This document shows, piece by piece, positions 1-64,000 of a DNA stretch of 64,000 bases. Location of the stretch: positions 2,189,501 to 2,253,500 of the forward strand of contig NZ_CP139979.1 in NCBI RefSeq assembly GCF_034424525.1, read 5' to 3'. This DNA is from Sphingobium yanoikuyae (GTDB taxonomy: Bacteria > Pseudomonadota > Alphaproteobacteria > Sphingomonadales > Sphingomonadaceae). Under the pieces are notes generated by a model. That model did no database searches. It worked only from the letters and a program-made list of their open reading frames with translations, and was not told where the DNA came from. Made by a program: the position numbers and the translations under genes. Positions within the stretch are counted from its first letter, which is position 1; each line of letters opens with the position of its first letter.

Positions 1-873
1 GGGATGCTGGTCGAGGCGCTGGCCCGCCGCCACGGCATCGAGACGCTGATCGCCGAGACGCCCGACAGCGCGCTGCGCGCCTATCGCGCCGCCGACCGGC
101 AATTGTTCATCAACGCCGCCCTGCCGACCGAAAGCCGCAAGTTCATGCTGGCACACCAGCTGATGATGCTGGAGGGACAGGCGGTGATCGCCGATGTGGT
201 GCGCAAGGCCGGCCTGCCGGTCACCGGCGCCGACCGGCTGCTCGCGATCGGCCTTGGCAATTATGCCGCCGGCGCGCTGCTGATGCCCTATGCCCCCTTC
301 CGCGAGGCGGCGCGGACGATGCGCCATGATATCGACCGGCTGGCCCGCACCTTCGGCGTCAGTTTCGAACAGGCCTGCCATCGCCTGTCCACGCTGCAAC
401 GGCCGGGCCTGCGCGGCATCCCCTTCTTCTTCTGCCGGGTCGACATGGCCGGCAACATCACCAAGCGCCACAGCGCCACCCGCCTGCAATTCGCCCGCTT
501 CGGCGGCGCCTGCCCGCTGTGGAACGTGCATGAGGCCGTCGCCGTGCCCGACCGCATCAATGTGCAGCTTGGCGAGACTCCCGACGGCGTGCGTTATGTC
601 TCGATGGCCAAGGGGCTGGTGAAGCCGTCCGGCAGCTACAAACGCACCCCGCGCCGCTTTGCCGTGGTGCTGGGCTGCGAAGTCGCCCATGCGGCCAATT
701 TCGTCTATGCCGACGGCCTGCATCTGAACGAGGAAGGCGCCGCGACGCCGATCGGCATCACCTGCCGCCTCTGCTCGCGCCAGAGCTGCGACCAGCGCGC
801 CTTCCCACCCGCCGACCGCCCGATCCATGTCGATCCCGACAATCGCCAGATCGTGCCCTACTGGATCGGCTGA
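1..873 (+). CDS. ScfR-family transcriptional regulator (C-terminal part, 5' truncated by window)
   Basis: The reading frame is open from base 1 to a TGA at 871-873, so the N-terminus, which in this family carries a Cro/C1-type HTH, lies outside the window. The visible part begins in an ImmA/IrrE-like region (residues about 1-90) and continues as the DUF2083 domain typical of short-chain fatty acyl-CoA regulators. The C-terminus holds a cysteine cluster (CRLCSRQSCDQRAFPP, near residue 255) that is characteristic of these proteins. Family members control propionyl-/acetyl-CoA metabolism, for example the glyoxylate or methylcitrate genes. The target here cannot be told from the downstream TonB receptor, which is separated by an AT-rich gap. 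Confidence 0.8.
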   Translation, partial: GMLVEALARRHGIETLIAETPDSALRAYRAADRQLFINAALPTESRKFMLAHQLMMLEGQAVIADVVRKAGLPVTGADRLLAIGLGNYAAGALLMPYAPFREAARTMRHDIDRLARTFGVSFEQACHRLSTLQRPGLRGIPFFFCRVDMAGNITKRHSATRLQFARFGGACPLWNVHEAVAVPDRINVQLGETPDGVRYVSMAKGLVKPSGSYKRTPRRFAVVLGCEVAHAANFVYADGLHLNEEGAATPIGITCRLCSRQSCDQRAFPPADRPIHVDPDNRQIVPYWIG

Positions 874-1118
874 CATGAAGTAATAATTACACGAAAATCC
901 GAAATAAAATCCGACATTACTTTTACATTTCAATACTCATCTTCAACCATGAAGATCGTGCAGCATATTGAAATATAATTCACTTATATGTCGTGTCACT
1001 TTTAACAAAATTGTCATAGCGAAATCCCAGTTGCAGGGCGGGACTGTCACGGACAGCTCGGTGCCAGAACAGATAATCGGCACCCTTGTCGCACATGGTA
1101 AAAAGGGATTTCGGGTCA
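874..1118. promoter_or_regulatory. AT-rich leader upstream of TonB receptor
   Basis: These 245 bases are strikingly AT-rich (most obviously 880-1020) compared with the coding DNA around them. They contain several AT-only runs and a small perfect inverted repeat, CTGTC-ACG-GACAG, at 1044-1056. The region must hold the promoter of the receptor gene and perhaps an operator. I could not place -35/-10 boxes with confidence. Confidence 0.35.
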
Positions 1119-3575
1119 ATGAAACAGCTATTGATGTGCAGCGCCGCGCTGGTCGTGGCCGCTGCGCCGACGATCGCGCTTGCGCAATCGACCGGCTCGC
1201 AGGATTTCGAGGACAGCATCATCGTCACCGGCGCGCAGGGCGACCAGAGCGTCGGCGGCGTCAAGATTCCCGAAACGCCCAAGGCCAAGGTCACGCTGGA
1301 CCAGGAGATCATCGCCCGCCAGCGCCCCGGCCAGGCGATCAACGAAACGCTGAACCTGGTGCCCGGCGTCAGCTTCTCCAACCAGGACCCGTGGGGATCG
1401 CTGGGCGGCAGCTTCACAGTGCGCGGCTTCAGTTCCGACCGCGTGTCGCAGACGATCGACGGCATTCCGCTCAATGACTCGGGCAATTACGCGCTCTACA
1501 CCAACCAGCAGCTCGACCCGGAAATCATCGAGGCGGCGACCGTCAGCCTGGGTTCGACCGATGTCGACAGCCCGACCGCCTCGGCCGCCGGCGGCACGAT
1601 CAACATCCGCTCGCTGATGCCATCGGACGAGATGGGCGCGATGATCAGCGCCAGCTATGGCAATATCGTCGCCCGCGGCAATGACGATGATCGCGCCTAT
1701 CACCGCATCTTCGGCATGGTCCAGACCGGCGTCTTCACGCCCTTCGGCACCAAGGCCTGGTTCGCCGCCTCGCGCGCGACCAACAAGTCGACCTACACCA
1801 ATTATGGCGGCGTCGATAAGCAGCAATATAATGGCAAGATCTACCAGCCGATCGGCAGCAATGGCGACTTCATCGCGCTGGCCGGCCATTACAACCAGAA
1901 CCGCAACACCTTCAACGGTTCGACCTATACCACCGCGACCTTCCCCGGCACGACCGACGGCCGCTTCTACGACACCGCGACCTGCACCGTGGACACGCCG
2001 CAGACCGGCGTCACCGACTATGCCAATAGCTGCGGCTCGGCGTTCGAGCGGCGCTACAACCCGTCCAACACCGGCAATGTCCGGCTCAATTCGCGCTTTA
2101 CTCTGGCCAGCGGCCTGACCCTCACGGTCGATCCCAGCTTCCAATATACCAAGGCCAATGGCGGCGGCACATCCTATGCCTATGAAGGGGCCAGCGCCGA
2201 CGGCAATACGGGCGGCTATTATCTCAAGGACAGCCGCAACACCGCCACCAGCAGCTCGACCCAATATTATTATGTCGGCGGCGTGGACCTGAATGGCGAT
2301 GGCGACACGCAGGATTTCGTCCGCGTCCTCTCACCCAGCCAGACCGTGACCAAACGCTATGGCGTGATCGCCAACCTGTCCTACGATATCGACCCCGACA
2401 ACCGCCTGCGCCTGTCCTACACCTATGACCGCGCCCGCCATCGCCAGACCGGCGAAGCCGGCTATCTGGAACTGGACGGCAGCCCGGTCGATGTCTTCCC
2501 GATCAACAATCCGATCGTCGATGCCGACGGCAATGTCGTGCAGAAGCGCAACCGCCTGTCCTATGCGACGCTGAACCAGATTTCGGGCGAATATCGCGGT
2601 TCCTATCTCGACGATCAGGTCATCCTGTTGCTGGGCGCGCGCATGCCCTTCTTCAGCCGCGACCTCAATCAATATTGCGTCACCACCGACGCATCGGGCA
2701 ACGTCAACTGCCCGGCGACCCAGGCCGGCATCGATGCCCAGCTCGACGCCAACAGCGCCTATGCCGCGCCGCAGTCGCGCAAGTTCGACTATAACAAGCT
2801 GCTGCCCAACCTTGGCGTCACCTACAAGTTCACCAGCAAGGCCAGCGTCTTCACCAGCTATGCCAAGAACCTGTCCGTGCCCGGCACCGACGCCCTCTAT
2901 GGCGCGCTTTATTTCGACGAAGGCTCCAGCTCGGGCAATCCCAAGCCGGAAACGTCAGACGCCTTCGACCTTGGCGTGCGCTATCAATCCGGCATCGTTC
3001 AGGCGCAGCTCTCGGGCTGGTACACCCGCTACAACAATCGCCTGGCAACCGCCTATGACGCCGATTGCGATTGCAGCGTGACCCGCAACCTCGGCCGCGT
3101 CGACAAATATGGCATGGATGGCAGCGTCGCGGTGCGGCCGGTCAAGGATCTGATGCTCTACGTCTTCGGCTCCTACCTCAAGTCGGAGATCAAGGACGAT
3201 GTCCAGACCGGCGCCAGCACCTATGCCGCAACCGCCGGCAAGCGTGAGGCCGGCGCGCCGGTCTATACGCTGGGTAGCCGCATCCAGGGCACGCTCGGCC
3301 CGGTCGATCTCGGCCTTCAGATCAAGCGGACCGGCGAGCGCTATGTCAACGACATCAATACGGTGAAGCTGCCCGGCTATACGCTGGTCGATCTCGACGC
3401 CCGCTTCTCGCTGGAGCAATGGGGCCTCAAGAAGACCTTCTTCCAGCTCAACGTCACCAACCTGTTCGACAAGGTCTATATCGGCTATTCGGGCACCGGC
3501 CTGACCAGCACCGCCACCACCGCCTATCTCGGCTCGCCCCGCGCGATCAGCGGATCGATGGTCGTGGCCTTCTGA
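1119..3575 (+). CDS. TonB-dependent outer-membrane receptor
   Basis: This gene encodes an 818-residue outer-membrane transporter that would take up an unknown ligand using TonB energy. The ATG at 1119 is preferred because it follows an AAAAGGGA ribosome site at 1101-1108 and starts directly at a signal peptide (MKQLLMCSAALVVAAAP, cleaved after ALAQ). Upstream TTG/ATG codons at 1086 and 1095 are in frame but would bury the signal. A plug domain follows (residues about 40-165, with a TVRGFSSDR motif and a DGIPLNDSG loop), then a 22-strand-type beta barrel ending in the expected C-terminal Phe (VVAF). The sequence does not tell siderophore from sugar or other ligands. A terminator follows directly. 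Confidence 0.93.
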   Translation: MKQLLMCSAALVVAAAPTIALAQSTGSQDFEDSIIVTGAQGDQSVGGVKIPETPKAKVTLDQEIIARQRPGQAINETLNLVPGVSFSNQDPWGSLGGSFTVRGFSSDRVSQTIDGIPLNDSGNYALYTNQQLDPEIIEAATVSLGSTDVDSPTASAAGGTINIRSLMPSDEMGAMISASYGNIVARGNDDDRAYHRIFGMVQTGVFTPFGTKAWFAASRATNKSTYTNYGGVDKQQYNGKIYQPIGSNGDFIALAGHYNQNRNTFNGSTYTTATFPGTTDGRFYDTATCTVDTPQTGVTDYANSCGSAFERRYNPSNTGNVRLNSRFTLASGLTLTVDPSFQYTKANGGGTSYAYEGASADGNTGGYYLKDSRNTATSSSTQYYYVGGVDLNGDGDTQDFVRVLSPSQTVTKRYGVIANLSYDIDPDNRLRLSYTYDRARHRQTGEAGYLELDGSPVDVFPINNPIVDADGNVVQKRNRLSYATLNQISGEYRGSYLDDQVILLLGARMPFFSRDLNQYCVTTDASGNVNCPATQAGIDAQLDANSAYAAPQSRKFDYNKLLPNLGVTYKFTSKASVFTSYAKNLSVPGTDALYGALYFDEGSSSGNPKPETSDAFDLGVRYQSGIVQAQLSGWYTRYNNRLATAYDADCDCSVTRNLGRVDKYGMDGSVAVRPVKDLMLYVFGSYLKSEIKDDVQTGASTYAATAGKREAGAPVYTLGSRIQGTLGPVDLGLQIKRTGERYVNDINTVKLPGYTLVDLDARFSLEQWGLKKTFFQLNVTNLFDKVYIGYSGTGLTSTATTAYLGSPRAISGSMVVAF

Positions 3576-3584
3576 CCGGACGAA

Positions 3585-3615
3585 GGGGCGCCGGCATCGG
3601 CGGGCGCCCCTTTTT
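3585..3615 (+). terminator. Intrinsic terminator after TonB receptor
   Basis: GGGGCGCC (3585-3592) pairs perfectly with GGCGCCCC (3603-3610), and five T residues follow at 3611-3615. It sits 10 bases after the receptor stop codon. Confidence 0.85.
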
Positions 3616-3630
3616 CCTTTCGCATCAAGA

Positions 3631-4083
3631 TCAAGGCTGTGGCTTCGCGCGCGCCTTGGCCGGCAACGGCGCAAAAATGGGGTGAAAGCTGATTTCAACC
3701 CGTCGGTTCTGACGTTCGGCGACATTTGCGCCCGTGGCTAAGCGCTGACGTGACGCTCCACGGGCTTTGATATCAATATCATCTTCCGGAATGCCATGCG
3801 CTGACAAATAGGCCCGCACCACCTTCGCGCGCCTTCGCCCAAGCGCGGGATTTTCGCGCGTGTCGGCATGCCCTTCAATCACGGTCCGACCATAGCCGCA
3901 GTTCGCAGCAAGGCGACTGACCCGGTCAAGAATATTCCGCGCCTCTTCGTCCACATAGGCAATGTCGGAATCGAAGGCGATGATGAAGGGACCGGTAAAA
4001 CATTCAAAGCTGTTAGCCTGGCTGGGTAGCCCCAATGCGAGCAGCGCGCATGCTACGGATAGAATTTTGCCGGTTGAACGCAT
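3631..4083 (-). CDS. OmpA-like domain envelope protein
   Basis: This is a 150-residue exported protein with an N-terminal signal peptide (MRSTGKILSVACALLALGLPSQA) followed by a single OmpA/MotB peptidoglycan-binding domain. The diagnostic stretch is IEGHADTRENPALGRRRAKVVRAYL (about residues 68-93, quoted here in broken form: IEGHADTRE, then the RRRAKVVRAYL helix), with a C-terminal NRRVEI motif. It would sit in the periplasm bound to peptidoglycan. It has no barrel and no lipobox, so it is shorter than Pal. It is convergent with the TonB receptor and reads away from the LysR gene. The partner is unknown. Confidence 0.85.
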   Translation of the reverse strand: MRSTGKILSVACALLALGLPSQANSFECFTGPFIIAFDSDIAYVDEEARNILDRVSRLAANCGYGRTVIEGHADTRENPALGRRRAKVVRAYLSAHGIPEDDIDIKARGASRQRLATGANVAERQNRRVEISFHPIFAPLPAKARAKPQP

Positions 4084-4143
4084 ATCGTTTCCGCACCCCT
4101 CAGGCAGTTGATCATAAAACCCAAACCTGTAGCCGAGAAGCGC

Positions 4144-5040
4144 TCAGTCAGGCATCTTCATCGCTCCGTCCAGATAGTCGAGAAAAGCGCGCACCCGCGC
4201 AGCGGTGCGGTCTTCTGCGGCGTAGAGGGCGTGAATATCCTCGCCGTCGCCGGGGTTATAGTCGGCCAGCACTTCGACCAGGCGCCCCGCCCTGATGTCG
4301 CTGGCGACATGGAAATGGCCGTGCCGGGCGATGCCGCCGCCGGCGATCGCCATCTGGCGTACCACTTCGCCCGAATTGCCGTAGAAGCTGCCCTGCACCG
4401 GTCGCTGCACCAGCTTTCCGCCGATGCGGAACGGCCAGCCGTCGATCGAGCGGCGGAAGCTGAAGCGCAGGCAGTCATGATCGTCCAGATCGTCCGGCGT
4501 CTGCGGCGTGCCGCGCCGGGCAAGATAGGCCGGGCTCGCCACCAGCACCATCGCGCTATGGCCCAGCTTCTTCGCCCGCAGGCTGGTGTCGCGCAGCGGG
4601 CCGATGCGGATGGCGATATCGGCCCGTTCCTCGACCAGATCGACGATCGTGTCGGACAGGGTCAGGTCCACCGTCACCGCCGGATAAAGTTCTCGGAAGC
4701 CGGGCAGGATCGGGATCAGGCATTCGATGCCGAAGGAGGGCGAGGCGTTGATCCGCAGCAGCCCGCGCGGCGTCGTGCGATCCTCGCCCAGCCCCGCCTC
4801 CAGCGCCATCATGTCGCCCAGCAGCACCGCCATCCGGTCGCGATAGGTGACGCCCTCCGGAGTCAGCGCCAGCGCGCGGGTGGTCCGCCGCAGCAGGGTG
4901 ACACCCAGCCGCTGTTCCAGTCGCGCGATCGACCGGCTGACCGCCGATGGCGTCAGCCGCAGCGCCTTGGCCGCCGCCGCCAGACTGCCCTCGCCCGCCA
5001 CCATCAGGAAGGTTTCGATGTCGCCGAACCGGTTATCCAT
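4144..5040 (-). CDS. LysR-family transcriptional regulator
   Basis: This 298-residue regulator has an N-terminal winged HTH (residues about 4-62, containing GSLAAAAKALRLTPSAVSRS) and a periplasmic-binding-like effector domain. It belongs to the large CrgA/DmlR-type group (RINASPSFG and FRRSIDGWPF signatures). It is divergent from the SDR gene at 5143, and the 102-base gap holds an inverted repeat. The usual inference is that it controls that SDR gene and itself. Effector unknown. Confidence 0.92.
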   Translation of the reverse strand: MDNRFGDIETFLMVAGEGSLAAAAKALRLTPSAVSRSIARLEQRLGVTLLRRTTRALALTPEGVTYRDRMAVLLGDMMALEAGLGEDRTTPRGLLRINASPSFGIECLIPILPGFRELYPAVTVDLTLSDTIVDLVEERADIAIRIGPLRDTSLRAKKLGHSAMVLVASPAYLARRGTPQTPDDLDDHDCLRFSFRRSIDGWPFRIGGKLVQRPVQGSFYGNSGEVVRQMAIAGGGIARHGHFHVASDIRAGRLVEVLADYNPGDGEDIHALYAAEDRTAARVRAFLDYLDGAMKMPD

Positions 5041-5041
5041 G

Positions 5042-5062
5042 ATTTCAAATCACTTCTGAAAT
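5042..5062. promoter_or_regulatory. Candidate LysR operator in divergent promoter
   Basis: ATTTCA (5042-5047) and TGAAAT (5057-5062) form a perfect inverted repeat with a 9-base spacer, two bases upstream of the LysR start codon. LysR-type sites are usually T-N11-A dyads of this size. Assignment is by position and symmetry only. Confidence 0.4.
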
Positions 5063-5142
5063 GCGAAAGTGCAATCTAATCATCAATGCAAAATGCTCTA
5101 TCTTGCTGTCAACTTCGCTGTCACTTTTCAGAGGAATGCACC

Positions 5143-5928
5143 ATGGATCTTCAGCTTTCGGGCAAGACCGCCCTCGTCACCGGATCGACCGCCGGCATCG
5201 GCTTCGCCATCGCCAAGCGCCTGGCTGAGGAAGGGGTCGAGGTCGTCATTACCGGCCGCAACCAGGCCAAGCTGGACGCTGCCACCGCCGAGCTTTCGCA
5301 GGCCGGCACCATCCGCCCGGTGCTGGCCGACCCCGCCACCGCTGCGGGCGCCGACGCGCTGATCGCCGCCGTCCCGGACATCGACATCCTCGTCAATAAT
5401 CTCGGCATCTACGAGGCCAAGGACTTCACCGACATCACGGACGCGGACTGGCATCATCTGTTTGAGGTCAATGTCGTGAGCGGCGCCCGCCTCGCCCGCC
5501 ATTATTTCCCGAAGATGCTGGCGAAGAACTGGGGCCGCATCCTGTTCATCGCCAGCGAAAGCGGCCTGCTGCCGCCGGCCGAGATGATCCATTATGGCAT
5601 GACCAAGTCGGCCCAGCTCGCCATTTCGCGGGGCCTGGCCGAACATACGCGCGGCACCGGCGTCACCGTCAATTCGGTGCTGCCCGGTCCGACCCGCTCG
5701 GAAGGCATTGTCGAGTTCATCCGCTCCGTGGTCGAGAATAAGGACGCGTCCGAAGCCGAGCGCGAGGCCGAATTCTTCACCAAGCTGCGCCCGCTCTCGC
5801 TGATCAAGCGGCTGATCGAAGCCGATGAAGTCGGCGCGATGACCGCCTATCTCGCCAGCCCGCTGGCGGCCGCCACCAATGGCGCGGCGGTCAAGGTCGA
5901 AGGCGGCATGGTGCCGACGATCTACTAG
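5143..5928 (+). CDS. Short-chain dehydrogenase/reductase
   Basis: This is a 261-residue Rossmann-fold oxidoreductase. The ATG at 5143 follows a GAGGA ribosome site at 5131-5135. Visible motifs are the cofactor glycine motif TGSTAGIG (residues 13-20), NNLGIY in the NNAG position, a catalytic Ser in FIASESG, and YGMTK supplying Tyr and Lys. The basic residue in the TGRNQ stretch suggests NADP(H), which is an inference. It is divergent from and probably regulated by the LysR gene. The insertion sequence starts exactly at the stop codon, but the C-terminus (GGMVPTIY) looks natural for the family, so the protein appears intact. Confidence 0.9.
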   Translation: MDLQLSGKTALVTGSTAGIGFAIAKRLAEEGVEVVITGRNQAKLDAATAELSQAGTIRPVLADPATAAGADALIAAVPDIDILVNNLGIYEAKDFTDITDADWHHLFEVNVVSGARLARHYFPKMLAKNWGRILFIASESGLLPPAEMIHYGMTKSAQLAISRGLAEHTRGTGVTVNSVLPGPTRSEGIVEFIRSVVENKDASEAEREAEFFTKLRPLSLIKRLIEADEVGAMTAYLASPLAAATNGAAVKVEGGMVPTIY

Positions 5929-6691
5929 GCCGTAGACTCATAAGCGCGGAGCCAGAGGCGCACTGAGGCAAGTTGGACCATGGCGAGGAAGTTCTCTGCC
6001 AGCTTTTCGTAGCGGGTGGCGACGCGGCGGAAGTGCTTGAGTTTGGAGAAGAACCGCTCGATCAGATTGCGCTCGCGGTATAGCCGTTTGCTGAAGCAGG
6101 ACTTCCACTTTCGATTGGATTTGGCCGGGATGTTGGGCGTGGCGCCCTGTTGCTCGATCAACGCGCGGATGCGATCGGCATCGTAGGCCTTGTCGGCAAG
6201 CACGATCATGTGCGGCCCAAGATGGTTGAGTAGATCGTCCGCAACTTGGCCATCATGCGCCTGCCCAGCAGTCAGGCCGAGCCGGATAGGGAGGCCTTGC
6301 GTGTCGACGACCGCGTGGATTTTGGTCGTGAGCCCTCCCCGGGAGCGACCGAGACAATGATCTCGATCCCTCTTTTTGCCGTCGCAGCCTGTTGGTGCGC
6401 ACGGATGGAAGTGCTGTCGATCATCTGGATGTCCCCATCATAGGCAGCGGTGATGGCGTCCATCAACCGCTCCCAAACGCCGGCCTTTCGCCATCGCACG
6501 AAACGATTGTAGCAGGTGGTGCGAGGGCCGTAGCGCTCGGGTAAATCGCGCCATGGCGCACCCGATCGCAGCACCCAGAAGATGCCGTTCAGCACACGGC
6601 GGTCATCGACGCGCGGAACGCCTCGCGGCTTATTGGGAAGCAGCGGTTCGATCACGCGCCACTCGAAGTCGGTCAGATCATATCGGCTCAT
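5925..6691 (-). CDS. IS5-family transposase OrfAB, predicted -1 frameshift product
   Basis: Read with one -1 slip, orfA and orfB give a 255-residue DDE transposase. The first catalytic Asp lies in MIDSTSIRAH (orfA), the second in LADKAYD and the Glu in RERNLIERFFSKLK (both orfB); the last matches the IS5 family R-x3-E-x6-K signature. The likely slip site is a run of five A residues (minus strand, 6373-6377). A Lys-AAA tRNA moving back one base there enters the orfB frame, which then reads RDHCLGRSRGGLTTKIHAVV without a stop. That conserved joint makes programmed slippage more likely than decay. No other transposase copy is seen in the window. Confidence 0.8.
6272..6691 (-). CDS. IS5-family transposase OrfA (zero-frame product)
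   Basis: Translated without slippage, the upstream frame begins MSRYDLTDFEWRVIEPLLP at an ATG at 6691 and stops at 6272 after 139 residues. It carries the N-terminal DNA-binding DUF4096-like region and only the first catalytic Asp. In this group the short product often acts as a regulator of transposition. An in-frame extension to 6766 has no support. Confidence 0.7.
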   Translation of the reverse strand: MSRYDLTDFEWRVIEPLLPNKPRGVPRVDDRRVLNGIFWVLRSGAPWRDLPERYGPRTTCYNRFVRWRKAGVWERLMDAITAAYDGDIQMIDSTSIRAHQQAATAKRGIEIIVSVAPGEGSRPKSTRSSTRKASLSGSA

Positions 6692-6781
6692 ATGGAGCCT
6701 GAATCCGAATTTTGAGCGATGGGGAAGGCTTCGATGACGAACCCATATTTGGGGAGTGCCGGCCATGTGATACTTGGCATT

Positions 6782-7204
6782 ATGACGAGACTCATTCGCA
6801 CCATAATGGGCGCCGCTATTCTCGCGCTCTGCTCTTCTCAGGCTGCAGCATATAGCTCGGTTTGCAGTAATCCTAAACGGGCGCGGATCTTCGCCACAGC
6901 CGTCATCATTTTGCCTGACGATGATATAAAAAAACTGGAAGCGGCGTTTGAGAAGCTCTCCACGCGGGTTGGCATGACCACATGGGGTGTCGGTAGCTCA
7001 GAAGGAGGGCGAACCCTGAGCCAAACGTTGGGGCTTCAAAGTCCTAAAATCAGCGTCAGTATCACTGCTCGTTGGAAACCAGGAAAACGTAACGCGCTGT
7101 TGAAAGTCGAGCGGACTTGCATCAACGACGACCTTGAGCCTTGGGCTGGATATTGGCGGAAAGTCCGCAGCGAGCTGACGCAAGCAGGCTACAGATTACA
7201 ATAG
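6782..7204 (+). CDS. Exported protein of unknown function
   Basis: I do not recognise this 140-residue protein. It starts with a plausible signal peptide (MTRLIRTIMGAAILALC, cleaved after SSQAAA) and has two cysteines flanking the mature domain (SSVCSN near residue 27 and ERTCIN near 116), which could form a disulfide. The mature part is mixed alpha/beta and hydrophilic. The ATG at 6782 is chosen because it opens the signal peptide; longer in-frame starts reach into the insertion sequence. Codon use is less GC-biased than in the neighbours, and it sits right beside the IS, so horizontal acquisition is possible. Confidence 0.55.
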   Translation: MTRLIRTIMGAAILALCSSQAAAYSSVCSNPKRARIFATAVIILPDDDIKKLEAAFEKLSTRVGMTTWGVGSSEGGRTLSQTLGLQSPKISVSITARWKPGKRNALLKVERTCINDDLEPWAGYWRKVRSELTQAGYRLQ

Positions 7205-7253
7205 CCCGACGGCCTCACCAATTTATGGGTTCACGACCTAAAAACTCCATGTC

Positions 7254-7324
7254 CGTTCGTTTCGAGCTTGTCGAGAAACGGAAGCATGGCGCTTGCCGCT
7301 TCTCGACTTCGCTCGAAGCGAACG
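7254..7324. repeat. Dispersed palindromic repeat, TTCGAGC/TCGAGAA type (copy 1, degenerate)
   Basis: Arms at 7254-7277 and 7300-7324 form an imperfect inverted repeat built on CGTTCG-TTCGAGC-TGTCGAGAA. The same element recurs with perfect arms at 28739-28800. It is non-coding here and lies between the exported protein and the dioxygenase. Confidence 0.75.
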
Positions 7325-7392
7325 GGAGTTAGCATCCTGCTTGTGGCAACTGGCCCTGTCGCTCGTTTCCTCCTCTGCCTATGAGGATGGAA

Positions 7393-8133
7393 ATGAGCGA
7401 TACGGACTGCCTGCCCACCATCGACCAGGCGCTGGAACAGGATGGCTATGCCCGCCTGGCCGGCGCCGACCTGCTGCGCCAGCTGGATATCGGCGCGGCC
7501 GACTGGGCGCCCTTTGCCCGCAGCTGGGACGATCTTGGCCCCGACCTCTTCATGGCCGATGGCGGCCGTTATCGCCGTCGACGCCACGCCACCTTTCGCT
7601 GCGCCGCCGGACAGTTCAGCCGCCAGCCGCACCAGCCCCATTATCAGAGCCGCGACTATAACCCGCTGAACGGCGACGTGCAGCGCTGGTTCGATCCGGT
7701 CGAGGACGCGACGATCGCGCTGCCGGCGACGCAGGCGCTGCTGGCCTTTTGCGCCGGCCATTTCGATCCGGCATCATCGGGCGACTGGCATGTCGAGATG
7801 CACCAGTTCCGGATCGAGGCGAAGCCCGGCGAGCTTGGCCGTCCCACACCCGAGGGCATGCACCGCGACGGCGTCGACCGGGTCTTCGTGATGCTGGTCG
7901 AGCGCCGCAATGTGCGCGAGGGCGTCACCCGCATCGGCGCCGCCGACGGCACGCCGATGGGGGAATTCACCCTGGCCCAACCGGGCGACGCGATGCTGAT
8001 CGACGACCACCGCATCTTCCACGGCGTAACCGAAATCCACGCCGTCGATCCCGCCCAGCCCGCCTGGCGCGACGCGCTGGTGATCACCTTTCAATCCTCC
8101 CCGGCACGGGGAGGTGGCATCGCGCAGCGATGA
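7393..8133 (+). CDS. 2-oxoglutarate/Fe(II) dioxygenase, BsmA/amino-acid hydroxylase type
   Basis: This 246-residue enzyme resembles the 2OG-Fe_Oxy_2 (PF10014) family, which includes bacterial isoleucine and other free amino-acid hydroxylases. The iron ligands are visible as His157 and Asp159 (MHRDGVDR) and His210 (FHGVTEI). The substrate cannot be predicted. The ATG at 7393 is preferred over 7381 because GAGGATGGA lies directly in front of it. The last dozen residues (SSPARGGGIAQR) are translated from a dispersed GC-rich repeat; the natural end is probably VITFQ or nearby. The gene is convergent with gor. Confidence 0.82.
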   Translation: MSDTDCLPTIDQALEQDGYARLAGADLLRQLDIGAADWAPFARSWDDLGPDLFMADGGRYRRRRHATFRCAAGQFSRQPHQPHYQSRDYNPLNGDVQRWFDPVEDATIALPATQALLAFCAGHFDPASSGDWHVEMHQFRIEAKPGELGRPTPEGMHRDGVDRVFVMLVERRNVREGVTRIGAADGTPMGEFTLAQPGDAMLIDDHRIFHGVTEIHAVDPAQPAWRDALVITFQSSPARGGGIAQR

Positions 8134-8188
8134 CGGAGGGGGCTGGCCGACGGCACGCCCCCTCCCCCCCCGCGAGCGGGGAGGATTA
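8093..8188. repeat. GC-rich dispersed repeat element (copy A)
   Basis: The element opens with the palindrome CCTCCCCGGCACGGGGAGG (8096-8114), continues through GCATCGCGCAGCGATGACGG to a GGAGGGGG run, and closes with CCCCCTCC and CGCGAGCGGGGAGGATTA. The same order of blocks is found at 9608-9737. The final TTA is the stop codon of gor read on the minus strand. Confidence 0.75.
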
Positions 8189-9532
8189 TTTCAGCAGCAC
8201 CAGTTCTTCGGCCATGCTGGGGTGCAGCGCCACGGTATCGTCGAAATCCTGCTTGGTGAGGCCCGCCTTGACCGCGACGGCGGCTGCCTGCAGGATTTCC
8301 GGCGCATCCGGGCCGATCATGTGCAGGCCCACCACCTTGTTGGTGGTCGCATCCACGACCATCTTGTAGAGCGCCCGCTCGTCGCGTCCGGCCAGCACAT
8401 TCTTCATCGGCCGGAAGTCGGAGGTATAGACCTTCACCGTGCCATATTTGTTCTTGGCCTGCGCTTCGGTCAGGCCGACGCCCGCCAGCGGCGGATGGCT
8501 GAACACGGCCGACGGCACGCAGCTATAGTCGACGGTGCGCGGATTGTTGCCGAACGCGGTGTCGGCAAAGGCATGGCCCTCGCGGATCGCCACCGGGGTC
8601 AGTTGCAGCCGGTCGGTGACGTCGCCCACCGCATAGATGCTCTCACAGCTGGTGCGGCTATATTCATCGACCTTGATCGCGCCCTTGTCGTCGATCTCGA
8701 CGCCGGCATTCTCCAGCCCCAGCCCGTCGGTGTGCGGACGGCGACCAGTGGCGAACAGCACGATGTCGGCCGCGACCGGATCGCCATTCTTGAAGTGGAC
8801 GCACAAGGTGCCATCCTCCTTCTTCTCGATCTTCTCCATCTGCGCGTTGAAGCGGAAATTAATCCCCTTCATCGTCGAAATCTGGAGCAGGCGGTCGCGG
8901 ATCTGCTCGTCATAGCCGCGCAGCAGCGTGCCGCCCCGGTTGACCATCGTCACATGGCTACCGAACTGATGGAAGATGCCGGCAAATTCATTGGCGATAT
9001 AGCCGCCGCCGACGATGACGATGCGCTTGGGGCATTCGTCCAGGTGGAACACCTCGTTGGAGGTGATGCCATGTTCGGCGCCCTCCACCTCGGGGATCAG
9101 CGGCCAGGCACCGGTCGCGACCAGAATGACCTTGGCCGTCACCTCGCGGCCGCTGGCGAGCTTCACGCTGTGCGGCCCGGTCACCGTCACCCGCTCGGCG
9201 ATCAGCTCGACCTTATGGCTGTTCAGCGTATTGGTGTAGAGCCCTTCGAGCCGGTCGACATCGGCCAGCACATTGTCGCGCAGCGTCGCCCATTCAAAGC
9301 CGCAGTCCGGCACGTTCCAGCCAAAGCGGCGGGCGTCCTTCAGATCCTCGGCGAAATGCGCGCCATAGATGAGCAGCTTCTTGGGTACGCAGCCGCGGAT
9401 GACGCAGGTGCCACCGACGCGAAATTCCTCGGCCACCGCGACCTTTGCGCCATGCGCGGCGGCGACGCGCGACGCGCGCACCCCGCCCGATCCTGCGCCG
9501 ATGACGAAAAGGTCGAAATCATAATCGCTCAT
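8186..9532 (-). CDS. gor: Glutathione-disulfide reductase
   Basis: This 448-residue flavoenzyme reduces glutathione disulfide with NADPH in the cytoplasm. The FAD glycine motif GAGSGG (residues 12-17) and the redox pair Cys43/Cys48 (GGTCVIRGC) are present. A second dinucleotide motif GGGYIANEFAG with VNRGG downstream, a GRRPHTDGL segment, and the C-terminal active-site HPSMAEEL also fit. Length matches the family. The start at 9532 (MSDYDFDLFVIG) puts the FAD motif at the N-terminus; a longer frame to 9646 reads through the dispersed repeat and is rejected. Dihydrolipoamide dehydrogenase is less likely given the NADPH-type motif and length. Confidence 0.93.
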   Translation of the reverse strand: MSDYDFDLFVIGAGSGGVRASRVAAAHGAKVAVAEEFRVGGTCVIRGCVPKKLLIYGAHFAEDLKDARRFGWNVPDCGFEWATLRDNVLADVDRLEGLYTNTLNSHKVELIAERVTVTGPHSVKLASGREVTAKVILVATGAWPLIPEVEGAEHGITSNEVFHLDECPKRIVIVGGGYIANEFAGIFHQFGSHVTMVNRGGTLLRGYDEQIRDRLLQISTMKGINFRFNAQMEKIEKKEDGTLCVHFKNGDPVAADIVLFATGRRPHTDGLGLENAGVEIDDKGAIKVDEYSRTSCESIYAVGDVTDRLQLTPVAIREGHAFADTAFGNNPRTVDYSCVPSAVFSHPPLAGVGLTEAQAKNKYGTVKVYTSDFRPMKNVLAGRDERALYKMVVDATTNKVVGLHMIGPDAPEILQAAAVAVKAGLTKQDFDDTVALHPSMAEELVLLK

Positions 9533-9607
9533 GCCAGTCTCCGCTCGGCGCACCATCTTGCTTGGCGGCGGATATGGCGGCTGGACGGCGCAGTTACAAA
9601 TGGGAAT

Positions 9608-9737
9608 TTCCTCCCCGCCTGCGGGGAGGGGGACCATGCGCAGCATGGTGGAGGGGGTGCGCCGCCAGCCCGGCGGAGAAGGATAGCCCCCTCCACCGGC
9701 CTGCGGCCGGTCCCCCTCCCCGTGCCGGAGAGGATTA
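9608..9737. repeat. GC-rich dispersed repeat element (copy B)
   Basis: It starts with CCTCCCCGCCTGCGGGGAGG (9610-9629), passes through CCATGCGCAGCATGG and GGAGGGGG, and ends with CCCCCTCC, an ACCGGCCTGCGGCCGGT hairpin and GGAGAGGATTA. The layout is the same as at 8093-8188. The closing TTA (9735-9737) is the stop codon of pgi on the minus strand. It fills the gap between pgi and gor. Confidence 0.75.
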
Positions 9738-11234
9738 TTCGCCCAGTGCGATCTCGATCAGCGCCATGGTCGAGGGGTCGAAGCCGGTCGGGCCGTTGGC
9801 CTCGATCGACTTGGCGATCTCCTTGCCCAGCTCGACGCCGAACTGGTCATAGGGATTGATCCCCATCAGCACGGCATTGGCGAAGGTGCGATGCTCGTAG
9901 AAGGCGATCAGCGCGCCCAGCGCTTCCGGATTCACATCGTCCATCAGGATGGTGGTCGACGGGCGGTTGCCGGCATAGGCGCGCGCCGGGTCTTCATTGT
10001 CCTTGCCGCGCATCAATGCCGCGCCCTGGGCGAAGCAGTTGACCAGCAACGCGCGATGATGCGCCGGGTCGAGCGCATTGCCCGGCTCGATCGAGGCGAT
10101 GAACTCGACCGGGGTCAGGATCGTGCCCTGGTGCAGCAACTGGAACACGGCATGCTGCGCATCGGTGCCGACACCGCCCCAGGTGATCGGCGCGGTCGGC
10201 CCATCCACCGGCGAGCCGTCCAGCTTCACCGACTTGCCATTGCTCTCCATCTCCAGTTGCTGGAGATAGGAGGGCAGCAGCGCCAGCCGCTCGTCATAGG
10301 CGAACAAAGCGCGGGTCTCACAGCCCAGCACACGGGCATAATATTGATCGACGAAGGCGGCGATCAGCGGGATATTCTCGCGCGGATCGGTCAGCTGGAA
10401 ATGGCGGTCCATCGCCGCCGCGCCCTCCAGCAGGCTTTCGAACGCATCCCAGCCCAGCGCCAGCGCGGCGGGGAAGCCGATCGACGACCAGAGCGAATAG
10501 CGGCCGCCCACGCTTTCGGGGAAGGGCAGGATGCGGGTCTCGTCGACGCCCCATTCCATTGCCTTTTCCGGCGCGGCGGTGAGCGCAATCACCTTGCCAT
10601 AAGGGTCTTCGACACCGGCCTCGACCATCCAGTTGATCGCGCTCGCCGCGTTCAGCATGGTTTCGCTGGTGGTGAAGGTCTTGGACGCGATCGCGATCAG
10701 CGTGGCGTCGGGATCGAACGCATCCATCGCCTTTTCGAGCGCCGTGCCGTCGACATTGGAGACGATCGCGACATCGTAACGCATGCCGTCGCCGCCCAGC
10801 GCATCGACGATCAGGTCGGGCCCAAGCGCCGACCCGCCGATGCCGATATGCAGGATATGCCGGATCGGGCCGAGCGCCTCTGCCTCGATCGCGTCGATCA
10901 GCGCGCGGGTGCGATTGTGCAGCGCCTTGGCCAGCGCCACGCTGTCGGCATTGCCGACGCCGCGCTGCGCGGTGTGCTCGGCGGCGCGTCCTTCGGTATT
11001 GTTCACCGCCTCGCCGGCGAACAGCGCTTCGCGCCGGCCGGTGAAATCCTGTTCCTGCGCCAGCTTCAAGAAGCCGTCGACCAGATCGTCGGTCAGATGC
11101 GTCTTGGACCAGTCGAAGCGCAGCGGCCCATGGCTCAGCACCAGCTTGGACAGGCGGTCGGGATCACTCTCGAAGATGGTCTTGAGTTCAGCTTGAGGCA
11201 GGGCGGCAAGGGCCGCCAGTGCGGGACTGGACAT
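9735..11234 (-). CDS. pgi: Glucose-6-phosphate isomerase
   Basis: This 499-residue enzyme interconverts glucose 6-phosphate and fructose 6-phosphate. The sugar-phosphate-binding IGIGGSALGP, the KTFTTSETM loop, a VGGRYSLWSSIGF motif that matches the PGI family signature, and the catalytic Glu/His region around GTILTPVEFI are all visible. The start at 11234 (MSSPALAALAALPQ) was chosen because the frame further upstream runs through the opposite-strand lepB gene. In sphingomonads it usually feeds Entner-Doudoroff catabolism and polysaccharide precursors. Confidence 0.95.
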   Translation of the reverse strand: MSSPALAALAALPQAELKTIFESDPDRLSKLVLSHGPLRFDWSKTHLTDDLVDGFLKLAQEQDFTGRREALFAGEAVNNTEGRAAEHTAQRGVGNADSVALAKALHNRTRALIDAIEAEALGPIRHILHIGIGGSALGPDLIVDALGGDGMRYDVAIVSNVDGTALEKAMDAFDPDATLIAIASKTFTTSETMLNAASAINWMVEAGVEDPYGKVIALTAAPEKAMEWGVDETRILPFPESVGGRYSLWSSIGFPAALALGWDAFESLLEGAAAMDRHFQLTDPRENIPLIAAFVDQYYARVLGCETRALFAYDERLALLPSYLQQLEMESNGKSVKLDGSPVDGPTAPITWGGVGTDAQHAVFQLLHQGTILTPVEFIASIEPGNALDPAHHRALLVNCFAQGAALMRGKDNEDPARAYAGNRPSTTILMDDVNPEALGALIAFYEHRTFANAVLMGINPYDQFGVELGKEIAKSIEANGPTGFDPSTMALIEIALGE

Positions 11235-11423
11235 GCGGGAGATCCTCTTGGTCGTTGGTCGATATCGACGCTGCACCGGTCGATTCTTCCTCTCCTTATC
11301 CAAAAGCGGCACGCATTGCATCGTCCACGCGCTTGACGCGGCGCGGGCGACCCCGCAAAAGCCGCGACAGGCCGCAGTGACACGTCGCAGCGCGGCACGA
11401 TCTTGAAGGAACATTAGGCAGAC

Positions 11424-12248
11424 ATGAGCGCAAAATCGGAAACGCGGGACTTCATCTGGTTCCTCGCCAAGCTGGCGGTGTTCGTCTTCGTCCTGCGCAG
11501 CTTCATCGTCTCCCCCTTCAACATCCCCTCGGAATCGATGCAGCCGCGCCTGCTGATCGGCGACTATCTGCTGGTCGCCAAATGGCCCTATGGCTATTCG
11601 CGCTATTCGCTGCCCTTCTCGGTGCCGCTGATCCCCGGCCGCATCTTCGCCTCGACGCCGCAGCGCGGCGACGTGGTGGTGTTCAAGGCGCCGCCCAGCC
11701 AGAAGAACGACTATATCAAGCGGGTGATCGGCCTGCCGGGCGACATGATTTCGGTCCGGGGCGGCACCGTCTATCTGAATGGCCAGGCAATCCCGAAGCA
11801 GAAGGTCGCCGACCTCGTCATCCCCGTGACGCCGAATATGGAAGATGCCGCGCAGAAGGAAGGCAGCCCCTCCCCCTGCTACCGCCCCGAATTCGAGCAG
11901 TCCGCGCCGGGCGGTGGCAAGCAGTGCCGCTATCCCCAGTTCCGCGAAACCCTGCCGGGCGGCAAGAGCTACAATGTCCTCGACCTTGTGCCCGATGGCG
12001 CCGCCGACGACCGTGACACCGTGCTGGTGCCGCAAGGCCATCTCTTCATGATGGGCGACAATCGCGATCGCAGCGCCGACAGCCGCTTCCCGGCGGTCGA
12101 GGGCGGTGGCATTGGCCTGGTTCCCGAGGAAAATCTGGTCGGCAAGGCGCTCGTCTCCGTCTTCTCGACCGACGGCAGCGCCAACTGGCTGCTGCCCTGG
12201 ACCTGGTTCACCGCCGCACGCTGGAGCCGGATCGGGGAAGGCTTTTGA
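11424..12248 (+). CDS. lepB: Signal peptidase I
   Basis: This 274-residue membrane protease cleaves signal peptides of exported proteins on the periplasmic side. A single N-terminal transmembrane helix (residues 10-30) precedes the catalytic Ser38 (IPSESMQP) and Lys99 (DYIKRVIGLPGD). Box D/E motifs GDNRDRSADSR lie near residue 212. It begins an operon: the rnc ATG overlaps its TGA by one base (TGATG at 12246-12250), and era follows. Confidence 0.96.
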   Translation: MSAKSETRDFIWFLAKLAVFVFVLRSFIVSPFNIPSESMQPRLLIGDYLLVAKWPYGYSRYSLPFSVPLIPGRIFASTPQRGDVVVFKAPPSQKNDYIKRVIGLPGDMISVRGGTVYLNGQAIPKQKVADLVIPVTPNMEDAAQKEGSPSPCYRPEFEQSAPGGGKQCRYPQFRETLPGGKSYNVLDLVPDGAADDRDTVLVPQGHLFMMGDNRDRSADSRFPAVEGGGIGLVPEENLVGKALVSVFSTDGSANWLLPWTWFTAARWSRIGEGF

Positions 12249-12928
12249 TGGTGGCTTCGCACAGGCCTGATACCGCAGCCTGGCTGATCGCGCTGATCGG
12301 CCGTGCGCCGATCAACCCCGCCGCCTTCGAACAGGCGCTGACCCATGGCAGCGCCAAGGCGGAAAATTACGAGCGGCTGGAATTTCTGGGCGACCGCATT
12401 CTGGGGCTGCTGATCGCCGAATGGCTTTTTGACCGCTTCCCGGCCGAGCCGGAGGGCAAGCTGTCGCGCCGTTTCAACGCGCTGGTCTCGGGCGAGACCT
12501 GCGCGCAGGTGGCCCGCGCTGCCGGCGTGCCCGCCCATCTGGTGCTGGGCAAGCAGGCCCGCGACGATGGCGCCGCCGACAGCGACAATGTGCTGGGCGA
12601 CGTGATGGAGGCGCTGATCGGCGCCCTCTATCTTGAGGCCGGGCTGGACGAGGCACGCACGCTGGTCCGCCGTCTGTGGGGTGACCGGGTCGACACGCAG
12701 ACCGCCGCGCCGCGCCATCCCAAGTCGGCGCTGCAGGAATGGGCCGCGTCGAACAAGCGCAAGCCACCCGAATATGTGATGACGGACCGGTCGGGGCCGC
12801 ACCATGCGCTGCGCTTCACCGTCACCGTCTCGATCAAGGGCGCGGGCGAGGCGAGCGCCACCGGCGGCTCCAAGCAGGAAGCCGAAACCGCTGCCGCGAA
12901 AGCCCTGCTGGAGCAATTGGCGGGCTAA
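12248..12928 (+). CDS. rnc: Ribonuclease III
   Basis: This 226-residue double-strand-specific endonuclease processes rRNA precursors and some mRNAs. The signature ERLEFLGDR (residues 42-50) supplies the metal ligands, with the second acidic cluster in DVMEALIGALYLE. A C-terminal dsRNA-binding domain (PKSALQEWA through ETAAAKALLEQLAG) completes the normal architecture. Its start overlaps the lepB stop by one base, so translation is probably coupled. Confidence 0.96.
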   Translation: MVASHRPDTAAWLIALIGRAPINPAAFEQALTHGSAKAENYERLEFLGDRILGLLIAEWLFDRFPAEPEGKLSRRFNALVSGETCAQVARAAGVPAHLVLGKQARDDGAADSDNVLGDVMEALIGALYLEAGLDEARTLVRRLWGDRVDTQTAAPRHPKSALQEWAASNKRKPPEYVMTDRSGPHHALRFTVTVSIKGAGEASATGGSKQEAETAAAKALLEQLAG

Positions 12929-13001
12929 GCCTGTCCCCAACATTCATTTTGGTTTAGGAAGACGTCTCCGCGCATTGGCGTGGAGCGAACGGAGCATGTG
13001 A

Positions 13002-13910
13002 TTGACCATCGAGTTTGAAAATCAGCGCTGTGGCGTCATCGCCATCGTCGGCGCCCCCAATGCCGGCAAGTCGACGCTGGTCAATGCGCTTGTCGGGCAG
13101 AAGGTGGCGATCACCAGCCCCAAGGCGCAGACCACGCGCACCCGCGTGATGGGCGTCGCGATCGAGGGTGACGCACAGATGGTGCTGGTCGATACGCCCG
13201 GCATCTTCGCGCCGCGACGCCGGCTCGACCGCGCGATGGTGCAGGCCGCCTGGGGCGGCGCGCAGGGCGCCGACCTGATCGTCCTGCTGGTCGATGGCAA
13301 GGCTGGCCTTGGCGCCAAGATGGAGCCGATCATCGCTGCGCTGAAAGCCCGGCCGGAACGCAAATGGCTGGTGCTCAACAAGGTCGACATCGCGGTCAAG
13401 GAAAAGCTGCTGGTCCATACCCAGCGCCTCTATGAAGAGCTGGAATTCGAGGAGACCTTCTTCGTTTCCGCCGCGACCGGCGATGGCCTGCCCGAACTCA
13501 AGGCCGCCTTTGCGAACGCCATGCCCGAAGGGCCGTGGCACTTCCCCGAGGATCAGGTGTCGGACGCGACCGACCGCATGCTCGCCGCCGAAATCACCCG
13601 CGAACAGCTTTATCACCAGCTCCACGCCGAACTCCCCTATGCCGCCGCGGTCGATACCGAGCAGTATAAGGAACGCGACGACGGTTCGGTCGAAATCCAC
13701 CAGCAGATCCTGGTCGGCCGCTCCAGCCAGCGCGCGATCGTGCTGGGCAAGGGTGGCCAGCGCCTCAAGGAAATCGGGTCCAAGGCGCGCGCCGAACTGG
13801 CCAACCTCCTGGGCGTCAAGGTCCATCTCTACCTCCACGTCAAGGTGAAGGAAGACTGGGAAGAAGACCGCTTCATCTATCGCGACATCGGCCTCGACTG
13901 GGTCGACTGA
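13002..13910 (+). CDS. era: GTPase Era
   Basis: This 302-residue GTPase binds the 3' end of 16S rRNA and assists 30S assembly. G1 is GAPNAGKS (residues 17-24), G3 is DTPG, and G4 is NKVD. The C-terminal KH domain holds VLGKGGQRLKEIG. The start is a TTG at 13002 with GGAG 8 bases upstream. The nearby ATG and GTG codons are out of frame and stop quickly, so the rare start is real. It lies 73 bases after rnc. Confidence 0.95.
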   Translation: MTIEFENQRCGVIAIVGAPNAGKSTLVNALVGQKVAITSPKAQTTRTRVMGVAIEGDAQMVLVDTPGIFAPRRRLDRAMVQAAWGGAQGADLIVLLVDGKAGLGAKMEPIIAALKARPERKWLVLNKVDIAVKEKLLVHTQRLYEELEFEETFFVSAATGDGLPELKAAFANAMPEGPWHFPEDQVSDATDRMLAAEITREQLYHQLHAELPYAAAVDTEQYKERDDGSVEIHQQILVGRSSQRAIVLGKGGQRLKEIGSKARAELANLLGVKVHLYLHVKVKEDWEEDRFIYRDIGLDWVD

Positions 13911-13963
13911 TCCACTTCGCTGCACAAGCGAAACATAATCGCCGCCCCGGTCGTTGAGCCATC

Positions 13964-15463
13964 ATGCTCAAGACCATCATGGTGGCCACGTGGGATCGCG
14001 CACGACTGGCCGAAATTACCAGCGTCGCGACCCGCTTCGGCCTGGACATGCTGCTCGCCCGGCTGGGACTGGCGAAAGGCGATGACAGCGCCACCGCCGA
14101 TCCGCCCGACCTGCCCCGCCGCACCCGGCAGGCGATGGAAGCGCTCGGCCCGACCTATGTGAAGCTGGGCCAGATCCTCGCCACCCGGCAGGATCTTCTG
14201 CCCGAGGCGTGGATCGCCGAATTCGGCAAGCTGCACAGCGACGCGCCGACCCTGCCCTTCGAGCAACTCCGCCCGCGCCTCGAAGCGGTGCTTGGCGAAC
14301 CGGTCGAGACCGCCTTCGCCCGCTTCGACATGGCCCCGCTCGCCGCCGCCTCCATGGCGCAGGTCCATCGCGCCACGCTGACCGACGGGCAGGAGGTGGT
14401 GGTCAAGATCCGTCGCCCCGGCATCCGCAAGGCGATGGAGGCGGACCTGCGCCTCATCACCCATCTGGCCGGCATCGTCGAAGCGAGCAGCCGCGAGGCG
14501 CGCCGTTTCCAGCCGCAGGCGCTGGTGCAGCAATTGCTCGACACCGTGCTGGAGGAACTGGATTTCACCCAGGAAGGCCGCAATGCCGACCGGCTGCGCG
14601 ACGATCTGGCCGACAATCCGGACGTGCTCATCCCGGCGATCCACTGGACCTATTGCGCGGAAACCGTGCTGGTGATGGATTATATCGACGGGGTGCCACC
14701 ACGCGACGGCGACGCCTTGCGCGCCGCCGGCATCGATCCGGCCGCGATCGCCGACCTTGGCGCGGCGCTGGTGCTCGACATGGTGCTGGTCCATGGCCGT
14801 TTCCATGGCGATCCCCATCCCGGCAATCTTCTCTGCCTGCCCGGTGACCGGCTCGCCTTGCTCGACCTCGGCCTGATCGGCCATGTCAGCGCGCGGCGGC
14901 GGCAGGAATTTCTCTCCTTCATCCTCTCGCTTCGCTCCGGCGACGCGCGCACCCTGGCCGACACGCTGCTGCTCTGGTCAAAGGCCAGCGCGCCCGATCC
15001 CGGCCGGGTGCTGGACGCCGCCGAACAACTGGTCGCGCGCCATGGCAGCGGGCCGCTGGTGCTGACCCGCATGGTCGCCGACTTCTTTCCGCTGCTGCGC
15101 AAGGAGGGGCTGGTGCTGCCGCCCGACCTCGCCCTCATCTTCAAGGCGCTGATCACGATGGACGGGGTGCTGGGCGCGATCCAGCCCGGCTTCGACCTGT
15201 CGCAGGCGCTGCAAAAGGCGCGCGGCCGGCTGGTGATGAACCAGGTCGCAGCCGCCCATGCCCCGGAAAAGACCGTCGCCCTGCTGCTCGAACTCTCGCG
15301 CATCGCGGACGACGCCCCGCGCCTGCTGCGCGCGCTGACCCGCCGGCTGGAGGCAGACGCAACAGCAGCCACGCCACCGTCGCCCGACAATGGCACGAAA
15401 TGGATCGCCGCCGCCATCCTGGCCGCCGGCGCCCTGATCGCCGCCGCGTACATTTGGGGCTAG
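13964..15463 (+). CDS. UbiB/AarF-type ABC1 atypical kinase
   Basis: This 499-residue member of the ABC1 family carries the family hallmarks: the [11 protein letters not shown] (KxGQ) N-lobe motif, the alanine-rich AAASMAQVH loop, VVKIRRPG with the ATP-site Lys, the ExD-type [13 protein letters not shown], and [12 protein letters not shown] with DLGLIG for metal binding. A transmembrane helix closes the C-terminus ([18 protein letters not shown]). UbiB proteins support ubiquinone biosynthesis at the membrane. No other ubi gene is adjacent, so the ubiB symbol is withheld; a paralogue is possible. Confidence 0.85.
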
Positions 15464-15600
15464 GCGATGGCCGGTTCCAATCCGCGCAGCAGCGCCGCGT
15501 CGCGCAACGGCGGATTGCCGAACATCCGCGCATATTCGCGGCTGAACTGGGACGGGCTTTCATAACCGACTCTATAGGCGGTCGCGGCCGCATCGCCATG
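15460..15600 (-). pseudogene. Remnant of AraC-family regulator (C-terminal HTH only)
   Basis: Read on the minus strand, about 45 codons encode [31 protein letters not shown] and run to a stop that overlaps the UbiB stop codon. This is the second HTH of an AraC/XylS regulator. No start codon, ligand domain or first HTH is present. The sequence changes at about 15600, where the lipoprotein gene 15605-16531 begins. It is most simply a gene truncated by recombination when that gene arrived. Confidence 0.7.
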
Positions 15601-15604
15601 AGTC

Positions 15605-16531
15605 TCAGTTAGCATCGGGGGCATCGACTGTTATGCCTGTTGCCAGTCGCACACGCTCCTTCTCCAGCAGTTCCAGCGCCGTATCGGTTGCAGCCGTCGC
15701 CAATTGCCGATCCCTGGAGTCCCGCAATGTGCGGATCTGATCATCGATCTTCTGGATCTTGTCCATCTTCTCGAACGCTTCGCGTTTCTCCACCGCGTCC
15801 ATTACGATCTGGAGCCCGGTGCCGAAAGAGCAGGCCTGATGATAGGCGTTCACATCGCGGATCATCGCATCGACATTATATTTGCCGCTATCCAAAGCGA
15901 GGTTCGGCTTCATCACATCAAAAATACGGCTTCGTTCCGTATCGATGGCCTTGGTGATCGTCTGGATGATCTGGTTGCGATAAACATGGGTATTCACATG
16001 ATCGCGACTGCCACTGGTAATGGCCGCCCCGCCTGACAGGATCGATTTCGCCAGTTCCCCGGTAACGATCGTCGATACGGTAGACAGGCCAGTGGTCGCG
16101 ATGCTGAGCCAGCCATTCACTTCAGCCTGACGCTTGAGCAGCAGCGCCTTTTCCGAGGTGCAGACATCGTCGGCCTGCTTAAGCAGGATTGCGGCCAGAC
16201 GATTGCGGTCGGCACTATTGCCGGCCGCACGGGCATAAGCCGTCAGCCTTGCATTTTGCTTCTTGTTGGCCGCAGGCTGCTCTGCATCGACATTTTCGTC
16301 TTCCGGGAAACGAAAGCAGGACAGGTCGATTGCGCCCGGCCGGAAATCATCAGGCTGGCGATCAGTAAGCCGCACATCCTGCGGCTTTCGCACCTGCCCG
16401 CAGCGCTGGCCATCGGGATAGACCGCCATGGTCACCGGCTCAACGCGCGCGGATCCCGCGCTGATACACCCCGAAAGAAGTGAAGAGAGCGGTAAAAGCA
16501 CCGCAGCCAAATGAATTCTGGAAACCATCAT
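15605..16531 (-). CDS. Predicted lipoprotein of unknown function
   Basis: This is a 308-residue protein with a type II signal sequence: a hydrophobic stretch ends in a lipobox (LSSLLSGC, Cys near residue 22). I do not recognise a family. Residues about 135-165 form a glycine/serine-rich hydrophobic stretch ([20 protein letters not shown]) that could be membrane-active or buried. The C-terminal third (about 255-300) is charged and heptad-like, suggesting a coiled coil. Two Met codons are possible (16531, 16528). Base composition is less GC-rich than the flanks, and it overwrites an AraC gene, so recent acquisition is likely. Confidence 0.65.
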
Positions 16532-16596
16532 GCACCACCCCCTGATAGTGCGACCTGATTTCTAGAATATTTCGGATTCGAAATGAGGTCAAGAAT

Positions 16597-16636
16597 GGGG
16601 TGATATCGGGGCATTGCGCTGCCCTGACATCACCCC
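16597..16636 (-). terminator. Long hairpin after topA
   Basis: GGGGTGAT (16597-16604) pairs with ATCACCCC (16629-16636). An inner GGGCA/TGCCC stem brings the total to about 15 pairs. It lies 15 bases beyond the topA stop. The tail is not T-rich, so termination efficiency is uncertain. Confidence 0.5.
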
Positions 16637-16650
16637 TTCGATAATGATCC

Positions 16651-19233
16651 CTATTCCGCCGCCGCCTTCTTCTTGGCCGGCGCCTTCTTGGCGGCGGGCT
16701 TCTTTTCGCCCGCTTCCTTCTTTGCCGCAGGCTTTTTGGCCGCCGCCTTCTTCGCCGGCGCCTTCTTACCCTTCTTGGCCGGGGCCGCCGCTGCGCGCGC
16801 GTCGATCAGCTGGGCCGCTTCCTCCAGCGTCAGCGCGTCCTGCTCGATCGTCTTGGGCAGGGTCGCGTTGGTGGTGCCGTCGGTGACATAGGGGCCATAG
16901 CGGCCCGCCATCAGCTTGATTTCCGCCTCGGTGCGCGGATGCTTGCCCAGCACCTTCAATGGCTCGCGCGACGAACCGCCACGACCGCCCTTGTTCGCCG
17001 CATCGGCGAGCTTGGCGACAGCCATGTTCATGCCCACCTCGAAAATCTCGGCGGTGGAAGACAGGCGGCCATATTTGCCGTCATGCAGCAGATAGGGACC
17101 GAAGCGGCCGATATTGGCGACGATCGGCAGGCCGGTTTCCGGGTGCAGGCCGACTTCGCGCGGCAGGCTCAGCAGCTTGATCGCCCAGTCGAGCGTCATC
17201 TCACCATCGGGCAGATCCTTGGGGATCGACCCGCGCTTGGCCTCCTTGCCCTCGCCCATCTCGATATAGGGGCCGAAACGGCCGGACTTCTTGACGATGT
17301 CCTGCCCGGTTTCGGGATGCTGGCCCAGTATCTCGGGGCCGGTATCAGCGCCATCGCTACCGCCGGGCTGGCCGAACTTGCGGGTATATTTGCACTCGGG
17401 ATAGTTGGAGCAGGCGATGAACGCGCCAAAGCGGCCACCGCGCAGCGACAACTGGCCATCGGCGCAGAGCGGGCAGGCGCGCGGATTGCTGCCGTCCGCC
17501 TTGGGCGGGAACAGCATCGGCTCCAGGAACTTGTCCAGCTCGGCCGTGATGTCCGACGGCTTCTGCTCCATGATCTCGGCGGTCTTGGGCTTGAAGTCCT
17601 TCCAGAAGGCTTCGAGCACTTCCTGCCACTGGGCGCGGCCGCCACTAATCTCGTCCAGCTCGTCCTCAAGGCCGGCGGTGAAATCATAGGAGACATAGCG
17701 CTCGAAGAAGCGCTCCAGGAAGGCCGTCACCAGCCGCCCGCTCTCCTCGGCGAAGAAGCGGTTCTTCTCGACGCGGACATAGTCGCGGTCCTTCAGAACC
17801 TGCAGGGTCGAGGCATAGGTCGACGGGCGACCGATGCCCAGCTCTTCCAGCTTCTTGACCAGCGAGGCTTCGGAATAGCGCGGCGGCGGCTGGGTGAAAT
17901 GCTGTTCGGCGCTCACCTTCTTCTTGGCCGGCGCGTCGCCTTCGCTCAGGCGCGGCAGCAGCTTGCTGTCATCATCCTCGGCGTCGTCGCGACCTTCTTC
18001 GTAAAGGGCGAGGAAGCCGGGGAAGATCACCACCTGGCCGGTGGCGCGCAGCGTGTGGCTGCCGCTGCCGTCGACCATGTCGATGGTGGTGCGTTCCAGC
18101 CGGGCCGAGGCCATCTGGCTCGCCAGCGCGCGCTTGAAGATCAGGTCGTAGAGGCGCGCATGATCGCCGCCGCCGACCTTGTCGCGATGAAATTCGGTCG
18201 GGCGGATGGCTTCGTGCGCTTCCTGCGCATTCTTCGCCTTGGTCTGATATTGGCGCGGCTTTTCGGGCAGATAGCCGCCGTCATAGCGTTCCGCGATCGC
18301 CTTGCGCGCGGCCGAGATGGCGCTTCCGTCCATCTGCACGCCGTCGGTACGCATATAGGTGATCGCGCCATCCTCGTAGAGCTGCTGCGCGATCCGCATC
18401 GTGTGGCTGGCCGAAAAGCCCAGCTTGCGCGCGGCTTCCTGCTGCAGGGTCGAGGTGGTGAAGGGCGGCGGCGGATTGCGGGTGAGCGGCTTGGTCTCGA
18501 CCTTGTCGACGGTGAAACGGCCGGCCTCCACGTCCGCCTTGGCGGCCATGGCATCGCCTTCCTTGCCGATGGTCAGGCGGTCGATCTTCTCGCCCTTCCA
18601 GCGGACCAGGCGCGCGGTGAAGCCCTGCCCGCCCTGCTCCATCTCGGCCGAGATCGACCAATATTCTTGGGGGCTGAAGCTTTCGATCTCGCGCTCGCGC
18701 TCCACCACCAGGCGCAGCGCGACCGACTGGACGCGGCCGGCCGACTTGGCGCCGGGCAGTTTGCGCCACAGCACCGGCGACAAAGTGAAGCCCACCAGAT
18801 AGTCGAGCGCCCGGCGCGCCCGATAGGCGTCGATCAGATCCTCGTCCAGCGCGCGGGGCTTCGCCATCGCGTCCAGCACCGCCGCCTTGGTGATGGCGTT
18901 GAACGTCACCCGGTCGACCGTCTGCGGCAGCGCCTTCTTGGCGCGCAGCACTTCCTGCACATGCCAGCTGATCGCCTCGCCTTCGCGATCAGGGTCAGTC
19001 GCGAGGATCAATCGCGTGGCCTTCTTCGCCTCGTCGGCGATGGCCTTGAGCTGCTTGCCCTTGTCGCCATAATTTTCCCACGACATGGCAAAGCCGTTGT
19101 CGGGATCCACCGACCCATCCTTGGGCGGCAGGTCGCGGATATGGCCGTAGCTGGCCAGGACATGGAAATCCCCGCCCAGATATTTCTCGATGGTCTTCGC
19201 CTTGGCCGGCGATTCGACAATGACAAGTTGCAT
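16651..19233 (-). CDS. topA: DNA topoisomerase I
   Basis: This 860-residue type IA topoisomerase relaxes negative supercoils. The N-terminal TOPRIM domain begins VIVESPAKAKTIEKYLGG and contains the acidic DPDREGE motif. The catalytic Tyr is Tyr293 in ITYMRTDG. A GxKSAGRVQSVALRL motif follows the family. Two or more Topo_C_Rpt zinc/ribbon repeats occupy residues about 590-800 (CPLCADG and CSNYPECKY are the cysteine pairs). The tail, from about residue 812, is almost only Lys, Ala and Pro, as in several alphaproteobacterial homologues, and probably binds DNA non-specifically. Confidence 0.96.
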   Translation of the reverse strand: MQLVIVESPAKAKTIEKYLGGDFHVLASYGHIRDLPPKDGSVDPDNGFAMSWENYGDKGKQLKAIADEAKKATRLILATDPDREGEAISWHVQEVLRAKKALPQTVDRVTFNAITKAAVLDAMAKPRALDEDLIDAYRARRALDYLVGFTLSPVLWRKLPGAKSAGRVQSVALRLVVEREREIESFSPQEYWSISAEMEQGGQGFTARLVRWKGEKIDRLTIGKEGDAMAAKADVEAGRFTVDKVETKPLTRNPPPPFTTSTLQQEAARKLGFSASHTMRIAQQLYEDGAITYMRTDGVQMDGSAISAARKAIAERYDGGYLPEKPRQYQTKAKNAQEAHEAIRPTEFHRDKVGGGDHARLYDLIFKRALASQMASARLERTTIDMVDGSGSHTLRATGQVVIFPGFLALYEEGRDDAEDDDSKLLPRLSEGDAPAKKKVSAEQHFTQPPPRYSEASLVKKLEELGIGRPSTYASTLQVLKDRDYVRVEKNRFFAEESGRLVTAFLERFFERYVSYDFTAGLEDELDEISGGRAQWQEVLEAFWKDFKPKTAEIMEQKPSDITAELDKFLEPMLFPPKADGSNPRACPLCADGQLSLRGGRFGAFIACSNYPECKYTRKFGQPGGSDGADTGPEILGQHPETGQDIVKKSGRFGPYIEMGEGKEAKRGSIPKDLPDGEMTLDWAIKLLSLPREVGLHPETGLPIVANIGRFGPYLLHDGKYGRLSSTAEIFEVGMNMAVAKLADAANKGGRGGSSREPLKVLGKHPRTEAEIKLMAGRYGPYVTDGTTNATLPKTIEQDALTLEEAAQLIDARAAAAPAKKGKKAPAKKAAAKKPAAKKEAGEKKPAAKKAPAKKKAAAE

Positions 19234-19411
19234 TCAGGCCCCGGTTTGGAAGTCTCTCACGTATACGCGCGAGTGTGGAAGGCGATGACGGCGGGCGTCA
19301 AGCGGAGGGTTATTGCATCGCGTGGCCGTAGCCAATCACTTCGTTCGCTACTATCGATTTCGATGCTGCGGACCATTTTGCGTGTGATGATCCAATAAGG
19401 GAGCAGACGGG

Positions 19412-19891
19412 ATGAACCTACTTCGGGCGTTTGGCCTACTTCCCTCGATCATGGCCGTCACCGGCTGTGGTCCGGTGGAGGTTTGCCAAATTTGTTTAGG
19501 AAACGATCCCAACCAAGCCCTCAGCAAGGAGGAGGTCAGCAGGGTATATGTCTATCACAATCGCGAGACGCTACCCTCACTTGCAAAGAACATATATTAT
19601 GATGAGCATTGCGGCATAGATTGCAGAGCAATCGTCCGCTTTGATGTCCCTTCATGGCAAGCCAACGAAATAGCCGCAAAGCTCAGCGGACAACCAATCA
19701 AGCCGCTCAATCCGAACGACGTGCATAATTTTCTAAGAGACAACAACGCCGGCAGGTCGTGGTGGCTACAGCCAAAGACGGAAGATTTACAGGGCGCTGT
19801 GGGCGATGTGGGAAGCGGACAATTGGCGCGCGTGGCTATTCTGTCTCAAGGCGCCACATCGCGTATCTATCTTGTCAGTTGGCAAATGTAA
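19412..19891 (+). CDS. Predicted lipoprotein of unknown function
   Basis: This 159-residue protein starts with a short signal sequence and lipobox (SIMAVTGC, Cys near residue 19). Further cysteines (EVCQIC, EHCGIDC) suggest disulfides. No family is recognised. A ribosome site (AAGGGAG, about 19397-19403) supports the ATG at 19412. Codon use and base composition are clearly more AT-rich than topA and dprA beside it, so it is probably a strain-level insertion. Confidence 0.6.
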   Translation: MNLLRAFGLLPSIMAVTGCGPVEVCQICLGNDPNQALSKEEVSRVYVYHNRETLPSLAKNIYYDEHCGIDCRAIVRFDVPSWQANEIAAKLSGQPIKPLNPNDVHNFLRDNNAGRSWWLQPKTEDLQGAVGDVGSGQLARVAILSQGATSRIYLVSWQM

Positions 19892-19901
19892 GGCCAACGG
19901 G

Positions 19902-20987
19902 TCACGACACGAAACTCACCCGCCCCCCCGCCTGCCGTTCCAGCCCGCCCGCCAGCTCCAGTTCCAGCAGCACCGTCTGCACGATAGCAGGCGACAGGCC
20001 GGACAGGCGGATGATCTCGTCCACGGCCACCGCGACCGGTCCCAGCAGGGCGATCACCGCCGCGCGATCGGTATCGGCAACATCGCTCGACACGTGCTGG
20101 CCGATGAAGTCGAAGCTGCCCTGCCGCACCATGCGGGGATCAAGCCCGCCGACCGCCTCCAAAATGTCGTCGGCATTCTGCACCAATGTCGCGCCTTCGC
20201 GGATCAGCAGGTTGCAGCCCTGGGCGCGGGGGTCGAGCGGCGATCCCGGCACCGCCATCACCTCGCGCCCCGCCTCGGTCGCCAGTCTTGCGGTGATCAG
20301 CGACCCGGACTTGGGCGCGGCCTCCACCACCACCGTGCCCAGCGCAAGGCCGGCGATGATCCGGTTGCGCGCCGGAAAATGCCGGGCGAGCGGCTGGGTG
20401 CCGGGCGGATGCTCGGTCACCAGCAGGCCGCGCTGCGCCACATCTTCCTGCAAGACTGCATTTTCGGGCGGGAAGCCGATGTCGATGCCGCTGGCGATCA
20501 CGCCGATCGTGCCGCTGTCGATCGATCCGCGATGCGCTTCGGTATCGATGCCGCGGGCCAGGCCGGACACGACCACCGCACCGCGATCGCCCAGTTGCTG
20601 CGCCAATATCCGGGCAAAGCGGCAGGCGGCGCCCGACGCGTTGCGCGCGCCCACCATGGCGATGCAGGGCCGCCCCGCGATCGCAGCATCGCCGCGCACG
20701 ATCAGCGCCGGCGGCGCGCCCTCCATCTCGGCCAGCAGCGCGGGATAGTCGGCATCGCCCATCAGCAGATAGCGGGCGCCGATCGCGCGGGTCGCGGCAA
20801 TCTCCCGTTCGATCGCGGCGGCATCGGCCACGCGCGCCTGGCCCCCGCCGCGCGCGGCGAGCATGGGAATGGCGCGCAGCGCCTCGGCCGCGCTGCCGAA
20901 ACGCGCGAGCAACTGGCGGTAGCTGACGGGGCCGATCCGCGGGGATCGGATCAGGCGGAGACGGTCGAACCGCTCCTGCCCGCTCAC
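19902..20987 (-). CDS. dprA: DNA processing protein DprA
   Basis: This 361-residue protein loads RecA onto incoming single-stranded DNA during natural transformation and is widely kept in non-competent species. It has a SAM-like N-terminal region, then the Rossmann domain with MVGARNASGAACRFA, VVSGLARGIDTEAHRG and ITARLATEAGREVMAVPG. A winged-helix DML1-like C-terminal domain follows. The GTG start at 20987 overlaps the plsY TGA (GTGA). The longer frame to 21209 runs inside plsY and is rejected. Confidence 0.93.
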   Translation of the reverse strand: MSGQERFDRLRLIRSPRIGPVSYRQLLARFGSAAEALRAIPMLAARGGGQARVADAAAIEREIAATRAIGARYLLMGDADYPALLAEMEGAPPALIVRGDAAIAGRPCIAMVGARNASGAACRFARILAQQLGDRGAVVVSGLARGIDTEAHRGSIDSGTIGVIASGIDIGFPPENAVLQEDVAQRGLLVTEHPPGTQPLARHFPARNRIIAGLALGTVVVEAAPKSGSLITARLATEAGREVMAVPGSPLDPRAQGCNLLIREGATLVQNADDILEAVGGLDPRMVRQGSFDFIGQHVSSDVADTDRAAVIALLGPVAVAVDEIIRLSGLSPAIVQTVLLELELAGGLERQAGGRVSFVS

Positions 20988-21598
20988 TCGGTGGCGGCTT
21001 TCTGCTTGGAACTGCCGACCTTGGGCTCCTCGCCCTTCAGCAGCCGGGCGATATTGGCGCGGTGCCGCCACAGCACGATCAGCGCCAGTGCCAGGCTGAC
21101 CGGCACCAGATCGATCCGGCCAAAGGCAAACATGGCGATCGGCGCACTGACCGCGGCGGACATGCCGCCGACCGACGACCATTTGGTGCCGAACAGCGCG
21201 CCCAGCCACACGACCGCAAAGACGATGCCGGCCGGCCAGTACATGGCCGTCACCACGCCCATCATCGTCGCCACGCCCTTACCACCGGCAAAGCGCAGCC
21301 AGACGGGGTAGCAATGGCCGATGAACGCCATGGCGCCCGCCATCGGCCCGCCACCATCCACCAGCGCCGCACCGATCAGCACGGCCGCCGCACCCTTGAG
21401 CAGGTCGAGCAGCAAGGTCGCCGCCGCCAGCCCCTTGCGCCCGGTGCGCAGCACATTGGTCGCGCCGATATTGCCCGACCCGATCTGGCGCAGGTCGCCC
21501 GCGCCGGTGAAGCGCGTCAGCAGCAGGCCAAAGGGGATCGAGCCGAGCAGATAGCCCAGCACCAGGACAAAAGCGGGAAGCAGCCAGGGAGGTGTCAT
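20984..21598 (-). CDS. plsY: Glycerol-3-phosphate acyltransferase PlsY
   Basis: This 204-residue integral membrane enzyme transfers acyl groups from acyl-phosphate to glycerol 3-phosphate, the first step of phospholipid synthesis. The conserved membrane-embedded motifs are GYLLGSIPFGLLL, IGSGNIGATNVLRTG, GHCYPVWLRFAGGKGVAT and the last, partial one near ALIVLWRHRANI. Several transmembrane helices are visible. The stop overlaps the dprA start, so the two genes form an operon. Confidence 0.96.
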   Translation of the reverse strand: MTPPWLLPAFVLVLGYLLGSIPFGLLLTRFTGAGDLRQIGSGNIGATNVLRTGRKGLAAATLLLDLLKGAAAVLIGAALVDGGGPMAGAMAFIGHCYPVWLRFAGGKGVATMMGVVTAMYWPAGIVFAVVWLGALFGTKWSSVGGMSAAVSAPIAMFAFGRIDLVPVSLALALIVLWRHRANIARLLKGEEPKVGSSKQKAATE

Positions 21599-21667
21599 GA
21601 AATTCGCCAGTATGATTTGCGCGCGACCATAGCGTGACAGGCGCGGGGAGCAATGGGCAGTATCGGT

Positions 21668-22210
21668 TTACCGCACCCGCGCGGGATTGCCGATCACGGT
21701 TGCGCCGGCCGGCACGTCGCGTGTCACCACGCTGCCCGCACCGATCAGGGCATCGTCGCCGATCGTCACGCCGGGCAGGATGATCGCGCCGCCGCCGATC
21801 CACACATTGCGGCCGATGGTGATCGGCACGCCCCATTCGACGCCGGTGGCGCGCTCGGCCGGATCGCGCGGATGGTCGGCGGTCAATATCTGCACCCCGG
21901 TGCCGATCTGCGTGCCATCGCCGATCGTCACCGGCACGACGTCCAGGATGACGCAGTTGAAGTTCAGGAACACGCCCGCGCCCAGGAAGATGTTGAAGCC
22001 ATAGTCGCAGTGGAAGGGCGGCCGGATCGTCGATCCAGCCCCCAGCGCGCCCAGCCGCTCGCGCAGCAGCGCCTCGCGCTCGGGCGGCAGGGTCGCGTTG
22101 AAACGCTGCATCCATGCCGCTGCGGCCAGCTGGTCCGCGATGATTTCCGGGTCGCTCGCATGATAGGGCTCACCCGCGATCATCTTCTGCTTCATGCTGG
22201 GCTGGGTCAT
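21668..22210 (-). CDS. Maltose/galactoside O-acetyltransferase family protein
   Basis: This 180-residue acetyl-CoA-dependent sugar O-acetyltransferase has an N-terminal Mac domain (MKQKMIAGEPYHASDPEI). The left-handed beta-helix follows, with hexapeptide repeats and the catalytic His in the TADHPRDPAER loop, and the end reads GNPARV. Start at 22210 (MTQPSMKQK) with GGAG just upstream. It resembles Maa/LacA/NodL, and the exact sugar is unknown. It is divergent from murI. Confidence 0.9.
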   Translation of the reverse strand: MTQPSMKQKMIAGEPYHASDPEIIADQLAAAAWMQRFNATLPPEREALLRERLGALGAGSTIRPPFHCDYGFNIFLGAGVFLNFNCVILDVVPVTIGDGTQIGTGVQILTADHPRDPAERATGVEWGVPITIGRNVWIGGGAIILPGVTIGDDALIGAGSVVTRDVPAGATVIGNPARVR

Positions 22211-22309
22211 CCTGTACTCCTTCGGTCGGCCCGCGAGGTGGCAGCGACCGGCCCGCTTTGCAAGCACCGGGCGTTGACACTCCCGCCCCATGCCGCGACA
22301 CAGGCGCGC

Positions 22310-23113
22310 ATGACGGTCGCACCAGACGCTCCCATCCTTTTCTTCGATTCCGGTGTGGGGGGCCTGTCCATCCTCGCCCCGGCCCGCGCCGCCTTGCCGA
22401 ACGCCCCGGTCGTCTATGCGGCCGACAGCGCCGGCTTCCCTTACGGTACCAAGAGCGAGGCGGAGATCGCCGCGCGCGTGCCTGCCCTGCTCGGTCGGCT
22501 GGTGGAGCGCTATCGCCCGCGCCTCGCCGTCATCGCCTGCAACACCGCCTCGACCATCGCCCTGCCGCATGTGCGCGCCGCGCTCGACATTCCAGTGGTC
22601 GGCACCGTCCCGGCGATCAAGCCGGCGGCGCTATTGTCCAAAAGCCGGGTGTTCGGCGTGCTGGGCACCAATGCCACCGTGCGCCAGCCCTATGTCGACC
22701 GGCTCGCAGCCGAACATGGCGCCGACTGCACCGTGCTGCGCCATGGCAGCGCCGCGCTGGTGCAACTGGCGGAAGCGAAGCTGCGCGGCGAAACGCTCGA
22801 TCCCGCCATCGCCCGCGATGCGCTGGCGGGGCTTCTCGACCAGCCGGGCGGCGACCGGATGGACATGGTGGTGCTAGCCTGCACTCATTTTCCATTGGTG
22901 GAACAGGAACTTGCCGCCGCCGCGCCGCATCCGATGGGCTTCGTCCATGGCGGCGAAGGGATCGCCCGGCGCATCGCCTTCCTGACCGATGGCCAGCCCT
23001 GGCCGGACGCGCCCTCGCCCGGCATCGCCGTCTTCACCCGTGTCGATGACAAGGTCGATGCGCTGCGCGGCGCACTGGCCGGCTATGGCCTCGATCGGAT
23101 CGATGCGCTCTGA
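22310..23113 (+). CDS. murI: Glutamate racemase
   Basis: This 267-residue cofactor-free racemase makes D-glutamate for peptidoglycan. The two catalytic cysteines are Cys77 (IACNTAS) and Cys191 (LACTHFPL), and DSGVGGLSI marks the N-terminus. The start at 22310 (MTVAPDAPILFF) was chosen because the longer frame overlaps the divergent acetyltransferase. Length is normal. Confidence 0.96.
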   Translation: MTVAPDAPILFFDSGVGGLSILAPARAALPNAPVVYAADSAGFPYGTKSEAEIAARVPALLGRLVERYRPRLAVIACNTASTIALPHVRAALDIPVVGTVPAIKPAALLSKSRVFGVLGTNATVRQPYVDRLAAEHGADCTVLRHGSAALVQLAEAKLRGETLDPAIARDALAGLLDQPGGDRMDMVVLACTHFPLVEQELAAAAPHPMGFVHGGEGIARRIAFLTDGQPWPDAPSPGIAVFTRVDDKVDALRGALAGYGLDRIDAL

Positions 23114-23294
23114 AACAGGGGTAGGCCATTTGTCCAATGGCAAAGCATTTCGATCACACTGATAGGGAATCTGCGTATCGTTGCGAGCGGTTATCGCTGG
23201 CAATGGCAGACGCGCGCAGGTAAATGCACTCCTCAGGCAGAGGATGGCGCGACCATAGAAGAACCGGCGCGCGAGCAACGGGAAGAACGGCGTA

Positions 23295-24521
23295 GTGAAT
23301 TACAAGCATATCTTTTCGCAGGCGATCGATCGGCTCCACAGCGAGGGCCGCTATCGCGTGTTCATCGACATCTTGCGTAACAAGGGCGCGTTCCCCAACG
23401 CCCGCTGCTTCCACGGCCATAACGGCCCGAAGCCGATCACCGTCTGGTGCTCGAACGATTATCTCGCCATGGGCCAGCATCCCAAGGTGGTCGCCGCCAT
23501 GGAGGAAGCGCTCCATGATGTCGGCGCCGGATCTGGCGGCACCCGCAATATCGGCGGCAACACCCATTATCATGTCGATCTGGAGGCCGAACTCGCCGAC
23601 CTGCATGGCAAGGAAGCGGCCCTGCTCTTCACCTCGGGCTATGTCTCGAACGAAGCGACGCTCTCGACCCTCGCCAAGATCCTGCCGGGTTGCATCATCT
23701 TTTCGGACGAGCTGAACCACGCCTCGATGATCGCGGGCATCCGCAATTCGGGCTGCGAAAAGCGCGTCTTCCGTCACAATGATCTCGATCATCTGCGTGA
23801 ACTTCTCGCCGCCGAGGATCCCGAGGCGCCCAAGCTGATCGCCTTCGAAAGCGTCTACTCGATGGACGGCGACGTCGCGCCGATCGCGGAAATCTGCGAC
23901 CTGGCCGACGAGTTCAACGCGCTCACCTATCTTGACGAAGTCCATGCCGTGGGCATGTATGGTGCGCGCGGCGGCGGCATTTCGGAGCGCGACGACGTCG
24001 CCGATCGCCTGACCATCATCGAAGGCACGCTGGGCAAGGCGTTCGGCGTGATGGGCGGCTATATCGCCGCCGACCAGATGATCGTCGACGTGATCCGCAG
24101 CTATGCGCCCGGCTTCATCTTCACCACCTCGCTCTCGCCCGTGCTGGTCGCCGGCGTGCTGGCGAGCGTGCGCCACCTGAAGGGCTCCAGCGCCGAGCGC
24201 GAAGGCCAGCAGGCATCGGCGGCCAAGCTCAAGCAGTTGATGCGCGACGCGGGCCTGCCGGTGATGAACTCGGTCACCCATATCGTGCCGCTGATGGTGG
24301 GCGATCCGGTCAAGGCCAAGCGGATCAGCGATATCCTGCTCGCCGAATATGGCGCCTATGTACAGCCGATCAACTATCCCACCGTGCCGCGCGGCACGGA
24401 GCGGCTGCGCTTCACCCCCGGCCCAGCCCATAATGAAGAGATGATGCGCGACCTCGTGTCGGCGCTGGTCGAAATCTGGGATCGGCTGGAACTGGAACTG
24501 CTGGAACGCCAGGCAGCCTGA
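23295..24521 (+). CDS. hemA: 5-Aminolevulinate synthase
   Basis: This 408-residue PLP enzyme condenses glycine and succinyl-CoA, the C4 route to heme used by alphaproteobacteria. The PLP lysine is Lys248 ([12 protein letters not shown]), the same number as in the characterised Rhodobacter capsulatus enzyme. [15 protein letters not shown] and [15 protein letters not shown] are diagnostic. The start is a GTG at 23295 ([11 protein letters not shown]). The 181-base upstream gap presumably holds its promoter; no operator could be assigned. Confidence 0.97.
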
Positions 24522-24553
24522 CGGTCCCGACAGGTCACTTACCTCTTCCAAGG

Positions 24554-24587
24554 CCCAGGGCAGGACAGCGTGTCTGCCCGGGTCTTT
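24554..24587 (+). terminator. Probable terminator after hemA
   Basis: GGGCAGGACA (24558-24567) pairs with TGTCTGCCC (24571-24579) with one bulge, followed by GGGTCTTT. It lies 32 bases beyond the hemA stop. Confidence 0.5.
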
Positions 24588-24656
24588 CGGGCGCGAATAT
24601 GTTATAGCGGCAGCGCGAACGCGCCGGAGTCGCGCGTCCTGCGAGAGGAGCGCGCC

Positions 24657-25718
24657 ATGTCCGCACCGATCGACGAAGCCAAATTACACGCTTTTACGAG
24701 CAAGATGCTCGGGGATCTTGGCGGTGCGATGAGCGTGCCGACCGTGCGTATCGGAGTAAGGCTCGGCCTTTTCGATATATTGGCGAACGGACCAGCATCC
24801 GCGGCCGAACTGGCGACGCGCGCCGGCAATCTGCACGAGCGCTATGTCCGTGAATGGGCCTATGCCCAGGCTGCAAATGGCTATGTCGATTTCGACCCTA
24901 CGACGCAGCAATTCAGCATGACGCCCGAACAGGCGATGATCTTCCACCATGTCGACAGCCCGGTCTATCTGGTCGCGGCTTTCGAGATGGTCGCCGCGAT
25001 GATCGAGGCGGAATCCAAGGTGGAAGAATGTTTCCGAAACGGCAGCGGTGTACGCTGGGGCGATCATGCTGGCTGTCTTTTCTGTGCGACCGGCGCCTTC
25101 TTCCGCCCCGGCTATGTCAATAATATCGTCCAATATTGGATCCCTGCCCTGCAAGGCGTGGAAGCGAAATTGCGCGTGGGCGCCAAGGTGGCCGATGTCG
25201 GATGTGGCGTGGGCTTTTCGACCCTGCTGATGGCGCAGGCCTATCCGGAGAGTCGTTTCATCGGCTATGATTTCCATGCGCCATCGATCGAGGAAGCGCG
25301 GCGCCATGCCGCAGCCCATGGGCTGGCGGACAGGGTTCAGTTCGAGGTTGCCACGGCAAAGGAGGTGCCGGAAGGCGACTTCGACCTGGTGACCATGTAT
25401 GATTGCCTGCATGACATGGGCGATCCGCGTGGCTGCGCGAGCCATATGCGGCGGATATTGGCCGCCGGTGGCAGCTGGATGATCGTGGAGCCAGCGGCCG
25501 GCAATCGCCCGCAGGACAATTTCAATCCGGTCGGCCGGCTCTATTACAATGCCTCCACCATGATCTGCGTCCCGACCTCGCTGGATCAGGAGGTCGGCGA
25601 GGGCCTGGGCGCCCAGGCAGGCGAAGCCCGACTGACGGAGGTTATCCGCAGCGGCGGGTTTGCAAATGTGCGTCGCGCTGCCGATGGGCCGTTCAACATG
25701 GTGCTGGAAGCCTGGTAG
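24657..25718 (+). CDS. Class I SAM-dependent methyltransferase with N-terminal winged-helix domain
   Basis: This 353-residue protein pairs an N-terminal winged-helix/dimerisation domain (residues 8-95, containing TVRIGVRLGLFDILAN and AAELATRAGN) with a Rossmann methyltransferase domain. The SAM motif is VADVGCGVGFSTLL (about residue 180) and a YDCLHDMGDP motif IV follows. The layout resembles O-methyltransferase-like proteins of the Rv2258c type. The substrate is unknown. GAGAGGAG in front of the ATG at 24657 supports the start. It is convergent with btaB. Confidence 0.82.
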   Translation: MSAPIDEAKLHAFTSKMLGDLGGAMSVPTVRIGVRLGLFDILANGPASAAELATRAGNLHERYVREWAYAQAANGYVDFDPTTQQFSMTPEQAMIFHHVDSPVYLVAAFEMVAAMIEAESKVEECFRNGSGVRWGDHAGCLFCATGAFFRPGYVNNIVQYWIPALQGVEAKLRVGAKVADVGCGVGFSTLLMAQAYPESRFIGYDFHAPSIEEARRHAAAHGLADRVQFEVATAKEVPEGDFDLVTMYDCLHDMGDPRGCASHMRRILAAGGSWMIVEPAAGNRPQDNFNPVGRLYYNASTMICVPTSLDQEVGEGLGAQAGEARLTEVIRSGGFANVRRAADGPFNMVLEAW

Positions 25719-25727
25719 CCCGCTCAC

Positions 25728-26372
25728 TCAAACCCGGATCAGCCCGCCCCTGACCGCATAGCCGCGATAGAGCGTCCGGACATGGGGGAAGCCGCCCATA
25801 TCCTGTGCCAGCCGGTTGATCGCGCCGTTGAGTTCGCGCCGGGGCGAAACGTGGAACCGCTCCAGCCAGCCGAACAGCGCCCGTTTCCAGAGCGCTGGCA
25901 GTTCGTCCTGCTGGCCGAAATCCACGATCTCCAGCTTGCCGCCGGGCGCCACGCAGCGCGCCGCCTGGACCAGCGCCATTTCCCATTCGGGGATCATCGA
26001 CAGCGCATAGCTGATGAACACCCGCTCGAAGCTCGCCCGACCGAACAGCGCCTGCGGATCGAAGCCGCAGGCATCGCCCTGCGCCAGCGTCACCTGATCC
26101 GCCATGCCCGCCTTCGCGACCGAAGCCCGCGCGGTGTCCAGCATCGCATCGCTGATATCGACGCCATAGAGCCGCGCCTTGGGCCATGCCTTGCCGACCG
26201 CGATCAGGTTGCGGCCAGTGCCACAGCCAATCTCCAGCACAGCGCCGCCGGCGGGCGGATCGAGATCGGCGATCAGTCCGTCACGGCCCAGCAGATAATA
26301 TTTGCGGGTCAGGTCATAAATGTGCCGCTGGTAGCGATAGACCCCGTCCATCAGCTGCCCATGACCACTCAT
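25728..26372 (-). CDS. btaB: Betaine-lipid N-methyltransferase BtaB
   Basis: This 214-residue class I methyltransferase has VLEIGCGTGRNLIAVGKAWP as its SAM motif and the BtaB-type opening YRYQRHIYDLTRKYYLLGRD. BtaB adds three methyl groups to diacylglycerylhomoserine to give the phosphorus-free membrane lipid DGTS. Its ATG overlaps the btaA TGA (ATGA, 26369-26372), so the pair is translationally coupled. The symbol rests on this pairing as much as on sequence, because BtaB alone resembles other small methyltransferases. Confidence 0.85.
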   Translation of the reverse strand: MSGHGQLMDGVYRYQRHIYDLTRKYYLLGRDGLIADLDPPAGGAVLEIGCGTGRNLIAVGKAWPKARLYGVDISDAMLDTARASVAKAGMADQVTLAQGDACGFDPQALFGRASFERVFISYALSMIPEWEMALVQAARCVAPGGKLEIVDFGQQDELPALWKRALFGWLERFHVSPRRELNGAINRLAQDMGGFPHVRTLYRGYAVRGGLIRV

Positions 26373-27592
26373 GCGTCGGCGCCCTTCAGCACATAGAGAT
26401 GCACGCCGCCATAGATGGCCGACCGGTCGCGCGCGGTATAGTCCCGCGAGGCATCGGCCCGATAATCCCAATGGGCCAGCACATCATCGGCAACCCGGCC
26501 GGGCAGGATGCTGGGTTCGCCAGCCGTGCGGAACAGCACGCGGGCGCCGGGCTTGGCGGTGCGGGTAATCTGCGACCAGAGCGCGTTCAACTGCTCGTCA
26601 TCCATCCAGTCCTGCGCGTCGAGCAGGATATAGCGGTCGCACGATGCCGCTGGCTGGTTGGCGAGGAAGTCGGTGAAGTTGATATGACGGACATCGACCC
26701 GCTCGGCCCGGTCGCGCACCGCGCGATGATTGGTCGCCTGCAGATAGGGCGGCAACGGTCCCTCGCCACCTGCATAGCCACGGCCGAACGCCTGAACCGC
26801 GAAATAATTGTCCTGCAGGTCGAAGTCGCAGGCCAGTTTCTTCAGCCGCGCCTTCAGCACATTGTCCATCCGGTCGTCGCCGGCCAGCGCCTCGAACTGG
26901 GCAGGCGGGATGCCGAGGCCGAACAGCGAGGCTGGCTGGCTGGTCAGCCAGCGGACGAAACCCTTGTCGAAGATCGGCGCCAGTTCGCGCTCGAAGATCG
27001 CAAGCTGTTCGTCACGGCTTTGCGCGTCCAGCATCCGCTTGGGGTTCACGCCATGCAGCCGGGCGAGCAGATGGGCTGCGCCGATGAAGCGGCCGAGCAG
27101 GCCATGCCTGTAGATGCCCCGCGCAAAGCCGCCGATGCGGCGGCGACCGGTCATGTCGCGGCCTTCCCAATAGCGGCGCGTCGCCTCATCCAGGCGCGGC
27201 GCCACGATCTCGCGATAGGCGGCGATATTCGCCTTGTCGTCCGCCCGCGCGAAGAAGCGGTGGAAGGCGGCATGATCGGGCAGCGCCTGCGCCGCCATCA
27301 GCTTCAGCCGGTTAAGCGCGATATGCGCCGTATTGAGGTCGACCGCGGTGATCTTCGCCGGATCGGCGGTGAGATAGGACAGAACATTGCAGCCGCCCGA
27401 CGCGATCGTCACCACATGGCTGTCGGGCGTGATCGCCAGCGCTTCCATGTCGACCGCCGGGTCTTCCCAGATCTGGGCATAGACTAGGCCACGGAAGGCG
27501 AAGGTGAAGGCGCGTTCCAGCAGCCCCTGCTTCGACAGATGGCGGTGACGATGTACTGCGTTGGTGACTTTCTTGTGGGCCGATGCGGCCAT
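26369..27592 (-). CDS. btaA: S-adenosylmethionine:diacylglycerol 3-amino-3-carboxypropyltransferase BtaA
   Basis: This 407-residue DUF3419-family enzyme moves the aminocarboxypropyl group of SAM onto diacylglycerol, the first step of DGTS betaine-lipid synthesis known from Rhodobacter sphaeroides. Diagnostic stretches are GLVYAQIWEDPAVDMEAL, TIASGGCNVLSYL (SAM site), AVDLNTAHIALNRLK and the C-terminal LDAQDWM region. The start at 27592 (MAASAHKKVTN) gives the usual length. A three-unit Pho-box-like repeat lies 62-90 bases upstream. Confidence 0.9.
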   Translation of the reverse strand: MAASAHKKVTNAVHRHRHLSKQGLLERAFTFAFRGLVYAQIWEDPAVDMEALAITPDSHVVTIASGGCNVLSYLTADPAKITAVDLNTAHIALNRLKLMAAQALPDHAAFHRFFARADDKANIAAYREIVAPRLDEATRRYWEGRDMTGRRRIGGFARGIYRHGLLGRFIGAAHLLARLHGVNPKRMLDAQSRDEQLAIFERELAPIFDKGFVRWLTSQPASLFGLGIPPAQFEALAGDDRMDNVLKARLKKLACDFDLQDNYFAVQAFGRGYAGGEGPLPPYLQATNHRAVRDRAERVDVRHINFTDFLANQPAASCDRYILLDAQDWMDDEQLNALWSQITRTAKPGARVLFRTAGEPSILPGRVADDVLAHWDYRADASRDYTARDRSAIYGGVHLYVLKGADA

Positions 27593-27653
27593 GGGCGCAC
27601 TCCTCGCTGCCGGGTCGTTCGGTCGGCCGATAGGGCAGACGCGTGTCGTGCGC

Positions 27654-27682
27654 ATGACCGCCCGATGACGCAACGATGACGG
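27654..27682 (-). promoter_or_regulatory. Pho-box-like triple direct repeat upstream of btaA
   Basis: Read on the minus strand, CCGTCAT, GCGTCAT and CGGTCAT begin exactly 11 bases apart with 4-base spacers. The PhoB consensus is CTGTCAT-N4-CTGTCAT, so each unit matches at 5-6 of 7 positions. The nearest edge is 61 bases from the btaA ATG, a sensible activator position. The same DNA lies 42-70 bases upstream of the divergent exonuclease gene. Confidence 0.65.
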
Positions 27683-27724
27683 CCCTTGCGGAACCGGGAC
27701 CGCCCCTCCCATCTTCTGCATCTG

Positions 27725-28717
27725 ATGGCGCACTGGATCGAACCCCACCCCACCGGCATCTATGTCCGCCCCGCCAATGCGTGGATCGACCCGTCCCAGC
27801 CGCAGGAACGGGCGCTCGTCACCCATGGCCATGCCGATCATGCGCGTGGCGGCCATCGCCATGTCTGGGCCACGCGCGAAACGCTTGCGATTATGGCGCT
27901 GCGCTATGGCACGGCCAGCGGCACGGCGGTCGGCTATGACGAAGAGATCAGGCTGGGCGGCGTCACCATCCGCTATGTCCCCGCCGGTCATGTGCTGGGG
28001 TCGGCGCAGATCATCCTGGATCATGCCGGCGAGCGGGTGGTGGTGACCGGCGACTACAAGCGCCGCGCCGACCCCACCTGCCTGCCGTTCGAACCCGTCC
28101 CTTGCGACATCTTCGTGACCGAGGCGACCTTCGGCCTGCCCGTCTTCCGCCACCCCGACACCGGCAGCGAGATGGACCGGCTGCTCCATGCGCTCCATGC
28201 CAATCCCGATCGCTGCGTGCTGGTCGGCGCCTATGCGCTGGGCAAAGCGCAGCGGGTGATCTGCGAGTTGCGGGCGCGCGGCCATCATGACCCCATCTAT
28301 ATCCATGGCGCGCTCGAACGCATGTGCGCGCTCTACCAGGATTTAGGCGTCGACATGGGGCAGTTGCGCGGCGCGACTGGCGTGGCGGCCAAGGATATGC
28401 GCGGCGCGATCGTGCTGGCGCCGCCCTCCGCGCTCAACGATCGCTGGAGCCGTCGCCTGCCCGACCCGATTGCCGCCATGGCGTCAGGCTGGATGCGGGT
28501 GCGCCAGCGCGCCCGGCAGCGCAATGTCGAACTGCCTTTGGTCATTTCCGACCATGCCGACTGGGACGAACTGACCGACACGATCCGCGAGGTCGCGCCG
28601 AGCGAGACCTGGATCACCCATGGCCGCGAGGAAGCCCTGCTCCACTGGTGCATGACCCACCAATATCGCGCCCGCGCGCTCGCGCTGGTAGGCCGCGAGG
28701 ATGAGGAGGAAGGGTGA
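27725..28717 (+). CDS. Ligase-associated DNA damage response exonuclease (MBL fold)
   Basis: This 330-residue metallo-beta-lactamase/beta-CASP protein has the metal motif THGHADHARGG (HxHxDH), a GDYKRR motif with the metal Asp, and a terminal SDHADWDEL. It matches the exonuclease that accompanies ATP-dependent DNA ligases in bacterial ligase-associated repair loci; relatives act on 3' ends or RNA. The ligase gene follows after a palindromic repeat. The start at 27725 (MAHWIEPHPTGIYV) fits the family. Confidence 0.87.
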   Translation: MAHWIEPHPTGIYVRPANAWIDPSQPQERALVTHGHADHARGGHRHVWATRETLAIMALRYGTASGTAVGYDEEIRLGGVTIRYVPAGHVLGSAQIILDHAGERVVVTGDYKRRADPTCLPFEPVPCDIFVTEATFGLPVFRHPDTGSEMDRLLHALHANPDRCVLVGAYALGKAQRVICELRARGHHDPIYIHGALERMCALYQDLGVDMGQLRGATGVAAKDMRGAIVLAPPSALNDRWSRRLPDPIAAMASGWMRVRQRARQRNVELPLVISDHADWDELTDTIREVAPSETWITHGREEALLHWCMTHQYRARALALVGREDEEEG

Positions 28718-28738
28718 TGGACATTGGGTCACCACGTC

Positions 28739-28800
28739 CGTTCGGTTCGAGCCTGTCGAGAACCGGTGCGCATGGGTTCTCGACAGGCTCGAACCGAACG
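28739..28800. repeat. Dispersed palindromic repeat, TTCGAGC/TCGAGAA type (copy 2, perfect)
   Basis: Two 26-base arms (28739-28764 and 28775-28800) are exact reverse complements around a 10-base loop. The element fills the gap between exonuclease and ligase genes and matches the degenerate copy at 7254-7324. As RNA it would form a very stable hairpin just upstream of the ligase ribosome site. Confidence 0.85.
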
Positions 28801-28811
28801 GGACAAGAAGG

Positions 28812-30434
28812 ATGAGGCAATTCTCCCAACTGCTCGACGGCCTCGTCTACACCCGCTCGCGCAATGGCAAGCTGGCGCTGATCGCCGCCTATATGCGCGA
28901 AGCGCCCGATCCCGACCGGGGTTGGGCGCTGGCGGCGCTGACCGGCAATCTCGACCTCAAGGCGGTGAAGGCGTCGGCCATCGGCGAGATGATCCGCGCC
29001 CGCACCGATCCCGTCCTGTTCGAGATGAGCCGCGACTATGTCGGCGACCTGGCCGAGACCGTCGCGTTGCTCTGGCCCCGCCCCGGCAATGAACCCGCCG
29101 AACTGGACGACGGCTCGCTCAGCCTGTCCGGCGTCATCGACCGGCTGCACAATGTCAGCCGCGCCGCCGCGCCGGATGCGCTGGCGCAGATGATGGACCA
29201 TCTCGACGCATCGGGCCGCTTCGCCCTGCTGAAGCTTGCCACTGGCGGCCTGCGGGTGGGCATTTCCGCCCGCCTCGCCAAGACCGGCTTTGCTCAGGCT
29301 TTCGGGCTCGACGTCGATGATGTCGAACAGGTCTGGCACGCCCTCGCCCCGCCCTATGCCGCGCTGTTCGACTGGGCGGAGGGCCGCAGTGCCCGTCCCG
29401 ATCCGGAAGGCACGCCCTATTTCCGCCCGTTCATGCTTGCCCATCCGCTGGAGGCCGACAGCGTCGACCTTGCCGACTATGCCGCCGAATGGAAATGGGA
29501 CGGGATCCGCATCCAGATCGTCGGCACCGGCCCAAAAAATGGGGGCGAAACCCGGCTCTACAGCCGCGCGGGCGACGACATCACGGGCAGCTTCCCCGAA
29601 ATCGCGCAAGCCTTCACCGGTCACGCCGTGCTGGACGGCGAATTGCTGGTGAAGGGGGAGTTTCAGGGCGCCAAAGAACATGGAGGCGCTGCGGCCAGCT
29701 TCAACGCCCTGCAACAGCGGCTCGGCCGCAAGGCCGTGAGCGCCAGGATGATGGCCGACTATCCCGCCTTCGTCCGCCTCTACGACCTGCTGATCGAGGG
29801 CGACGAGGACGTGCGCGCCCTCCCCTGGACGCAGCGTCGCGCGCGCCTCGAAGCCTATATGGCGCAACTATCCCCCGACCGTTTCGACCTCTCCGCCGTC
29901 ATTGACGCGCCCGATTTCGCGGCGCTGGCCGACATCCGGGCCGGCGCCCGCGATGCCGCGATCGAGGGTGTCATGCTCAAGCGCCGCGACAGCCCATATG
30001 TCGCCGGGCGCAAGGCGGCGCTCTGGTACAAATGGAAGCGCGATCCGCTGACCGCCGATTGCGTCATGATGTATGCCCAGCGCGGCCATGGCAAACGCTC
30101 CTCCTTCTATTCCGACTATACGTTCGGCTGCTGGACGGGTGATCCGGAAAATGGGGGCGAATTGCTGCCGGTGGGCAAGGCCTATAGCGGGTTCACCGAC
30201 GAGGAACTCAAATGGCTCGACCGCTTTGTCCGGGGCAATACGGTGAACCGCTTCGGCCCGGTCCGCGAAGTCGAGAAGACGCTGGTGCTGGAAGTCGCGT
30301 TCGACTCCATCCATGACAGCAAGCGCCACAAATCCGGCCTCGCCATGCGCTTCCCCCGCATCGCCCGCATCCGCAAGGACAAGCCGGCAGCGGAGGCGGA
30401 TACAGTCGAGGGATTGAAGCGTCTGGTCAGCTGA
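28812..30434 (+). CDS. ATP-dependent DNA ligase (ligase-associated repair type)
   Basis: This 540-residue ligase has an N-terminal DNA-binding domain, then the adenylation domain with motif I EWKWDGIRIQ (nucleophile Lys228), motif III/IIIa (LDGELLV, RLYDLL) and motif V (WYKWKRDP). A C-terminal OB fold follows. It belongs to the LigC/LigD-like stand-alone ligases found beside an MBL exonuclease, not to the NAD-dependent LigA. The start at 28812 follows the palindrome. Role: repair rather than replication, by family analogy. Confidence 0.9.
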   Translation: MRQFSQLLDGLVYTRSRNGKLALIAAYMREAPDPDRGWALAALTGNLDLKAVKASAIGEMIRARTDPVLFEMSRDYVGDLAETVALLWPRPGNEPAELDDGSLSLSGVIDRLHNVSRAAAPDALAQMMDHLDASGRFALLKLATGGLRVGISARLAKTGFAQAFGLDVDDVEQVWHALAPPYAALFDWAEGRSARPDPEGTPYFRPFMLAHPLEADSVDLADYAAEWKWDGIRIQIVGTGPKNGGETRLYSRAGDDITGSFPEIAQAFTGHAVLDGELLVKGEFQGAKEHGGAAASFNALQQRLGRKAVSARMMADYPAFVRLYDLLIEGDEDVRALPWTQRRARLEAYMAQLSPDRFDLSAVIDAPDFAALADIRAGARDAAIEGVMLKRRDSPYVAGRKAALWYKWKRDPLTADCVMMYAQRGHGKRSSFYSDYTFGCWTGDPENGGELLPVGKAYSGFTDEELKWLDRFVRGNTVNRFGPVREVEKTLVLEVAFDSIHDSKRHKSGLAMRFPRIARIRKDKPAAEADTVEGLKRLVS

Positions 30435-30461
30435 AGCATAAGGACCAGAAGGAGAAAGAGG

Positions 30462-30809
30462 ATGGCCTATAGCGGAAGCTGTCATTGCGGCGCCGTCACC
30501 TTCACGGTCGATGCCGATCCGCCCAGCGAGGCGATGAGCTGCAACTGCTCGCATTGCGGCCGCAAGGGCTTCATCCTGACCTTCGTTCCGGTCGACCAGT
30601 TCCGCCTCGACAGCGGCGCCGATCAACTGACCGACTATCTCTTCTACAAGCACGCCATCACGCATCAATTCTGCAAGACCTGCGGGACGGAAGCCTTCGC
30701 GCTCGGCAAGTCGCCCCAGGGTGAAATGCGCGCGATCAACCTGCGATGCGTGCCTGCGATCGATATTGAAGCACTGACCATCCAGAAGATCGACGGGGCC
30801 AGCTTCTAA
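30462..30809 (+). CDS. GFA/CENP-V family zinc protein
   Basis: This 115-residue protein has the GFA fold cysteines in order: SCHCGAV near residue 7, CNCSHCGRKG near 28 and FCKTCGTEAF near 70, which would bind two zinc ions. The family is named after glutathione-dependent formaldehyde-activating enzyme, but most small members have no proven reaction. Start at 30462 behind GGAG. It lies 27 bases after the ligase and may share its transcript. Confidence 0.9.
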   Translation: MAYSGSCHCGAVTFTVDADPPSEAMSCNCSHCGRKGFILTFVPVDQFRLDSGADQLTDYLFYKHAITHQFCKTCGTEAFALGKSPQGEMRAINLRCVPAIDIEALTIQKIDGASF

Positions 30810-30833
30810 CTCTGACTTTGCTCTGTCACGCGA

Positions 30834-30853
30834 CGCCCCTATATGGGCGCTTT
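30834..30853 (+). terminator. Possible terminator between GFA gene and polyamine locus
   Basis: CGCCC (30834-30838) pairs with GGGCG (30845-30849), with a CTATAT loop and a CTTT tail. The stem is short, so this is a weak call. Confidence 0.35.
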
Positions 30854-30891
30854 CGCGCGTCCGGCGCGACCACAGTTATGGAGCAGTTGAA

Positions 30892-32097
30892 TTGAGCAAG
30901 GTTCTGGTCATCGGCGCAGGCGGCGTCGGGTCTGTCGCGGTCCACAAGATGGCGATGAACCCTGATATTTTCAGCCACATCACGCTGGCCAGCCGCCGCC
31001 TCATCAGCTGCGAGAAGGTCGCCGAATCGGTGAAGAAGCTGGTCGGCGTGGATATCGACGTGGCCCAGGTCGACGCCGACAATGTCGAAGAGACCATTGC
31101 CCTCATCCAGAAGGTCCAGCCCAAGCTGGTCGTGAACCTGGCGCTGCCCTATCAGGATCTGGCGATCATGGACGCGTGCCTGGCGACCAAGACCGACTAT
31201 CTCGACACCGCCAATTACGAACCGCGCGACACCGCCAAGTTCGAATATAGCTGGCAGTGGGCCTATCAGGAGCGCTTCAAGGAAGCCGGCATCATGGCGC
31301 TGCTGGGTTCGGGCTTCGATCCGGGCGTTACCAGCGTGTTCGCCAGCTACATCAAGAAGCATTTGCTCGACACGATCGACACGCTCGACATTCTCGACTG
31401 CAATGGCGGCGACCATGGCCAGCATTTTGCCACCAACTTCAATCCGGAAATCAACATCCGCGAAGTGACCGCCCCGTCGCGCCACTGGCTGAACGGCGAA
31501 TGGGTCGAAGGCCCCGCGCTCAGCCACAAGCAGGTGTTCGACTTCGACCAGGTCGGCGAAAAGAACATGTACCTCATGTATCATGAGGAACTGGAAAGCC
31601 TTGCCACCCACTATCCCGAAATCAAGCGCATCCGCTTCTGGATGACCTTCGGCGACGCCTATCTCAAGCATCTCGAAGTGCTGCAGAATGTCGGCATGAC
31701 CCGGATCGATCCGGTCATCTATAATGGCCAGGAAATCATCCCGCTTCAGTTCCTGAAGGCCGTTCTACCCGAACCGTCGAGCCTGGGTTCGACCACCAAG
31801 GGCAAGACCAATATCGGCGACATCGCGACCGGCCAGAAGGATGGTCAGGAAAAGACCGTCTATATCTATCAGGTCTGCGACCATGAGGACGCCTATGCCG
31901 AAACCGGTAACCAGGCGGTCAGCTACACCACCGGCGTGCCTGCGATGATCGGCGCCGCCATGATGCTGACCGGCGCCTGGAAGGGCGAAGGTGTGTTCAA
32001 CATCGAGCAGTTCGATCCCGATCCCTTCATGGATATGCTCAACAAGCATGGCCTGCCCTGGCAGGTGAAGGAACTGGACGCGCCGCTGGCCTTCTAA
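30892..32097 (+). CDS. Carboxynorspermidine/carboxyspermidine dehydrogenase (saccharopine dehydrogenase family)
   Basis: This 401-residue NADPH-dependent reductase begins with a Rossmann motif (VLVIGAGGVGSVAVHK). It shows the family segments LGSGFDPGVTSVFASY and CNGGDHGQH. CASDH/CANSDH joins aspartate semialdehyde to putrescine or diaminopropane, forming carboxyspermidine or carboxynorspermidine. The start is a TTG at 30892 with GGAG at 30880-30883. The matching decarboxylase (33298) and ornithine decarboxylase (34731) follow, which points to putrescine as substrate and spermidine as product. Confidence 0.9.
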   Translation: MSKVLVIGAGGVGSVAVHKMAMNPDIFSHITLASRRLISCEKVAESVKKLVGVDIDVAQVDADNVEETIALIQKVQPKLVVNLALPYQDLAIMDACLATKTDYLDTANYEPRDTAKFEYSWQWAYQERFKEAGIMALLGSGFDPGVTSVFASYIKKHLLDTIDTLDILDCNGGDHGQHFATNFNPEINIREVTAPSRHWLNGEWVEGPALSHKQVFDFDQVGEKNMYLMYHEELESLATHYPEIKRIRFWMTFGDAYLKHLEVLQNVGMTRIDPVIYNGQEIIPLQFLKAVLPEPSSLGSTTKGKTNIGDIATGQKDGQEKTVYIYQVCDHEDAYAETGNQAVSYTTGVPAMIGAAMMLTGAWKGEGVFNIEQFDPDPFMDMLNKHGLPWQVKELDAPLAF

Positions 32098-32198
32098 GCG
32101 ACACGCGATATCACATGCCGCTCCACTCATTGAACCTCGCGTTCATAGGAGTGGGGCGGCATGTTGTTCCGTGACAGCGGGATGATGGAGGGGATGGA

Positions 32199-33290
32199 AT
32201 GCGAAAGCTGATGAGCGCCGTTCTGGCGCTTTCTCTTTTTGGAGCGCCGGTTTCTGCGCAGCAGCCCGCCGATCCCTATGCCCCTGCCAAGGCCATCGTC
32301 GCCGACGTCAACCGGATCGTGACGCCGAATGGCGTCCAGGAAAATCTGGTCGTGACCTTGGGCGGCGCGCGGCAGGCGATCAATGTGCGCGGCGCCGATC
32401 GCGCCAACCCGATCCTCCTCTATGTGCATGGCGGCCCCGGCGCGGTGGAAATGCCCTTCGCCTGGTCGTTCCAGCGGCCATGGGAGGATTTTTTCACCGT
32501 CGTCCAGTGGGACCAGCGCGGCGCTGGCAAAAGCTATGCGCTCAACGATCCCAAGGTGATCGCGCCGACCATGACACTGGATCGCTATCGCGACGATGCG
32601 ATCGAACTGATCGACTATCTCAAGGCTCGCTATGCCAAGCGCAAGGTCTTCCTGCTCGGCCATAGCTGGGGCTCCGCCGTCGGCCTGTCGGTCGCGATCA
32701 AGCGGCCCGACCTGCTCTATGCCTATGTCGGCATGGGCCAGGCGATCGACTTCCGCGCCGGCGAACGCATGGGCATGGACTGGACCATCGCGCAGGCGAG
32801 GAAAGCCGGCAACGCCGAAGCCGTCAAGGCGATCGAGGCGCTTGCTCCTTATCCCGCCAGCGGGCCGTTCACGATCGACAAGGCGGACGGCTGGCGCCGC
32901 TATGCCATTCCTTACGGCTCGCTGATGGCCGACCGGCCCGACCCGACGCTCTATTTCCAGACGCCGCGCCTGTCGCCCGACTATACGCCTGAAGACCGAA
33001 AAGCCTGGGGCGTGGGCAGCGAATTTTCGACCACGACCCTGTGGCCGCGCGTCGCCGATGTCAGCTTCGCCAAGGTTCACGAGATGAAGCTGCCGGTGAT
33101 CATGCTGCTCGGCCGCACCGACTATACCGTGCCCTCGCCGCTCGCCGCGCAATGGATGGACCGGTTGAAAGCCCCCGCCAAGAAGACCATCTGGTTCGAG
33201 CATTCGGCCCATATGCCGATGGTCGAGGAACCCGGCCTGGTCCTCAAGGCCCTGATCAACGATGTCCGCCCGCTGGCGGATCAGGAGTAA
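32199..33290 (+). CDS. Secreted alpha/beta hydrolase, prolyl-aminopeptidase-like
   Basis: This 363-residue protein carries a signal peptide (MRKLMSAVLALSLFGAPVSAQ) and an alpha/beta hydrolase domain. HGGPG (oxyanion hole, near residue 76) and GHSWGS (nucleophile Ser) are the prolyl iminopeptidase (S33) motifs. The triad is completed by Asp in LGRTDYT and His in EHSAHMP. It would act in the periplasm. It sits between the two carboxyspermidine genes, and its last codons contain the AGGAG ribosome site of the decarboxylase. Any role in polyamine metabolism is inference from position. Confidence 0.87.
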   Translation: MRKLMSAVLALSLFGAPVSAQQPADPYAPAKAIVADVNRIVTPNGVQENLVVTLGGARQAINVRGADRANPILLYVHGGPGAVEMPFAWSFQRPWEDFFTVVQWDQRGAGKSYALNDPKVIAPTMTLDRYRDDAIELIDYLKARYAKRKVFLLGHSWGSAVGLSVAIKRPDLLYAYVGMGQAIDFRAGERMGMDWTIAQARKAGNAEAVKAIEALAPYPASGPFTIDKADGWRRYAIPYGSLMADRPDPTLYFQTPRLSPDYTPEDRKAWGVGSEFSTTTLWPRVADVSFAKVHEMKLPVIMLLGRTDYTVPSPLAAQWMDRLKAPAKKTIWFEHSAHMPMVEEPGLVLKALINDVRPLADQE

Positions 33291-33297
33291 TAATTTC

Positions 33298-34470
33298 ATG
33301 GAAACCAAGGCTGGCGATCCCGCCGCTTTCGCCCATTTCGACCTGTACCGCGTCCCCTCGCCCGCCTTCGTCGTCGATGAAGCGGCGGTGCGACGGAACC
33401 TGTCGGTGCTGCGCGATATCGGCGACCGCGCCGGGATCAAGGTTCTGGGCGCGCTCAAGGCCTTCTCCATGTGGTCGCTGGGCGGCGTGCTGGGCGAATA
33501 TCTCGACGGCGTCTGCGCCTCGGGCATCTACGAGGCACGCCTCGGCCGCGAGGAATATCAGGGCGAGGTCGCGACCTATTGCGCTGCCTACAAGCCCGAT
33601 GATCTCGCCGAAATCCTCAAGATTTCCGACCATGTGATCTTCAACAGCCCCGGCCAGATCGCCCGCATGAAGCCGGTGATCGACGCCGCGCGCGCAGAAG
33701 GTCGCATCTTCGACATCGGCCTGCGCATCAATCCGCTCCACCCGGAGGGCGAGGTACCCAAATATGACCCCTCGCAGCCGCACAGCCGCCTTGGCTTCCC
33801 GATCGACCAGCTGCGCGCCGAGCATCTGGAGGAGGTGGACGGCCTCCACGTCCACAATCTGTGCGAACAGGATTTCCTGCCGCTCCAGCGCACCTGGGCG
33901 GCGATCGAGCCGTTCGTCATGCCCCATGTCGCCGGCCTCAAATGGCTGAACTTCGGCGGTGGCCACCATGTCACCCGCGCCGACTACCAGATCGACGAGC
34001 TGATCGCCTTCCTTCAGGCGATCAAGGCGCAGACCGGGCTTGAACTCTATATCGAGCCGGGCGAAGCGATGGCGCTCGATGCGGGCATCCTGATCGGCGA
34101 GATCCTCGACGTGATCGACAATGGCATGCCCGTCGCGATCACCGACATCAGCGCCACCTGCCACATGCCCGACGTGATCGAGGCACCCTATCGCCCCGCC
34201 ATGCTGCATGAGCAGGACGAAGGCCCGGTCACGCGCCTGGGCGGTCCATCCTGCCTGGCGGGCGATATCATCGGCGATTATCGGGTGCCTGGCGGCGCCG
34301 AACCGGGCGCCCGCATCGCCTTCCTGGACCAGGCCCATTATTCGATGGTGAAGACCAACACCTTCAACGGCGTGCCCCTGCCCGCCATCTGGCTGTGGAA
34401 TTCCCAGAGCGATGAACTCCGGGAAATCCGCAGCTTTTCCTACGCGGATTTCAAGAGCCGCCTGTCCTGA
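33298..34470 (+). CDS. nspC: Carboxynorspermidine/carboxyspermidine decarboxylase
   Basis: This 390-residue PLP enzyme of the alanine-racemase-fold decarboxylases turns carboxyspermidine into spermidine (or the nor- forms). The PLP lysine is Lys54 (LGALKAFSMWS). CASGIYEARLGREE, NFGGGHHVTR and GPSCLAGD (the Cys-containing dimer loop) are diagnostic of NspC rather than of ornithine or diaminopimelate decarboxylases. The ATG at 33298 lies 7 bases after the hydrolase stop, so the two are probably co-translated. Confidence 0.93.
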   Translation: METKAGDPAAFAHFDLYRVPSPAFVVDEAAVRRNLSVLRDIGDRAGIKVLGALKAFSMWSLGGVLGEYLDGVCASGIYEARLGREEYQGEVATYCAAYKPDDLAEILKISDHVIFNSPGQIARMKPVIDAARAEGRIFDIGLRINPLHPEGEVPKYDPSQPHSRLGFPIDQLRAEHLEEVDGLHVHNLCEQDFLPLQRTWAAIEPFVMPHVAGLKWLNFGGGHHVTRADYQIDELIAFLQAIKAQTGLELYIEPGEAMALDAGILIGEILDVIDNGMPVAITDISATCHMPDVIEAPYRPAMLHEQDEGPVTRLGGPSCLAGDIIGDYRVPGGAEPGARIAFLDQAHYSMVKTNTFNGVPLPAIWLWNSQSDELREIRSFSYADFKSRLS

Positions 34471-34600
34471 TTCCATTCCTGTTTCTGTCCGGCCGGGCGT
34501 GTGAAATTCCGCGTTAATTTTGCGGAAACTATCTTTCGTCCGGCCGAAATATCCTGCCTTTTCAACGACCCATCCAGGATGACGCACGTTTCATAGCGGG

Positions 34601-34730
34601 CTGCGCAACAAAATTTTCATATGCGCTTTACAGGGGGGACCCCACCGCATATATCGGCCGCTCGCTGCCCCATGGGACTTCCACCGCAAGGCAGCTTTTT
34701 CGCCCTGAACTACACTGGAGGTCCCTTGAG
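34601..34730 (+). promoter_or_regulatory. Structured 5' leader of ornithine decarboxylase (speF-like candidate)
   Basis: The leader contains a stem ATATGCG (34619-34625)/CGCATAT (34646-34652) enclosing a GGGGGG/CCCC hairpin. Next comes GCTGCC (34664-34669)/GGCAGC (34690-34695) followed by TTTTT, an intrinsic terminator. GGGACTTCC (34674-34682), in that terminator's loop, can instead pair with GGAGGTCCC (34717-34725), which includes the Shine-Dalgarno. Terminator and SD-sequestering helix cannot easily coexist. Position and layout fit the speF RNA class known upstream of alphaproteobacterial ornithine decarboxylases; I could not check the covariance model. Confidence 0.6.
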
Positions 34731-35924
34731 TTGCACAAGCATCATAGCGCGCTGGGGGTAGCGACCGCCCTCACACCGGCAGCACCGGTAACGCTGATCC
34801 GTCCCGAAGCCGCAGCTCGGGCCGCCCGTTTCTTCACTGAGAAGTTTCCGGGTCGCTCGCTCTATGCAGTCAAGGCGAATCCGTCTCCTGATCTGATCCG
34901 TACGCTTTTCGATTCGGGCATCACGCATTTCGACGTGGCCTCGATCGCCGAAGTGCGTCTCGTTGCCGAAACGCTCGAAGGCAAGGCCAAGCTCTGCTTC
35001 ATGCACCCGGTCAAGGCCGAGGAAGCGATCGCAGAAGCGTACCATGTCCATGGCGTGCGCACCTTCTCGCTCGACACGATCGACGAGCTGGAAAAGATCA
35101 TGCGCGCCACCGGTGATGCGACCGATCTGGAGCTGTGCGTGCGTCTGCGCGTCTCGTCCGAACATTCGGAACTCAGCCTGGCGTCGAAGTTCGGCGCGGA
35201 GCTGGGCGAGACCCGCGAGCTGCTGATGGCAACCCGTCAGGCCGCCGATGCGCTGGGCATCTGCTTCCATGTCGGCAGCCAGGCGATGAGCCCCCAGGCC
35301 TATAGCGATGCGATCGAGCGCGTGCGCGCCGCGATCGTGGACGCAGCCGTCACGGTCGACATCATCGATGTCGGCGGCGGCTTCCCGTCCATCTATCCGG
35401 GTATGGAGCCGGTCGCGCTCGAAAATTATTTCGAGGCGATCCATCGCGGCTTTGAAAGCCTGCCGGTCAGCTACTCGTCGGAACTGTGGTGCGAACCCGG
35501 CCGCGCGCTGTCGGCGGAATATAGCTCGATCATCGTGCGCGTCGAACGCCGCCGTGGCCAGGAACTCTACATCAACGACGGCGCCTATGGCGCGCTGTTC
35601 GATGCCGCGCATATCGGCTGGCGCTTCCCCGTCGCCCTGCTGCGCGAGGATGAGAGCGAGGAAGAGTTGGAAGGCTTCTCCTTCTATGGCCCGACCTGCG
35701 ACGACATGGACCATATGGTCGGCCCGTTCATGCTCCCGGCGGACGTGAAGGTCGGCGACTATATCGAGATCGGCATGCTCGGCGCCTATGGCGCGGCGAT
35801 GCGTACCGGCTTCAACGGCTTCACCTCGGAATCGACGATCGAAGTGTCGGACGAGCCGATGGCCAGCCTCTATGCCGAAACGCTGCCGGCCCGTCGTCGC
35901 GCAACTGTCATCAAGCTCGGTTAA
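34731..35924 (+). CDS. Ornithine decarboxylase, alanine-racemase-fold type
   Basis: This 397-residue PLP enzyme makes putrescine from ornithine. It has the PLP lysine Lys48 (LYAVKANP), HVGSQAMSP (the glycine/His loop), DVGGGFPS, the EPGR phosphate-binding motif and the catalytic Cys323 (GPTCDDMD). Length is that of the short alphaproteobacterial enzyme, which lacks the AdiA-type extra domains; some relatives also accept lysine. The start is a TTG at 34731, 9 bases after GGAGG (34717-34721). The other nearby TTG is out of frame. The long leader upstream appears to regulate it. Confidence 0.93.
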   Translation: MHKHHSALGVATALTPAAPVTLIRPEAAARAARFFTEKFPGRSLYAVKANPSPDLIRTLFDSGITHFDVASIAEVRLVAETLEGKAKLCFMHPVKAEEAIAEAYHVHGVRTFSLDTIDELEKIMRATGDATDLELCVRLRVSSEHSELSLASKFGAELGETRELLMATRQAADALGICFHVGSQAMSPQAYSDAIERVRAAIVDAAVTVDIIDVGGGFPSIYPGMEPVALENYFEAIHRGFESLPVSYSSELWCEPGRALSAEYSSIIVRVERRRGQELYINDGAYGALFDAAHIGWRFPVALLREDESEEELEGFSFYGPTCDDMDHMVGPFMLPADVKVGDYIEIGMLGAYGAAMRTGFNGFTSESTIEVSDEPMASLYAETLPARRRATVIKLG

Positions 35925-35960
35925 GACGGGCGTCGCTCCCCTTTAGGAGAGGATGCCCGT
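35925..35960 (+). terminator. Hairpin directly after ornithine decarboxylase
   Basis: GACGGGC (35925-35931) pairs with GCCCGTC (35954-35960), with an inner CTCC/GGAG stem. It has no T tract of its own and may act with the next hairpin. Confidence 0.4.
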
Positions 35961-36001
35961 CCAACGGCCCGCATAGGCCGAGGATCGAACGAAAGACTAT
36001 A

Positions 36002-36040
36002 TCCCTCGCTGCCGCCCCCTCGCAGCGAGGGATTTTCTTT
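36002..36040. terminator. Strong intrinsic terminator between ODC and rlmD
   Basis: An 11-base perfect stem, TCCCTCGCTGC (36002-36012)/GCAGCGAGGGA (36022-36032), is followed by TTTTCTTT. The mirror side is also A-rich enough to stop transcripts arriving from rlmD, so it probably serves both convergent operons. Confidence 0.85.
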
Positions 36041-36087
36041 GGGGCATTTGCCCCCTCAACGACGGTGTGAACTTCGCAGGAAATCGC

Positions 36088-37293
36088 TCAGGGGCGCCGG
36101 AAAATCCCGACCAGTTCGACATGGGTCGACCAGCGGAACTGGCCGACCGGCATGACGCTGTCGAGCACATAGCCACCCGCCACCAGATGCGCGGCATCGC
36201 GGGCAAAGCTGCCCGGATTGCACGAGACATAGGCAATCAGCGGCACGGTCGACTGCGCCAGTTGCATCGCCTGTTCGCGCGCACCAGCACGGGGCGGATC
36301 GATCACCACGGCGGCAAAGCGGTTCAGTTCCTCGGGCGTCAGCGGCCGGCGGAACAGATCGCGATGATCCGCCACCATGCGCCGCTGCGCGCGATGGCCG
36401 GCAAGCTTGAGCGACAGCACCAGATCGCGCGCGCCCTCCGCCGCATAGACCGGCCGATTGGCGCCGATCGCCAGCGCAAAGGTGCCGAGACCGCAGAACA
36501 GGTCGGCGACAGCCCCGGTTGCCGGCAGCGCATCCTGCACTGCCTTCACCAGCGCCGCCTCGCCATCAGGTGTCGCCTGCAGGAAGGAATAGGGCGGAAA
36601 GCCGACCGCGACGCCACCAAAGCTGACGGTCACCGGTTCCGGCTCCCACCGCGTCTCCGGGCCATCGCCCTGGTCGATGGTCAGCCGTGCCAGAGCGTGC
36701 CCGCGGGCGAAATCGCCCAGCGCCTCGTCCGCCGCCAGCCCCTCGACCTTCACGCCTTCCAGCAGCAGGTCGACGCCCTGATCGGTCAGCGACATGCGCA
36801 CATGCGCGGCGCGCTTGTCGGGCAGGCAGGTCAGCAGCATCGTCCGCAGCGGCGCGATCAGTGCAAACAGGCGCGGATCCAGTATCTCGCACATCGTCAG
36901 GTCGACCAGAACATGGCTGCCCTGCTCGGCAAAGCCGATGGTGATCCGCTTGCCCTGCCGCGCGGCACGCAGCGAGGCACGGCGACGCGTGCGCGGTGGC
37001 GAAACATGGGCCGGCAGCACCATCTGCGGCACTACGCCCTGCCCGGCCAGCGCGCCGGTCACGCGGGCGCTGACGAAATCAGCCAGGCTCGGCTCGTCGA
37101 TCTGCTGCAGTTCGCAGCCACCGCATCCGGGAAAATGGATGCAGGGCGCGTCGACATGATGCGGGCCAGCGATGATGCTGCCGTCGGCAGCGATCCGGTC
37201 GCCCGGTGCTACCAGTGCGAAATGCCGCCCATCGGCGGTGACGCCATCGCCCTTGGCGGCGATGCGGAGGATGAGATCATTATCTTGGGTCAC
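36088..37293 (-). CDS. 23S rRNA (uracil-C5)-methyltransferase, RlmD/TrmA family
   Basis: This 401-residue SAM enzyme methylates a uracil in rRNA, or in tRNA in some relatives. An Fe-S-type cysteine cluster (CIHFPGCGGCELQ) is near residue 51. The SAM motif is VADLFCGLGTFALAIG. The catalytic Cys and base lie in YVSCNPGSFARD near the C-terminus. The N-terminal TRAM domain is short. The GTG start at 37293 overlaps the nnrD stop. RlmD versus RlmC cannot be decided from the sequence. Confidence 0.9.
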   Translation of the reverse strand: MTQDNDLILRIAAKGDGVTADGRHFALVAPGDRIAADGSIIAGPHHVDAPCIHFPGCGGCELQQIDEPSLADFVSARVTGALAGQGVVPQMVLPAHVSPPRTRRRASLRAARQGKRITIGFAEQGSHVLVDLTMCEILDPRLFALIAPLRTMLLTCLPDKRAAHVRMSLTDQGVDLLLEGVKVEGLAADEALGDFARGHALARLTIDQGDGPETRWEPEPVTVSFGGVAVGFPPYSFLQATPDGEAALVKAVQDALPATGAVADLFCGLGTFALAIGANRPVYAAEGARDLVLSLKLAGHRAQRRMVADHRDLFRRPLTPEELNRFAAVVIDPPRAGAREQAMQLAQSTVPLIAYVSCNPGSFARDAAHLVAGGYVLDSVMPVGQFRWSTHVELVGIFRRP

Positions 37294-38681
37294 AGCCGCG
37301 AGCCGATAGCGGCTGGAAGCGCGGCAAGCAAATCATCCGCGACAAAAGCCGGCCCGGCTCGCCGTGCGGCCTCCCCATGCAGCCAGACCGCCTCGCACGC
37401 CGCGCGAAACGGATCGCCGGTCACGGCCAGTCGCCCGGCGGCTAGCCCCGCCAGCACATCGCCCGTGCCAGCGGTCGACAACCAGGTCGAAGCACTCCGC
37501 GCCACGGCTACCCGGCCATCCGGCGCGGCGATCACGCTGTCCGCACCCTTGTAGACCACAACCGAGCTCGCCATGCGCGCACCGGCCAGCGCCCGATCGA
37601 TCTTGCTGCCCGGCAGATCGCCGAAAAGCCGGACGAATTCGCCCTCATGCGGGGTCAGGATCGATCCGGCCGGGACATGGGTAGCCGCCCTTCCTGCGAG
37701 CAAGGTGAGCGCGTCGGCGTCCAGCACCAGCGGCCGTCCGCATGCCAGCGCTGCATCAAGCCGCGCCTGCGCCCCATCCTCCCGACCCAATCCCGGACCG
37801 ACCAGCACGGCCGCCAGCCTAGGGTCGGAAAGAGCGTCGCTCAGGACAGCCTCATCCTCAACCTGCTGATGAACGATGGCATGTGGCCCGGCCTCACAAG
37901 GCGATGCGTCATAGCGCCTCACCATGCCAGCACCGGAATGGGCCGCCGCGGCTGCCGCCAGCGCCGCCGCGCCCGGCATAAGACCGCCGACAACCCCGAC
38001 CAGACCTCGGCTATATTTATGCGCAGCAGCGTCAGGCGCACGAAGCTGCGGCGGTGCAAGCATATGCATGTCCTGCGGCATGGCGAGGCCAATGTCCGCC
38101 CGCACCAGCTTTCCCATAAGACTAGCCGCCGGTTGCAACAGATGCGCGGGCTTGAATGCGCCCAATGCGATCGTCACGTCGAACTTCGGCACCGCCGACA
38201 ATAGCCGGCCATCATCCGTCCCCACCCCGCTGGGCAGATCAATCGCATAGCTGTGATTGGCATGCGCCACCAATTCGCCCAATCGGTCCGCCACCGCCGC
38301 ATCCAGGCCGCGCGTCAGCCCCGTGCCGAACAGCGCGTCGACCAATTGTGCCGCCGGCGCGGCATCGGCCAGCGCCTCTACCGGGCCGTCCCATAATGCC
38401 CTGGCCCGCTGGGCCGATGCGGTTCGGCTGTCCCCCAGGGAGGAGACCCGCACCGGCACGCCCAGTTCGCGCAATATACGCGCGATAACAAAGCCATCAC
38501 CGCCATTATTGCCAGGACCACAGAGGATCAGTGCATCGCGTCGATGCCCGGCACGCCAGATGATCTGCGCCGCCGCAGCCCCCGCCCGTTCCATCAATGC
38601 ATATGGATCGACACCAGCATCAAAAGCCGCCTGCTCGGCCGCGCGCATGGCCTCTGCCGTCAATATCGGGTCGGGCACCAT
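37290..38681 (-). CDS. nnrD: Bifunctional NAD(P)H-hydrate epimerase / ADP-dependent dehydratase
   Basis: This 463-residue metabolite-repair enzyme restores damaged NAD(P)H hydrates. The N-terminal YjeF_N epimerase domain has GPGNNGGDGF (about residue 55) and DALFGTGLTRG. The C-terminal kinase-like dehydratase domain has GPGLGREDGAQ, ILTPHEGEF and STAGTGDVLAG. The ATG at 38681 overlaps the stop of the lipoprotein gene by one base, and its TGA overlaps the rlmD GTG. A longer frame to 38906 overlaps the lipoprotein gene. Confidence 0.94.
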   Translation of the reverse strand: MVPDPILTAEAMRAAEQAAFDAGVDPYALMERAGAAAAQIIWRAGHRRDALILCGPGNNGGDGFVIARILRELGVPVRVSSLGDSRTASAQRARALWDGPVEALADAAPAAQLVDALFGTGLTRGLDAAVADRLGELVAHANHSYAIDLPSGVGTDDGRLLSAVPKFDVTIALGAFKPAHLLQPAASLMGKLVRADIGLAMPQDMHMLAPPQLRAPDAAAHKYSRGLVGVVGGLMPGAAALAAAAAAHSGAGMVRRYDASPCEAGPHAIVHQQVEDEAVLSDALSDPRLAAVLVGPGLGREDGAQARLDAALACGRPLVLDADALTLLAGRAATHVPAGSILTPHEGEFVRLFGDLPGSKIDRALAGARMASSVVVYKGADSVIAAPDGRVAVARSASTWLSTAGTGDVLAGLAAGRLAVTGDPFRAACEAVWLHGEAARRAGPAFVADDLLAALPAAIGSRL

Positions 38682-39058
38682 CAATTCGGCTTGGCCGCCA
38701 CGGTAGCGGGCAGCCGATACCGGTCGGCACCGATCGTCACTTCGACCAGCCCCTTGTCGATAATGGTGAGCTTCGCCTCCTCGGCGCCATCGGCCGAAAC
38801 CAGGCCACGCCCGTCCTGCACGATCCTGAGCCGCCGGAACCCGCCATCGGGATGGCGCAGGGTCAGCATGTCGCCCTCGCGTTCGACGCCGCAGGCCCGC
38901 GACCAATCACCCTTGCCGATCGCGCAGTCGGTCAAGCTTTCGTCATCGGCGATCGCCCCGCTCCCGCCGCCCTTGCCGTCACATCCCGCCAAGGCCAGCC
39001 CCGCCAGCAATAATGCGCCAGACAATCGCAGCCCCATCAGAACATCCCCTTTCGACAT
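38681..39058 (-). CDS. Small predicted lipoprotein
   Basis: This protein has up to 125 residues, with a hydrophobic start and lipobox (LAGLALAGCDG). The mature part is polar and contains two further cysteines (TDCAIG, RACGVE). No family is recognised. The ATG at 39037 (MGLRLSGALLLAG) is as likely as the one at 39058. It sits inside the tightly packed ispE-to-rlmD operon. Confidence 0.7.
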   Translation of the reverse strand: MSKGDVLMGLRLSGALLLAGLALAGCDGKGGGSGAIADDESLTDCAIGKGDWSRACGVEREGDMLTLRHPDGGFRRLRIVQDGRGLVSADGAEEAKLTIIDKGLVEVTIGADRYRLPATVAAKPN

Positions 39059-39088
39059 CCTTATAACCCGGCGCGCCAGGCCCGACCA

Positions 39089-39805
39089 TCAACTCAGTCG
39101 GTTACGGCACTCCAGCACGATCGGTCCGAGCAGATCGGCAAAGCGGCGCTGCCCCGCAGCCTCGTCAACCAGATCCTGCCGCATCTCGATCCCCAGATAG
39201 GGGATGCCATTGGCTTCCGCATGGCGGTTCATGGTCGCGTTGAGCAATTGCCCCGAATAGGGCAGTTGGTCGCCGACATTCAGGCCGGCCGCCTCCAGCA
39301 TCGGAATGGCGATCCGCGCCGCCCGATCATCCTGATTATAGAGAATGCCGATATCCCAGGGCCGCTGCTGCGCCGGATCGCTCGCCAGGCGCGGCGTGAA
39401 ACTATGCACGGACAGGATGAAGGGTGACGTCATGCCGTCAAGCATGGCCGCCACCTGATGATGATAGGGATGATGGAAGCGACGCATCCGTTCGGCCAGA
39501 TCAGCGTCCCGATTACCCGGAATGGCATGGCCGTCGCTCATCACCGGCAACAGGCCAGGCGCATTCTCTTCGCGGTTGAGATCGATGACCAGGCGAGAGA
39601 TACCGGCCAGGATCGCCGAGCAGTTCAGTTGCGCCGCGAGCAACTGGCTGACCTCCGCCACGCCGATGTCGATCGCGATATGTTCACGAAGCAGCGTCGG
39701 ATCGATGCCCAAGTCGATATCGTCGGGGACATGGGCCGAGGCATGATCGACGATGATCAGCAGGTCGAGATCGCCCTCGCGCACGGTGATGAAGGCTTCG
39801 CTCAT
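39089..39805 (-). CDS. N-formylglutamate amidohydrolase family protein
   Basis: This 238-residue FGase-fold zinc hydrolase has the metal-site motifs VDHASAHVPDD, LVIDLNRE, SVHSFTPRL and GIEMRQDLV. The parent family hydrolyses N-formylglutamate at the end of histidine degradation, but stand-alone members like this one, away from hut genes, have no proven substrate. The ATG at 39805 overlaps the ispE stop (ATGA). Confidence 0.85.
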   Translation of the reverse strand: MSEAFITVREGDLDLLIIVDHASAHVPDDIDLGIDPTLLREHIAIDIGVAEVSQLLAAQLNCSAILAGISRLVIDLNREENAPGLLPVMSDGHAIPGNRDADLAERMRRFHHPYHHQVAAMLDGMTSPFILSVHSFTPRLASDPAQQRPWDIGILYNQDDRAARIAIPMLEAAGLNVGDQLPYSGQLLNATMNRHAEANGIPYLGIEMRQDLVDEAAGQRRFADLLGPIVLECRNRLS

Positions 39806-40662
39806 GATGTCCTGATCCTCGTTTCCATCACCCACCAATCCGGATGATCATGGCGGAGGGCCGTCGCGGCCTGCGTCATTGCCTGCCCGTCATCGAACAA
39901 CGCGAAACAGGTCGCGCCCGACCCGGACATACGCACCAGCCGGGGAGCTTGCGCCTGCAATGCCTGCAGCACATCACCGATCACCGGCGCCAACAGCCGG
40001 GCCGGCGCCTCCAGATCATTGCGGCCGGCGCGCGCAAGCCCGTCAATATTCCGAGCATCGAGCGGGCCACGATCGATCCTGTCCCAGCCGGCAAAGACCG
40101 ATGCCGTCGACACGCCGACCCGCGGATTGACCAGCAGCATCGGCCGGCACGACAGGTCATCCAGTGCCTGCGCCTCCAGCAGTTCGCCACGGCCGCGCAC
40201 CAACTGCGTGGTACTGGCCAAGCAGGCCGGCACGTCCGAGCCAAGCGACAGGGATAATTGCTGTAATACAGCGCCTTCCACGGTGATATTCCAGAGACGC
40301 ATCAGCAGGCGTAGCGTCGCAGCCGCATCCGCCGAACCGCCACCGATACCCGACGCAACCGGCAGTCGCTTATCGAGCCGAATATCGGCGCCGGCCGTTA
40401 TCCCGGTGGCCGCCTGAAGACTTCTCGCCGCTCGCATGACCAGATTGTCCTCGTCGCCGCTCAGGCCAGCACCACAAGGGCCTTCCACGGCGAGCGTGAT
40501 AACGCCATCGTCGCGATGCCCGGCGCGGAGAATGTCCCCATCCTCGGCAAAGACGAACAGGCTTTCCAGCGCATGATAGCCATCCGCGCGACGCTCTCGC
40601 ACATGCAAGGCAAGATTGACCTTTGCATAAGCAATTTCAGTTAGTTGATCAGATATATTCAC
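39802..40662 (-). CDS. ispE: 4-Diphosphocytidyl-2-C-methyl-D-erythritol kinase
   Basis: This 286-residue GHMP kinase of the non-mevalonate isoprenoid pathway phosphorylates CDP-ME with ATP. AKVNLALHV near the N-terminus binds substrate. PVASGIGGGSADAAA is the GHMP ATP loop, and MSGSGATCFALF is the third motif. The start is a GTG at 40662. It follows the TPR gene by 17 bases in a long operon. Confidence 0.95.
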   Translation of the reverse strand: MNISDQLTEIAYAKVNLALHVRERRADGYHALESLFVFAEDGDILRAGHRDDGVITLAVEGPCGAGLSGDEDNLVMRAARSLQAATGITAGADIRLDKRLPVASGIGGGSADAAATLRLLMRLWNITVEGAVLQQLSLSLGSDVPACLASTTQLVRGRGELLEAQALDDLSCRPMLLVNPRVGVSTASVFAGWDRIDRGPLDARNIDGLARAGRNDLEAPARLLAPVIGDVLQALQAQAPRLVRMSGSGATCFALFDDGQAMTQAATALRHDHPDWWVMETRIRTS

Positions 40663-40679
40663 AGAATTTCAATGCAATC

Positions 40680-42350
40680 TCAGGGCGCGGCATATTCGGG
40701 TTTCAGCCCTTCACGGGCCTTGGCGTCAAGCCGGTTGGCGACATCCCCTTCCGCGAAGACGGCCGCTGCGCGCCATGCATAGCGGGCTTCGTAGCGGCGA
40801 CCGGCGGTCCACAGCGCATCGCCCAGATGCTCGTTGATCGTCGCATCGCCGGGCGCTCCGGCTGCGGCGCGTTCCAGCACCGGGACAGCGCCCTTGACGT
40901 CCCCGGTCACGAACTTGGCCCAGCCAAGCGAGTCCGTGATCGAGGCATCCTGGGGCTTGAGCGCACTCGCCTTTTTCAGCAGGTCGAGCGCCACATCGAC
41001 ATTCTGCCGCCGTTCGATCTGGGCATAGCCGAGATAATTGAGGATGACCGGTTCATTCGGGGCCATGACGGCCGCCTTTTCGAGCACCGCACGGGCTTCG
41101 TCCCACCGCTTGCCCTGCTCCAGCGCACTGCCTTCAAACAGCAGCAGCGCCCAGGGCAGGCTGTCCGCCGAATAGCCCGCCTGCGCACGATGAAAGGCCG
41201 ACGCAGCGCCGTCGAAATCACCGGAGTCTGCCAGCAATCGTCCAAGCCTTACAAGGCGTTCCGGCTCAGCGTTGAGAGCCGATGCCAGGCTCTGTGCCAG
41301 TGCAATCGCGCCGTCGCGATCTCCTGATGCCGCCAGTGCCTCGACCAGTTCCGCCTGGGCGAGCGCGCCATACCAGCCAGTCGCCGGCACCTTGCGCGCT
41401 TCCGCCGCCGCATAATTGGCAAGATCACCCGCCACCAGCAGTTTCGCCGCCACCAGATGCGGCTCGGCAGCGGCCGGATCGGCAAAGGTCGCGATCCGCG
41501 CCAGACGAATGCCCAGCGCCGTGCCCGTTTCATCAGACGCGATGTCGACCGCGAGGCGGGCCAACAATTGCGCAAAGCCCTGCCTGGGTGTGAAGGGCGC
41601 GGCAATCGCTCCCGGCACCTTGCCGCGGGCAACGTCCGTACGGGCCTTGGCGAAGCTCGCCTCATCGGCGGGCAGCAGGGCCAGGGCATCCGCCTTCGCC
41701 CGGCGCCCGGCCAGTTGCGCGGCGAAGGTCAGGCGCAGCGCTTCGTCGTCCGTCACGCGCAAGGCCAAGGCGCGACGCATCGCGCCGATGGCCTCTTCCT
41801 TGTCGCCCCGCGCCATGGCCTGCAACGCCACATGTTCGTCAAGATAGCGGGCGCCCAGCGCGCCGAACTTGTCCTTGCTGTCGATGACGGGCGCCACATA
41901 GCGGCGCTGGCCCAGCGATATCCAGCTTTGCACGATCGGGGCGAGGAAGGAGAAATTGCCCTCCTCCACCAGGCGATCGGTGAAGGTCTGCGCCGTCGCC
42001 CAATCCTTGCGGCCCAATGCGTCGCAAATCCGCAGCAAGGTGCCGTCGCGCGGCAGCATGCCGCCCTCATCCAGCAATGCGGCCGATTGCAGCGCCAGCG
42101 GCATGTCGCCACTTTCCAATGCCTGCACATAGGAACGGCGGGCAATGGCGAGGCTCGTCGGATCGCCGGCGAGGGCCACACGATAGCTGTCGACCGCAAC
42201 GCCCAACGCGCCTTCACCATCGGCAAGGCGCGCGCGGGCATAGGCATGCAAGGCCATATCGGGATCAACCGATGCGCCGGCCGCAGCCGGCAGCATCAGC
42301 AACAGTCCTGGAATCAGGCCCCTACATGTTCGGATAATTCGGTCCTCCAC
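40680..42350 (-). CDS. Exported tetratricopeptide-repeat protein
   Basis: This protein of about 556 residues probably starts at a GTG (42350) that gives a signal peptide ([20 protein letters not shown], then AAAGAS). That start overlaps the 3' end of the etfdh gene by 29 bases; a later start at an internal Met would lose the signal. Multiple TPR units are visible, the clearest being [34 protein letters not shown] and [17 protein letters not shown]. The middle is alanine-rich helical hairpins. It is probably a periplasmic scaffold. The partner is unknown. Confidence 0.8.
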
Positions 42351-43974
42351 CGCCCTCGGGCACGACCCAGTTGATATTCTGGGTCGGGTCCTTGATGTCG
42401 CATGTCTTGCAGTGGACGCAATTCTGCGCGTTGATCTGGAAGCGAGGCTCCCCTTCTTCCAGACCGACCACTTCATAGACACCGGCAGGACAATAACGCT
42501 GAGCCGGCTCGTCATAAAGGGGCAGATTGTAGGAAATCGGGACCGACGGATCCTTGAGCTGCAGATGGACCGGCTGGTCCTCCTCATGATTGGTGTTCGA
42601 CAGGAACACAGAGGACAGACGGTCGAAGCTGATCACGCCATCAGGCTTGGGATAGGCGATCTTCTCGCACTGGTCCTTGCGCCACAATTTCTCGCAATCG
42701 GGCTTGTGCTTCATGGTGAAAGGCAGGCCGATCTTGAGCGTGCGCATCCACATGTCGATGCCCGCCAGCAGCGTGCCGATGGTGTTGCCGAACTTGGCCA
42801 GCAGCGGCTCGGCATTCTTCACCAGCTTCAGTTCGTCCGCGATCCAGCTGGAACGCAGGCGATCCTCATAATCGTGCAGCACGTCGCGCGCGCGCTCGTC
42901 CTGGATCGCCTCGAACGCGGCCTCGGCGGCCAGCATGCCCGACTTCATGGCGGTATGGCTGCCCTTGATGCGCGGCACGTTGACGAAGCCGGCCGAGCAA
43001 CCGATCAGAGCACCGCCGGGGAAGACCAGCTTGGGGATCGACTGCCAGCCGCCCTCGTTGATCGCGCGCGCGCCATAGGAAACGCGGCGACCGCCCTCCA
43101 GGAACTTGCGGATTTCCGGATGCTGCTTCCAGCGCTGGAATTCCTCGAACGGATAAAGGTGCGGGTTGCGATAGCCCAGCCCGACAACGAAGCCGAGCGC
43201 AACCTGGCCATTGGCCTGATGATAGAGAAAACCGCCGCCATATGCGTCAGTTAGCGGCCATCCCTGCGTATGGATGACAAGGCCCGGCTGATGCTTGGCG
43301 GGATCGATGTCCCACAATTCCTTCATCCCCAGACCATAGACCTGCGGCTCGCAATCGGCCTCCAGGTCGAACTGGCGCTTGAGGATCTTGGTCAGGTGGC
43401 CGCGCGCGCCCTCCGCAAAGAAGGTATATTTGGCGTGCAGTTCCAGGCCCGGCTGATAGTCCGCCTTGCGCTCGCCATCACGGGCAATGCCCATGTCGCC
43501 GGTCGCGACGCCCTTCACGCTGCCATCCTCATTGTAGAGGATTTCGGCAGCGGCGAAGCCGGGGAAGATTTCGACGCCAAGACCTTCGGCCTGCTCGGCC
43601 AGCCAGCGGCACAGATTGCCCAGCGATCCGGTATAGGTACCCTTATTGTGCATCCAGCCCGGCGTCATGATGTGCGGCATCGCCATCTTGCCCGCCTTGG
43701 ACAAGACCCAATGCTGGTTGTCGGTGACCGGAACATCGGCCATCGGGCAGCCCTGTTCCTTCCAGTCGGGGATCAGCTCATCCAGCGCCCTGGGATCGAC
43801 CACCGCGCCCGACAGGATATGGGCGCCGATTTCCGACCCCTTTTCCAGCACGCAGACGGCCAGTTCCTGCCCGGCGGCATTGGCCAATTGCTTCAGCCGG
43901 ATCGCTGCAGACAGGCCAGCCGGTCCCCCACCGACGATGACGATGTCATAGGGCATCGAATCCCGTTCGCTCAT
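42322..43974 (-). CDS. Electron-transfer flavoprotein:ubiquinone oxidoreductase
   Basis: This 550-residue membrane-associated FAD/[4Fe-4S] protein passes electrons from ETF to ubiquinone, serving fatty-acid and amino-acid oxidation. The FAD motif is [16 protein letters not shown]. The 4Fe-4S ligands are in CPAGVYE and [12 protein letters not shown], the usual C-terminal ferredoxin-like pattern. [10 protein letters not shown] and [17 protein letters not shown] are family stretches. Start at 43974 ([13 protein letters not shown]) behind GGAGG. It heads the minus-strand operon to rlmD. Confidence 0.95.
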
Positions 43975-44055
43975 AATCCCTCCATAAAGGCGCCCGCCAG
44001 CACATGCCCGGCCATCCGGTCGCCTTATTACTCCAACGTTTTGACATTCCACGCG

Positions 44056-44838
44056 ATGAAGATTCTTGACCCTCGCGTCAACCTCTGGCCCAAGGGCATC
44101 GTGATGCGGGGATTAGAGCGGGACTTTGGAGCCGCAGCGCCTGACGCCTATCTGGCGTGGTGGTCGCTGGCGGGGGTGGACGGCGCCGTAGCGGAAGCAC
44201 CAGTCAACTGGTTGCGGCCCCAGCCGACACGCGCGCAGCTGGCCGAGCAGGCTGCGAAAGCCTTTGCCCCGCCACCGCCCGAAAAACCCAAGACGCTCGA
44301 CGCCTATCTCGAATGGCTTGCCAGTGATTCGGCCCAGCCCGAACGCAAATGGCCCGGCACCCCGATCCTGCCGACCGGCCCGGCCGAAGCGCCGCTGATG
44401 GTCATCACCGACATGCCCGACATGGCAGATGCCGGCGCGGGCCATTTGTTCGCCGATCGCGCTGGCGCTTTGTTCGATGCCATGATGCGGGCCATCGGCC
44501 TGCGCCGCGACGATATCTGCCTGGCCTCGCTGTTTACCGTCCGCCCCGCCGGCGGCATGGTGGAGGCAAGCGATCTGGCCCATGTCGCCGATCGTATCAG
44601 GCTGCATGTCCATCTCGCCGCACCGCGCCGCCTGCTCCTGCTCGGCGATCGGACGGCCCGTGCGCTGCTTCCGACCGATGGCGCCGACCGGCCCGCCGGT
44701 TTACGCCCCTTTAACCATGATGGCGGCACTGTGCCCGCCATTGCCACATTCCATCCGCGCCTGCTGCTCAGCCAGCCCGCGGCCAAGGCGGAATGCTGGC
44801 GCGCCCTGCAAAGCCTGATTGAGGAAGATCGCCCGTGA
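44056..44838 (+). CDS. Degenerate uracil-DNA-glycosylase-superfamily protein
   Basis: The C-terminal 160 of 260 residues follow the family-4 UDG fold in order. A strand-loop ([12 protein letters not shown]) sits where GEAPG would be, followed by [18 protein letters not shown], a strand ending [27 protein letters not shown] and a terminal [10 protein letters not shown]. The four Fe-S cysteines of family 4 are missing (only two Cys are present, elsewhere), and the catalytic GEAPG loop is lost. Glycosylase activity is therefore doubtful. The ATG at 44056 is divergent from etfdh. Its stop overlaps the slt GTG. Confidence 0.7.
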
Positions 44839-46622
44839 TTCGCGTTGCAACCCGCATTTCCAGCCTTGCCCTGCTCAGCATGAGCGCGGCGCTGGCGATC
44901 CCGGCCAGTGCCAAGGCGGCCGAAACCCTCCCCACCTTGCCGACCAGTTCCACCGCCGGCACGCCGCTGCAGCTGTCCGATGGCGACAAGGCGCGCTACA
45001 ATGCCATCTTCGCCGCCCTGCGCGACCAGAAATGGTCGGATGCCAAGGCGATGATCCTGGCACTTGACCCCCAGGACGCGGTCCGTCCGCTCGCCCTGTC
45101 GGAACTTTATCTTGCCAAGGGGTCGCCGCGCGTCGAGCTGTTCGATCTGCTCGACCTCGTCAACAAGGCGGCCTGGCTGCCCAAGGCCGACCAGCTTTCC
45201 CGTCTGGCGCAGAAGCGCGGCGCGACCATCCTGCCCGATCTGCCGCAGGTGCAGAAGCTGGTATGGCTCGGCTCCGCCCCCCGCCGCCAATATGTCAGCG
45301 GCAGCAAGACGGACGTTCTCGCGCAGAGCCTGTCGGCCCAGATCCTGACCTTCATCAAGAATGACGATCCGGCCGGCGCGGAAGGACTGCTCACCGCTGG
45401 CGAAGCGGGGCTGACGCCCGAAGGCCTGACCGAGGTGCGCCAGCGTGTAGCCTGGGCCTATTATATCGAGAGCGACGACCTCAACGCGCGCCGCATGGCC
45501 GCGCGCGCGCTCGAAACCCGTACCGGCGGCGACTGGACCGTGCAGGCCCACTGGACGACGGGCCTTGCCGCCTGGCGCCAGAATGATTGCCGCGCTGCGG
45601 CCCCGGCCTTCGCCAATGTCGCGGCGCTGGCGGGCGATGCGGACATGCGCGCGGCCGGCGCCTATTGGGCATCGCGCGCCTATATGGTCTGCGGCGAGGC
45701 CGAGAAGGTCGAGAATATGCTGAAGCTCGCGGCGCGATCCGACGAGACCTTCTATGGCCTGCTCGCCCGCGAGAGCCTGGGCATGCCGCTGGGCGGCGCG
45801 ACCATGAACGCGCGTTTCAGCGACAATGACTGGCGCCAGCTCAAGGACAGCCCCAATGTCCGCAGCGCGATCGCACTGGCCGATATTGGCGAGAATGGCC
45901 GCGCCGACGAGATTCTGCGCTATCAGGCGAAGCTGGGCGGCACCGCCCAATATGATGCGCTGCTGCGCCTGGCCAGCGCGCTCAACCTGCCCGCAACCCA
46001 GCTCTGGCTCGCCCATAATGGCCCGGCCGGCAAGCAGCCCGACAGCTTCGCCCGCTTCCCGGCGCCGGCCTGGCGGCCGGACGGCGGCTGGCGTGTCGAC
46101 CCGTCGCTGATCTACGCCCATACGCTGCAGGAATCCGGCTTCCGTTCGGACGTCGTCTCCAGCGCCGGCGCCCGCGGCCTGATGCAGGTGCGCCCCGGAA
46201 CCGCCGGCGATGTCGGCCTTTCCAACGCATCGCAATTGTTCGTGCCGTCCACCAACATGGAATATGGCCAGCGCTATCTGGAATCGCTCCGCGACATGAG
46301 CGCAACCGGCGGCCTGCTGCCCAAGGTGATGGCCGCCTATAATGCCGGCCCGCTGCCGGTCGAACGCTGGAACAGCGAGGTGAAGGACAAGGGCGATCCC
46401 CTGCTCTTCATCGAATCCCTGCCCTATTATGAAACCCGCGCCTATGTGAACATCGTCATGCGCAACTATTGGATGTACCAGATCCAGGCAAAGGGCGAGG
46501 CGGATTGCCTGACCGGTATGGCGCAGGGCATGTGGCCAACCTTCCCCAATGCCAAGGGCGTCAAGCTGGTGCGTCTCAGCAAGGCCGATGGCCGGGCGAT
46601 GATTGCCGGCGGATCGGATTGA
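44835..46622 (+). CDS. Soluble lytic murein transglycosylase
   Basis: This 595-residue periplasmic enzyme has a signal peptide (up to PASAKA), a long alpha-superhelical U domain (residues about 45-410) and a C-terminal SLT domain. The catalytic Glu is Glu433 in LQESGFRSD, followed by [11 protein letters not shown] and AYNAGP. It cleaves glycan strands with 1,6-anhydro ends. The start is a GTG at 44835, overlapping the previous stop (GTGA). The stop in turn overlaps the moaB ATG. Confidence 0.93.
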
Positions 46623-47149
46623 TGCCGATCGACGAGGGCCGGACCTTCCTGCCCGTCCGCATTGCCGTCCTGACCGTTTCCGACACCCGTACCTTGGCCG
46701 ACGACCGGTCCGGCGACACGCTGGTCGATCGCCTGACCGGCGCGGGCCATGTCCTGGCCGACCGACTGATCGTCACCGATGATCGCAGCGCCATCGTCGC
46801 GCGCCTTCACGCCTGGATCGACGATCCGCAGGTCGATGTTATCCTGACTACTGGTGGCACCGGCGTCACCGGCCGGGATGTCACACCCGAAGCACTGGCC
46901 CAGGTGCAGGACAAGGAAATTCCCGGTTTCGGCGAACTGTTCCGGTGGCTCAGCTATCAGTCGATCGGCACATCGACCATCCAGTCGCGCGCCACCGCCT
47001 GCGTCGCGCGCGGCACCTATATCTTCGCCCTGCCCGGCTCGACCGGCGCGGTGCGGGATGCATGGGACGGCATTCTCGCCAGCCAACTCGACAGCCGGTT
47101 CCGCCCCTGCAATTTCGTCGAGCTGATGCCGCGCCTCACCGAGCGCTAA
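46622..47149 (+). CDS. moaB: Molybdenum cofactor biosynthesis protein MoaB
   Basis: This 175-residue MogA/MoaB-fold protein has the molybdopterin-binding [11 protein letters not shown] and [11 protein letters not shown] motifs and binds or adenylates molybdopterin. Its ATG overlaps the slt TGA (TGATG). No other mo- gene is next to it; the pairing with a murein enzyme is probably only operon convenience. Confidence 0.93.
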
Positions 47150-47160
47150 ACGCCTGTTTG

Positions 47161-47184
47161 AAAAATCGCAAAAGGGCGATTTTT
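47161..47184 (+). terminator. Intrinsic terminator after moaB
   Basis: AAAAATCGC (47161-47169) pairs perfectly with GCGATTTTT (47176-47184), so the T tract is part of the stem and the structure can work on both strands. It lies 11 bases beyond the moaB stop and 25 bases before the end of the convergent gene. Confidence 0.75.
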
Positions 47185-47209
47185 CGTTACGGCTCCAGCC
47201 CGCTCCCCT

Positions 47210-47722
47210 TCACTTCTTGAGCGTGGGCGCCGGGTTCTCCTTGAAGAATTTGCTGAGTTCGCCGAGCATCACTGACCACCAGTCGACCACATCGGCAAAA
47301 TTCTCCTGATTGAGACCGCCGATCGTGCTGACATCATAAGACACGTCCAGCGTCTTGTCGTCGGCCAGCGACATCTGGATGAAGCGCTTGGACTGGTTCC
47401 ACTTGTTCGCCAGCTCGACCGTGTTGCCGCCATCATCCGCGAAATTGATACCGAACTGCAACGAGTTGCAGTCCTTCATTTCTTCGCAGCCATAGAAATA
47501 GATGGTGAAATTATAGCCGCTGGCAGCGCTCTCGATCATCGGGTTACCGGTCGACTTGCTCTTGGTCAGCGCCGCCTTGTAGCCCGCCGCCTGTAGCGCA
47601 TCGACCACCGACTGTGGCCGGCTGGCGCAGACCATATTTGCGGCACAATCCGTCGTCGGCGTCGCGGCATCGGCCGCGCCTGCCATCATCATCAGAGCCG
47701 GAACAAGCCACCAGGCACGCAT
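47210..47722 (-). CDS. Exported YbjN-domain protein
   Basis: This 170-residue protein has a signal peptide (MRAWWLVPALMMMAGAADAA) and a YbjN-like sensory domain. YbjN features are the SVVDALQAAGYKAAL opening, the NPMIESAASGYNFTIYFYGC strand pair, WNQSKRF, and a C-terminal helix ending in WWSVMLGELSKFF. Cysteines CAANMVC and CEEMKDC are unusual and may form disulfides in the periplasm. The start at 47722 follows GGGGA; the frame open to 47755 adds nothing useful. Function unknown. Confidence 0.75.
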   Translation of the reverse strand: MRAWWLVPALMMMAGAADAATPTTDCAANMVCASRPQSVVDALQAAGYKAALTKSKSTGNPMIESAASGYNFTIYFYGCEEMKDCNSLQFGINFADDGGNTVELANKWNQSKRFIQMSLADDKTLDVSYDVSTIGGLNQENFADVVDWWSVMLGELSKFFKENPAPTLKK

Positions 47723-47787
47723 GATATTTCCCCCTGCTTTCAAGGGGGCAGCCATGACGCGTCGGAAGCGACCTTGTCAATAAGTTC

Positions 47788-48876
47788 ATGATATGTTCTT
47801 ATTCCCAGATGGCAAACATCCCCGGACGCGGCGCAACGCACAACCAGGCAAGCAGCCGGTTCAACCTGGCCGCGCGCGAGGCGGACGGCGACTGGCTCGA
47901 CGCCGCGCAGGCAATCGACGGACCGGCCCAGAAGCTACGCACCAGCGTTTCGCTGATCACGCCCCGCACGATCATCTCGCGCAACGCGTCGCCCGACATC
48001 GCCTTCTCCCAGTCGATCAACGCCTATGCCGGCTGCGAGCATGGCTGCATCTATTGCTTTGCCCGGCCGACCCACGCCTATCATGACCTGTCGCCGGGAC
48101 TGGATTTCGAGACGCGCCTGTTCGCCAAGCCGGATGCAGCGACATTGCTGCGCAAGGAATTGTCGCACCGGAACTACAGCGTCTCACCGATCGCCATGGG
48201 CACGAATACCGACCCCTATCAGCCGATCGAGAAGGATTGGGAGGTCACGCGCCAATTGCTGGAGGTGATGGTGGAATGCCGCCATCCGGTGTTCATCACC
48301 ACCAAGTCCGACCGCATCCTGCGCGACATCGACCTGCTGGCCGATCTGGCGCGCGACAATCTGGTCGCGGTGATGATTTCGGTAACCTCGCTCGATCCCA
48401 AGGTCGCGCGCACGCTGGAGCCGCGCGCGCCCCATCCCGAACGACGGATCGCCGCGATCAATCGCCTGGCCGAAGCCGGCGTGCCGGTATCGGCCAACAT
48501 GTCCCCGATCATCCCGGCGATCAACGATCATGAGATCGAACAGGTGGTGGCGCGACTTGCCATGGCCGGCGCGCAGGACGTCAACTACATCCTCGTCCGC
48601 CTGCCGCATGAGGTCGCGCCGCTGTTCCGCGCCTGGCTGGAAACCCATTATCCCGATCGCGCCGCCAAGGTAATGGCGATGATCCGCGACATTCGCGGCG
48701 GCCGCGACAATGATCCCGATTTCGGCAGCCGGATGCGCGGCCAGGGCGTCTGGGCCGACCTGACCCGCACCCGCTTCATCAAGGCACGGCGCAAGGCCAA
48801 TCTGGGGCAGGCGCGAATCAGCGTCCGCACCGACCTGTTCAGGCCGCCCGAGGGCGCGCAGATGCGGCTCTTCTAG
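47788..48876 (+). CDS. PA0069-family radical SAM protein (spore photoproduct lyase-like)
   Basis: This protein of up to 362 residues has the radical-SAM cluster CxxxCxxC at Cys83, Cys87 and Cys90 (GCEHGCIYC). It resembles SplB-type proteins: an early TIISRNASPDIAF, NTDPYQPIEKDW after the cluster, and LVRLPHEVAPLF late. These relatives are not shown to repair spore photoproducts in non-spore-formers. Met at 47788 or 47809 could be the start; the second opens MANIPGRGATHN. It is divergent from the YbjN-like gene. Confidence 0.88.
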   Translation: MICSYSQMANIPGRGATHNQASSRFNLAAREADGDWLDAAQAIDGPAQKLRTSVSLITPRTIISRNASPDIAFSQSINAYAGCEHGCIYCFARPTHAYHDLSPGLDFETRLFAKPDAATLLRKELSHRNYSVSPIAMGTNTDPYQPIEKDWEVTRQLLEVMVECRHPVFITTKSDRILRDIDLLADLARDNLVAVMISVTSLDPKVARTLEPRAPHPERRIAAINRLAEAGVPVSANMSPIIPAINDHEIEQVVARLAMAGAQDVNYILVRLPHEVAPLFRAWLETHYPDRAAKVMAMIRDIRGGRDNDPDFGSRMRGQGVWADLTRTRFIKARRKANLGQARISVRTDLFRPPEGAQMRLF

Positions 48877-48883
48877 AGGTCGA

Positions 48884-50806
48884 TCAAATCTCGACCTGGC
48901 TGCCCAGTTCAACCACGCGGTTGGTCGGCAGGCGGAAGAACTCCATCGCGCTTTCCGCGTTGCGGAGCATCCAGGCGAAGATCTTCTCGCGCCACAGCGG
49001 CATACCGGGATTGGCCGAAGGCAGCAGCGTCTGGCGCGCCAGGAAGAAGCTGGTGTCCATCATCTTGAACGCCTGGCCGCAGCCGGTCACATTCTTGAGC
49101 GCGGCCGGAACATCCGGCTCCTGCATGAAGCCATATTGCAGCACCAGACGGAAGAAGCCGCGCCCCAGATCCTCCAGCTTGCAGCGGCCGTCATCCTCGA
49201 CCACCGGCACATCCTTGATCTTGACGGTCAGCAGGATCACCCGCTCATGCAGCACCTTGTTGTGCTTGAGATTATGCAGCAGCGCATGCGGCACGCCATC
49301 GGGCGTCGAGGTCATGAAGACAGCGGTGCCCGGCACGCGCACCGCACTGTTAGCGGCCGAAGCCACGAATACCGGGATCGGCATCGCTGCCTCGCGCAGC
49401 CGTTCCTGCACCAGCCGGCGCCCGCGCGACCAGGTGGTGAGCAAGGTGAAGACGACGAAGCCGATCAGCAGCGGGAACCAGCCGCCGTCGGGTACCTTGG
49501 TCAGATTGGCCGCCAGATAGGCGCCATCGACCAGGTAGAAGACGGCAAGCAGCGGCGCGGCATAATACCATTTCCAGTGCCACAAGCGGTACAGCACCAC
49601 GGTCAGCAGCACATTGTCGATGAACATCGCACCGGTGACGGCAATGCCATAGGCTGCGGTCAGGTTGGACGAGGTCTTGAACACCAGCACAAGCAGGATG
49701 ACCATCACCATCAGTCCCCAGTTGATCAGGGGAATGTAGATCTGGCCGGCCGTCGAGGCGCTGGTATGCTCGATCCGCAGACGCGGCATGAAGCCGAGCT
49801 GGATCGCCTGCTGCGTGACCGAGAAGGCACCGGATATCACCGCCTGCGACGCGATGATCGCCGCCAGCGTGGCAAGGCCGATCAGCGGCAGCTGCATCCA
49901 TTGCGGCGCGAGATTGTAGAAGGGGCTGTGCAGCGCCGCGGCGCCCTCCCGGAAGAGCAGCGCGCCCTGCCCCATATAGTTGAGCATCAGCGCCGGCAGC
50001 ACGAAGATCAGCCAGGACACGCGGATCGGGCTGCGGCCGAAATGGCCCATATCGGCATAGAGCGCTTCGGCGCCCGTCACCGCCAGCACGACCGAGCCCA
50101 GCGCCAGGAAGGCGGGCAGCGGATCGGTGGCGAAGAACATGACCGCCCAATAGGGATTGAAGGCGTAGAGAATGCCCGGCGTCTTGACGATGCTGAGCAC
50201 GCCGAGCGACGCGATCGTCACGAAATAGATCAGCATGATCGGGCCGAACAGGGTCGCGACTTTGTTGGTCCCCAGACCCTGGATCCAGAACAGGCCGAGC
50301 AGGATCAGCACCGCAACCGGCAGGATCGCCGGTGCCAGGTTGGCGTTGTAGACCGCCAGACCTTCCACCGCCGACAGCACGGAAACCGCCGGCGTGATCA
50401 TCGAATCGCCGTAGAAGAGGGCGGTCGCGAACACGCCCAGCAGCACGATGCCGCGCGACCAGCGCTGTGTCTTGGTCTGGCCGTTGATCAGCGCCAGCAG
50501 GGCCAGGCTGCCGCCTTCGCCCTTGTTGTCGGCGCGCATGATGATGCTGACATATTTGAGCGTCACGACCAGCATCATCGACCAGAACATCAGGCTGATG
50601 ACGCCCAATATATGGTCGGGATCGAGGTCGAGATGATGGTGCCCCGCAAAGGTTTCGCGGAAGGCGTAGAGCGGGCTGGTGCCGATATCGCCGAAGACGA
50701 TGCCGATCGCGCCGACGACCAGCTTGGCCGTGGCTTTCTGGCGGGCATGGCCATGCCCTTCCTGCTCGCCGTCTTCGGGGACGGCGACCGCGCTGTCATC
50801 AGCCAT
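48884..50806 (-). CDS. kup: Low-affinity potassium transporter Kup
   Basis: This 640-residue K+:H+ symporter has about twelve transmembrane helices followed by a cytoplasmic C-terminal domain (from about 480). [22 protein letters not shown] at the start, then [11 protein letters not shown] and [19 protein letters not shown], are the family signatures. The start at 50806 ([15 protein letters not shown]) gives a normal length. The gene ends seven bases from the radical SAM stop, convergent. Confidence 0.95.
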
Positions 50807-50939
50807 GAAGGAAATGCCCGATCATCAATATCATGTCGCAACCCTTGCCAGGGCAATTCTCATTCCAAGGACGGAGCCCAGCAAACCGCCGGCCCCTACC
50901 ATGGGCACAGGGTTCACGCAATGATCGCCCCGATGCGGA

Positions 50940-51581
50940 TCATCGCGAAGCCGCATCCATCGCCAGCATAGCATCGATACGCGCGATATTGGCCTGCAGT
51001 TCCGCCTTGATCTTGCTGCCTTCGGGCGCCGATTGCGCCAGCGGCAACCATTGTTTGCGCGCGGCGTCCAACTGCCCGGCTTGCGCCAAAGCAAGCCCAT
51101 AGAAATAGCGTGGCGCCGGCCCTTCCGGGTCCAGCCGCAACGCCTGGCGATAGGCATAGTCCGCCGCTGGCGCGACCACGCCATCGGCATGCGCGACCAG
51201 CGCATTGCCCATGCCCAGCCACAGATTGGCGTCTTCCGGCGTCTGCTTGAGGCCGGAGAGCAGGATATTGGCCGCCTCCTTGGTCAGGCCGCGCCGCCCG
51301 TAGGAATCCGACATGATCAGCCATTGGCCAGCCGGGCCATAGCGCTCCGCCAGACTGCGGCGTCGCTCCGCCAGTTTCTCATCGAACTGCGCTTCCTTCT
51401 CGGCCGCGACCTGACGCGGCGCGCCAGCAAGGCCGGGATGCCCCTGCCAGGCATAGCCCGCGAGGCCGACCAGAAGAGCGGCGGCAACGATCTCCCGCGT
51501 CACGCGCGGGATACGCCCGATGAAGCAGAGCGCCGCCATGGCGAGGATGGCGATGCCGAAAGCGATGATCCAGCCCGTCAT
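50940..51581 (-). CDS. Cytochrome c maturation TPR protein (CcmI-like)
   Basis: This 213-residue membrane protein has two N-terminal transmembrane helices (residues 3-20 and 30-46) and TPR units in the periplasm (LIMSDSYGRRGLTKEAANIL, NLWLGMGNALVAHADGV and RYFYGLALAQAGQLD). The position, last in the ccm operon and overlapping ccmH by four bases, supports a role as the apocytochrome c chaperone CcmI (CycH). It is shorter than the E. coli CcmH fusion and most CcmI proteins. Confidence 0.83.
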   Translation of the reverse strand: MTGWIIAFGIAILAMAALCFIGRIPRVTREIVAAALLVGLAGYAWQGHPGLAGAPRQVAAEKEAQFDEKLAERRRSLAERYGPAGQWLIMSDSYGRRGLTKEAANILLSGLKQTPEDANLWLGMGNALVAHADGVVAPAADYAYRQALRLDPEGPAPRYFYGLALAQAGQLDAARKQWLPLAQSAPEGSKIKAELQANIARIDAMLAMDAASR

Positions 51582-51991
51582 GCCCGCGGCCTCCGCTTGA
51601 TCCGTCCGCGCATCAACAACAGCCCTAATGCAAGCAACACGATCGGCGCCGCCCAGAGCGGCCAGAGGATCGGCGCGGTCGTCGGCTCATAGCTCACCCA
51701 GTCGCCATAGCGCTCGATCAGCCAGCGCCTGATATGCTCCGGCTCCTCCCCCGCCCTGATCCGCTCGCGTATCTCGGAGCGCATGTCGCCCGCCATGCTG
51801 GCGTTCGAATCGGCGATCGACTGGCTCTGGCAGGTAAGGCAGCGGATGGTTTCCATCAGCGCCTTCGCCTTGCGCTCCAGCACCGGGTCATCAAGCTGCC
51901 GGTCGGCATAGGGCGCGGGCGGCAGAGCGGTCTGCGCCTGAACCGGCGCTGTCAGCATCAACAGGAGAAGAGAAAGCAGCCCCCGCATCAT
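51578..51991 (-). CDS. ccmH: Cytochrome c-type biogenesis protein CcmH (CcmL/CycL)
   Basis: This 137-residue protein has a signal peptide, the redox motif RCLTCQ (Cys51, Cys54) and a C-terminal transmembrane helix (about 108-126). It keeps apocytochrome c cysteines reduced for heme ligation. Its ATG overlaps the ccmG stop and its stop overlaps the ccmI-like start. Confidence 0.94.
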   Translation of the reverse strand: MMRGLLSLLLLMLTAPVQAQTALPPAPYADRQLDDPVLERKAKALMETIRCLTCQSQSIADSNASMAGDMRSEIRERIRAGEEPEHIRRWLIERYGDWVSYEPTTAPILWPLWAAPIVLLALGLLLMRGRIKRRPRA

Positions 51992-52515
51992 TGCGCGTCC
52001 TTCAGCCGTTGCAGCAGCATCGGCACGTCATCGGCGCGGATGTCGCCAATATGCTGATAGGCAATCCTGCCCTTGCCATCGATCACGAAGGTTTCCGGCA
52101 CGCCCGACGAGCCCAGCGCGATCTGCACGCCACTGCGCGCATCCAGGCCGATCCGGCCATAGGGATTGCCGTTGCGCGCCAGGAAGGCGTCGACATCGGG
52201 CCGGGCATCACGGATTGCAATCGCATCGATTTCCACCCCAGCCTGCTTGAGCGCCATCAGTTGCGGCGCCTCCGCCGCGCAGGGAATACACCAGCTGGCA
52301 AAGATATTGAGCAAACGCGGCTTGCCATCCGCCAGTTGCGTGCTGGCAAGCGCCGGCCGATCGCTGGCGGCAGCCGGCAGGGTGAAGGCCGGCAAAGCCT
52401 GGCCGATCAGCTTGGAGGTGATGACACGGTCATCCGGCTTGAACAGGCCGGTGGCGAACAGCGCGAAGAAGCCGAGGAACAGGACAAGCGGTAGCCAGAT
52501 TAGCAGCTTCCTCAT
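51988..52515 (-). CDS. ccmG: Thiol:disulfide interchange protein CcmG/DsbE
   Basis: This 175-residue membrane-anchored thioredoxin has one N-terminal helix (residues 4-24) and the active site WCIPC (Cys76, Cys79). The cis-Pro loop GVPETFVI is near residue 142. It reduces apocytochrome c and CcmH in the periplasm. Start at 52515 overlaps the ccmF stop. A far longer frame on the same strand reads through ccmF and is a shadow. Confidence 0.95.
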   Translation of the reverse strand: MRKLLIWLPLVLFLGFFALFATGLFKPDDRVITSKLIGQALPAFTLPAAASDRPALASTQLADGKPRLLNIFASWCIPCAAEAPQLMALKQAGVEIDAIAIRDARPDVDAFLARNGNPYGRIGLDARSGVQIALGSSGVPETFVIDGKGRIAYQHIGDIRADDVPMLLQRLKDAQ

Positions 52516-54440
52516 GCCATTACCCTCCGCGCCCGCCATTTCATCAGCCAGCCGCGCCGCTCTCGCCCGACCAGCGCCAGCAGACCGCCCAGCGCGATCA
52601 TGATGCCGCCCAGCCAGATCAGCGTCACGAACGGCTTCCACCAGATCCGCATCTGCCAGCGGCCGGCATCGGCTTCCTGCCCCAGCACGACATAGAGCTG
52701 GCCATTCCACCGGGTCAGCAGGGCCGCCTCGGTCGTGGTCGTCGGCGGCGAGGCGAAGAAGCGCGACTGCGGATGGATCACCACCGCCCGGCCGCTGCGC
52801 TCCGCAATGACGTCCGCCTGCAAAGCCGTCCAATTGTCGCCGGCAAGTGGCAGGATACGCTGGAAGCGCAGCGTCCAGCCGGCCGTCTCGATGCTGTCGC
52901 CCGGTCGGACTGCCACCAGCTTCTCGACCGTGAACGCCGAATCGCAGGCCATGCCCGCCAGGCTGACGGCACAGCCCAGATGGGCGATCACCATGCCATA
53001 GGTGAAGAGCGGCGTGCGGCGCAGGTTGCGCTTCCACAGCGGCGCGAGCGATCCTACGCCGACGGCCAGCGCCACCACCAGCCCGCAATAGGGCAACAGG
53101 CCGATCCGCCCCCAGGCCAGCGCACCGACCAGCACCACGGCCGCCAGTGCGACCGCCGCCGGAATGAGCATCCGCCCGGCCACGGCGCGTGCCTGATCCC
53201 GGCGCCAGCGGGTGAGCGGCCCCGCCGCCATCACGATCAGCAGGATGAGCGCGATCGGCCCGGCAATGCGATCGAAATAGGGCGCGCCAACCGACACCTT
53301 GTGCCCGAATGCTTCGGTCATCAGCGGGTAAAGCGTGCCGATCAGCACCAGCCCGAGGATCACCGAGAGTAACAGGTTGTTGACCACCAGGAAGGTTTCG
53401 CGGCTGACCAGTTCGAACGGCGCGCCCTCGCGCACCGTGCCGATCCGCCAGCCGAACAGGGCCAAGGCTCCGCCAATATAGAGTGCCAGCAAGGCCAGGA
53501 TGAAGCTGCCACGCTCGGGATCGACGGCGAAGGCATGGACGCTGGTCAATATGCCCGACCGGACCAGGAAAGTGCCGACCATCGACATGGAGAAGGCGAC
53601 GACGGCCAGCATCACCGTCCAGGCGCGCAGCGCGTCGCGGGTCGCGAGCACGGTCACGCTGTGCAGCAGTGCGGTCGCCGCCAGCCAGGGCATCAGCGAC
53701 GCATTTTCGACCGGATCCCAGAACCACCAGCCGCCCCAGCCCAGCTCATAATAGGCCCAATAGCTGCCCGCCGTGATGCCAAGCGTCAGCATCACCCAGG
53801 CGGCCAGCACCCAGGGCCGCATGGCGCGTGCGAACGCCGCATCCACCTGCCGCGTCAGCAAGGCCCCGACCGCGAAGGAGAAGGCGACCGACAGACCGAC
53901 ATAGCCGAGATAGAGCGTCGGCGGATGGAAGGCGAGGCCGGGATCCTGCAGCAACGGGTTGAGCCCCTGCCCGTCCGCCGGTGCCGGGGAAATGCGGGCG
54001 AAGGGATTGGAGGAGAAGAGCAGGAAGGCATAGAAGCCCAGGCTGATCGCCGCCTGCGCACCCAATGTTGCCATATGCGCGTCACGCTTCAACGCCCGCT
54101 CGAACAGCGCCACGGCCGCGCCGGCGACGCCCATCACCGTGACCCACAGCAGCATCGACCCTTCATGATTGCCCCAGGTTCCGGCGAACTTGTAGAGCCA
54201 GGGCTTGGCCGAATGGCTGTTGGTCGCCACCAGCAGCACCGACATGTCGGACCGCAGGAACAGGCTGATCAGCGCGACAAAGGCAGCGGCCGTCAGCACG
54301 CCCTGCAAAATAGCGACGGGTCGAACGGCGCCCAGCACCTCGCCCTTGCCGCCCGCCAGCCCCATGCCGACCAGAAACAGCTGGAGCAGCGCGAGGACCG
54401 CGGCAAACCACAGGGCGGCGAGACCGGCTTCGGCGATCAT
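52512..54440 (-). CDS. ccmF: Heme lyase CcmF
   Basis: This 642-residue protein has 13-15 membrane segments and is the core of the heme-attachment complex. The WWD heme-handling domain reads GWGGWWFWDPVENASLMPW (about residue 225). HEGSMLLWV and the periplasmic HPQSRFF loop are family stretches. It overlaps ccmE and ccmG by four bases each. Confidence 0.96.
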   Translation of the reverse strand: MIAEAGLAALWFAAVLALLQLFLVGMGLAGGKGEVLGAVRPVAILQGVLTAAAFVALISLFLRSDMSVLLVATNSHSAKPWLYKFAGTWGNHEGSMLLWVTVMGVAGAAVALFERALKRDAHMATLGAQAAISLGFYAFLLFSSNPFARISPAPADGQGLNPLLQDPGLAFHPPTLYLGYVGLSVAFSFAVGALLTRQVDAAFARAMRPWVLAAWVMLTLGITAGSYWAYYELGWGGWWFWDPVENASLMPWLAATALLHSVTVLATRDALRAWTVMLAVVAFSMSMVGTFLVRSGILTSVHAFAVDPERGSFILALLALYIGGALALFGWRIGTVREGAPFELVSRETFLVVNNLLLSVILGLVLIGTLYPLMTEAFGHKVSVGAPYFDRIAGPIALILLIVMAAGPLTRWRRDQARAVAGRMLIPAAVALAAVVLVGALAWGRIGLLPYCGLVVALAVGVGSLAPLWKRNLRRTPLFTYGMVIAHLGCAVSLAGMACDSAFTVEKLVAVRPGDSIETAGWTLRFQRILPLAGDNWTALQADVIAERSGRAVVIHPQSRFFASPPTTTTEAALLTRWNGQLYVVLGQEADAGRWQMRIWWKPFVTLIWLGGIMIALGGLLALVGRERRGWLMKWRARRVMA

Positions 54441-54883
54441 GGCGCGGCCTTCATCTCATGCGTGGTTTCATTATAGGTCATGCCGTCCAGTTCGCGCGGC
54501 ATGTAGCGTTCGTCATGCTTGGCCAGCAAATTGGTCGCGACGAACCGCCCCTGCCGGTCGAAAGCGCCCTCCGCCACGACACCGCTGCCTTCCTTGAACA
54601 GGTCGGGCGCGATGCCGCTGAAGGTCGCCGGCACGGTCGCCTTGCCGTCGGTCACGTCGAAATTGATCGTTACGCCATCGGCCGCACGCTTGAGGCTGCC
54701 CTTCACCACCATGCCGCCCAGACGGATCGCCTTGCCGGGTTCCACACCCTTGGTCTTCACGTCGTTGGGCGCATAGAAATAGGCCGCCTCGTCCTTCAGC
54801 GCCGATACGGCGAGCAGCCCGGCGCCGATGATCGCCACCAGCGCCGCGAGCGCCAGGATCAGCCGTTGATGCTTGGCCTTCAT
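54437..54883 (-). CDS. ccmE: Heme chaperone CcmE
   Basis: This 148-residue periplasmic OB-fold protein has an N-terminal membrane anchor (residues 9-28). The heme-binding site is His123 with Tyr127 in KHDERYMP. It takes heme from CcmC and hands it to CcmF. Its ATG overlaps the ccmD stop. Confidence 0.96.
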   Translation of the reverse strand: MKAKHQRLILALAALVAIIGAGLLAVSALKDEAAYFYAPNDVKTKGVEPGKAIRLGGMVVKGSLKRAADGVTINFDVTDGKATVPATFSGIAPDLFKEGSGVVAEGAFDRQGRFVATNLLAKHDERYMPRELDGMTYNETTHEMKAAP

Positions 54884-55011
54884 GTCCGGTCAGACAGTCG
54901 TTCGGCCTGACGTTCCGCCGATCGCATCGCGCGCCAGCTGGCGATGGTGACGATCGCCGTGCCTACGGCCGTCACGGCATAGGCGGCGATCACGAAAGCC
55001 CATTGGTTCAT
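54880..55011 (-). CDS. ccmD: Heme exporter protein CcmD
   Basis: This 43-residue open frame lies between ccmC and ccmE: MNQWAFVIAAYAVTAVG starts one membrane helix (residues 5-25), followed by a positively charged tail (SWRAMRSAERQAERLSDR). Size, topology and position match CcmD, which releases holo-CcmE from CcmABC. The ATG is two bases from the ccmC stop, and its TGA overlaps the ccmE ATG. Confidence 0.9.
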   Translation of the reverse strand: MNQWAFVIAAYAVTAVGTAIVTIASWRAMRSAERQAERLSDRT

Positions 55012-55013
55012 CT

Positions 55014-55736
55014 CTACCCTCTTGTCAGGCGCTGCATCCGCGCCTCGACCTTATTTTGTGCCAATATTGCCCGCATCCGCATCAGCACGATCGCCGCGAA
55101 CAACAAGGTGAAACCGAACAGCGTCAGGCCGAGTGGCCAGAGCAACGATCCGTCGATGCTCGATCCCCGCATCGTGATGCTGGGCCCCTGGTGCAAGCTG
55201 TTCCACCAGACCACGGAACGGTTGATGATCGGGATGTTGATCGCGCCGACCAGGCCGAAGATCGCCGTCACCGGGCTGACCCCGCCTTGCCCCTGCCGCG
55301 CCGATGCGTTGGCCAGAGCGATATAGCCGAGATAAAGGAAGAGCAGGACCAGCATGGAGGTCATGCGCCCGTCCCATTCCCACCAGGCGCCCCAGGTCGG
55401 CCGGCCCCAGATCGAACCGGTCATCAGGCAGATGGCGGTGAACAACGCGCCCGGCGCCGCGATCGCGCGTCCGGCCACGGAAGCCAGCGGATGGCGCCAC
55501 ACCAGTTGCATCAGCCCGGACACGGCAATGCCGGTCCAGCCAGCCATGCCCAGCCACGCGGCCGGCACATGTATATAGAGTATGCGCACCGTATCGCCCT
55601 GCAGATAATCCGCCGGCGTCAGGAACAGGCCCGAAGCGCAGCCGGCCAGCAGCAGCACGAGGCCGGGCCAGAACAGCCAGCCCGTCATCGGACGAGCGAT
55701 CTTCAGGAAGCGGGCGGGATTGGCAAAACGGTGCAT
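55014..55736 (-). CDS. ccmC: Heme exporter protein CcmC
   Basis: This 240-residue protein has six membrane helices and the WWD motif WGAWWEWDGRMTS between helices. It binds heme and CcmE. The start at 55736 (MHRFANPARFLKIARP) places the first helix correctly. It is first in the operon here. The ABC partners ccmA and ccmB, often upstream, are not in this window; purF is divergent instead. Confidence 0.95.
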   Translation of the reverse strand: MHRFANPARFLKIARPMTGWLFWPGLVLLLAGCASGLFLTPADYLQGDTVRILYIHVPAAWLGMAGWTGIAVSGLMQLVWRHPLASVAGRAIAAPGALFTAICLMTGSIWGRPTWGAWWEWDGRMTSMLVLLFLYLGYIALANASARQGQGGVSPVTAIFGLVGAINIPIINRSVVWWNSLHQGPSITMRGSSIDGSLLWPLGLTLFGFTLLFAAIVLMRMRAILAQNKVEARMQRLTRG

Positions 55737-55920
55737 GAGTACAGGTTTCTTAGCGACACCCGAACGCCAACGCCAGTGGCCGTTTAGCCCATGGAAAAGC
55801 CGGCAAAACGCAGCGTTGCCACGATTGGCCACGCTTTTTTGTTACAGGCAGGCGACAAATCGACCGGGAAGGACTATATGCGCGCGAAAGGTCGCCCCAG
55901 AGGGGTGGTCAGGAACGGCA

Positions 55921-57399
55921 ATGGACCCGCTCACACCCATGATTACGACGAATCCTTTCGACGACGACAAGTTGCGCGAAGAATGCGGCATTTTTGGCGT
56001 ATCTGGCGCAGAAACCGCGTCCGCGATGGTAGCGCTCGGCCTTCACGCCCTGCAGCATCGCGGCCAGGAAGCGGCAGGCATCACCAGCTGGGACGGGCAT
56101 GATTTCCATACCCATCGCGCCATGGGTCATGTCGCCGGCAATTTCGACCGCGACGAGGTGATTCGGGGCCTTCCCGGCGACACAGCCTGCGGCCATGTCC
56201 GTTACTCGACTACCGGCGAGACCTCGCTGCGCAACGTCCAGCCGCTCTATGCCGAACTCAATTCCGGCGGTTTCGCGGTTGCCCATAACGGCAATATCTC
56301 CAACGCGATGAAGGTCCGCCGCGAACTGATCCGCCGCGGCTCCATCTTCCAGTCGACCTCGGACACCGAAGTCATCATCCATCTGGTCGCTACGTCCAAT
56401 TATCGCACCCTGCTCGACAAGTTCATCGACGCGCTCAAGCAGATCGAAGGCGCTTATTCGCTGATCGTGATGACCCCCGAGGGCATGATCGCCTGCCGCG
56501 ATCCGCTCGGCATCCGCCCGCTGGTGATGGGCAAGCTGGGCGATTCGACCATCTTCGCTTCGGAAACCGTCGCGCTCGACGTGGTCGGCGCCGACTATGT
56601 CCGCTCGATCGATCCGGGCGAACTCGTCATCGTCACAAAGGATGGCGAAATGCGCTCGATCCGCCCGTTCGGCGAAGTGCATCCGCGTCCGTGCATCTTT
56701 GAGCATGTCTATTTCAGCCGCCCCGATTCGATCATCGACAATTCCAGCGTCTATTCGGTCCGCAAGGCGATCGGCGCGCAGCTGGCGATCGAAAATCCGG
56801 TCGAGGCCGACTATGTCATCCCGGTGCCCGACAGCGGTGTGCCGGCCGCCATCGGCTATGCGCAGGAATCGGGCATCCCGTTCGAACTGGGCATCATCCG
56901 TTCGCACTATATCGGCCGCACCTTCATCCAGCCGGGCGACAAGGTCCGCCACCTGGGCGTCAAGCTGAAGCATAATGCCAACCGCGCCCTCATCCAGGGC
57001 AAGCGCATCGTGCTGATCGACGACTCGATCGTGCGCGGCACCACCTCGCTGAAGATCGTGCAGATGATGCGCGAAGCGGGCGCCGCCGAAGTGCATATGC
57101 GCATCGCCTCGCCGCCGACCAAGCATAGCTGCTTCTATGGCGTCGATACGCCCGAGCGCACGAAGCTGCTGGCGCACAAGCTGGACATTGGCGGCATGCA
57201 GGACTTCATCCACGCCGACAGCCTGGCCTTCATCTCGATCGACGGCCTGTACAAGGCGCTGGGCGAGGCGAAGCGCGCCGACATCCGTCCGCAATATTGC
57301 GACGCCTGTTTCACCGGCGACTATCCGACCAAGCTCACCGACCAGGATGAAGCCGTGGTCGAAAACCAGTTCGAACTGCTGGCAGAACGGGTCTCCTGA
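55921..57399 (+). CDS. purF: Amidophosphoribosyltransferase
   Basis: This 492-residue enzyme makes phosphoribosylamine from PRPP and glutamine, the first step of purine synthesis. The N-terminal nucleophile is the Cys in [12 protein letters not shown] after a propeptide of about 20 residues, which implies self-processing. The PRPP motif [12 protein letters not shown] is near residue 362. HNGNISN and [10 protein letters not shown] belong to the glutaminase domain. Start at 55921; the Met at position 7 is an alternative. Confidence 0.96.
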
Positions 57400-57419
57400 T
57401 CCACGGGCAAGGCCCGACC

Positions 57420-57450
57420 GGGCGGGGTCGCACGACCCCGCCCTTTCCTT
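57420..57450 (+). terminator. Intrinsic terminator after purF
   Basis: GGGCGGGGTCG (57420-57430) pairs perfectly with CGACCCCGCCC (57433-57443), followed by TTTCCTTTT. It lies 21 bases beyond the purF stop. Confidence 0.85.
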
Positions 57451-57495
57451 TTCCCACGACGACACCCGGCATCGGTCGGGGCGAACGGAGAGCCG

Positions 57496-58212
57496 ATGTC
57501 TGATACCTTGCCGCTGTTCGGAAAACTTGCGCTCGTCACCGGCGCCAGCCGGGGCATCGGCGCCGCGACGGCAGAGGCACTGGCCGCAGCCGGCGCCCAT
57601 GTGATCCTGACCGCGCGCACCAGCGGCGGACTGGAAGAGGTGGAAGACCGCATTCACCAGGCCGGCGGCAGCGCCACCATCGCGCCGCTCGACCTGATCG
57701 ACGGCGAAAGCATCGGCCGCCTGGCCCAGGCCATTTCGGGCCGCTGGAAGGCACTGGACATCCTTGTCCTCAACGCAGCGACGCTCGGGTCGCTGGCATC
57801 GGTTCCGGCGATTGATGCCAAGGAATTTGCCCGGCTGCTGATGCTCAACATCGCTGCGCCCCAGGCGCTGATCGCCGCCTTCGATCCGATGCTGCGGGCC
57901 AGCGCCGACGCGCGGGTGATCGCGCTGACATCCTCGGTCGGCGCCACGCCGCGCGCCTATTGGGGCGCCTATGGCGCGTCCAAGGCGGCACTCGAAACGC
58001 TGGTCGGCGCCTATGGCGAGGAGGTGAAGAACATCTCCGCCATCCGCACCCATATCGTCGATCCCGGCGCCACCCGCACCGCGATGCGCGCCCGCGCCTT
58101 CCCCGGCGAGGATCCGGCAACGCTCAAGGGGCCGGAGACGGTCGCCAGGGCCATCCATGATCTGGCGCTGAGCGATGCGCCGAACGGCCATCGCCTGCGC
58201 GTCGAGGGTTAA
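57496..58212 (+). CDS. Short-chain dehydrogenase/reductase
   Basis: This 238-residue SDR has TGASRGIG (residues 15-22), LNAAT in the NNAG position, the catalytic Ser in LTSSVGAT and YGASK. Arg in LTARTSGG suggests NADP(H). It resembles the YciK-like envelope or fatty-acid SDRs, with no substrate evident. It is convergent with cfa: the two stop codons share the four bases TTAA at 58209-58212. Confidence 0.9.
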   Translation: MSDTLPLFGKLALVTGASRGIGAATAEALAAAGAHVILTARTSGGLEEVEDRIHQAGGSATIAPLDLIDGESIGRLAQAISGRWKALDILVLNAATLGSLASVPAIDAKEFARLLMLNIAAPQALIAAFDPMLRASADARVIALTSSVGATPRAYWGAYGASKAALETLVGAYGEEVKNISAIRTHIVDPGATRTAMRARAFPGEDPATLKGPETVARAIHDLALSDAPNGHRLRVEG

Positions 58213-59477
58213 GCGGCCGGCTTTGCCAGCGTGACCTGGGCGACATCAATGGTCCCGCCCCGGAAACCGCCTTCGCAATACATCAGATAATAGCGCCACA
58301 AGCCGACGAAATGCTGGTCGAAACTGGCCGGCAACCGTCCCTCGTCGATCGCCCGATCGAACCGCTCGCGCCAGCGGCGCAGCGTTTCGGCATAATGACC
58401 GCCGAAATGGCGCGCGTCGCGCCATTCCAGCCCCCGCTCCTGCGCCAAGGCCCGAAAACGACTTTCGGATATCAGCATGCCGCCGGGGAAGATGTAGGTC
58501 TGGATGAAATCGGCGCCGCGCACATAATGATCGAAGATCGCATCGTCGATCAAAATATACTGGATCGCGGCGCGCCCGCCGGGCTTCAGCAGGCGCGCAA
58601 CCGCATCCAGATAGTCGGGCCAATAATGCTGGCCGACCGCCTCCACCATTTCCACGCTGGCAATGGCGTCATATTGGCCCTGCGCGTCGCGATAGTCGGT
58701 CAGGTGGATCTGCGCGCCGGATCCCAGCCGATCGCGCGCATAATCAGCCTGCTCGACCGACAGGGTCAGCCCGTCATATCGGATGGCGCAGCGCTCCATC
58801 GCCTGTTCGGCGAGGCCGCCCCAGCCGCATCCGATTTCCAGCAGCGCCTGTCCGTCGCGCAGGTCCAGCCGTTCCAGCAGGGCATCTACCTTGCGCTGCT
58901 GCGCCCGTTCCAGACTTTCGATCCGATCCTCAGGATTGAGGAACAAGGCACTGGAATAATTCATATTCCTGTCCAGCCATAGGCTGTAGAAGTCATTGCC
59001 CAGATCATAATGGAAGGCGATGTTCCGACGCGAGCCGTTACGGTTGTTCCGCCGCGCCCAGTGCAGCAACCGTCCTGCCCAGCGGGCCGGCCCATGAGGC
59101 CGGGCAACGCGGCCCAGCGATACCGCATTGGCCATGAACAGCGCGAACAGCGGCACCGGATCGGCACTGCGCCACTCGCCCGCCGCCCAGGCGCGATACC
59201 AGCCCGCCGAGCCACCCATCGCCAGTCGCACCAAGGCGCGCCAGTCGACCAAGTCCACAACACAGTCGAACCCTGGCGCCCGCCCGCCCAGCAGCCGGCG
59301 CGTGCCGTCCGGCAAAGTGGCGTCCAGCGAGCCCTGCTCCAGTCCCAGGTCGATCCGATCGAGCATGCGATGGAAAAGCGGCGCGAACAGGCGCGCGCGC
59401 CATCCCGGCGTCCGGTCTGCCGGCGGTCGCCGGATCGACAATGCGGCCTTGCCGCGACGGGGGTCGACTGCATTCAT
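58209..59477 (-). CDS. Cyclopropane-fatty-acyl-phospholipid synthase
   Basis: This 422-residue SAM-dependent enzyme converts cis-unsaturated membrane acyl chains to cyclopropane chains. The SAM motif is LLEIGCGWGGLAEQAM. FHYDLGNDFYSLWLDRNMNYSSA marks substrate binding (quoted FHYDLGNDFYSLWLD), and YIFPGGML and the C-terminal RYYLMYCEGGFR fit the family. A Cfa-like reductase-linked methylase of related function cannot be ruled out. Confidence 0.92.
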   Translation of the reverse strand: MNAVDPRRGKAALSIRRPPADRTPGWRARLFAPLFHRMLDRIDLGLEQGSLDATLPDGTRRLLGGRAPGFDCVVDLVDWRALVRLAMGGSAGWYRAWAAGEWRSADPVPLFALFMANAVSLGRVARPHGPARWAGRLLHWARRNNRNGSRRNIAFHYDLGNDFYSLWLDRNMNYSSALFLNPEDRIESLERAQQRKVDALLERLDLRDGQALLEIGCGWGGLAEQAMERCAIRYDGLTLSVEQADYARDRLGSGAQIHLTDYRDAQGQYDAIASVEMVEAVGQHYWPDYLDAVARLLKPGGRAAIQYILIDDAIFDHYVRGADFIQTYIFPGGMLISESRFRALAQERGLEWRDARHFGGHYAETLRRWRERFDRAIDEGRLPASFDQHFVGLWRYYLMYCEGGFRGGTIDVAQVTLAKPAA

Positions 59478-59514
59478 CGGGCCTCTTTCTGCCCCATGCC
59501 GCGCGTCGCTGCAA

Positions 59515-60891
59515 TCACCCCTTCATCTGGCGATAGGCCGCCAGCGCGCGCTCGCGACCCTCGCGATGGCCAATCCGCTTTTCGGGATAGGATGATGGCC
59601 TAACCCCATGAAAATCCGGATCATGGATGACGCGATCGTCCAGATGCGCCAGTTCCGGCACCCATTGGCGGATATAGTCGGCGGCATCGAACTTGTCCGA
59701 CTGGGTCAGCGGCGCCATGATCCGGGTGAAGAGATTGGCATCGACGCCGCTGCCCGCCACCCACTGCCAGTTGACGCTGTTATTGGCATAATCCGCGTCG
59801 ACCAGCGTGTCCCAGAACCAGCGCGCGCCATGGCGCCAGTCGATCAGCAGATGCTTGATGAGGAAACTGGCCGCGATCATCCGCACCCGATTGTGCATCC
59901 AGCCCGTCTGCCAGAGCTGGCGCATGCCGGCATCGACGATCGGATAGCCGGTTTGCCCTCGTTTCCACGCGGTCCAGTCGCCCCGCGCCTCGCGCAGATC
60001 CCGCCAGTGCATCGCATCGAAGGCCGGCTGGGCATTTTCCGATCCATAGGTCGGCAGGGCCGAGACCTGATTATGCGCGTAATCACGCCAGATCAGTTCC
60101 TTGAGATAGACGGTCGCGTCCCCCGGCGCCTGCGCCACCCGATGCCAGACCTTGGCGGGCGAAATTTCCCCGAAATGGAGATGCGGGGACAGGCGGGACG
60201 TTCCCTCCTGCGACGGCAGATCGCGCGCGACCGCATAGTCGCCGACCTCGCCCAGAAAACTGTCGAGATAGCGCTTTGCCCCTTCTTCGCCCGGTGACCA
60301 GTCGGCAGGGAAGCCGCTCGCCCAGTCCGGATCGCGCGGCAGCAGCGTCCAATCCTCCAGCCTGTCGCTAACCGGCCAGTGCGATGGCGCCGCGATCCGC
60401 TGCGGCGCTGGCTGTGGTGGCGCGGGTGGCATGTGCAGCATCACCGCGCGGAAAAAGGGCGTGTAGATGCGATAGGGCGTCCCGCCACCCGTCCGCACCG
60501 CCTCCACTGGCAATAGCAGTCCGCCGTCATGAAGCCGCAAGTCGATCTGCCTTGCGACCGCCTTTTCAGCATTGCGCCACCAGGGCTCATGATGGCGGAT
60601 GGCATGCACGACCTGCGCACCACTTTCCTCGGCCACCTGCGCCAGAACATCGGCGCAGCGTCCGCGCCGCAGGATCAATCGCGAGCCCTTGGTCCCCAGT
60701 CGCTCGTCCAGGCTGGCAAGGCTGTGATGCAGCCACCAGCGCGACGCACCACCCATCGCCCATTGGCGCGGGCTTTCATCGTCAAGGATATAGAGCGGAA
60801 TGACCGGGCCGGCCTGCGCGGCAGCGGCAAGCGCCGCCTGATCCGAGAGGCGCAGATCCTGGCGGAACCAGATTATGGTGGGGGATGGCAT
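59515..60891 (-). CDS. phrB: Deoxyribodipyrimidine photo-lyase
   Basis: This 458-residue FAD enzyme repairs cyclobutane pyrimidine dimers with blue light. The N-terminal antenna domain begins IIWFRQDLRLSD. The FAD domain carries TSRLSPHLHFGEIS, WRDYAHN, YPIVDAGMRQLWQTGWMHNR (quoted to 20) and DADYANNSVNWQW, including the conserved tryptophans. Start at 60891; the longer frame runs into rppH DNA. Confidence 0.95.
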   Translation of the reverse strand: MPSPTIIWFRQDLRLSDQAALAAAAQAGPVIPLYILDDESPRQWAMGGASRWWLHHSLASLDERLGTKGSRLILRRGRCADVLAQVAEESGAQVVHAIRHHEPWWRNAEKAVARQIDLRLHDGGLLLPVEAVRTGGGTPYRIYTPFFRAVMLHMPPAPPQPAPQRIAAPSHWPVSDRLEDWTLLPRDPDWASGFPADWSPGEEGAKRYLDSFLGEVGDYAVARDLPSQEGTSRLSPHLHFGEISPAKVWHRVAQAPGDATVYLKELIWRDYAHNQVSALPTYGSENAQPAFDAMHWRDLREARGDWTAWKRGQTGYPIVDAGMRQLWQTGWMHNRVRMIAASFLIKHLLIDWRHGARWFWDTLVDADYANNSVNWQWVAGSGVDANLFTRIMAPLTQSDKFDAADYIRQWVPELAHLDDRVIHDPDFHGVRPSSYPEKRIGHREGRERALAAYRQMKG

Positions 60892-61080
60892 GATCGCCAA
60901 ATGCCTGCCTAGTCCCCCGGTTCCAAATGAATTTTCCGCGCCCTTCCGGGAGATGACCTGCAAATCCGATGAATGTCGATTCGGCCAATGGACGCGCGCA
61001 TCGCCGCCGCCTATTCTGGAACCCAATACACTAGCCATGGGTCGCCAACCGGCCATGGCTGCAGCGATGCAGGGGAAGAC

Positions 61081-61566
61081 ATGGCGTCGATGCCAGATAA
61101 TGCAGAACTGAATTACCGGCCGTGCGTCGGGATCATGCTGGTCAACATGGCGGGCAAGGTCTTCGTGGGTCAGCGCCTCGATAATGTCGTGGAAGCCTGG
61201 CAGATGCCGCAGGGCGGGATCGACGAGGGCGAAGACGCCAAGGCGGCGGCGCTGCGTGAGCTGGGCGAAGAGACCGGCATCACGCCCGAACATGTCGAGA
61301 TCATCGCCAAGAGCCGCGACGAGCATTTCTACGACCTGCCGCCCGAACTGATCGGCAAGCTGTGGGGCGGCAAATATCGCGGCCAGCGCCAGATCTGGTT
61401 CCTCGCCCGCTTCCTGGGCAAGGACAGCCATATCGACATCCAGACCAAGCATCCCGAGTTCCGGGAATGGAAATGGGCAGCGCCCGAAACGCTGCCGGAA
61501 CTGATCGTGCCGTTCAAGCGCAAGCTTTACCGCGACATATTGCAGGAATTCCACGACTTGATCTGA
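61081..61566 (+). CDS. rppH: RNA pyrophosphohydrolase
   Basis: This 161-residue Nudix hydrolase removes pyrophosphate from mRNA 5' ends and can start decay. The Nudix box is GGIDEGEDAKAAALRELGEE followed by TGI, matching the consensus. WQMPQGG precedes it. KRKLYRDIL ends the fold, as in RppH/NudH. The start at 61081 (MASMPDNAELNYRP) follows AGGGGAAG. It is divergent from phrB. Confidence 0.94.
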   Translation: MASMPDNAELNYRPCVGIMLVNMAGKVFVGQRLDNVVEAWQMPQGGIDEGEDAKAAALRELGEETGITPEHVEIIAKSRDEHFYDLPPELIGKLWGGKYRGQRQIWFLARFLGKDSHIDIQTKHPEFREWKWAAPETLPELIVPFKRKLYRDILQEFHDLI

Positions 61567-61607
61567 TGGGGGCTTAAAATCCCCGGTCGGTTCGCTATGA
61601 CAGCGGG

Positions 61608-62507
61608 ATGCGTCACTGTCTGGCTATCCTGCCCTTCCTCTTTGCCACCCAGGCGTGGGCCAATGCGCCCGCGCTGCTGCCGCCGTCCGTCCGCGAAATG
61701 CTGGAGGCGGCGATTGCCAATGGCAATGAGACGGAAATCGCGACCGTCGCCAAGATCGCCAAGCAGACCAATCCGCAATCGGCCGACCAGATCCAGCAGA
61801 TGGTCAACAGCTGGAAGGAACGGACCAAGGCGACCCATGACACGGTGATTCGCGAAGCGCGCTTCACCGAATTATGGACCGGCAAGCTGGAGGCCGGCGG
61901 CTTCCGCTCGACCGGTTCGACGAGCGAAATCGGCATCAGCGCCGCGGCGCAGGTCAAGCGCGAAGGGCTGGAGTGGAGCCATAAGCTTAGCGCCACGGTC
62001 GATTATCGCCGCGCCAATGGCGTCACCTCGCGCGAACGCTACACCGCCAGCTATGAGCCGCGCTATCAGTTCGATCCGCGCGGATTCGCCTATGGCCTGA
62101 CCCAGTTCGAACGCGATCCCTCGATCGGCTATGACGAGCGCTACACCGCCTCGGCCGGTATCGGTTACAAGGTGATCGTCAGCAAGCCGATCGACCTGTC
62201 GCTCGATGTTGGCCCGTCCGTCCGTCATGCCAAATATGTGATCGGGCCGCGCGAAACCAAGCTCGGCGCGCGTGCATCGATGGACCTGGCCTGGCGCCTG
62301 GCGCCCAATGTCACCTTCAAGCAGACCGCTGCAGGTTATGCGGAAACTGACGTATTTTCAGTCAATTCCCTGACACAGTTGCAAACCAAGGTGAGCACGC
62401 GCCTGTCCGCTGGCCTCTCCTATACGGTGCAGTATGAGTCGGAGACCCTGCTGTCCGCGCGCGACTTCGACACGCTCAGCCGCCTGACCCTCAGCTACGA
62501 TTTCTGA
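61608..62507 (+). CDS. DUF481-family outer-membrane beta-barrel protein
   Basis: This 299-residue protein has a signal peptide (MRHCLAILPFLFATQAWA), a helical N-terminal section (residues 25-85, charged and possibly coiled) and a C-terminal part of alternating amphipathic strands ending LTLSYDF with a terminal Phe. That end is typical of an inserted barrel. The pattern matches YdiY/DUF481 proteins. Function unknown. It follows rppH by 41 bases and may share a transcript. Confidence 0.8.
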   Translation: MRHCLAILPFLFATQAWANAPALLPPSVREMLEAAIANGNETEIATVAKIAKQTNPQSADQIQQMVNSWKERTKATHDTVIREARFTELWTGKLEAGGFRSTGSTSEIGISAAAQVKREGLEWSHKLSATVDYRRANGVTSRERYTASYEPRYQFDPRGFAYGLTQFERDPSIGYDERYTASAGIGYKVIVSKPIDLSLDVGPSVRHAKYVIGPRETKLGARASMDLAWRLAPNVTFKQTAAGYAETDVFSVNSLTQLQTKVSTRLSAGLSYTVQYESETLLSARDFDTLSRLTLSYDF

Positions 62508-62548
62508 TCGGGGTGGAGCAGGCGCCCGCGCTCTGATAGACCTCCGGG

Positions 62549-63766
62549 ATGAACGGCATCCACCCGCCCGTAACTGCCCCTGAAACCGCCCTGCTGGAAC
62601 AGGCCGCCGCCGCGCCGATGCTGGCACAGGTCGAGGCATGGGCCAGCATCAACAGCGGATCGCGCAACCTGACCGGGCTCGCCGCCATGGCTGCCACGCT
62701 CGCCGACGCCTTTTCGGTGCTGCCGGGCGAGGTAGACTTGATCGACCCCGATCCGGTCGAAACCGTGGCGCCCGATGGGGGGATATCGGTGATCCGTCAT
62801 GGTCAGCATCTTCGCCTGACCGTCCGCCCCGATGCGCCGGTCCAGCTGCTGCTGACGGGCCATATGGATACGGTCTTCCCGGCCGACCATCCATTTCAGA
62901 CGCTTCGCTGGCTAGAACCCGGCGTCCTTAACGGCCCCGGCGTCGCCGACATGAAGGGCGGCATCGCCGTCATGCTCGCCGCCCTGACGGCAATCGAGCA
63001 TAGCGAGGCGACCCGGACGCTCGGCTATCAAGTCGTGATCAACAGCGACGAGGAAGTCGGCAGCCCCTCCTCCGCCGCCCTGCTCCGTCAGGCCGCAGCC
63101 GGCAAGCGCGCCGCCTTCACCTATGAACCCGCCCTGCCCGATGGGACGCTGGCCGGCGCGCGGGCGGGCAGCGGCAATTTCTCGATCATCGTCACCGGCC
63201 TCAGTGCCCATGCCGGTCGCAATCCCGACGATGGCCGCAATGCCCTGCTCGCGGCCGCCGACCTTGCCCTGCGGCTGAAGGCTGGCAGCGGCAGCGGCTT
63301 TTCCTGCAATCCCGCCAAGATCGACGGCGGCAGCCCCAATAATGTCGTGCCCGACCATGCCGTGCTGCGAGTCAATTTCCGCCCGCGCACGCCGGACGAT
63401 GAAATCGCAGCCCGCGCCTTGCTGGATCAGGCCATGGCCGATGTCGCCCGCGACCATGGCGTCAGCCTGCATCTCCATGGCGGCTTTGGTCGCCCACCCA
63501 AGCCCATGGATGCCAAGGCCGAGCGCCTGTTCGGCCTGGTCAGGCGCTGCGGCACGGACCTCGGCCTCGACATCGGCTGGCGCGACACCGGCGGCGTGTG
63601 CGACGGCAACAATATCGCGGCCTGCGGCGTCCCGGTGGTCGACACCATGGGCGTGCGCGGCGGCAGCATCCATAGCGATGCCGAATTTCTGATCAGCGAC
63701 AGCCTGGCCGAACGCGCGCAACTGTCCGCTCTGGCGCTGCTGCGGATCGCCCAAGGACAATATTGA
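62549..63766 (+). CDS. M20-family metallohydrolase
   Basis: This 405-residue zinc hydrolase has the first metal motif TGHMDTVFP (near residue 110), GPGVADMKGG, the catalytic/metal pair in INSDEEVGS and GLSAHAGRNPDDGRNA in the dimerisation domain. The last metal His lies in GVRGGSIHSDAEF. Relatives include acetylornithine deacetylase, carboxypeptidase G2 and desuccinylases. The next gene begins 16 bases on and is astA, so an amino-acid deacylase role in arginine breakdown is a fair inference. Confidence 0.88.
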   Translation: MNGIHPPVTAPETALLEQAAAAPMLAQVEAWASINSGSRNLTGLAAMAATLADAFSVLPGEVDLIDPDPVETVAPDGGISVIRHGQHLRLTVRPDAPVQLLLTGHMDTVFPADHPFQTLRWLEPGVLNGPGVADMKGGIAVMLAALTAIEHSEATRTLGYQVVINSDEEVGSPSSAALLRQAAAGKRAAFTYEPALPDGTLAGARAGSGNFSIIVTGLSAHAGRNPDDGRNALLAAADLALRLKAGSGSGFSCNPAKIDGGSPNNVVPDHAVLRVNFRPRTPDDEIAARALLDQAMADVARDHGVSLHLHGGFGRPPKPMDAKAERLFGLVRRCGTDLGLDIGWRDTGGVCDGNNIAACGVPVVDTMGVRGGSIHSDAEFLISDSLAERAQLSALALLRIAQGQY

Positions 63767-63782
63767 GAGAGAGGACCGCCTT

Positions 63783-64000
63783 TTGAGTTTCTACATGCGC
63801 ACCGCGCGAGCGGACGACCTGCAGACCCTGTATGAAATGGCGAAGCTGACCGGCGGTGGCTTTACCAACCTGCCGCCCGATCGCGCCGCCCTGACCGCCA
63901 AGCTGGAACGCACCGAACAGGCGCTCAGCCGGCAGGATGGCGGGATCAAGGATGATCTGATCGTCTTGGTGCTGGTCAATGCGCAGACCGGCCAGGTGCG
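63783..64000 (+). CDS. astA: Arginine N-succinyltransferase (N-terminal part, 3' truncated by window)
   Basis: The first 72 codons read MSFYMRTARADDLQTLYEMA, then KLTGGGFTNLPPDR, which matches the opening of AstA (a GNAT-like fold with TG-G-TNLP). AstA starts the AST route by succinylating arginine. The start is a TTG at 63783 with GAGG at 63771-63774; ATG at 63795 is the alternative. The remaining domains lie outside the window. Confidence 0.78.
   Translation, partial: MSFYMRTARADDLQTLYEMAKLTGGGFTNLPPDRAALTAKLERTEQALSRQDGGIKDDLIVLVLVNAQTGQV

Follow-up and report, generated by a model that had tools for sequence, protein, structure and literature searches.

Sinorhizobium meliloti, which belongs to another order of the Alphaproteobacteria than Sphingobium, carries the same btaAB gene pair as the locus considered here. 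In that organism btaAB is described as PhoB regulated (PMC3972451) and is listed among the highly induced phosphate-stress genes (PMC8829014). In Erythrobacter sp. NAP1, from the same order as Sphingobium (Sphingomonadales) and a different genus, the betaine lipid DGTS rises under phosphorus limitation, and the portions of that paper drawn on here describe no btaA promoter (PMC4796936). The spacing within PhoB-activated promoters is described as strict (PMC10294691). Among the matches listed from the open-licence literature, we recognised no report of betaine lipids, DGTS or PhoB targets in Sphingobium. PhoB-controlled btaAB is already known in Sinorhizobium, and the Sphingobium array would add another case.

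PhoB sites consist of CTGTCAT-like direct repeats at an 11-bp period. The E. coli pstS promoter, which we fetched as a yardstick, has GTCAT/GTCAC units at this period, one of them degenerate, as has Sphingobium btaA; its last unit (GTCAC), 7-bp gap and TCCTAT correspond in layout to unit 4, the 7-bp gap and CCCTAT of the Sphingobium promoter. The two promoters differ in the place of the degenerate unit (third in E. coli pstS, fourth in Sphingobium btaA), in the gene that they precede and in the bacterial class to which they belong.

The predicted btaA promoter and its genes

The window (the whole stretch of Sphingobium yanoikuyae DNA that was analysed, 64,000 nucleotides) carries on its minus strand three heptamers, CCGTCAT (27682-27676), GCGTCAT (27671-27665) and CGGTCAT (27660-27654), with GTCAT cores beginning at 27680, 27669 and 27658, a period of exactly 11 bp; 61 bases lie between the nearest edge of this array and the btaA ATG at 27592. 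Repeat, spacing and distance are all present as the original prediction described them. That prediction overlooked two further elements on the same strand: a degenerate fourth unit, GACAC, that continues the 11-bp phase, and a -10-like CCCTAT beyond it (Table 1). A Pho box is marked by direct repeats near CTGTCAT at an 11-bp period, with at least two units, and by a fixed -10 spacing that replaces a consensus -35 element; the locus has three exact GTCAT cores plus the degenerate unit, followed after 7 bp by the predicted CCCTAT, and 7 bp is also where the gap distribution among relatives peaks (see below). A simple promoter scan found no sigma-70 consensus pair in 27500-27800, which fits a promoter where PhoB stands in for contact at -35.

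Table 1. Predicted elements of the btaA promoter and the genes around it (window coordinates)
Feature	Position	Strand	Basis or remark
PhoB half-site unit 1 (predicted), GTCAT	27676..27680	-	letters
PhoB half-site unit 2 (predicted), GTCAT	27665..27669	-	relatives often GTAAC
PhoB half-site unit 3 (predicted), GTCAT	27654..27658	-	letters
Unit 4, GACAC, degenerate, promoter-proximal	27643..27647	-	same 11-bp phase
Predicted -10 element CCCTAT	27630..27635	-	7 bp beyond unit 4
Likely ribosome-binding site CGAGGAG	27600..27606	-	assigned by inspection
btaA, DUF3419 family, 407 aa, predicted SAM:diacylglycerol 3-amino-3-carboxypropyl transferase	26369..27592	-	PF11899 E=5.8e-112
btaB, methyltransferase, 203 aa, predicted DGHS N-methyltransferase	25728..26339	-	Methyltransf_25 E=1.1e-18
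Ligase-associated exonuclease, divergent neighbour, judged outside the unit	27725..28717	+	TIGR04122

The predicted identity of BtaA rests on its match to PF11899 (DUF3419), which we take to be the family containing BtaA, and on its constant methyltransferase partner: a btaB-like methyltransferase gene adjoins btaA in all 80 relatives (the best 80 of 143 confirmed). A BtaA-family protein thus stands next to a SAM methyltransferase, the arrangement by which BtaA/BtaB synthesis is recognised. No NCBIfam model lay above its cut-off for btaB among the matches listed (25 of 43), and a comparison of BtaA with solved structures returned no relative. The btaA gene of the window matches that of S. scionense at 96%, the match by which the genus was assigned in this analysis, and btaA is present in 22 of 119 family genomes. 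In Sphingobium sp. Ant17 (L076:4001-5216) the btaA match spans 1216 bases and its best local alignment begins late, at 4338, so the gene may be frameshifted in that assembly.

The exact GTCAT triple (zero mismatches) occurs once in the whole window, and shuffling the mononucleotides of the 132-bp btaA/exonuclease intergenic region 20,000 times never produced it. Over the 5.53 Mb of the genome, a relaxed form of the triple, GTMAY-N6-GTMAY-N6-GTMAY, turns up twice (reversed control, 0) and, with one mismatch allowed, 13 times (reversed control, 3); the exact pair GTCAT-N6-GTCAT occurs 11 times vs 0 in the reversed control, and two of the 11 are the btaA site. Once up to three mismatches are allowed, the window shows no excess of the triple, holding 2 against an expectation of 1.27. 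Elsewhere in the window a two-unit Pho-like pattern is matched, with one mismatch, at 21611-21638 (minus strand) and 35896-35923 (plus strand), in both cases probably by chance.

Conservation of the array

To score the architecture, each of the four units was given 0-5 points and the three highest values were added up, with 2 points more where TA stood at the -10 place; the maximum is 17, which the btaA promoter of the window attains. The score was devised after the btaA promoters had been seen; a set of 20 further genomes and a pstS set were scored later. The btaA relatives came from a scan of public genomes and, together with the window, were split by identity into 28 core Sphingobium loci (at least 82% identity to the window), 36 other sphingomonad loci and 17 more distant ones; two loci named Sphingobium and more distant than this threshold (L072 and L073) were put in the second group. 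The further family genomes are the 22 of 119 that have btaA, minus the window's own genome and G069. They repeat no promoter of the first set, and their longest close matches to it are 89% over 103 bp and 85% over 147 bp.

Within Sphingobium the array is strongly conserved; across the family it is common without being universal. A score of at least 15 was found before btaA in 28 of 28 core Sphingobium loci, which do not count as 28 independent events since these promoters are related, in 25 of 36 other sphingomonad loci and in 10 of 20 further family genomes. The original prediction would have been refuted by a loss of the 11-bp spacing in orthologous promoters; the architecture is kept in these numbers of loci, and among distant alphaproteobacteria in only one of 17. 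The loci scoring below 15 number 11 of 36, 10 of 20 and 16 of 17 in the other sphingomonad, further family and distant alphaproteobacterial sets, respectively, and the Novosphingobium loci L067-L069 score 11-12.

The score depends on period, gap and strand: at periods of 7-10 and 12-16 bp no locus of the core, other sphingomonad or further family sets scored at least 15; the distance from the last unit to the -10 element peaks at 7 bp, with 28, 25 and 10 loci in these sets, where no other gap gives more than 10, 5 and 1; and no antisense strand among the 81 btaA loci, and none of 15,080 random stretches taken from the same loci, reached 15. Together with the shuffles, these random stretches indicate that the three in-phase units are not a product of chance. 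A cruder test (three units, at most two mismatches, 220 bp) gave 28 of 28, 30 of 36 and 0 of 17 in the core, other sphingomonad and distant groups at period 11, and up to 4 of 28 core and 1 of 36 other sphingomonad loci at other periods. The passing arrays fall into 11 clusters in the core set and 12 in the other sphingomonad set; more than 10 differences over 51 positions separate the clusters, and the arrays are therefore not copies of one sequence.

Related promoters in the genome and genus

The genome encodes a PhoB that scores 335.9 bits against the curated cut-off of 296.2 (TIGR02154). The phoB gene lies near pstS and a PhoR-like kinase gene; the best NCBIfam match of this kinase is TIGR02966 (PhoR), at 292.4 bits, below the cut-off of 334.2. 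The pstS promoter of the same genome, which had been inspected before the pstS set was scored, has the same architecture, with a score of 15. Among the pstS upstreams of the genus (n=30, own included; pstS is present in 30 of the 31 same-genus genomes examined), 29 score at least 15 and all 30 at least 14, so that the hallmark gene of the Pho response shares the promoter type of btaA. The Na/phosphate cotransporter family has no match in the genome.

Across 61 same-genus genomes the relaxed triple matched 128 times vs 3 in reversed controls, with hits in 56 of the 61. We read 30 of these loci, at most one per genome, so that the tally of genes (gspC 14, btaA 5, pstS 1, none of these 10) does not rank targets; the 10 others include genes for a phosphate-selective porin and a DUF2490 protein, whose arrays lack TA at the -10 place. 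The architecture seen before btaA recurs ahead of gspC, a type II secretion gene, in the window's own genome (C1:2414375-2414401; L103:6376-6402); L139, L141, L143 and others likewise have a Pho-like array before gspC. Phosphate starvation of Caulobacter crescentus leads to T2SS-dependent secretion of ElpS, with which a Pho-like array before gspC is in line; the term "pho box" is absent from the main text of that study (PMC2996285).

Among the 13 one-mismatch triples of the genome, two overlap at btaA, two lie at gspC and one at pstS. A further one, at a gene for an ECF sigma factor (L113, C1:3230285), is a Pho-like array scoring 15; another, at a TonB-receptor gene (L109), scores 14 and lacks TA at the -10 place. 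The exact-pair matches in the genome likewise include btaA and a TonB-receptor gene. Six other one-mismatch triples (L108, L112, L114, L115, L116 and L117) were not counted as Pho sites; L112 scores 14 and L116 scores 15. Two of them (L108, C1:473252; L114, C1:3351348) show TGTCGCG-type repeats with a period of about 11 bp, which resemble a minisatellite or degenerate response-regulator arrays. L116 and L117 (C1:5071258-5071339), upstream of a D-Ala-D-Ala-ligase-like gene, are separated by 55 bp (5 x 11) and may form one long in-phase array.

A plcP-like metallophosphoesterase gene is present in 31 of 31 same-genus genomes; its LpxH-like NCBIfam matches are far below their cut-offs (own genome, C1:806596-807456; L205:1402-2265). 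A family-4 glycosyltransferase gene follows it, and this pair, which is kept in 29 of 30 loci, presumably resembles the plcP-agt pair of other alphaproteobacteria. The canonical in-phase array was not found before the plcP-like gene: none of 30 upstreams (30 of the 31 genes) scored at least 14, which counts against PhoB control of btaAB, for which this gene would be the expected partner. A phase-shifted variant was found instead. The order GTCAY, 20 bp, GTAAC, 7 bp, NNNTA occurs in 28 of 30 same-genus loci (L236-L265), and GTAGY-N6-GTCAY in 27 of 30, the shifted pattern having been spotted by eye in the same loci that were used for its count. The plcP-like gene probably has a conserved Pho-like promoter related to that of btaA, with the spacing changed by 2 bp. 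In Erythrobacter sp. NAP1, agt is described as lying downstream of plcP (PMC4796936).

It is possible, though we hold it only tentatively and think it rather less likely than not to be borne out, that one Sphingobium PhoB programme joins pstS, gspC and btaAB through a stereotyped promoter (three units, a degenerate proximal unit, 7 bp and a -10 element), with the lipid-recycling pair of plcP-like and glycosyltransferase genes using a conserved variant that places the upstream dimer 20 bp instead of 22 bp ahead of the proximal unit, as in 28 of 30 loci. If so, the 20-bp variant would be a new Pho-box phasing, and the phospholipase arm would be induced at a different threshold than the betaine-lipid arm.

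Proposed PhoB control and its alternatives

We propose that the array is the PhoB-activated promoter of the btaA-btaB operon, a reading to which we assign a probability of about 0.9. This proposal is well supported by sequence, geometry, conservation, the sharing of the architecture with pstS and the presence of PhoB; the predicted Pho box driving btaA thereby gains strong computational support from the orthologous promoters and from pstS. The four head-to-tail half-sites, ending 7 bp before the -10 element, would substitute for a -35 box. Under phosphate shortage, PhoR would phosphorylate PhoB; PhoB, as in E. coli, would then fill the array and recruit RNA polymerase; and BtaA and BtaB, if they act as their homologues do, would convert diacylglycerol to the phosphorus-free betaine lipid DGTS. 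The cell may in this way swap phospholipid for DGTS under low phosphate.

The proposed control leaves existing knowledge of PhoB and BtaA/BtaB action unchanged. It yields a testable prediction, namely that sphingomonads with btaAB alter their membrane when phosphate is short, and a sphingomonad Pho-box definition (period, unit number and -10 spacing) from which their Pho regulons, and with them a type II secretion operon, could be predicted.

Members of the OmpR/PhoB family bind tandem repeats, and nine PhoB-like response regulators of the genome match TIGR02154 at E<=1e-50, so that a regulator other than PhoB could bind the array in response to another signal. Only one of the nine exceeds the PhoB cut-off, however, and the same architecture stands before pstS in 29 of 30 same-genus genomes (score at least 15) as well as in E. 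coli; we regard such a substitution as very unlikely. That the array is a chance repeat, or an inherited sequence without function, is an idea that draws on the extent to which close relatives have the intergenic region in common, yet the units persist, their period unaltered, among changing spacers, flanks and neighbours, and neither other periods nor any random stretch reached the threshold; we consider this explanation scarcely credible.

The divergent exonuclease gene bears on a further alternative, in which one divergent control element serves both sides and the exonuclease and DNA ligase genes are regulated from the array as well. About 42-44 bp separate the array, which is next to a conserved block, CTTGCGGAACC (plus strand), from the exonuclease ATG, and bound PhoB could touch the exonuclease promoter. 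Its orientation and -10 element nevertheless suit btaA only: read in the exonuclease direction, none of the 28 core Sphingobium loci scored at least 15. The exonuclease adjoins btaA in 27 of 27 core Sphingobium relatives vs 0 of 36 other sphingomonad loci (for three of them the sequence covered upstream of btaA is no longer than 1.1 to 2.1 kb), and 25 of those 36, without an adjoining exonuclease, still carry an array scoring at least 15. The gene itself is found in 97 of 119 family genomes vs 22 of 119 for btaA; among 30 exonuclease upstreams (30 of the 97, own included) none has the array in the exonuclease orientation and only the own locus has it in the opposite one. The distance from the conserved block to the array also varies. 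We therefore judge a shared element to be quite unlikely, and the suggestion, made together with the original prediction, that the exonuclease comes under the same control is not supported by the orientation and neighbourhood of the array, although some effect on this gene may exist.

In the last 75 bases 5' of the exonuclease gene (L170-L198), several loci show, by eye, GGAAC(C), then about 15-16 bp, then CATAT near the ATG; this pattern, of which CTTGCGGAACC is the Sphingobium version, is perhaps a leaderless stress promoter.
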